21,180 bases of DNA, from positions 1-21,180 of the IMG/VR virus record IMGVR_UViG_3300033984_000137, one strand, 5' to 3'. Positions 1 to 21,180 of the stretch are shown in pieces. A program made the translations under genes and the position numbers. The DNA is from a virus. Position 1 is the stretch's first letter, and each line of letters opens with the position of its first letter. The notes below the pieces were generated by a model. The model made no database searches. It worked only from the letters and a program-made list of their open reading frames with translations, and had not been told where the DNA came from.

Positions 1-47
1 TCGATTATTTCTATTCGACCGCCCGCGTTCGTTATTGTAACGTCCAT
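1..47 (-). CDS. Start of an unidentified phage gene, cut by the left edge
   Basis: An ATG at 47-45 directly follows the TAA stop (50-48) of the upstream gene, giving TAAATG. Fifteen codons remain in the window and begin MDVTITNAGGRIEII, with no stop before the edge. The tight spacing suggests that it continues the head-gene operon. Its length and function cannot be judged from this fragment. Confidence 0.6.
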   Translation of the reverse strand, partial: MDVTITNAGGRIEII

Positions 48-587
48 TTAAAAGTTATTTCTATTAAAAATACTTCTATTTCCACGAACCGAACCTAAAT
101 AAGCCGTTCCCGTTTTGTTTATTCGACAGCGAAAATTGCAGCTTGTTTCCCATTCGGGGTACGTTTCCGAATTATCGTTTAAGAAATCAATTAATCTTTT
201 TGCGTATTCCTGAGCTGAACCCCGCGCCGCTTGAATGGTCCTTTGCAAAGTTGGTTCGGGTACTAAATCGCTAAAATCCGTTTTCTTAGAAACAACCCCG
301 TAAGCGGTAACCGTTGTTTGATTTTGCGAAAGTAAACGAGCGTAAGCCGAATAACAAAGAAACCCCGCGTATTCGTTTTTCAATTCGGGGTAAAAGTAAG
401 TCGCTGGAAATGTAGGCGGCGAAACTTCGGTAAAAAGTTTTAAATATAAATCCTTTCCTAAAAGTTCGTATAAATCTAATTCCTGAGCTTCGATAATATA
501 CGGATCCAAACGCGCTTCGGGTACATTATCGGAAATTGCCCGAAACAATTGAATATCTGAAACCGAAATTAATTTAATTGTTTGCAT
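48..587 (-). CDS. Head-tail connector-like protein (DUF6712-like)
   Basis: This 179-aa protein opens with a helical segment, roughly residues 8-45, of the type ISDNVPEARLDPYIIEAQ followed by LDLYELLG. I associate that pattern with head-completion or connector proteins of Bacteroidota phages (DUF6712-like). Further helices around residues 70-140 include a stretch ending AKRLIDFLN, and the C-terminus is basic (NFRCRINKT). Its ATG lies inside the 3' end of the portal gene (14-base overlap), so the two are probably translationally coupled. A position directly after the portal fits a protein that completes the head and receives the tail. The family assignment is from memory of sequence patterns; an unrelated structural protein is possible. 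Confidence 0.6.
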   Translation of the reverse strand: MQTIKLISVSDIQLFRAISDNVPEARLDPYIIEAQELDLYELLGKDLYLKLFTEVSPPTFPATYFYPELKNEYAGFLCYSAYARLLSQNQTTVTAYGVVSKKTDFSDLVPEPTLQRTIQAARGSAQEYAKRLIDFLNDNSETYPEWETSCNFRCRINKTGTAYLGSVRGNRSIFNRNNF

Positions 588-1923
588 TTTTTCTGAATGG
601 GTTTAAAATTTGTTCAATTTGCTCAACACCTAAAACAGGAAACGAAGCCCCGATTATTGCCTTTGCAGTTTCAAAAGGGTAAACGCCGTTTGCAACGTTA
701 GTTAATATATCAGTCAATAAATTGATTTGAACGCGATTTAATGCGTTTTGCGGCGTTTTAATATCCGTTTCGATATTCTGTATTGAATTATTATTTTGAG
801 CCGTTAAAACCGTTGTTTCAACATTTGCCCCCGTGTTCAATTGTAAAGGCAAAATCGTAACTACTTTTCCAATTAATCTTGAAAACTGTTCTTCGAAAAC
901 AATTCGATCGGGTTCCGTTTCTGAATTGTAAATAATATACGCTTCTATTAATTCCGAACTTGTTGCTAAACTTCCCGGCTGCAATACCCCCGCTAAAATA
1001 TTAGGAATCGCAAAACATTTAACAATCGCTTGTTCTACGCTTTTTTCGTGGTATTCGAAACGAGTATCAACACCCGAACCCGCGTTAAAAGGTGTGAACG
1101 TTGGCGCTTGTTGACCCGGTTCAACCTCAACGTACATTATATTTCCCGCCCCGTCCGCGCCTTGAAATTCCGTTAAAACTTGTTGCTTTTCAAAACGTAT
1201 TTTTTCAGATTCCGAAACCCCGAAATCGATATACATTCCCGAACTTGTAAACGATGTTCGAATGTTTTTGTTTTTATAAAGTTTCGCTTGGTAATCCGTT
1301 TCAATATCTTCAGCAACGGGATCCGCTAAACCTACGGGGTAAGCATTAAATCCAGCTTGAGAATACCAAAGAACTTGACCGGGATATTTTGCCGCTTTTT
1401 CTGCATAACTCAAACCTTCAAGTTCGTTTATTTCCTCAATTACTTTTGAAGGATCGAAACGGTTTAAATAAACAATATCCGCGCGATTAAACTTTGTTAT
1501 TTGGCTGGAACCGTCCCAATTATTATAATATGCAATTTGCCCGTTCAAAGCCAAGCGCGTGTCCTGAAAAGGCATATAATTACGTTCGATAATTTGCCCT
1601 AATCCGTTGTATTTTACGTGAACCGCAAAACCATATAAAGCCGCGTAATCATTCGCGCAAAGGTTCAATAACTTATCCATTGTAACCCCGTTGCGATTCG
1701 TTACGGATTTATAAATTAATGGATCGGAAAAACCGCGCCCAACTATAAACCTTCGAAATCGATTTACGCAACGTGTCGCAACACCTGAACACGCGATTAA
1801 ATCGACCATTCTTTGCGGGTAACTATTATCGGAATCCCAACCTAATATTTTTTCCTGTTTTAACGAAGTAATAATTAGCCGCTTATTACTGCGCGGGATT
1901 GTTATTCGGCTGCCGTGTTCCAT
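574..1923 (-). CDS. Phage portal protein
   Basis: This 449-aa protein has the size and layout of a portal, the dodecameric ring at the capsid vertex through which DNA enters and leaves. The N-terminus has a short basic part (RSNKRLIIT), then WDSDNSYPQRMVDLI and a CVNRFRRFIVGRGF segment typical of Bacteroidota phage portals. The middle is rich in aromatic beta segments (YMPFQDTRLALNG, DIVYLNRFDP). The C-terminal half has SVEQAIVKCFAIPNILAG, resembling the portal clip/stem region where subunits contact, followed by Asn/Gln-rich helices. It follows the 187-aa gene after 19 bases and overlaps the connector-like gene. Its place near the end of the head genes, far from terminase, is unusual. Confidence 0.8.
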   Translation of the reverse strand: MEHGSRITIPRSNKRLIITSLKQEKILGWDSDNSYPQRMVDLIACSGVATRCVNRFRRFIVGRGFSDPLIYKSVTNRNGVTMDKLLNLCANDYAALYGFAVHVKYNGLGQIIERNYMPFQDTRLALNGQIAYYNNWDGSSQITKFNRADIVYLNRFDPSKVIEEINELEGLSYAEKAAKYPGQVLWYSQAGFNAYPVGLADPVAEDIETDYQAKLYKNKNIRTSFTSSGMYIDFGVSESEKIRFEKQQVLTEFQGADGAGNIMYVEVEPGQQAPTFTPFNAGSGVDTRFEYHEKSVEQAIVKCFAIPNILAGVLQPGSLATSSELIEAYIIYNSETEPDRIVFEEQFSRLIGKVVTILPLQLNTGANVETTVLTAQNNNSIQNIETDIKTPQNALNRVQINLLTDILTNVANGVYPFETAKAIIGASFPVLGVEQIEQILNPFRKNANN

Positions 1924-1942
1924 TTCGAAAAGAATGATTTAA

Positions 1943-2506
1943 TTAATTTGTTTTTTTTGGTAAACGCCCGCCCCTTTTTTTTGTAATCTTTGAAAGTTTC
2001 GGAGCTTCAAATTTACTTGAATCAATGTGAGTTTCTTCGATTACTTCGGGTACGATTTCTTCGTGTAAAGTTTCCAAAACCTTTTCCGCTTTCGCTGGCT
2101 TTTCAATCAATTGAAAAAACTTTGAAAATTGCGGGTTAAGTTTTAAAATCGCATCAATTTTTTCATCTGTTGCGTTTTCAGGTGTAATAGTATCGGGGCT
2201 TCCAAACATTCTAAAACGTGTGGTTAGCATTTTGTATTTCTTTAAATTTCCCATTTGTTTTTTTTTGATTTGTTTAAATTCAGAATTCAAATTTACTGAA
2301 TTATCCCAACCCTCGCCCAAACTACTTATTTTCTTTAATTCAAAGTAAGCATCGACCGCACATTGAAAGCACTTAAAACCTCTCGGTTCGCGCCCTGTAA
2401 CCGCTTTATAAATTACAAAAACCCTTTGCATCGCATCCCCTTTTCGAGAATGTAGCAAAGGGCTTTTCAATTCGTCCAGCTCCGAAATTAGCTGGCTTAA
2501 AATCAC
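1943..2506 (-). CDS. Unknown phage structural-region protein, GTG start
   Basis: This 187-aa protein is not assigned a function. Residues about 27-55 form a compact region with a CxxC pair (FKCFQCAVDAYFELKK) that could bind metal. Around residues 93-130 there is a beta-rich segment and NATDEKIDAILKLNPQFSKF, a pattern I recall from small proteins near structural genes of Bacteroidota phages. The C-terminus is acidic (HEEIVPEVIEETH), then strongly basic (KKRGGRLPKK). The start is GTG at 2506-2504, overlapping the upstream TGA as GTGA, which argues for coupled translation. An internal ATG at Met26 is the alternative start. Confidence 0.6.
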   Translation of the reverse strand: MILSQLISELDELKSPLLHSRKGDAMQRVFVIYKAVTGREPRGFKCFQCAVDAYFELKKISSLGEGWDNSVNLNSEFKQIKKKQMGNLKKYKMLTTRFRMFGSPDTITPENATDEKIDAILKLNPQFSKFFQLIEKPAKAEKVLETLHEEIVPEVIEETHIDSSKFEAPKLSKITKKRGGRLPKKTN

Positions 2507-3087
2507 GGTGTAAATAAACTTTCTAAGAATGCTTTTGTAGTTGCGTAACTTGTATCAAACAAAGTTGCTGGCAAATAAGGTTCTTTGATTTGCTCAGAAG
2601 AACTCAAAGTAATAGTATAAGCCCCTTGCGTTTCAGCATCGTTTACAACGCGCGTTAAAACATTAATTGTTAATCCTGAACGCAAACCATAGATTTCAAA
2701 AGGAACTTCACCCGTAGAACCTTTGAAATTGTTTTCCACAATTGCAACCATTTTAACGTTTGTCATATATTCCAACTGTTGTTTAATATCGCTTGCATTA
2801 TCAAAAACTCTGAAAATACATTCGTGATTAAACGTGTTTGAATAACGCGCTTTTACTAAAGAAGCCGTTGGATCGATTGAGTTATTTTTTCCCTCAACTC
2901 TATAAAGAAATGCGCCCGCTTCTAAAGTAAAACTTTCGATCAAATTCGGGTTTGCTATATCTTCTACAATCGTAGCTATATCAGCGAAATTCACTAAATA
3001 TAACATATCTTTTACACCCGCCGAAATGGGCTTGGTGCAATCTAAAAAAATGTCGGCATTTATACCGGGACAACTTACGCTTGGCAT
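2503..3087 (-). CDS. Probable major tail tube protein
   Basis: This 194-aa protein is predicted mostly beta-strand, as expected for the tube subunit of a long-tailed phage. Key segments are SCPGINADIFLDCTKPISAG near the N-terminus, VKMVAIVENN around residues 100-112, and FEIYGLRSGLTI followed by NDAETQGAYTITLSS around residues 125-165. The ending is EPYLPATLF, a combination I associate with tail tube proteins of Bacteroidota phages. It is separated from the capsid gene by a terminator hairpin, so its level is probably below that of the capsid protein. The assignment rests on remembered patterns, size and context; another abundant virion protein is the main alternative. Confidence 0.55.
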   Translation of the reverse strand: MPSVSCPGINADIFLDCTKPISAGVKDMLYLVNFADIATIVEDIANPNLIESFTLEAGAFLYRVEGKNNSIDPTASLVKARYSNTFNHECIFRVFDNASDIKQQLEYMTNVKMVAIVENNFKGSTGEVPFEIYGLRSGLTINVLTRVVNDAETQGAYTITLSSSEQIKEPYLPATLFDTSYATTKAFLESLFTP

Positions 3088-3111
3088 AGTTTTATTTTTT
3101 TTATTTGTGAA

Positions 3112-3142
3112 TAAAAAGCGGGGAAAAGTTAATTCCCCCGCG
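3112..3142 (-). terminator. Intrinsic terminator after the capsid gene
   Basis: On the minus strand GCGGGG (3141-3136) pairs with CCCCGC (3123-3118) around a 12-base loop, with an extra G-C possible at the base, and is followed by TTTTTATT. It sits just downstream of the capsid stop codon (3149) and before the tube-like gene. A partial terminator here would raise capsid mRNA relative to later genes. Confidence 0.75.
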
Positions 3143-3148
3143 AATTAA

Positions 3149-4201
3149 TTAATAAGCTGCTTGAATTAAATAATCTTGCAAAAGTTTTGCATCTACGCGA
3201 TACTTTCCTTTAAAATTATTTAGCTCAGTATCTTCGGAATAATAAACTTTAAAACTTTCCGCATCCGCTAATTTATCGCTTCCAACCGCTAAATTCATTT
3301 TAGTTGTTAATAACGCGCGGTGTGGCAAATCGTAAGTTGTACCATTATCGAAATCCGCTTGAATTGTGCGGTCCCAAAAATCAATTCCGTAAATCGTAAC
3401 GTTACGGAAACGAAGCGTTGAATAACCGTTTTCAATGCGAATAAATGAAGCATCGGTTCCCTGAGTTTCTAAATAAACCGCGTAATTTTCCAACAAAGTA
3501 GTAGTACAAAGTAGAATTTTATCGGGCGCGCTTTTTAAACGTGAATCCGCCGCTGCCATCATTTTTTGAAAAGTTGTAAACGCTTTTCCAGCCGCTAGAT
3601 TTAATTGAGCGACTTTAGAAACACCCGCATTTTCAGAAATTGCAGTTAAACGAGCTGGCGTTGCAGCAACAACCGCGAAAATTTGTTTCCACAAACCATC
3701 GATAATGTCGTAATCTGTTAAAGAAACGCCGTTTTTAATTACACCGCCACCCGAAACATTATCCGCATCTTTATCGTTAAACCAAATAATACGAAGTAAA
3801 TCTTCTTGAGCCGCTGCAGTCATACGATCAACAACAAACGAAGCGATTGTAGTTCCTGTAACATCGCTGCGATCCATTCCCAAACGTTGAGCATAAACCC
3901 AAAATGAGTTAATCAAATCTTCGGCGCAAAGTTGCAACCAAATTTTAAGGTTTTCAGGTTCCCAAAACTTTTCAGTCATTGGAATATTATTTGCGGAAAC
4001 ACCCGAACCGCAACCCGCATCTTTTTTGGTAATTTTTGACAAAGTACCTAAAAACGGAATTTGTTTTTTCGTAACGATTCCATCATAAACCGTCATTAAA
4101 TCCGCAACCGCTGGATTTTCAAAAATACTTTCTATTACTGCTTCGCCTATGTCGCGAGCTTCTTGACCGTTGAAGGTCAAATCTGAAGGATCTAAAATCA
4201 T
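3149..4201 (-). CDS. Major capsid protein (HK97-fold)
   Basis: This 350-aa protein lies directly after the protease/scaffold gene, the normal place for the shell subunit. Its pattern fits an HK97-fold capsid protein: an acidic helical N-terminus (NGQEARDIGEAVIESIFENP), an early KKQIPFLGTLSKITK segment, a PENLKIWLQLCAEDL stretch resembling the E-loop/backbone helix transition, a long central helical part (VDRMTAAAQEDLLRIIWF), and a C-terminal GNVTIYGIDFWD-like beta region (actual residues NVTIYGIDFWDR) ending in FKGKYRVDAKLLQDYL. There is no fused scaffold at the N-terminus, consistent with scaffold coming from the upstream gene. The start is preceded by an A-rich tract suited to high expression, and a strong terminator follows. 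Confidence 0.8.
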   Translation of the reverse strand: MILDPSDLTFNGQEARDIGEAVIESIFENPAVADLMTVYDGIVTKKQIPFLGTLSKITKKDAGCGSGVSANNIPMTEKFWEPENLKIWLQLCAEDLINSFWVYAQRLGMDRSDVTGTTIASFVVDRMTAAAQEDLLRIIWFNDKDADNVSGGGVIKNGVSLTDYDIIDGLWKQIFAVVAATPARLTAISENAGVSKVAQLNLAAGKAFTTFQKMMAAADSRLKSAPDKILLCTTTLLENYAVYLETQGTDASFIRIENGYSTLRFRNVTIYGIDFWDRTIQADFDNGTTYDLPHRALLTTKMNLAVGSDKLADAESFKVYYSEDTELNNFKGKYRVDAKLLQDYLIQAAY

Positions 4202-4229
4202 TTTTTTATTTTTTTAAAAGTTAATTAAA

Positions 4230-4736
4230 TTAGTTTTTTGCTCTTTGATTTGGTTTGATTGCGCTTTTATCAAAAGACGAAACCGCTTTTGTTTTTGCTG
4301 CACCTTCAGCGCGTCCCGGTCCCGTTTGTACGGTACGTTGTGCTTTTGCGCTTGGTGTAAATTCGCCCGTAATATTTGAAAGGTTTGCAATGATCGGTTG
4401 AACTTCAGCTAAAGCCGTTTCAAGTTCTACGATACGCGCCTGTAATTCCTCAACAGATTGAGCAACAACGGGGTTAATTTCGGTAATTAAACCGCTAACC
4501 GTTACGATTACTAAACCGCTATCAAGTGTATGCGTTCCATCGGGTGCATATTCTCCCGTTTCAACCAAATAAACTTCGTCCCCAATTGCTGGTTCCGCGG
4601 CTTCGGTTTGAATAAAAATAGCGGTCCCGTCCTCTAAAAAAGCATCGAGATTTTTTACCGCTTCACCCGAAAGGGCTTTCAAAGCGCGTTTTGCAATCGC
4701 TTTAAAGTTTTGTAAATTAAAGTTTGGCTTGTTCAT
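4230..4736 (-). CDS. Candidate nested scaffold protein from an internal start
   Basis: An in-frame ATG at 4736-4734 (Met188 of the protease fusion, MNKPNFNLQNF) follows an A-rich stretch, AATTAAAACAAAA, like the sequences before true starts in this window. It would give a 168-aa protein holding only the coiled-coil/scaffold half. It begins right after a low-complexity Asn-rich linker (NENNSNNNLIK) separating the protease domain. In lambda, Nu3 scaffold is made the same way from inside gene C. Internal initiation is inferred and not shown. Confidence 0.5.
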   Translation of the reverse strand: MNKPNFNLQNFKAIAKRALKALSGEAVKNLDAFLEDGTAIFIQTEAAEPAIGDEVYLVETGEYAPDGTHTLDSGLVIVTVSGLITEINPVVAQSVEELQARIVELETALAEVQPIIANLSNITGEFTPSAKAQRTVQTGPGRAEGAAKTKAVSSFDKSAIKPNQRAKN

Positions 4737-5297
4737 TTTTGTTTTAATTAAATTATTGTTAGAATTGTTTTCGTTATATAATGCAACCGCTTTCATTGTA
4801 TCAATTACCTCAGTCGCAAAACCCATTTTCACCGCTTCACTCGCGGAATAATAAGTTTCTATTTTCATCCAATTTAAAATTTCAGCTATATCAATTCCAA
4901 TTTTTTTGGAATAAAACTTTGCTAACATTTTTTCTTCTTCCTTCAACATCGACGCGTATTTTTGCATCGAAGCCGCGTCCCCTTCATTCGCGCCCCACGG
5001 GTTATGAATCATAAATTCGCTATTGCTGGTAATTTTACGAACGGGTGCCGCTAAAAAAATAACCGTTGCAATACTTTTACATTCGCCCTCTGCAATTGTT
5101 TCAAGATTAAAACCTAATTGTTTGGATTGCGAAACTAAGTAATCGTATATCGCATAACCCTCCGAAACAAAACCGCCTGGCGAATGAATGTGAGCCGTTA
5201 CCGTTTCTCCTGAATGTACCGCGCCCAATTGTTCAATAACATTTTTTAAAAAAACGTCTTGCCCTATTACGCCGTATAAATAAATATGGTGGTTCAT
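4230..5297 (-). CDS. ClpP-type prohead protease fused to a scaffold-like domain
   Basis: This 355-aa protein combines two parts. Residues 1-170 are a ClpP-like serine protease (S14) that would mature the procapsid: IHSPGGFVSEGYAIYDYL at 37-54, the nucleophile Ser75 in GECKSIATVIFLAA, His98 in FMIHNPWG, and SASEAVKMGF at 151-160. The third triad position is Glu147 (IETYYSA), where E. coli ClpP has Asp. Residues 188-355 look like a scaffold: a short basic helix, an acidic beta segment, a coiled-coil-like stretch (VEELQARIVELETALAEV) and a basic tail (AIKPNQRAKN). The gene immediately precedes the capsid gene. Known protease-scaffold fusions such as lambda C/Nu3 also have a nested scaffold start, and a candidate is present here. 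Confidence 0.85.
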   Translation of the reverse strand: MNHHIYLYGVIGQDVFLKNVIEQLGAVHSGETVTAHIHSPGGFVSEGYAIYDYLVSQSKQLGFNLETIAEGECKSIATVIFLAAPVRKITSNSEFMIHNPWGANEGDAASMQKYASMLKEEEKMLAKFYSKKIGIDIAEILNWMKIETYYSASEAVKMGFATEVIDTMKAVALYNENNSNNNLIKTKMNKPNFNLQNFKAIAKRALKALSGEAVKNLDAFLEDGTAIFIQTEAAEPAIGDEVYLVETGEYAPDGTHTLDSGLVIVTVSGLITEINPVVAQSVEELQARIVELETALAEVQPIIANLSNITGEFTPSAKAQRTVQTGPGRAEGAAKTKAVSSFDKSAIKPNQRAKN

Positions 5298-5350
5298 TTG
5301 TCAAAAGTATTTTATTAAGTAAATTAAAAGTTTATCATTAAGATTGTAAA

Positions 5351-5602
5351 TTACTTTTCGCTAATCCATTTTAACGCTCTATAAATAGTTTGGATTCCGC
5401 ATTGATATTTTTGCGCCGCGTTATAAATTGCATCCATTCGCGTTTGTCCTATCTTTTGGAACGTGTCAACATCGAAATAAATGTTTCTGTATTTAATTGC
5501 AAATGGTTCTATTAATCCAGCTTTATAAAGTGAAATTATTTCGCCCGAATCGCTTAGGCGTTTTATAATTTCTAATCGAGTTTCTTGTTTAGATCGTTCC
5601 AT
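5351..5602 (-). CDS. Small helix-turn-helix-like protein
   Basis: This 83-aa protein is mostly helical. Its last 30 residues, MDAIYNAAQKYQCGIQTIYR followed by ALKWISEK, read as a helix-turn-helix like those of Mor-type or resolvase-type DNA-binding proteins. The first half contains LYKAGLIEPFAIKYRNIYF, a pattern I recall from small proteins in Bacteroidota phages. Its ATG overlaps the tape-measure stop by 14 bases, so it is probably translated with the late operon. A DNA-binding regulator between the tail and head blocks would be in a position to affect head-gene expression, but that is inference. A structural role is also possible. Confidence 0.55.
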   Translation of the reverse strand: MERSKQETRLEIIKRLSDSGEIISLYKAGLIEPFAIKYRNIYFDVDTFQKIGQTRMDAIYNAAQKYQCGIQTIYRALKWISEK

Positions 5603-8513
5603 TTACGCGGACCTCTGAATAATCAGATTGTTTTTTGTTTATATCCGTAACCCTTACCACAGGAGAAATGCCCGAAATAGCCGAAATAAGGCGCTCAGTT
5701 GAATCATTTGCCGCCGTTGGTACATTTGCCCCGCCGAAATTAATAACGCCCGTTGCGAAGCGATTTCGAGTATTTAGGAATTCAAGTAAGCCGGGATAAT
5801 TAGTTTGCGCAAAATTAGTTCCCCTCGCGGTTATAACCGATTCGCCCCTTGAAAGCCGCGCGGGTATCGAATCGCTTGTTTCAGTTCCGGGACCATTTAA
5901 CCCGATTACACCCTTTGCAAAGCCCGGAGCCGCTGGCGGCGGTTGGGATTGTATCGCGGAAATTTGCGCCGCCGTTAGTGCCGCCGTTGTTATAGCTGCA
6001 ATTGCGCCCCCGATCGGTCCTAATTGCGCAAAGCCCTGAATGATTGCTTGCGCCGCACCTATTAACGCTTGCGCCGTTGCAAATGCTTTGTCGGTTTCAA
6101 ATTGTTTTTTTGCAATTTTATATTTTTCTTGCGCCGACTTTTTATTGATTTCTTTAATCCTTGCAGCTTTTTGTTCTTCGTTTAAAGTTGAATTATTAAC
6201 CGCGTCTATTTCAGCTTGCGCGCCTTTGTCAATGTTATTTAATTGAGTTTCGAATCCTAAATTAACAATTTCCTGAACTTTGTTTAATCCCGATCCAATA
6301 GCTTCGACCGCTTTAGCTGCTTTTTCTACGTCTTCATCTGAAAGCCCTAAACTTTCTCCGAATGTAGGTTGATCGGTTTTTACTTCGCCTAATCCTTTTC
6401 GCGCCGCTTCTAAAGCCGTTTGAATGGTTTGAATTCCTTGTAATTCAGTTTGAGTTATTAATCCATCCGCACCCGCAAACTGAGCCGTTAACGCTAACTG
6501 TTGCTCTAAACTTTTTATTTGAATATCCAGCTTTGCCGCTTGCTTTTCGGCTTCCGTTGCGGTGCTTAAATCGACGGCGTCCTGATCTAATTTTAATTGC
6601 GCGTTTAAAGCTGCAATTTGATTATTAAAATCTTCGGCGGCGAAAGTATCTTTTATTTTTTGAATTTCCGCTTGTTTTAATTTTTCTATTTCGGCTTCGG
6701 TAAATCCTTGAGCGATTAACGCCGTTTCCTTTTGTTTAAACGCGTTTTCCTGAATAGATAATCTATTTGCTAAAGAATCCGTTTCAATCGCTAACAACTG
6801 AGCTTCGACCGCCAGCGCGTTATCAATTACCTTTTGCCCTTTTTCTTTTTCGGCTTTTTCTAAATCTTCGTCAAATTTTAATAAAGCGGTTTGTTTTTGG
6901 GCTTCGATTTTTGCGCGTAACTGAATTTCCTTTTCTCCATTCCCAACTAAAACGGCGGCTTTATCTTCAAAAGTTTTAGCTAACTTTTCACGCGCCGTCA
7001 AATTAAATTCGTTTTCCAGCGAAGACAAAGTTTCAGCGTATTTTTTACGTTCGGCTTTTGCATCTTCAGCGGCTTTTTTATTATCCTCTTTTATTTTATC
7101 GTTTTTTTCCGTTTCTGTTGCAATTTCTTTTGCGGCGGTTTCCGCTTTTGAATCTAAAACTTCCTGTTGTAAACCTTGAATCTGACGGCTTAAATTTATT
7201 TGTTCTTTTGCGCTAACATTAGCAGCTTTTGCTAAATTTAATTGCGCTTGCAATTGCAGGATTAATTTATTTGTCGAATCCTCGAAACTTTTTGCTTTTT
7301 GTTTTTCTAAGTCAATAGTTGTTTTTCCAGCCGCTGAAGCTAATTTAATTTGTCTATCAAAAGTTGCCCCAACTATCGAATTATAACGGTCGTATGAATC
7401 CGATGCGCTTTCGATTGCTACTGCTTGTTTACTAAATTGTTGAGCGGCGGAATTTGCGGCGCGTTCCTGTTCTGTTGTTAATCCAAGAAAATCAGTTACC
7501 GCGTTTTTAATATCGTCAAAATAAATAATTAATGCGGCAATTCCACCAATTAAAGCCGCAACACCTAAAGTTGCAATTGCCCAAGCCGCTCCAGAAGCAA
7601 CCCCGAACGCTTTTGTTATAACAGTTAAAACAGTTGTGCCACCTGATAAAATCGCATTCCCAGCAATTAATGTTTTTTGCCCGGCTGCTGCAAACGTATC
7701 TATAATCGCGCCCCTTTCTTTTACGATATTTGAAATATTTTGCCCAATTGCAAGGGCTTTTGTACTTGCTGCAAGTGCATCCGTAACGTTTTTATTTTCG
7801 CCAAAAGCCAATTTAACCAATTCCGAAGCCGAAGCCGCCGCCGCGCTTGTTGCTACAAAATCCTTTAAACCTTTATTTGCTGCTATGGGTTTATCTTCAG
7901 CTCCTAATTTTTTTATTTTATCCTCAACATCATTAATTGCTAATCCTAATTTTTCCGCTTCTTGTTGAGATTCGGTAAATTGAATTGAACTTGGATCTGT
8001 TGCCTCAATTGTTTTTCGCAATTCGTCCAACTTTGCCCGCATTAATTCCAAAGTATTTTGGTAATTACCTACGTTTTGATTCCCTTGCTTAATACCAGCG
8101 TTAAAAAGCAAAAGACCTTCCCGCGCGTTATCTACTTGCTCTTTTGCTTTAAAATAAGCATCCGTAAAAGTTACGGTCCCGTCTGCATTTGTTTTTAAAG
8201 TTCCTGTTAAATTCTTTAATTCAATTTCCGCTAAAGTTGAATTTCGCAAAAGTTGTTCGTAGGAATCTGCATTTGCGTTTAGTGCTTGGGCTTGAATAAA
8301 TAATTGACGTTCGTTATTGGAAATTTCTTTATTTAAAAATTTAATTTCCGTTGCGGTTTTAATATACGCGTCTGTTACTTCGCCTTGATTTTTTAAAAGT
8401 GTTTTATTTTGCTCTTTTAATCCAGCAACTTGGTTTTTTAATTCAGCCGTTTTTTTTATTACGTCCTCACTCTTAAATTGAATGTCTAATATTAAAGTTT
8501 GCGTTTCAGCCAT
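5589..8513 (-). CDS. Tail tape measure protein
   Basis: At 974 aa this is the longest protein here. It is highly helical and rich in Ala, Lys, Glu and Gln, as expected for the protein that sets tail length. N-terminal coiled coils cover roughly residues 15-210. A hydrophobic membrane-like segment is at about 309-331 (AWAIATLGVAALIGG). More coiled coil runs from 400 to 800, and a Gly/Ala-rich hydrophobic stretch from 812 to 857. The C-terminus has SDSIPARLSRGESVI (about 880-894), a motif shared by many tape-measure C-termini. By the usual rule of about 0.15 nm per residue, the tail would be near 145 nm, in the siphovirus range. It follows two tail-tip proteins rather than the tube and chaperone, which is atypical. 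Confidence 0.88.
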   Translation of the reverse strand: MAETQTLILDIQFKSEDVIKKTAELKNQVAGLKEQNKTLLKNQGEVTDAYIKTATEIKFLNKEISNNERQLFIQAQALNANADSYEQLLRNSTLAEIELKNLTGTLKTNADGTVTFTDAYFKAKEQVDNAREGLLLFNAGIKQGNQNVGNYQNTLELMRAKLDELRKTIEATDPSSIQFTESQQEAEKLGLAINDVEDKIKKLGAEDKPIAANKGLKDFVATSAAAASASELVKLAFGENKNVTDALAASTKALAIGQNISNIVKERGAIIDTFAAAGQKTLIAGNAILSGGTTVLTVITKAFGVASGAAWAIATLGVAALIGGIAALIIYFDDIKNAVTDFLGLTTEQERAANSAAQQFSKQAVAIESASDSYDRYNSIVGATFDRQIKLASAAGKTTIDLEKQKAKSFEDSTNKLILQLQAQLNLAKAANVSAKEQINLSRQIQGLQQEVLDSKAETAAKEIATETEKNDKIKEDNKKAAEDAKAERKKYAETLSSLENEFNLTAREKLAKTFEDKAAVLVGNGEKEIQLRAKIEAQKQTALLKFDEDLEKAEKEKGQKVIDNALAVEAQLLAIETDSLANRLSIQENAFKQKETALIAQGFTEAEIEKLKQAEIQKIKDTFAAEDFNNQIAALNAQLKLDQDAVDLSTATEAEKQAAKLDIQIKSLEQQLALTAQFAGADGLITQTELQGIQTIQTALEAARKGLGEVKTDQPTFGESLGLSDEDVEKAAKAVEAIGSGLNKVQEIVNLGFETQLNNIDKGAQAEIDAVNNSTLNEEQKAARIKEINKKSAQEKYKIAKKQFETDKAFATAQALIGAAQAIIQGFAQLGPIGGAIAAITTAALTAAQISAIQSQPPPAAPGFAKGVIGLNGPGTETSDSIPARLSRGESVITARGTNFAQTNYPGLLEFLNTRNRFATGVINFGGANVPTAANDSTERLISAISGISPVVRVTDINKKQSDYSEVRVNGTI

Positions 8514-8535
8514 TGTAAAAAGTTTTTAAAATTAA

Positions 8536-10554
8536 TTATCCAATTCGTAATAATTCAACCGAAGTCGATTCGCTTGAGCTGGTAAAATCTTTAATCTCCT
8601 GAACGTAATAAAACCCCGAAGGATTTTCTAAATAAATAGGAATTGAAAAATCGAAATCCTGAATGTCAAATTCAGTTAAACGAAAATCTAATTCAATTTT
8701 TAAAATGTTATTTGTGATTCCATTAAATAAACTTTCGTAAAATGTTTGGTATAAATAATCCCATTGCAAATTGAAAGTTTGAAAACTTTGTTGCTCAAAA
8801 CCTAAAAACGGAATGTTAGTGTTTTCGGTAACATTTGCTTCGCCGAAACTTGAATAAATAACTTCGGTGTTCTGAGTAAATAAAAACGCAATGCGCGGGG
8901 CTTTATTAAATTTCATCATACTTTTATAAGTATAATTTGAATTTAATTGAATTTCAGGATTGTAATTATTTAAAAAAATAGTATTAAAACTTTTATTTAA
9001 TAATCTCGAAAATCTTGAATAATTAAATAAACTTTTTATATAATCGATTTCTTTTGGTAAACTTTCGTTTTCAATATTTATCGAATAACCAAAAGTTGCA
9101 TCGGGTAAATATTCAAAAGTATTTAATTGCCCGTACCCATCAACTTTAAATGTAAATGTTGGTTCGTTTGATAAATCAATTTTACTTTGCCACTCTTTCG
9201 CAATCGATTTATTTTCATTCAATTCGTTAAACATCATTAACCGAATTGTTTTATCGTATTCGTTAACAATTGGAATTATTCCAAATAAATTCGAAATCTC
9301 TTTTATAAAAGTTCCGCACGTCCAATTCGGTAAACTTTCCTGAATGTTATATAATCGATTGTAATGAGAAACAGGAGCGTTTGTAATTTGCTCAATATTG
9401 AACGTTAAACTATTTATTGTTAATGAATTATTAGCAAAAGAACCCGGAGCATTTAAAACCTCAATAAAGGCGTAAACTTTTGTATTTTCCGAACCCGTTA
9501 AATTCGGGTTTAAAGTTGTTTCGATAAAATCTTCAAAAGCGCAATTAACTATTATTTGCCCCGTATGGTTTCCCTGTGTTGCAGTTTGAAAAGTATTAAA
9601 CGGAAACCCGTCTATCGAATCTATTGAGCCGTCTAAGGTCCTGTAAACATTTAATTGTAATCCAGCACTTACGCCGTTACCGGGGAACGCTTCAATTACC
9701 GTAATATCGTAATCTAAAACAAATCGATAATTAGCTGGAATCTGTAAATAATAAAAAAAGCCGTTTGGAGTAACATTCCATTTGTCAACAAAAGCCCCGC
9801 CCGTTGTATTTTCAATTAAATCGTAATCCTCAAAATTGAAATAAAAATTTAAAGGATCGCTAATATAAGTTTTCGGGGTGTTTGAAATAAATTTACATTG
9901 TAATTCTTCAAGGTTTCGCGCACCTACTTTGCAATCGATTACAGGCATTAATAAGTTTTCGAAATAACTTTCATCCCACGGACCGCCGTAAAAAGTATAA
10001 CCGAAAGTTTCGCCTATTTTTTGAAATAAGTATTTAACGAAAACCGAAGGAACTATTCCGAAACAATTTAATGAAGTTGTAAATTGACTTTGATAACCTG
10101 AATCGTGAATAGCGTATATATAACCGTCGTTAAAATCATTCCCGATTGAATTAATCATTTCGGTTTTTGTCCATAAATGATCTAAATCTATTAAATCTAA
10201 TTCACGCAAAAATGTTTTTTTTATTAAATCAAAGAAAACGGCATTATCGGAATTAATTAAAACTTCTATTCTATCGCTTAAACTTTCAAAACTGAATTGC
10301 GCCGCGTTCATTATTTCGATTCCATTTGCGGAAACCGAACCCAATTGCTTTATATATTTTTTTGTGGAATTATCACTTCCCTGAACCATTCCGATTGAAG
10401 CTAAATTTTTCGCCGTTGCTGGTAAATTTAGTTTGTTTGTAAAGCTCGATTGACGTTCCAGCGTTCCAATATTTGCGACGCGCTTAGTAGTGGAAATAAT
10501 AGTTCCCGAATCTAAATCTAAAGGCGTTTCACCGATTTTAATTATTTGATTCAT
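8536..10554 (-). CDS. Large tail-tip / hub-like protein
   Basis: This 672-aa protein is rich in Asn, Phe, Tyr and beta-strand. Its N-terminus (IGETPLDLDSGTIIS, then TLERQSSFTNKLNLPATAKN, about residues 6-50) matches a pattern I associate with tail-tip or hub proteins of Bacteroidota phages, in which a short domain ends in a 'SFTNKLNLPATAKN'-like loop. The middle (CGTFIKEISNLFGIIPIVNE, about 400-420) resembles beta domains of baseplate hub proteins. Its ATG overlaps the upstream stop as TAATG, and the tape measure follows after 22 bases. A role in the distal tail is inferred from neighbours and composition; no catalytic motif is recognised. Confidence 0.6.
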   Translation of the reverse strand: MNQIIKIGETPLDLDSGTIISTTKRVANIGTLERQSSFTNKLNLPATAKNLASIGMVQGSDNSTKKYIKQLGSVSANGIEIMNAAQFSFESLSDRIEVLINSDNAVFFDLIKKTFLRELDLIDLDHLWTKTEMINSIGNDFNDGYIYAIHDSGYQSQFTTSLNCFGIVPSVFVKYLFQKIGETFGYTFYGGPWDESYFENLLMPVIDCKVGARNLEELQCKFISNTPKTYISDPLNFYFNFEDYDLIENTTGGAFVDKWNVTPNGFFYYLQIPANYRFVLDYDITVIEAFPGNGVSAGLQLNVYRTLDGSIDSIDGFPFNTFQTATQGNHTGQIIVNCAFEDFIETTLNPNLTGSENTKVYAFIEVLNAPGSFANNSLTINSLTFNIEQITNAPVSHYNRLYNIQESLPNWTCGTFIKEISNLFGIIPIVNEYDKTIRLMMFNELNENKSIAKEWQSKIDLSNEPTFTFKVDGYGQLNTFEYLPDATFGYSINIENESLPKEIDYIKSLFNYSRFSRLLNKSFNTIFLNNYNPEIQLNSNYTYKSMMKFNKAPRIAFLFTQNTEVIYSSFGEANVTENTNIPFLGFEQQSFQTFNLQWDYLYQTFYESLFNGITNNILKIELDFRLTEFDIQDFDFSIPIYLENPSGFYYVQEIKDFTSSSESTSVELLRIG

Positions 10555-12305
10555 TACGCGTATTGATTAAAATATTTCGGTTTAACAAAAGTTAATTCGA
10601 TATTAAAGTAATCGTCTTTAGTTGAACGAATATTAAATGTACCCGGCTCAACTCGAACCCCGATCCATTTTGAAAGGTCTTCATTATACCAATAAATTTT
10701 CGGGCTTGTTGGTAAAACTTTTAATCCTTCGGCTTCGTTTCTTGTTAGCGTATTGCTGCCAACTTGAACCGCTGGCGAAACATTCTTAAAAGTTACGTTT
10801 TCAAAATCTTTTGTATCGGAAATATTATCGAAATAACTTTCATAGTTATTCCCGTTCTCAACTTTGAAGCCTTCGTAAATTTTGCCTTCAAATAACCAAT
10901 AATCCCAACCGCCTAAGGTATTAAGCCACTTAACAAAGAAAGTGTTGCAGGATTGCTCTATTGAGCGTTTAACGTTAATTGTGATCGGGGCGAAAGCATC
11001 TAAAAACAAAGGTGAGTCAATACGCCCAAAACGAAATTCTATTTTTTTCGCCTTTTCAAGTTCCCCCGCTAAAAGTGCAGCTTCAAAAATTGGTAAAACA
11101 TTTAACCTCGCCAAACAAACAAAATCAGTAAAAATAAACGGGTCGGAATCATATTCCGTTATATTTCCGTTTGCTTGGGTTATCGTGTATCGTACAAAAT
11201 AATCTTCGTAACCTATATTCATATTTTGATTACCCAAAAATGAAAGCGAAAAAGGAAACCCGAAAAAGTAAACAGGGTTTTCAAATTGCGTTATAAATTG
11301 CGGCATCAATTCGGGATAAACTTTCGTTCCTTCGGTATTTCCAAAATATTTATTATAATAACCGTTGTTCGGGTCCCCGATTTGAAACGCGCCCGCAATG
11401 CAAAATTTAACGTCCTCAAGTGCAAAATAATTAACCCAGCTTTCAGAACTTCCGATCCAATTGTCCTTTGTCGCAAAATAAAATGGGGAATATAAATTTA
11501 AATCTTCGGTTCTAATTTCAGTTTCAACAATTTGAAAATCGGTAAAGTTCAAATTTAATAAGCTGCGTAACGCCCCCGAAATTTCGGCGCGCATTATTCC
11601 GCTGGCACCGGGCGTGAATCTCAATTCCCTTGTTTGAGGGTTTAAAGCGTTATCTGTAATTTTTAGAGTAACGTAAAAATTTAATCGAGATAAAATATTT
11701 ACGATAGCTAAAAAGAAAGGACTAAAAACGCTCCACGTTTTATCGAATGTTGCGTAAGCAAAACCGCCCGATGTAGAAATATCTAAAATTGTAAAGTTTT
11801 CTGTTAACCCGCTTTCAGTTATTACCTGAACAACCGCGCCAACTTCATAACCGGGAAAAATAATAGTTTCGCCCATAACATTAGTTCCGCACTTGATTTG
11901 ATAATAGGTGCCGTTCCAATCGCTTTGCGTTGCCAAATCTTTGTAATCCTGCCTTTGCATTATAATTACAACGGGATTAAAAGCCGCAACAACATTAACG
12001 TCTAAATCAATGCTTCCCGTATCAGGTGGCAAAACTACATTTCGCAAAAATACAGACGGATATAAAATAAAAATTAACGTATCAATCGTAACATTTGAAC
12101 CCGTTATATTAATTATTTCAGCTTCGATATATTGACTAACCGAAAACAAAACGAAAACTTTATCCCCTACGTTTAAATCACCGGGACTTGTATAAAAAAA
12201 CTGAAAATATACGGGATTAAATGTCGATTGAACAAAAGTTGCGGGGGTTCGAATTCCCCTTTGTTGAAGTACCGAATTTATATTAGATATTATTTCCGTT
12301 GCCAT
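10554..12305 (-). CDS. Large beta-rich tail protein
   Basis: This 583-aa protein is predicted to be largely beta-strand with many aromatic residues. No enzymatic motif is visible. A region near residues 225-260 (FTPGASGIMRAEISGALRSL) resembles segments I recall in tail proteins of Bacteroidota phages that sit beside the hub protein. The C-terminal third has EQSCNTFFVKWLNTLGGWDY and an ending rich in Tyr and Lys (VKPKYFNQYA). The gene overlaps the upstream gp10-like gene by 23 bases and the downstream gene by one base, so all three belong to one translational unit. Distal-tail structure is the best guess; a receptor-binding role cannot be excluded. Confidence 0.6.
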   Translation of the reverse strand: MATEIISNINSVLQQRGIRTPATFVQSTFNPVYFQFFYTSPGDLNVGDKVFVLFSVSQYIEAEIINITGSNVTIDTLIFILYPSVFLRNVVLPPDTGSIDLDVNVVAAFNPVVIIMQRQDYKDLATQSDWNGTYYQIKCGTNVMGETIIFPGYEVGAVVQVITESGLTENFTILDISTSGGFAYATFDKTWSVFSPFFLAIVNILSRLNFYVTLKITDNALNPQTRELRFTPGASGIMRAEISGALRSLLNLNFTDFQIVETEIRTEDLNLYSPFYFATKDNWIGSSESWVNYFALEDVKFCIAGAFQIGDPNNGYYNKYFGNTEGTKVYPELMPQFITQFENPVYFFGFPFSLSFLGNQNMNIGYEDYFVRYTITQANGNITEYDSDPFIFTDFVCLARLNVLPIFEAALLAGELEKAKKIEFRFGRIDSPLFLDAFAPITINVKRSIEQSCNTFFVKWLNTLGGWDYWLFEGKIYEGFKVENGNNYESYFDNISDTKDFENVTFKNVSPAVQVGSNTLTRNEAEGLKVLPTSPKIYWYNEDLSKWIGVRVEPGTFNIRSTKDDYFNIELTFVKPKYFNQYA

Positions 12306-12783
12306 AAATTTCCGTTTTTGCGCTCTTTACAAAATCCAAAATTAATCTTTTACTTAATTGCTCAATTCTCCCGTCATTGATAACATCGTTTATTATTCCT
12401 GTGGGCTTATTCATTCCCCGAAAGTTCTTTCCTGTTCTGTGCAATAAATCCCCTTGTCTATGAATTTTTCGAGCGATTAAAAACGCTAAAGTTTCTTTTT
12501 TGATATTATCGCGTGGAATTATTCCCTTATCGTTTATCCATTGTAAAATAATTCCCTTTAAACTTCCGTTACCGCTTCCCGTTGTTTTCTTTCGTCCGTA
12601 TTCAAGCCCATAAATAAAAGCCCGCCCGTAAAGTTTATAAGAGTTTAAAGTATATACCGAATTTAAACTTTCTTTTGTTTTTCCGCTTGCAGTTGTACCC
12701 GCCGCATCCAAACTTTTACGTAAGTCCGAAATTAACTTTTTATCAAAATCTTCTAAAGTTTTTTTATCCAGCGATAAACTCAT
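12283..12783 (-). CDS. HK97-gp10-like head-tail/tail completion protein
   Basis: This 166-aa protein has a helical N-terminus (LSLDKKTLEDFDKKLISDLR), then SGKTKESLNS followed by YGRAFIYGLEYGRKKT, and a KIHRQGDLLHRTGKN segment. In HK97-gp10-type minor proteins the sequence likewise carries a 'residues-to-be-tolerated at the surface' pattern of Y..FIEYG.RP and ends with a helix (SKRLILDFVKSAKTEIYG). Such proteins help join or complete the tail. It lies one base after the IPT-domain gene stop and overlaps the next gene by 23 bases. The link to gp10 is a moderate-confidence pattern match. Confidence 0.5.
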   Translation of the reverse strand: MSLSLDKKTLEDFDKKLISDLRKSLDAAGTTASGKTKESLNSVYTLNSYKLYGRAFIYGLEYGRKKTTGSGNGSLKGIILQWINDKGIIPRDNIKKETLAFLIARKIHRQGDLLHRTGKNFRGMNKPTGIINDVINDGRIEQLSKRLILDFVKSAKTEIYGNGNNI

Positions 12784-12784
12784 T

Positions 12785-13513
12785 TTAATCTAATAAAATC
12801 GTTAAACAATTTTCTAAAGTAAATTGAATTGAATCGGGGTTTGTAACCGTTACCGAACGCGTACCAATTAAAGCCGCAATATTTACCGAAATGTTTATTT
12901 CAATTTCAGTATCGGAAATAAAATCGGTTGAATTAATTGTAATTAAAGTTCCGTTTATTTCAATCGTTGCGCCGTCAACAAAACCGCTTCCATTAATTGT
13001 AAAACTTAATGTTTGCCCCTGATAAATCGAAGTTCCAACAATCGAAGTTATAACAGGATTCGAAAAGTAAAACGGCGGTTGTGGACAAATTGCTTCTTCG
13101 TGAATTAATTTAACTTGAAATTGCAAAACAACGCCCGTTAAATTTTGATCTAAGAAATTAAAAACATCATTTAAAGAAACTTCGAAAACTTCGGAAACTT
13201 CGGGATGAGAAATTAAATTAGTGATAAATTGATAAGCAATTAAACGCCGCGTTTCAATTATTTCGTTATGCTGGTCCTGTGTGAATTCAGGTTCGGACTT
13301 ATCGCAAAATAAAATAATAGGCGAATACTGTTCGTTAATTTGTGCATACTTTGAAACCCGAAGAAATTTAAAATCTATCGGTTGATCCATAAAAACGCAC
13401 GGCAAAACAACTTTATCCGCTTGCACGTTTTGAAGCCATTTTGGACCGCTATAAAACAAGCCCGCGCCCATTATCGGGTTTGAACAACTTTTTAAAATTT
13501 CAAATATTCTCAT
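12785..13513 (-). CDS. Tail-terminator-like protein with C-terminal IPT/TIG Ig-like domain
   Basis: This 242-aa protein has two parts. Residues 1-145 form a mixed alpha/beta domain with YSPIILFCDKSEPEFTQDQH, an ETRRLIAYQFITNLISHPEV helix and NLTGVVLQFQVKLIHEEAIC, a layout I associate with tail-completion (terminator) proteins of Bacteroidota phages. Residues 151-240 read as a single IPT/TIG immunoglobulin-like domain: NPVITSIVG, LSFTINGSGFVDGATIEING, then an alternating-hydrophobic stretch and a final TRSVTVTNPD strand. Such Ig-like domains decorate phage virion proteins and may bind cell-surface sugars. It follows the tail chaperone gene. The fusion is seen directly; the function of each part is inferred from family patterns. 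Confidence 0.65.
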   Translation of the reverse strand: MRIFEILKSCSNPIMGAGLFYSGPKWLQNVQADKVVLPCVFMDQPIDFKFLRVSKYAQINEQYSPIILFCDKSEPEFTQDQHNEIIETRRLIAYQFITNLISHPEVSEVFEVSLNDVFNFLDQNLTGVVLQFQVKLIHEEAICPQPPFYFSNPVITSIVGTSIYQGQTLSFTINGSGFVDGATIEINGTLITINSTDFISDTEIEINISVNIAALIGTRSVTVTNPDSIQFTLENCLTILLD

Positions 13514-13517
13514 TTGT

Positions 13518-14323
13518 TTATTTTTTATGTTTTCGTTCGTGTTCTTGCATTATTAACTTTTCGTATCGTTGGTTAAATTTCCGAAGTTCTGAGCGCATTT
13601 TAAAAGTTAAATTAACTTCATACATCGATAAATCCATTACCGCGCTAAACCTCAACGGGTCCCCCTCTGCGAGCGAATAAATCGTGCCGAACTTACCAAA
13701 TTTCTCCAGCTCTTTAATTCCAGCGCGGGTTTCGAGTTCGGAATATCCTTCATTGCTTCCCGTTGTTTTTGAACTGAAATTTGCAATTTGTTCAAAAAAA
13801 AAGCCGAAACAGGATAAGCAATATAAACAGGCATATTCATTACCTCGTTGTTTGCAATATCTTCAATGTCCTTTCGAGCTTCTATTTCGCGGTCCCGAAA
13901 CTTTCCTTTGTAAATCATACTTGCAAGCATCAAAGGTATTTTTTCGCAAAAGTTAGTGGATTCGTTCGAAATTGTTTTTTCGAAAATTTCCATACAACCG
14001 TAATTCATTAATCCCGGATCGATTGAAGTTTTATAAACGTTTTCCCCGCACTTAAACTCTTTCGGGGTTAACCATTCGTCCTTATCTAATTTAGTTTGTA
14101 AAATAAAGTTATAAGCGGGCGCGGCTATTTTTGTAATCGCTTCAAAAGAATAATCTAACAATTCAGATTTATCTAAAGTTGAAACAATCGAAGCGAGCGT
14201 TACTAAATCTTTTTCATCCCCGTTCGCCCATTGCAGCAAATCGATTGTTTGCCCTACGGTTAAATCCTCCCAGCTTCCAGCGATTAAAATAGTTTTTCCG
14301 TTAATTTCAAAAGGTAAATTCAT
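13518..14323 (-). CDS. Tail assembly chaperone, -1 frameshift product (gpGT-like)
   Basis: If the ribosome slips back one base on the T-run at 13802-13794, translation continues in the other frame to the TAA at 13520-13518, giving 268 aa: 176 from the zero frame and 92 from the -1 frame. The added part reads FFFEQIANFSSKTTGSNEGY, then ETRAGIKELEKFGKFGTIYS, LAEGDPLRFSAVMDLSMYEV and a basic tail ending EHERKHKK. The 'FGKFGTIYSLAEGDPLRFSAVMDL' type of segment resembles the T part of tail chaperones in Bacteroidota phages. The -1 frame is open from 13862 but has no ATG before 13637, so it is hard to express without a shift. Transcript slippage, or a homopolymer sequencing error, is the alternative. 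Confidence 0.6.
13652..14323 (-). CDS. Tail assembly chaperone, zero-frame product (gpG-like)
   Basis: This 223-aa protein begins MNLPFEINGKTILIAGSWED followed by LTVGQTIDLLQ, a start pattern I associate with tail-assembly chaperones of Bacteroidota phages. It continues with a helical body ending IANNEVMNMPVYIAYPVSAF (about residues 156-175). Right after residue 174 the coding strand has nine consecutive Ts, and the remaining 47 residues (LNKLQISVQKQ...RSQRGTR) are read only in the zero frame. The overlapping -1 frame has no ATG upstream yet encodes a convincing protein, so this ORF is probably the short partner of a G/GT pair. The chaperone would hold the tape measure during tube assembly. 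It lies 10 bases after the large terminase gene. Confidence 0.7.
   Translation of the reverse strand: MNLPFEINGKTILIAGSWEDLTVGQTIDLLQWANGDEKDLVTLASIVSTLDKSELLDYSFEAITKIAAPAYNFILQTKLDKDEWLTPKEFKCGENVYKTSIDPGLMNYGCMEIFEKTISNESTNFCEKIPLMLASMIYKGKFRDREIEARKDIEDIANNEVMNMPVYIAYPVSAFFLNKLQISVQKQREAMKDIPNSKPALELKSWRNLVSSARFIRSQRGTR
13794..13802 (-). other. Slippery T9 run (candidate programmed frameshift)
   Basis: The coding strand reads GCT TTT TTT TTG AAC in the chaperone frame. Slipping back one base on T-TTT-TTT gives GCT TTT TTT TTT GAA and enters the frame that encodes the second half of the chaperone. Nine Ts can also cause RNA-polymerase slippage, so the shift could occur at transcription or translation. 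I did not establish a stimulatory hairpin downstream. Confidence 0.55.
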
Positions 14324-14333
14324 AAAGTTTTGT

Positions 14334-15560
14334 TTATCGTTTTCCGGGTGTTGTAATAAATGATTCTTTTGTTTTTTTTCCTACTAATCCCGTAACCCCG
14401 TAACGAATCGCATCTAAAGCGTGATTGAAACGGTCTACGGGTTTATTGATTGTTTTGCCTTGTTTATCTATTTGCCAAATGTAATTCTTTATTTCTTTTT
14501 GAATGTTCGGGCTTCGAACTAAAAAAACAGGGTATTGTTTTATTTTTTGAATTCCCTGAATAATTGAATCGGGACCTTTAACAGTTGATTGAATATTGAA
14601 ACCGCTGGTTAGAATTTCTTTAATTGATTTCGGTTCGGCGGAATCCGCAAAGATTGTATCATTTCTTTTTATACCCGCTTCGCTCATTCGCTTGCAAATT
14701 TCGGGGTTTGTTAAACCATAATCATAAATAAGCTCCTGAATATAAATTGCGCCCTCTGAAATTCTAATATGAACGAGCGCACTTGGATCATTTGTAAAAC
14801 CAAAATCGAGCCCGTAACATTCCATTTTAAAGTTTTCGGGCATAACGTCGACCGATTGCCAATTTTCGAAAACCTTTCCACGTTTACCGCCGCCCCAAAA
14901 TCCGAAAACATCGGAACGCGCCGCTTCGGGATCGTCTTTTATCATTCGTTCCAAAACTCGAATGTAATCGGGGTGCAAGTTTTTAAAATTATCTTTATAC
15001 GTTGCGTGAATTAAAAGCGTGTCTTCGGGTCTAACTTTATCGTGAAATTCAGACTTTAAAAAACAATCTTCGTTATCCGTGTTATAAGTAAAAATTATTT
15101 CGAGTTCCGCACCTTTTACCGAACGCAAACTTTTATCCAATTTATCGAAATCGTCTTTATTAACTTCGTCCGCTTCTTCAATCCAAACAAAAGTTGCTTC
15201 GGTTATCGATTTCATTTTAGCCGTTGAATTTCCCGAAGCCGCCCGAAATCCTTTTGCAAAAATTCGATTCCCCGTTTTCAAATGGGTAATTTGCATTGTA
15301 TTTTCTAAAATATGAAAATCGCTTTGAAGTTCTTTTTCCTCGATTATATCGATAATTTGTTGAAAGCTCGACCCGCGAATATCTGCGAAATGTTGACGGG
15401 CTAAAATCCCGCGAAAATATTCGGGGCTATAAAGTTTCGTTATAGCGTATTGCGCGACCTCGAACGACCTTCCAGCCCCGCGACCCCCGAATAGGTGTTT
15501 ATATCGTTTCTTTTGGCGGTATAAATCGACGTATGCGGAATTAACTTGCAGGGCTTTCAT
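14334..15560 (-). CDS. terL: Terminase large subunit
   Basis: This 408-aa protein is the DNA-packaging motor. The N-terminal ATPase has a Walker A-like GGRGAGRS (residues 25-32), a Walker B-type FVWIEEADEV (124-133) with adjacent glutamates for catalysis, and TYNTDNEDCF (158-167) at the coupling position. The C-terminal RNase H-like nuclease carries Asp252 in YGLDFGFTNDPSA, Asp306 in IFADSAEPKS and Asp383 in RFNHALDAIRYG, the usual acidic residues for cutting concatemers. The pattern is close to PBSX-type (Terminase_3) enzymes. The ATG overlaps the small terminase candidate by 20 bases. Length matches the family, and no break is seen. Confidence 0.93.
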   Translation of the reverse strand: MKALQVNSAYVDLYRQKKRYKHLFGGRGAGRSFEVAQYAITKLYSPEYFRGILARQHFADIRGSSFQQIIDIIEEKELQSDFHILENTMQITHLKTGNRIFAKGFRAASGNSTAKMKSITEATFVWIEEADEVNKDDFDKLDKSLRSVKGAELEIIFTYNTDNEDCFLKSEFHDKVRPEDTLLIHATYKDNFKNLHPDYIRVLERMIKDDPEAARSDVFGFWGGGKRGKVFENWQSVDVMPENFKMECYGLDFGFTNDPSALVHIRISEGAIYIQELIYDYGLTNPEICKRMSEAGIKRNDTIFADSAEPKSIKEILTSGFNIQSTVKGPDSIIQGIQKIKQYPVFLVRSPNIQKEIKNYIWQIDKQGKTINKPVDRFNHALDAIRYGVTGLVGKKTKESFITTPGKR

Positions 15561-15885
15561 TCATATTTTGAAATATAACGCGCAACGGTTCGCCGTCTTT
15601 TCCTGTGTGTTCGAAACTTTGAACGGCTTTCCCGTGTGCGGAATCCATTAATTCCTTAAAAGCCTGTGTATCCCCCTCTCGCGCTTTTTTAATTTGAGCT
15701 AAAGTAATAATATCTTGTTGCTCTAATTTTTCAGTTACGCCCGTGATCGGGTTTTTTATTTCCTGTTCGACTTCCAGCCATTCGCGAACGATTGTCGCCC
15801 TGTTGCGGCTCCCTTTCGGGCGTCCGTTTTTTTCGGGCTGGTATTCCGAACTAAACTTTTTTAGATTATCTAATTTATTTGCCAT
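15541..15885 (-). CDS. Candidate small terminase (DUF5681-like)
   Basis: This 114-aa protein lies directly before, and overlaps, the large terminase gene, the usual place of the small terminase that recognises phage DNA. Residues 19-38 hold NGRPKGSRNRATIVREWLE, a pattern of DUF5681-like proteins with a Gly-rich basic arm and a helix. Residues 56-85 are helical (QDIITLAQIKKAREGDTQAF), followed by ELMDSAHGKAVQSFEHTGKD and a beta-like end. It is shorter than most small terminases and lacks an obvious HTH that I can point to. The position supports the call more than the sequence does. Confidence 0.6.
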   Translation of the reverse strand: MANKLDNLKKFSSEYQPEKNGRPKGSRNRATIVREWLEVEQEIKNPITGVTEKLEQQDIITLAQIKKAREGDTQAFKELMDSAHGKAVQSFEHTGKDGEPLRVIFQNMNESPAS

Positions 15886-15931
15886 ATCTCGTTTTTTTCA
15901 CGTTTTACGCAAAGAAATAAAATCGGTTATT

Positions 15932-16585
15932 TTAGAGCGCAAGGATCGGAATCGAACCGTCTATTTCAATGCTGGTCGCATCGTGTTTATCCTTATTAAC
16001 TTCTTGCGCTTGTATTTTTTTGGGGTATGGTTTTTTTAATGATTCACACAAAGGTATTAATGATTTAATTAACGGATAAATATATTTTCTTTTTCCGCTT
16101 CGTTTTCGTGTTTCTAATTTTGATAAAAATTCTTTTGGATATTCGTTTAATGTTCTATCGTGTCTCCATTGTCCCTTATAAAAAAAATCCTTTCCACTAC
16201 TTTCATTTTCTCCTACAAAATACCAATTAGTTGCCTGATAAATTGTACCATAATGATTTTGCCCTTTATCTGAATATGAAATAAGAAGTTTAACGGTTGG
16301 ATTTTGTTTTTTTATTAATTTCATTGCAATACTCATAGCTTTTGAACTACTTTCTTGTTTTCCATTTAAAGCCATTCTTGTTAATTCTAAATATTGACCA
16401 TAATTTAATTTATAAGGTTTTCCCATATTTGCTGATGCACCACCACCAAATAAAATAACGCCACACCATTCATTTTTATCGTTAAAAACTGAATAACCAA
16501 AATATTGAGCTGGAACAACTTTTGAATAATGAAAATTTAAACAAGCGTATTTAACGGCTTTATTTGATGCAATTTCTAATCTCAT
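15932..16585 (-). CDS. mom: Mom-like DNA adenine modification enzyme
   Basis: This 217-aa protein matches the Mom family of phage Mu, a GNAT-fold enzyme that converts adenine to N6-methylcarbamoyl-adenine and protects DNA from restriction. Visible motifs in order are LNFHYSKVVPA (17-27), GVILFGGGASANMG (42-55), YLELTRMAL (65-73), SYSDKGQNHYGTIYQATNWY (103-122), RKYIYPL (166-172) and KPYPKK (185-190). The start at 16585 overlaps the ParB-like stop as ATGA, so the pair is coupled. Bases 16100-16530 use fewer CpG and 'cgaa' words than neighbouring genes, suggesting recent acquisition. The last 25 codons also fold as a tRNA-like shape. No com-like translational regulator is visible. The substrate and chemistry are inferred from the family. 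Confidence 0.8.
   Translation of the reverse strand: MRLEIASNKAVKYACLNFHYSKVVPAQYFGYSVFNDKNEWCGVILFGGGASANMGKPYKLNYGQYLELTRMALNGKQESSSKAMSIAMKLIKKQNPTVKLLISYSDKGQNHYGTIYQATNWYFVGENESSGKDFFYKGQWRHDRTLNEYPKEFLSKLETRKRSGKRKYIYPLIKSLIPLCESLKKPYPKKIQAQEVNKDKHDATSIEIDGSIPILAL
15936..16010 (-). other. tRNA-like structure inside the 3' end of the mom-like gene
   Basis: On the minus strand the ends AGCGCAAG (16010-16003) and CTTGCGCT (15943-15936) pair perfectly over 8 bp. Between them lie a short D-arm (GTT/AAC, 3 bp) with GG in the loop, a 5-bp anticodon-like stem CGATG/CATTG (one G-T pair) with a 7-base loop CGACCAG, a 5-base variable loop and a T-loop GGTTCGATTCC. Spacing of the arms is that of a tRNA. 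Deviations: position 33 is G rather than U, one mismatch in the T-stem, one extra C before the acceptor 3' strand, and no CCA. It may be a degenerate tRNA, an RNA mimic or chance. Confidence 0.4.
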
Positions 16586-17124
16586 ATTTCGCCCGCGCTA
16601 ACTGAAAAATAAGCTCCTTTGTATTTTCGATCTAAAAGTTCCTGAATATCTATTTCCGCTTTTTGTAATTGTTCAGGGCTTTCAAAAGTTATTTTTAAAG
16701 TTGCTGGTTTGTTTTTTTCATCTCCTATTAAATCTTCATAGTTTGGCTCATTCATAAAAATTGGCAAATCTAAACCCCACGTTTCGAGTTCTTCGGAATC
16801 CCAATTTTGCGCTAAATCCTGAAAATCCCATTCGCCAAACCCGATATTATCTTTTATAATAAATTCGCGTTGCTGGGCTTCGGTTAATTCGCTTGCCATT
16901 ATAACGGGAATTTCTTTTAATTTGGCTTCTTTGCACGCTTTTAAACGCATATTTCCACCAAGTACAATATTATCCTCATTAATAACAATCGGGCGAATTT
17001 TAAGCATTTCGGGAAATTCCTTAATTGAATTAACCAGCTTTAAAAATTTATCGTCTTTTATTATTCGGGGGTTGTTTGGGTTCGGTTTAATTTCCGAAAT
17101 TTTATAAAGTTTAGTTTCGATCAT
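16582..17124 (-). CDS. ParB/sulfiredoxin-like protein
   Basis: This 180-aa protein has a ParB N-terminal fold: KISEIKPNPNNPRIIKD (8-24), KFLKLVNSIKEF (26-37), IRPIVINEDNIVLGGNMRLK (43-62, with GGNMR in place of the common GERR) and EIPVIMASELTEAQQREFII (71-90). The C-terminal third is acidic and beta/helix mixed (WDFQDLAQNWDSEELETWGL). Stand-alone proteins of this type in phages often sit next to DNA methylases or other modification genes, and may bind or nick DNA or use CTP/ATP. Here it overlaps the mom-like gene by four bases (ATGA), which argues for a joint role. It is not a plasmid-partition pair, as no ParA is present. Confidence 0.78.
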   Translation of the reverse strand: MIETKLYKISEIKPNPNNPRIIKDDKFLKLVNSIKEFPEMLKIRPIVINEDNIVLGGNMRLKACKEAKLKEIPVIMASELTEAQQREFIIKDNIGFGEWDFQDLAQNWDSEELETWGLDLPIFMNEPNYEDLIGDEKNKPATLKITFESPEQLQKAEIDIQELLDRKYKGAYFSVSAGEI

Positions 17125-17142
17125 TAAACAAAGTTAAATAAA

Positions 17143-17172
17143 AAAAGCCGAACGAATTAACGCCCGGCTTTT
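17143..17172 (-). terminator. Intrinsic terminator before the ParB-like gene
   Basis: AAAAGCCG (17172-17165 on the minus strand) pairs with CGGCTTTT (17150-17143) around a 14-base loop, followed by further Ts. It lies 18 bases before the ParB-like ATG. It would end transcripts from the replication genes or act as an attenuator for the packaging operon. Confidence 0.7.
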
Positions 17173-17181
17173 CGAAACTAA

Positions 17182-17197
17182 GTGTAACCCCTTACAC
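17182..17197. promoter_or_regulatory. Perfect inverted repeat, possible operator
   Basis: GTGTAA and TTACAC flank CCCC (gtgtaa-cccc-ttacac), a perfect 6-bp inverted repeat in the 103-base gap between the 110-aa gene and the ParB-like gene. It could be a repressor site or, in RNA, a short hairpin with a GGGG loop. It lies between the candidate -7 box (17218-17225) and the terminator. Confidence 0.4.
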
Positions 17198-17217
17198 GCT
17201 CATTCAAAACCTCGAAA

Positions 17218-17225
17218 CAAATATA
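17218..17225 (-). promoter_or_regulatory. Candidate Bacteroidota -7 promoter box
   Basis: The minus strand reads TATATTTG, matching the Bacteroidota -7 consensus TAnnTTTG. No clear -33 TTG/TTTG box is seen at the expected distance, so this is weak. A start near 17212 would give a leader of about 88 bases carrying the inverted repeat and the terminator hairpin. Confidence 0.25.
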
Positions 17226-17227
17226 AT

Positions 17228-17560
17228 TTAATTTTCGATTGCAGCGCGGTTTAAATAATTTTCTTCGGGGAAAACTTCTATTTGTACTTCGCAATAGTCG
17301 AAGTTAATTAATTCGCTATCAGGGTTTCCGTTGCAAAAAAAGTAATTTATTTCAATGTGTATTCGATCCGATATTTTTTTAAATTCCGAATCTGAGTTAA
17401 AAAGGAAATCAATTCCTAATTTATTAAATGCAAGTGCTTTAATTCCAATGTCGATTTTATCCTCGTCGAATAAATCGGTTAGGTTACAGTTCCAATTTTG
17501 GAGCTGCTGGATAAGCTCAACCTTCGTGAAAGTCAAAGTTTGTTTTGTGTACCCTTTCAT
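17228..17560 (-). CDS. Hypothetical protein, 110 aa
   Basis: This acidic protein is not recognised. It has a helical N-terminal part (FTKVELIQQLQNWNCNLTDL) and a beta-like C-terminal part containing HIEINYFFCNGN and FDYCEVQIEVFPEEN. Three cysteines are scattered and do not form a clear metal site. Its ATG overlaps the stop of the upstream 140-aa gene by four bases (ATGA), so the two are probably coupled. It is the last gene before the 17.2-kb leader, hence at the end of the early/replication unit. Confidence 0.6.
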   Translation of the reverse strand: MKGYTKQTLTFTKVELIQQLQNWNCNLTDLFDEDKIDIGIKALAFNKLGIDFLFNSDSEFKKISDRIHIEINYFFCNGNPDSELINFDYCEVQIEVFPEENYLNRAAIEN

Positions 17561-17979
17561 AGTTCAAATGTTTCGGGTTTCGGTTGCATTCCTAAATTAT
17601 CGATCGTTTCGGGCGAATCGTTCCAGCTACAAATTAACTTTTCGTTTGCGGTTCGGAAATCTGAATAAAGCACGTTTAACGGGTTCGGGTTTCCGTGTTT
17701 CGAAATTATTGTTTCGTCCCTTCGGATTTCGCAGCGGGTTGTTAAAAATTCAATCATTGCGTTATGATCTAAAAAATCAAAGCCGTTTTTTTTCAGGGCT
17801 TCCCGAATTCCGTTTTCTACAAATCGGGTGTACTGTTCGTGGGTTGAATTTAATATTTCAATTGCATCGGGATTGTCTTTCAATTTAGTTTTTAGAAGAT
17901 CGTTCCCGTAAATTTCGGCGGTAAATTTTAATGCGCCTTTAATTTTTTCGCGTTTGTTGAAGTTTGGTTTTGCTTTCAT
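17557..17979 (-). CDS. Hypothetical protein, 140 aa
   Basis: This protein is not recognised. It begins with a basic stretch (MKAKPNFNKREKIKGALKF), followed by helices (EILNSTHEQYTRFVENGIRE), and a region MIEFLTTRCEIRRDETIISK around residues 75-94. The composition is mixed with a basic N-terminus, so nucleic-acid contact is possible but unsupported. The ATG at 17979 follows an A-rich stretch (AATAAAACAAT). It overlaps the next gene by four bases. The gap to the upstream gene holds a bulged hairpin. Confidence 0.6.
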   Translation of the reverse strand: MKAKPNFNKREKIKGALKFTAEIYGNDLLKTKLKDNPDAIEILNSTHEQYTRFVENGIREALKKNGFDFLDHNAMIEFLTTRCEIRRDETIISKHGNPNPLNVLYSDFRTANEKLICSWNDSPETIDNLGMQPKPETFEL

Positions 17980-18010
17980 ATTGTTTTATTTAGTTTATTA
18001 TACGAAGTTT

Positions 18011-18046
18011 TTTAGCAACTATAAGATAGTTGTGCCCAATGCTAAA
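18011..18046 (-). other. Bulged hairpin between two small genes
   Basis: On the minus strand TTTAGC (18046-18041) can pair with GCTAAA (18016-18011), and inside it CAACTAT (18032-18026) pairs with ATAGTTG (18022-18016) around CTT, leaving ATTGGGCA as a bulge. One base is shared between the two helices, so they compete at that point. No T-run follows, so it is not a standard terminator. It could be an mRNA processing or stability element. Confidence 0.3.
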
Positions 18047-18350
18047 CGACAGCATCGTAAGTTTGGACAAATATTTCATTCTTGACAGGGTAGTATTTGC
18101 GAACCTTATCAAATGGTTCTTTGACAATCCAATCGGAAATATTTACATTCATTTCGCCTTCGGAAGTTTGAATGTAAAGTTGTTTGATATGCCAATTCCA
18201 ATAAGTTTCCGCATCAGGTATATTTGGAATTTTAACATCAATCGGATTTTCATTAGGGTTTTTGCTTAATGAAATTAAATCCTTTTGCATCTGTTTTGTA
18301 AATTGAAACGCAACTATTTCAATTGGTTTTTTTCTGAATTTTTTAAACAT
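18042..18350 (-). CDS. Widespread small phage protein of unknown function
   Basis: This 102-aa protein begins MFKKFRKKPIEIVAFQFTKQ and ends with LYIQTSEGEMNVNISDWIVK, then YYPVKNEIFVQTYDAV. That order (KKFRKKP, a beta segment, 'GDWI...YP...IF..TYE'-like end) is common to a family of small proteins found in very many phages, whose function is unknown to me. Here the usual Gly of 'GDWI' is Ser (ISDWI). It lies among other small early genes, and its stop is at the edge of the hairpin at 18011-18046. The base composition is lower in CpG than the structural genes. Confidence 0.65.
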   Translation of the reverse strand: MFKKFRKKPIEIVAFQFTKQMQKDLISLSKNPNENPIDVKIPNIPDAETYWNWHIKQLYIQTSEGEMNVNISDWIVKEPFDKVRKYYPVKNEIFVQTYDAVV

Positions 18351-18360
18351 ATTGTTTTTT

Positions 18361-18603
18361 TTAAGAATTGACTAATTGAATTGTAATAATTTGACCTTGC
18401 ATAAAAATATTATCATTTTTACATTCGACTTGAATTATTTTTTCATTGCTATAAATTATATCTCCAAAATATTTATCATTTTTATAATATTTTCCATTTT
18501 TAAATGAATGTTTTGGATTTTGAAAATTATTATTACATTCCATAGAATAACTATTAGGAATAAACATTTCGCAAGATTTAGGTTTTTTGTTTTCTTTTGA
18601 CAT
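18361..18603 (-). CDS. Hypothetical protein, 80 aa
   Basis: This small protein is not recognised. It is rich in Asn and Lys, with Cys at three positions, and reads as a possible beta-rich fold in its second half (YFGDIIYSNEKIIQVECKND). It is preceded by an A-rich tract and follows the DnaB gene after 12 bases, ending 10 bases before the next gene. Its DNA is very AT-rich and lacks the 'cgaa/ttcg' words common elsewhere, so it may be recently acquired. Codons are as expected for a real, short coding region, but there is no functional evidence. Confidence 0.5.
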   Translation of the reverse strand: MSKENKKPKSCEMFIPNSYSMECNNNFQNPKHSFKNGKYYKNDKYFGDIIYSNEKIIQVECKNDNIFMQGQIITIQLVNS

Positions 18604-18615
18604 AGTATTTTTTTT

Positions 18616-20013
18616 TTAAAATGGTAATTCTCTATCGACTTCGTAAAATGATTTATTCGGCTGCAAATTAGATTTTATTTCTTGAAATTGATTTTGGCTT
18701 TCATTCATTCCAAAAAAACTGCTCATTGTGGAATTGTGCCGAAAACCTACGGAACCCGTCGCGCCTTGTCGGTGTTTTTCGAATAGTAAAAATATTTCAT
18801 TTGTGTAAGGTGCGCCCGTGTCCTCGTTTTTTAAATCGTAATATTCAGGTCGCCAAATAAACGCGACGGTATCTGCGTCTTGTTCAATGGAACCCGATTC
18901 GCGTAAATGTGAAAGGGACGGTTTTTTGTCGGTTGTTTCCTCGCATTTTCGGTTTAACTGAGCTAAAACAATAAAGGGAATATTTAATTCCTTTTGTGCC
19001 GCTTTCAATGTGCGGGATATTTGCGAAACTTCCGCTTCCCTGTTACCCCCTTTAAACCCTTCTAAGGTCATTAACTGCAAATAGTCGATAATTACCCACT
19101 GACATTCATTTAAACGCGCGTGTCGTTTTATTATGCGAATTGCTTCATTTACCCCGCATCCAGCTTTATCATAAATTTTAAAAGGTTTGTTTTCAACTAT
19201 TCCGATTGTCTTTTCGAAGTATGTTAATTCGTCGGGGTTTAACGTCCCGTCCCTTAAAGCCGAAGATCGAATTCTTTCGTTTGAGTTTTGCAAAATTAAA
19301 CGCTGGGTTAATTGCGATTGACTCATTTCGAGATTGAAATATATTCCGGGCTTTTGTGTTTGCATTCCGAAAAATAAAGCAAGGGCGGTTTTTCCCATTG
19401 AAGGACGCGCCCCGATTATAATTAATTCGTTTTGCCAGCCGCCCGTAAATTTATTTACTGATTCAATCCCCGTTTCTAAGCCGCTTGTTTGCCCTGATTT
19501 TGCTAATTCGGCGCGTCTATAATATGCCTCGCGTTCGTTTGTTGTGAGTTCGGGCATTTCAACTATCTTTTGAAGTTCGGAACCTTCTTCGGTTAGTTTG
19601 GTTAGGCGTTTAATCATTTCCTCGGCTATATCTCGACCGGGTTTCTTTTCGTGTAAACCTATTCCAACCTCGTAATAGATTTTCGTAATATTTCGCGTTA
19701 TTAAGGCGTTATGAAGGGTTTCTATTATTTCGGGGATGTTCTCGTTATAAGTTACGTTTTGACTTGTTTTAAGAGCTTCGGCGTATTCATCCATTGAAAA
19801 GGATTCCGAAGATTTCCACGCGTTCAAAAGTGAAACGGGATCGGGTCGTTTATTTTCGTCATTTATTTTTTTTATAAAATGGAATGTCTTTCGGCAAAGG
19901 TCGTTTTCAAAGTGGTGCGGTCCGATTTGCGAAATGATTTCTTTGTAAATTTCATTCGGGCTTAAAAGTATTCCGATTAAAGTTTTTTCGATTTGATCGT
20001 TGGGGTTATTCAT
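18616..20013 (-). CDS. dnaB: DnaB-type replicative helicase
   Basis: This 465-aa hexameric helicase unwinds DNA at the replication fork. The N-terminal helical domain holds EKTLIGILLSPNEIYKEII and HHFENDLCRKTFHFIKKI. The C-terminal RecA-like motor has Walker A GARPSMGKTALAL (about 201-213), the motif FNLEMSQSQLTQRL, Walker B VIIDYLQLM (307-315), VLAQLNRKCE and LSHLRESGSIEQDADTVAFI. I chose ATG 20013, which gives MNNPNDQIEKTLIG and an 8-base overlap with the upstream stop. A longer reading from 20106 would add 31 unlike residues within the initiator gene. It lies directly after the initiator, which would load it at the origin. Confidence 0.93.
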   Translation of the reverse strand: MNNPNDQIEKTLIGILLSPNEIYKEIISQIGPHHFENDLCRKTFHFIKKINDENKRPDPVSLLNAWKSSESFSMDEYAEALKTSQNVTYNENIPEIIETLHNALITRNITKIYYEVGIGLHEKKPGRDIAEEMIKRLTKLTEEGSELQKIVEMPELTTNEREAYYRRAELAKSGQTSGLETGIESVNKFTGGWQNELIIIGARPSMGKTALALFFGMQTQKPGIYFNLEMSQSQLTQRLILQNSNERIRSSALRDGTLNPDELTYFEKTIGIVENKPFKIYDKAGCGVNEAIRIIKRHARLNECQWVIIDYLQLMTLEGFKGGNREAEVSQISRTLKAAQKELNIPFIVLAQLNRKCEETTDKKPSLSHLRESGSIEQDADTVAFIWRPEYYDLKNEDTGAPYTNEIFLLFEKHRQGATGSVGFRHNSTMSSFFGMNESQNQFQEIKSNLQPNKSFYEVDRELPF

Positions 20014-20731
20014 AATAGATTTTAGATTTTGAAGGGGTTTTGATTTCGTATTTGCCAGCGTTTTGAGTGTTTCCAATCCATTGTTGCAATTTATTTTGGA
20101 TTCCAAAATTTCTTTGGTGGTTTAATTCTATTCCGCCGTCCTTGTGCGGGGTTGAATAATAGTTAATGAAGTCTTTATAAAGAATTTCAGGATAACCGCT
20201 ATTCGGGTGTTCTTCCTTAAATTTATTTATTCGCTCTGTAAATTCTTCGGGGCTTGCTTTCACAAACCAATTATGCAAACCTAAATTAGAACTTTTTGAA
20301 ACTTGATTTTCATTTTCTGCAAAAAAGTCTTTATTGTTTATATTGTCTATATCCTCTTTAATAGTCTTATGATTATGGGCGTTGCTTTCGCCTTGCTTTT
20401 TCTTTGCTTCGGCTTTGCTTTGGTTTTGCTTTGGACTTGCTTCGGTAAATTTTACCAACCCAAAAATGTTGCATTGATATTGATTTTTGCTTTGAACTAC
20501 TATTTTAATTAAACCGTTTTCAACTAAAATATCGAGATTCTTTTTATAAGTTTTATAATTAGAAACACCGACCGCGCTAATTATCTGAGTTGAACTAAGC
20601 CCGAAGGATTCCTTCCAGCGTAATTCATTTGCAACGTTTAAAATATAAAAATAGATTGCCGTTACCGTTGGGTTATTTTTCTCAGGATTATTTAAAGCCC
20701 AATTCCAAAAGCCGTTAAAATACTCAAACAT
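20006..20731 (-). CDS. Replication initiator / helicase-loading organiser
   Basis: This 241-aa protein resembles phage replisome organisers. The N-terminal domain (about 1-90) is a winged helix like DnaD/lambda O-type initiators: FWNWALNNPEKNNPTVTAIY, SFGLSSTQIISAVGVSNYKT and LDILVENGLIKIV. A low-complexity Lys/Gln/Glu linker (about 95-125) is encoded by the six 11-bp repeats. The C-terminal part, residues about 150-230, has NWFVKASPEEFTERINKF and GIQNKLQQWIGN, and could contact the helicase. DnaB follows directly. The gene overlaps its upstream neighbour by 8 bases. Initiator with origin repeats inside its own gene is the lambda O arrangement. Confidence 0.75.
   Translation of the reverse strand: MFEYFNGFWNWALNNPEKNNPTVTAIYFYILNVANELRWKESFGLSSTQIISAVGVSNYKTYKKNLDILVENGLIKIVVQSKNQYQCNIFGLVKFTEASPKQNQSKAEAKKKQGESNAHNHKTIKEDIDNINNKDFFAENENQVSKSSNLGLHNWFVKASPEEFTERINKFKEEHPNSGYPEILYKDFINYYSTPHKDGGIELNHQRNFGIQNKLQQWIGNTQNAGKYEIKTPSKSKIYYE
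20281..20447. other. Candidate replication origin within the initiator gene
   Basis: Six 11-bp repeats (20382-20447) adjoin a very AT-rich block (20281-20370; I count about 20 G/C in 90 bases). Repeats plus an AT-rich unwinding region inside an initiator gene is the layout of lambda ori in gene O. A dnaB gene follows. The function is inferred from the layout. Confidence 0.6.
20382..20447. repeat. Six 11-bp iteron-like repeats
   Basis: TTGCTT begins at 20382, 20393, 20404, 20415, 20426 and 20437, exactly every 11 bases. The units are ttgctttcgcc, ttgctttttct, ttgcttcggct, ttgctttggtt, ttgctttggac and ttgcttcggta; on the coding strand each ends AAGCAA. Because 11 is not a multiple of 3, the encoded peptide does not repeat in step with the DNA units, so the repeat is held at DNA level. 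Eleven bases is about one helical turn, placing all sites on one face. Confidence 0.8.
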
Positions 20732-20927
20732 AACCTACAAAATCAAAAATATTACGATCTAAATCTAAAGCAGCATCTAAAATAAAATGCTCCATTAATT
20801 CAATTTTCATCTTATTATTATTATCGGGAAAATCATTATTTAAATCTCTTAATCTTCCTTGAATGTAAACTCTTTTAAGTAATACAATCAATTGTTCTTT
20901 GTTTAGGTCTTCAAGTTTACATTCCAT
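20724..20927 (-). CDS. Small unknown protein, 67 aa, start reassigned
   Basis: I choose the ATG at 20927 (MECKLEDLNKEQLIVLLKRV), which follows AATTTTAAAAAA, the A-rich sequence seen before other starts. A longer reading from 20984 would add 19 residues, but its first codons lie inside the leader hairpin. The protein is helical and mixed in charge, with KRVYIQGRLRDLNND and LMEHFILDAALDLDRN; I do not recognise it. It overlaps the initiator gene by 8 bases, so it is probably part of the replication operon. It could be a small regulator or partner of the initiator. Confidence 0.6.
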   Translation of the reverse strand: MECKLEDLNKEQLIVLLKRVYIQGRLRDLNNDFPDNNNKMKIELMEHFILDAALDLDRNIFDFVGYV

Positions 20928-20937
20928 TTTTTTAAAA

Positions 20938-21024
20938 TTAAAAAAGCCCATTAAAAGCTGCGGTCGAAGCGGAACGATTTTCATTCCTCGCAGCCCTCAA
21001 TGGGCAAAATGTTTTTAGTTGCAT
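20938..21024 (-). CDS. Candidate 28-aa leader ORF through the hairpin
   Basis: An ATG at 21024-21022 opens a reading frame of 28 codons (MQLKTFCPLRAARNEN, then RSASTAAFNGLF) and a TAA at 20940-20938, exactly at the end of the terminator T-run. GGAGG (21040-21036) lies 11 bases before the ATG, although Bacteroidota seldom use such sites. A ribosome reading it would melt the hairpin, as in translational attenuation. The stop is 10 bases before the ATG of the 67-aa gene. It may be fortuitous, as the frame is short. Confidence 0.3.
   Translation of the reverse strand: MQLKTFCPLRAARNENRSASTAAFNGLF
20940..21005 (-). terminator. GC-rich leader hairpin with T-run (terminator or attenuator)
   Basis: On the minus strand GCCCATT (21005-20999) pairs with AATGGGC (20952-20946); inside it GCTGCG (20994-20989) pairs with CGCAGC (20962-20957), and GGAA/TTCC close an apical loop. 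Six Ts follow (20945-20940). It ends the unit upstream or controls the replication operon, whose first ATG is 12 bases further on. A 9-base sequence at 21037-21029 is complementary to 20970-20962, allowing a competing helix. Confidence 0.75.
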
Positions 21025-21050
21025 TCGGGCTTCGACCTCCAAACGTTTTA

Positions 21051-21058
21051 CAAATATA
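21051..21058 (-). promoter_or_regulatory. Candidate Bacteroidota -7 promoter box
   Basis: TATATTTG on the minus strand matches TAnnTTTG. TTG (of GAATTG) lies about 23 bases upstream, at the upper limit of the spacing reported for Flavobacterium promoters (17-23). A start near 21045 would give a leader of about 118 bases with the hairpin and mini-ORF. The same 8-mer precedes the 17.2-kb leader. Confidence 0.35.
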
Positions 21059-21066
21059 GCCTTTTT

Positions 21067-21177
21067 TCAATTACAACCTTTCAATTCACAAATAATTTTT
21101 CCGTGAACTACTTTCGCGTGCTGGCATTTACCCGCCCGAATATCGTAGTAATTAAAATCGCATTCGAGTTTCCACAT
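21067..21177 (-). CDS. Small Cys-rich protein, possibly longer than the window
   Basis: From ATG 21177 to TGA 21067 the frame encodes 36 aa starting MWKLECDFNYYDIRAGKCQH and ending CELKGCN. The frame is open to the window edge, so a longer N-terminus is possible. Cysteines at 6, 18, 30 and 35 with His20 could form a small zinc site (KCQH...CELKGC). I do not recognise it. It lies just before the candidate promoter, and its stop is 9 bases from the -7 box. Confidence 0.5.
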   Translation of the reverse strand: MWKLECDFNYYDIRAGKCQHAKVVHGKIICELKGCN

Positions 21178-21180
21178 TTG

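Follow-up and report, generated by a model that had tools for sequence, protein, structure and literature searches.

Does the gene that follows the terminase gene in this viral genome encode one protein or two, and what might its products do? We analysed a window of 21,180 nucleotides, the whole stretch studied here, from IMG/VR record IMGVR_UViG_3300033984_000137. On the minus strand of the window, the string GC-T9-GAAC links a 223-aa frame (frame 0) of a gene that we call X to a −1 frame without a start (Table 1). Specifically, frame 0 reads GCT TTT TTT TTG AAC at window positions 13802-13794. The −1 frame extends from the T run as far as a stop codon at 13520-13518; its first ATG is 39 codons from the end, and it has no ATG, GTG or TTG earlier. 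A −1 step at T_TTT_TTT reads A-F-F-F-E-Q and yields a fused protein of 268 aa, in which 92 residues come after Phe176. The short product consists of the shared residues 1-176 and a 47-residue 0-frame tail. The original prediction, that a 223-aa frame is joined at nine Ts to a second frame with no ATG before its last 39 codons and with a 92-aa extension, is thus borne out by the frames and the run.

Table 1. Coordinates of gene X, its slip site and neighbouring genes in the window
Feature	Coordinates	Strand	Evidence
X, frame 0, short product of 223 aa	13652..14323	minus	ORF call; dN/dS 0.077 upstream of the slip
T9 slip site, in-phase heptamer T_TTT_TTT after Ala174	13794..13802	minus	identical in 15/15 relatives
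X, frame −1, last 92 residues of the 268-aa product	13518..13796, stop codon included	minus	dN/dS 0.079; profile matches
46-codon overlap of X, constrained in both frames	13655..13793	minus	dS, dN/dS
Terminase large subunit (TerL), next gene 5′ of X	14334..15560	minus	phrog_3717, E 1.7e-41
Y, next gene 3′ of X, phrog_33245-like, TIG domain	12785..13513	minus	profile match; homologue behind X in BS-TP3 and prophage L155
Z, phrog_31246-like	12283..12783	minus	profile match; same order in BS-TP3
Two large genes, 583 and 672 aa	8536..12305	minus	homologues in prophages L155/L156, E 1e-15 to 1e-17
Tape measure protein, 5 kb downstream of X	5589..8513	minus	partial match to annotated tape measure proteins

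A search of IMG/VR with the frame-0 protein of X returned 18 loci with 81-97% identity, and the 15 loci that cover the T run with enough flank were taken into a comparison of the run. All 15 carry the exact string GCTTTTTTTTTGAACAAATTG, with exactly GC-T9-GAACAAATTG, both open frames and the 0-frame stop. Other A/T runs of at least 8 in the window mostly change among relatives, being kept, for example, in 0 of 9, 2 of 10, 2 of 11 and 9 of 15 cases. Because T9 and both frames are kept in all 15 relatives that cover the site while most other runs decay, the frame split of X is not a matter of chance.

The two frames of X are both under selection in the window's group. Before the T run, variable columns fall mostly on the third codon position of frame 0 (129, versus 37 and 22 at the other two positions), while past the frame-0 stop they fall mostly on the third position of frame −1 (33, versus 15 and 6), and variability in 30-nt bins places the change of pattern at the T run. 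The dN/dS ratio is 0.077 before the slip in frame 0 and 0.079 past the 0-frame stop in frame −1 (Nei-Gojobori, 16 sequences). In the 46-codon overlap, the ratio for the same 16 sequences is 0.44 in frame 0, 0.33 in frame −1 and 3.8 in the third frame, and dS is 0.26-0.30 versus 0.78-0.80 in the flanks, i.e. synonymous change is about one third. In addition, the frame-0 stop lies at the same codon in all 16 sequences (TAA in 10, TGA in 6), and Y starts 1-5 nt past the −1-frame stop in all 16; if frame 0 alone were used, the gap before Y in the window would be about 138 nt.

Two further observations were made on these contigs. The 34-kb contig IMGVR_UViG_3300044715_000581 (L063, L064) carries the X region at both ends in differing sequences, 87% and 85% identical to the query, and is perhaps a chimeric assembly. 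Elsewhere in the window, an A8 run (ATA AAA AAA ATA, F-I-K-K-I; 19866-19873) in a DnaB-like helicase gene (18616-20106, minus strand) is kept in 11 of 11 relatives, including relatives at 71-73% identity. Slippage there in either direction would meet a stop within 3 codons and leave an N-terminal fragment of about 80 aa. The T10 run at the end of the helicase gene (18608-18617) varies from 8 to 10 among relatives.

The same split is found in distant relatives. A profile of the fused protein matched 5 of 395 Bacteroidota genomes, each in the C-terminal part only, in an open frame of about 99 codons just past TerL; this frame shares about 160 nt with another of 233-236 aa, from which it is offset by one base. 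In a set of 300 genomes from one Bacteroidota order, 62 have the gene, and most of these give a pair of matches in different frames whose ends come together near query residue 193. Read base by base, all 48 distinct intact prophage copies are −1 shifted at an in-phase T_TTT_TTT at the aligned residue (L126, L166 and L167, in which the second half is missing or the match is marginal, were left out of the table of copies). The fused prophage proteins, about 279 aa long, align with the fused X of the window along its length, slip residue to slip residue, and a profile comparison (hhalign) gives E 2.6e-8 over 129 columns spanning the join. Furthermore, phrog_21085 matches 6 of 6 fused proteins with a best E of 7e-4, in a stretch that spans the join (residues 146-197), and 0 of 14 frame-0 proteins; a search with phrog_21085 across the Bacteroidota genomes gave no match. 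Together with the selection patterns, these homologues split at the same residue strongly support a −1 shift on T-TTT-TTT that gives a 268-aa product, as first predicted.

The prophage genes also differ from X of the window. Their runs are T7 or T8 with a GGAGG in one clade and T9 or T10 elsewhere, and their 0-frame past the slip is only weakly constrained (pN/pS 1.15, with no clear selection at the protein level), so that the claim of dual coding is limited to the window's group. The gene order matches that of the window at the two prophage loci that were read over 20 kb, with matches to the TerL, Y, 583-aa, 672-aa and ClpP-like proteins. Prophages of the L155 and L156 type also carry several small extra genes between the structural genes, often with signal-peptide-like starts.

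These data bear on two rival explanations of the split. Homopolymers are a common site of error and the window is a metagenomic contig, but a sequencing or assembly error that hides a single frame has a negligible probability, since the same T9 occurs in 15 further contigs from separate data sets, the frame-0 stop and the frame-0 constraint are kept, and the split is alike in all 48 distinct prophage copies, whether their run is T7, T8, T9 or T10. That dozens of distantly related prophages share the slip, at the matching residue, therefore indicates a real two-product switch. It is only slightly less improbable that X represents two separate genes, with the −1 frame translated from a start of its own or after re-initiation. 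That frame is a distinct open frame, but it holds no ATG, GTG or TTG before its last 39 codons, homologues run continuously across the join, and single-frame homologues exist. The two outcomes that the original prediction had named as counting against it did not appear: the second half is present in homologues, and in none of the relatives does the run length restore one frame.

The minus strand of the window carries, in order, TerS, TerL, X, Y, Z, the 583-aa gene, the 672-aa gene, the tape measure gene, an 83-aa gene, a ClpP-like protease gene, capsid, candidate tail tube, a 187-aa gene and portal, where capsid and tail tube are named on the basis of their position and of weak matches. The cultured phages Elizabethkingia TCUEAP1, Cellulophaga phi46:1 and Bacteroides BS-TP3 share the order TerL-X-Y-Z-two large genes-tape measure, and in them the gene after TerL is a single frame of 176-180 aa without a slip site, and its product aligns with the C-terminal part of fused X. 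The original prediction had correctly placed X next to the terminase gene and far from the tape measure gene, but had taken this for an oddity; given the same order in cultured Bacteroidota phages and in prophages, it is the normal place for this architecture. The window also has a Mom-like DNA modification gene (15932-16585, minus strand), which adjoins a ParB-like gene.

Profile searches link the C-terminal part of X to phrog_28240, which matches the −1-frame part of the window with E 0.005, TCUEAP1_3 with E 0.01 and BS-TP3 gp55 with E 1.6e-30. The phrog_28240 proteins, from gut Bacteroides phages and of unknown function, resemble X in following TerL, in having the same two neighbours (phrog_33245 and phrog_31246) and in their homologous C-terminal part, and by profile match and neighbours X belongs with them. 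They differ from X in being about 180 aa long in one frame, with no slip site and without the middle module. Comparison of 22 gut-phage members with fused X (hhalign) gave E 6.4e-6 for the −1-frame part and, less strongly, E 3e-4 for the N-terminal LTVGQTIDL module. No match was obtained with the X protein of TCUEAP1 as query in the viral contigs, or with A1 as query in the genome contigs. One gut prophage copy of the single-frame homologue (L081 5001-5426 / L107) carries an early frameshift and stop relative to a near-identical L111 copy.

What do the products do? We consider it likely that X is one gene that yields two proteins by a slip at the T run and that their common part is a G/GT-like tail assembly chaperone. 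The chaperone assignment is our best guess, plausible but not proven, and is made by analogy: X lies in the tail block, a two-product −1 shift marks that class, and the X counterpart of phi46:1 is not noted as a virion protein. Specifically, gp16 of phi46:1 has no MS/MS note, as expected for a non-virion chaperone, while the virion proteins gp19-gp21 have one, a weak piece of negative evidence; gp19 and gp20, annotated as virion proteins by MS/MS, are the counterparts of the 583- and 672-aa genes. −1 frameshifting in tail chaperones is widely conserved (PMC5009743). Like lambda gpG/gpGT and its analogues in long-tailed dsDNA phages, X lies in the tail block, has two overlapping frames on the same strand with a conserved −1 slip, a common N-terminal part with two C-termini, a long form that reads into a start-less second frame and, in the window's group, selection on both products. 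In that class the slip is −1 or, rarely, +1. The heptamer fits the conserved in-phase pattern X_XXY_YYZ of bacterial −1 ribosomal frameshift sites, being T_TTT_TTT in the window's group and in all 48 intact prophage copies.

X is also unlike lambda gpG/gpGT in several ways. It shows no detectable sequence relation, its slip site is a homopolymeric T run rather than GGGAAAG, and its short frame goes on for 47 codons past the slip, with dual coding in the overlap, whereas the slip of lambda is described as near the end of the short frame. Furthermore, X is not situated between the major tail protein and tape measure genes; it follows TerL, with four genes between it and the tape measure gene, and the candidate tail tube gene (2503-3087) is on the far side of the capsid gene. 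X nevertheless shares both tail block and strand with these genes. Neither half of X matches a tail assembly chaperone profile in Pfam, PHROGs or NCBIfam. The predicted G/GT label is plausible but lacks a profile to back it. The 'KFGTIYSLAEGDPL' segment, once assigned to the T part of a G/GT pair, does form the conserved core of the C-terminal part; it matches only phrog_28240 and no chaperone family. In view of its position and the profile results, we do not file X as a member of the G/GT type, and we keep what it may work like apart from what it is. A second G/GT candidate, an A9 run in the gene at 1943-2506 that follows the presumed tail tube gene, was rejected, as slippage there meets stops within about 20 codons.

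A different view is that X is a frameshifted protein of another kind, e.g. a packaging or neck protein with two isoforms, and this we regard as unlikely. X adjoins the terminase gene, four genes away from the tape measure gene, and its gut homologues need one form only; single-frame homologues in BS-TP3, TCUEAP1, phi46:1 and gut Bacteroides prophages do without a frameshift, which speaks against the chaperone reading. Structure prediction has not named a function either. The AlphaFold model of the 223-aa frame-0 product is uninformative (pLDDT 43). The model of a single-frame homologue is confident (pLDDT 85.6), but its fold has no meaningful match in the PDB and its viral Foldseek matches are unnamed phage proteins, so that no function follows from the fold. 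On the other hand, all genomes examined have X inside the tail block, ahead of tail genes and not of capsid genes, and tail chaperones are the best-known case of non-virion phage proteins with a two-product −1 shift.

On the chaperone reading, most decoding would remain in frame 0 and give the 223-aa protein, while a fraction would slip −1 at T_TTT_TTT and give the 268-aa protein with its different and longer C-terminal part. We infer that the two proteins are made at a fixed ratio, with the short form as the major and the long form as the minor product. By analogy with lambda gpG/gpGT, the common N-terminal part may act as a tail assembly chaperone that binds the tape measure protein, and the minor long form may recruit another tail protein through its C-terminal part. 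In the G/GT type, the G part binds the tape measure protein, the T part binds the tail tube protein, and the chaperone is not found in the virion.

Is the slip made by the ribosome or by RNA polymerase? The length of the T run varies with an upstream motif. We compared the 48 prophage copies (L120-L154, L157-L176 range) with 4 copies of the window's group. GGAGG is present in 30 of 30 copies with T7 (27) or T8 (3) and absent from 22 of 22 copies, the window included, with T9 (19) or T10 (3). In the 30 copies that have it, the GGAGG begins 24 nt upstream of the run, within an almost invariant GGTAACGGAGGCRCT located 17-36 nt ahead of the slip. Codon use elsewhere in these genes favours GAA for Glu (254, versus 97 GAG), and ACG is a minority codon for Thr (52 of 308), so that the protein sequence does not dictate the GGTAACGGAGGCRCT string. 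In a FastTree of the fused proteins, the copies with GGAGG group in a single clade with weak support (0.48), and the association accordingly counts as one event; the T9/T10 state looks ancestral from these sequences. A short 5′ hairpin may form in the T7/T8 prophage clade (alifold −5.8 versus −1.0 ± 1.3 for shuffled sequences; weak), and no downstream structure was found at the slip of this clade. Near T9 in the window's group, no conserved stem or hairpin and no SD-like signal was found, and an Rfam search gave no meaningful match.

On balance, we lean towards ribosomal slippage at T9, since relatives with T7 keep the run in heptamer phase. Transcriptional slippage, in which RNA polymerase adds one U or drops two on T9 so that some of the transcripts already carry the −1 frame, is possible given the length of T9, the lack of a stimulator and the lack of any T7/T8 copy without GGAGG, but we hold it to be somewhat unlikely. 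Transcriptional slippage in bacteria starts to show at a run length of T9/T10 (PMC1088944; PMC5009743), no conserved hairpin or SD-like signal accompanies T9 in the window's group, and none of the 22 copies without GGAGG has a run shorter than T9. In addition, runs of A9 or longer are rarer than expected in the coding regions of six related genomes (4 seen versus 10.3 expected, counts that are not independent). Against it, 27 homologue copies keep only T7, below the usual slippage length, in the exact ribosomal phase; the other known shifts in phage tail chaperones are ribosomal (PMC5009743); and T9 may also be held by the two overlapping reading frames. Transcriptional slippage would also yield a third, truncated product ending ...SAFF, because in a U8 mRNA GC-T8-GAAC reads GCT TTT TTT TGA.

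We tentatively suggest that this one gene family may use two interchangeable frameshift signals, a bare T9/T10 in the window's group and in basal prophages, possibly with transcriptional slippage, and T7/T8 with an invariant upstream GGAGG in the derived clade. The spacing between the SD and the slip site in dnaX is shorter than the 19-nt GGAGG spacing seen here. Like X, dnaX, which has a ribosomal shift in E. coli and transcriptional slippage on A9 in Thermus, combines a short slippery site with an SD-like signal in one lineage and has a 9-base homopolymer without the signal in another, although dnaX is an unrelated gene. This parallel draws in part on PMC5009743 and PMC1088944.

Ribosomes of Bacteroidia reportedly do not use the SD for initiation, their 16S tail being sequestered (PMC9976891). 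If GGAGG stimulates ribosomal frameshifting in Bacteroidota, elongating ribosomes would use an anti-Shine-Dalgarno that is reportedly hidden during initiation (PMC9976891). The trade of run length against GGAGG is a natural experiment on the evolution of a frameshift site where ribosomes ignore Shine-Dalgarno for initiation. Furthermore, a post-terminase protein across this phage group and about one-fifth of 300 genomes of one Bacteroidota order has a hidden, start-less half gene and is truncated by gene callers, and X can be tested as a candidate for the tail assembly chaperone that is missing in Bacteroidota phages.
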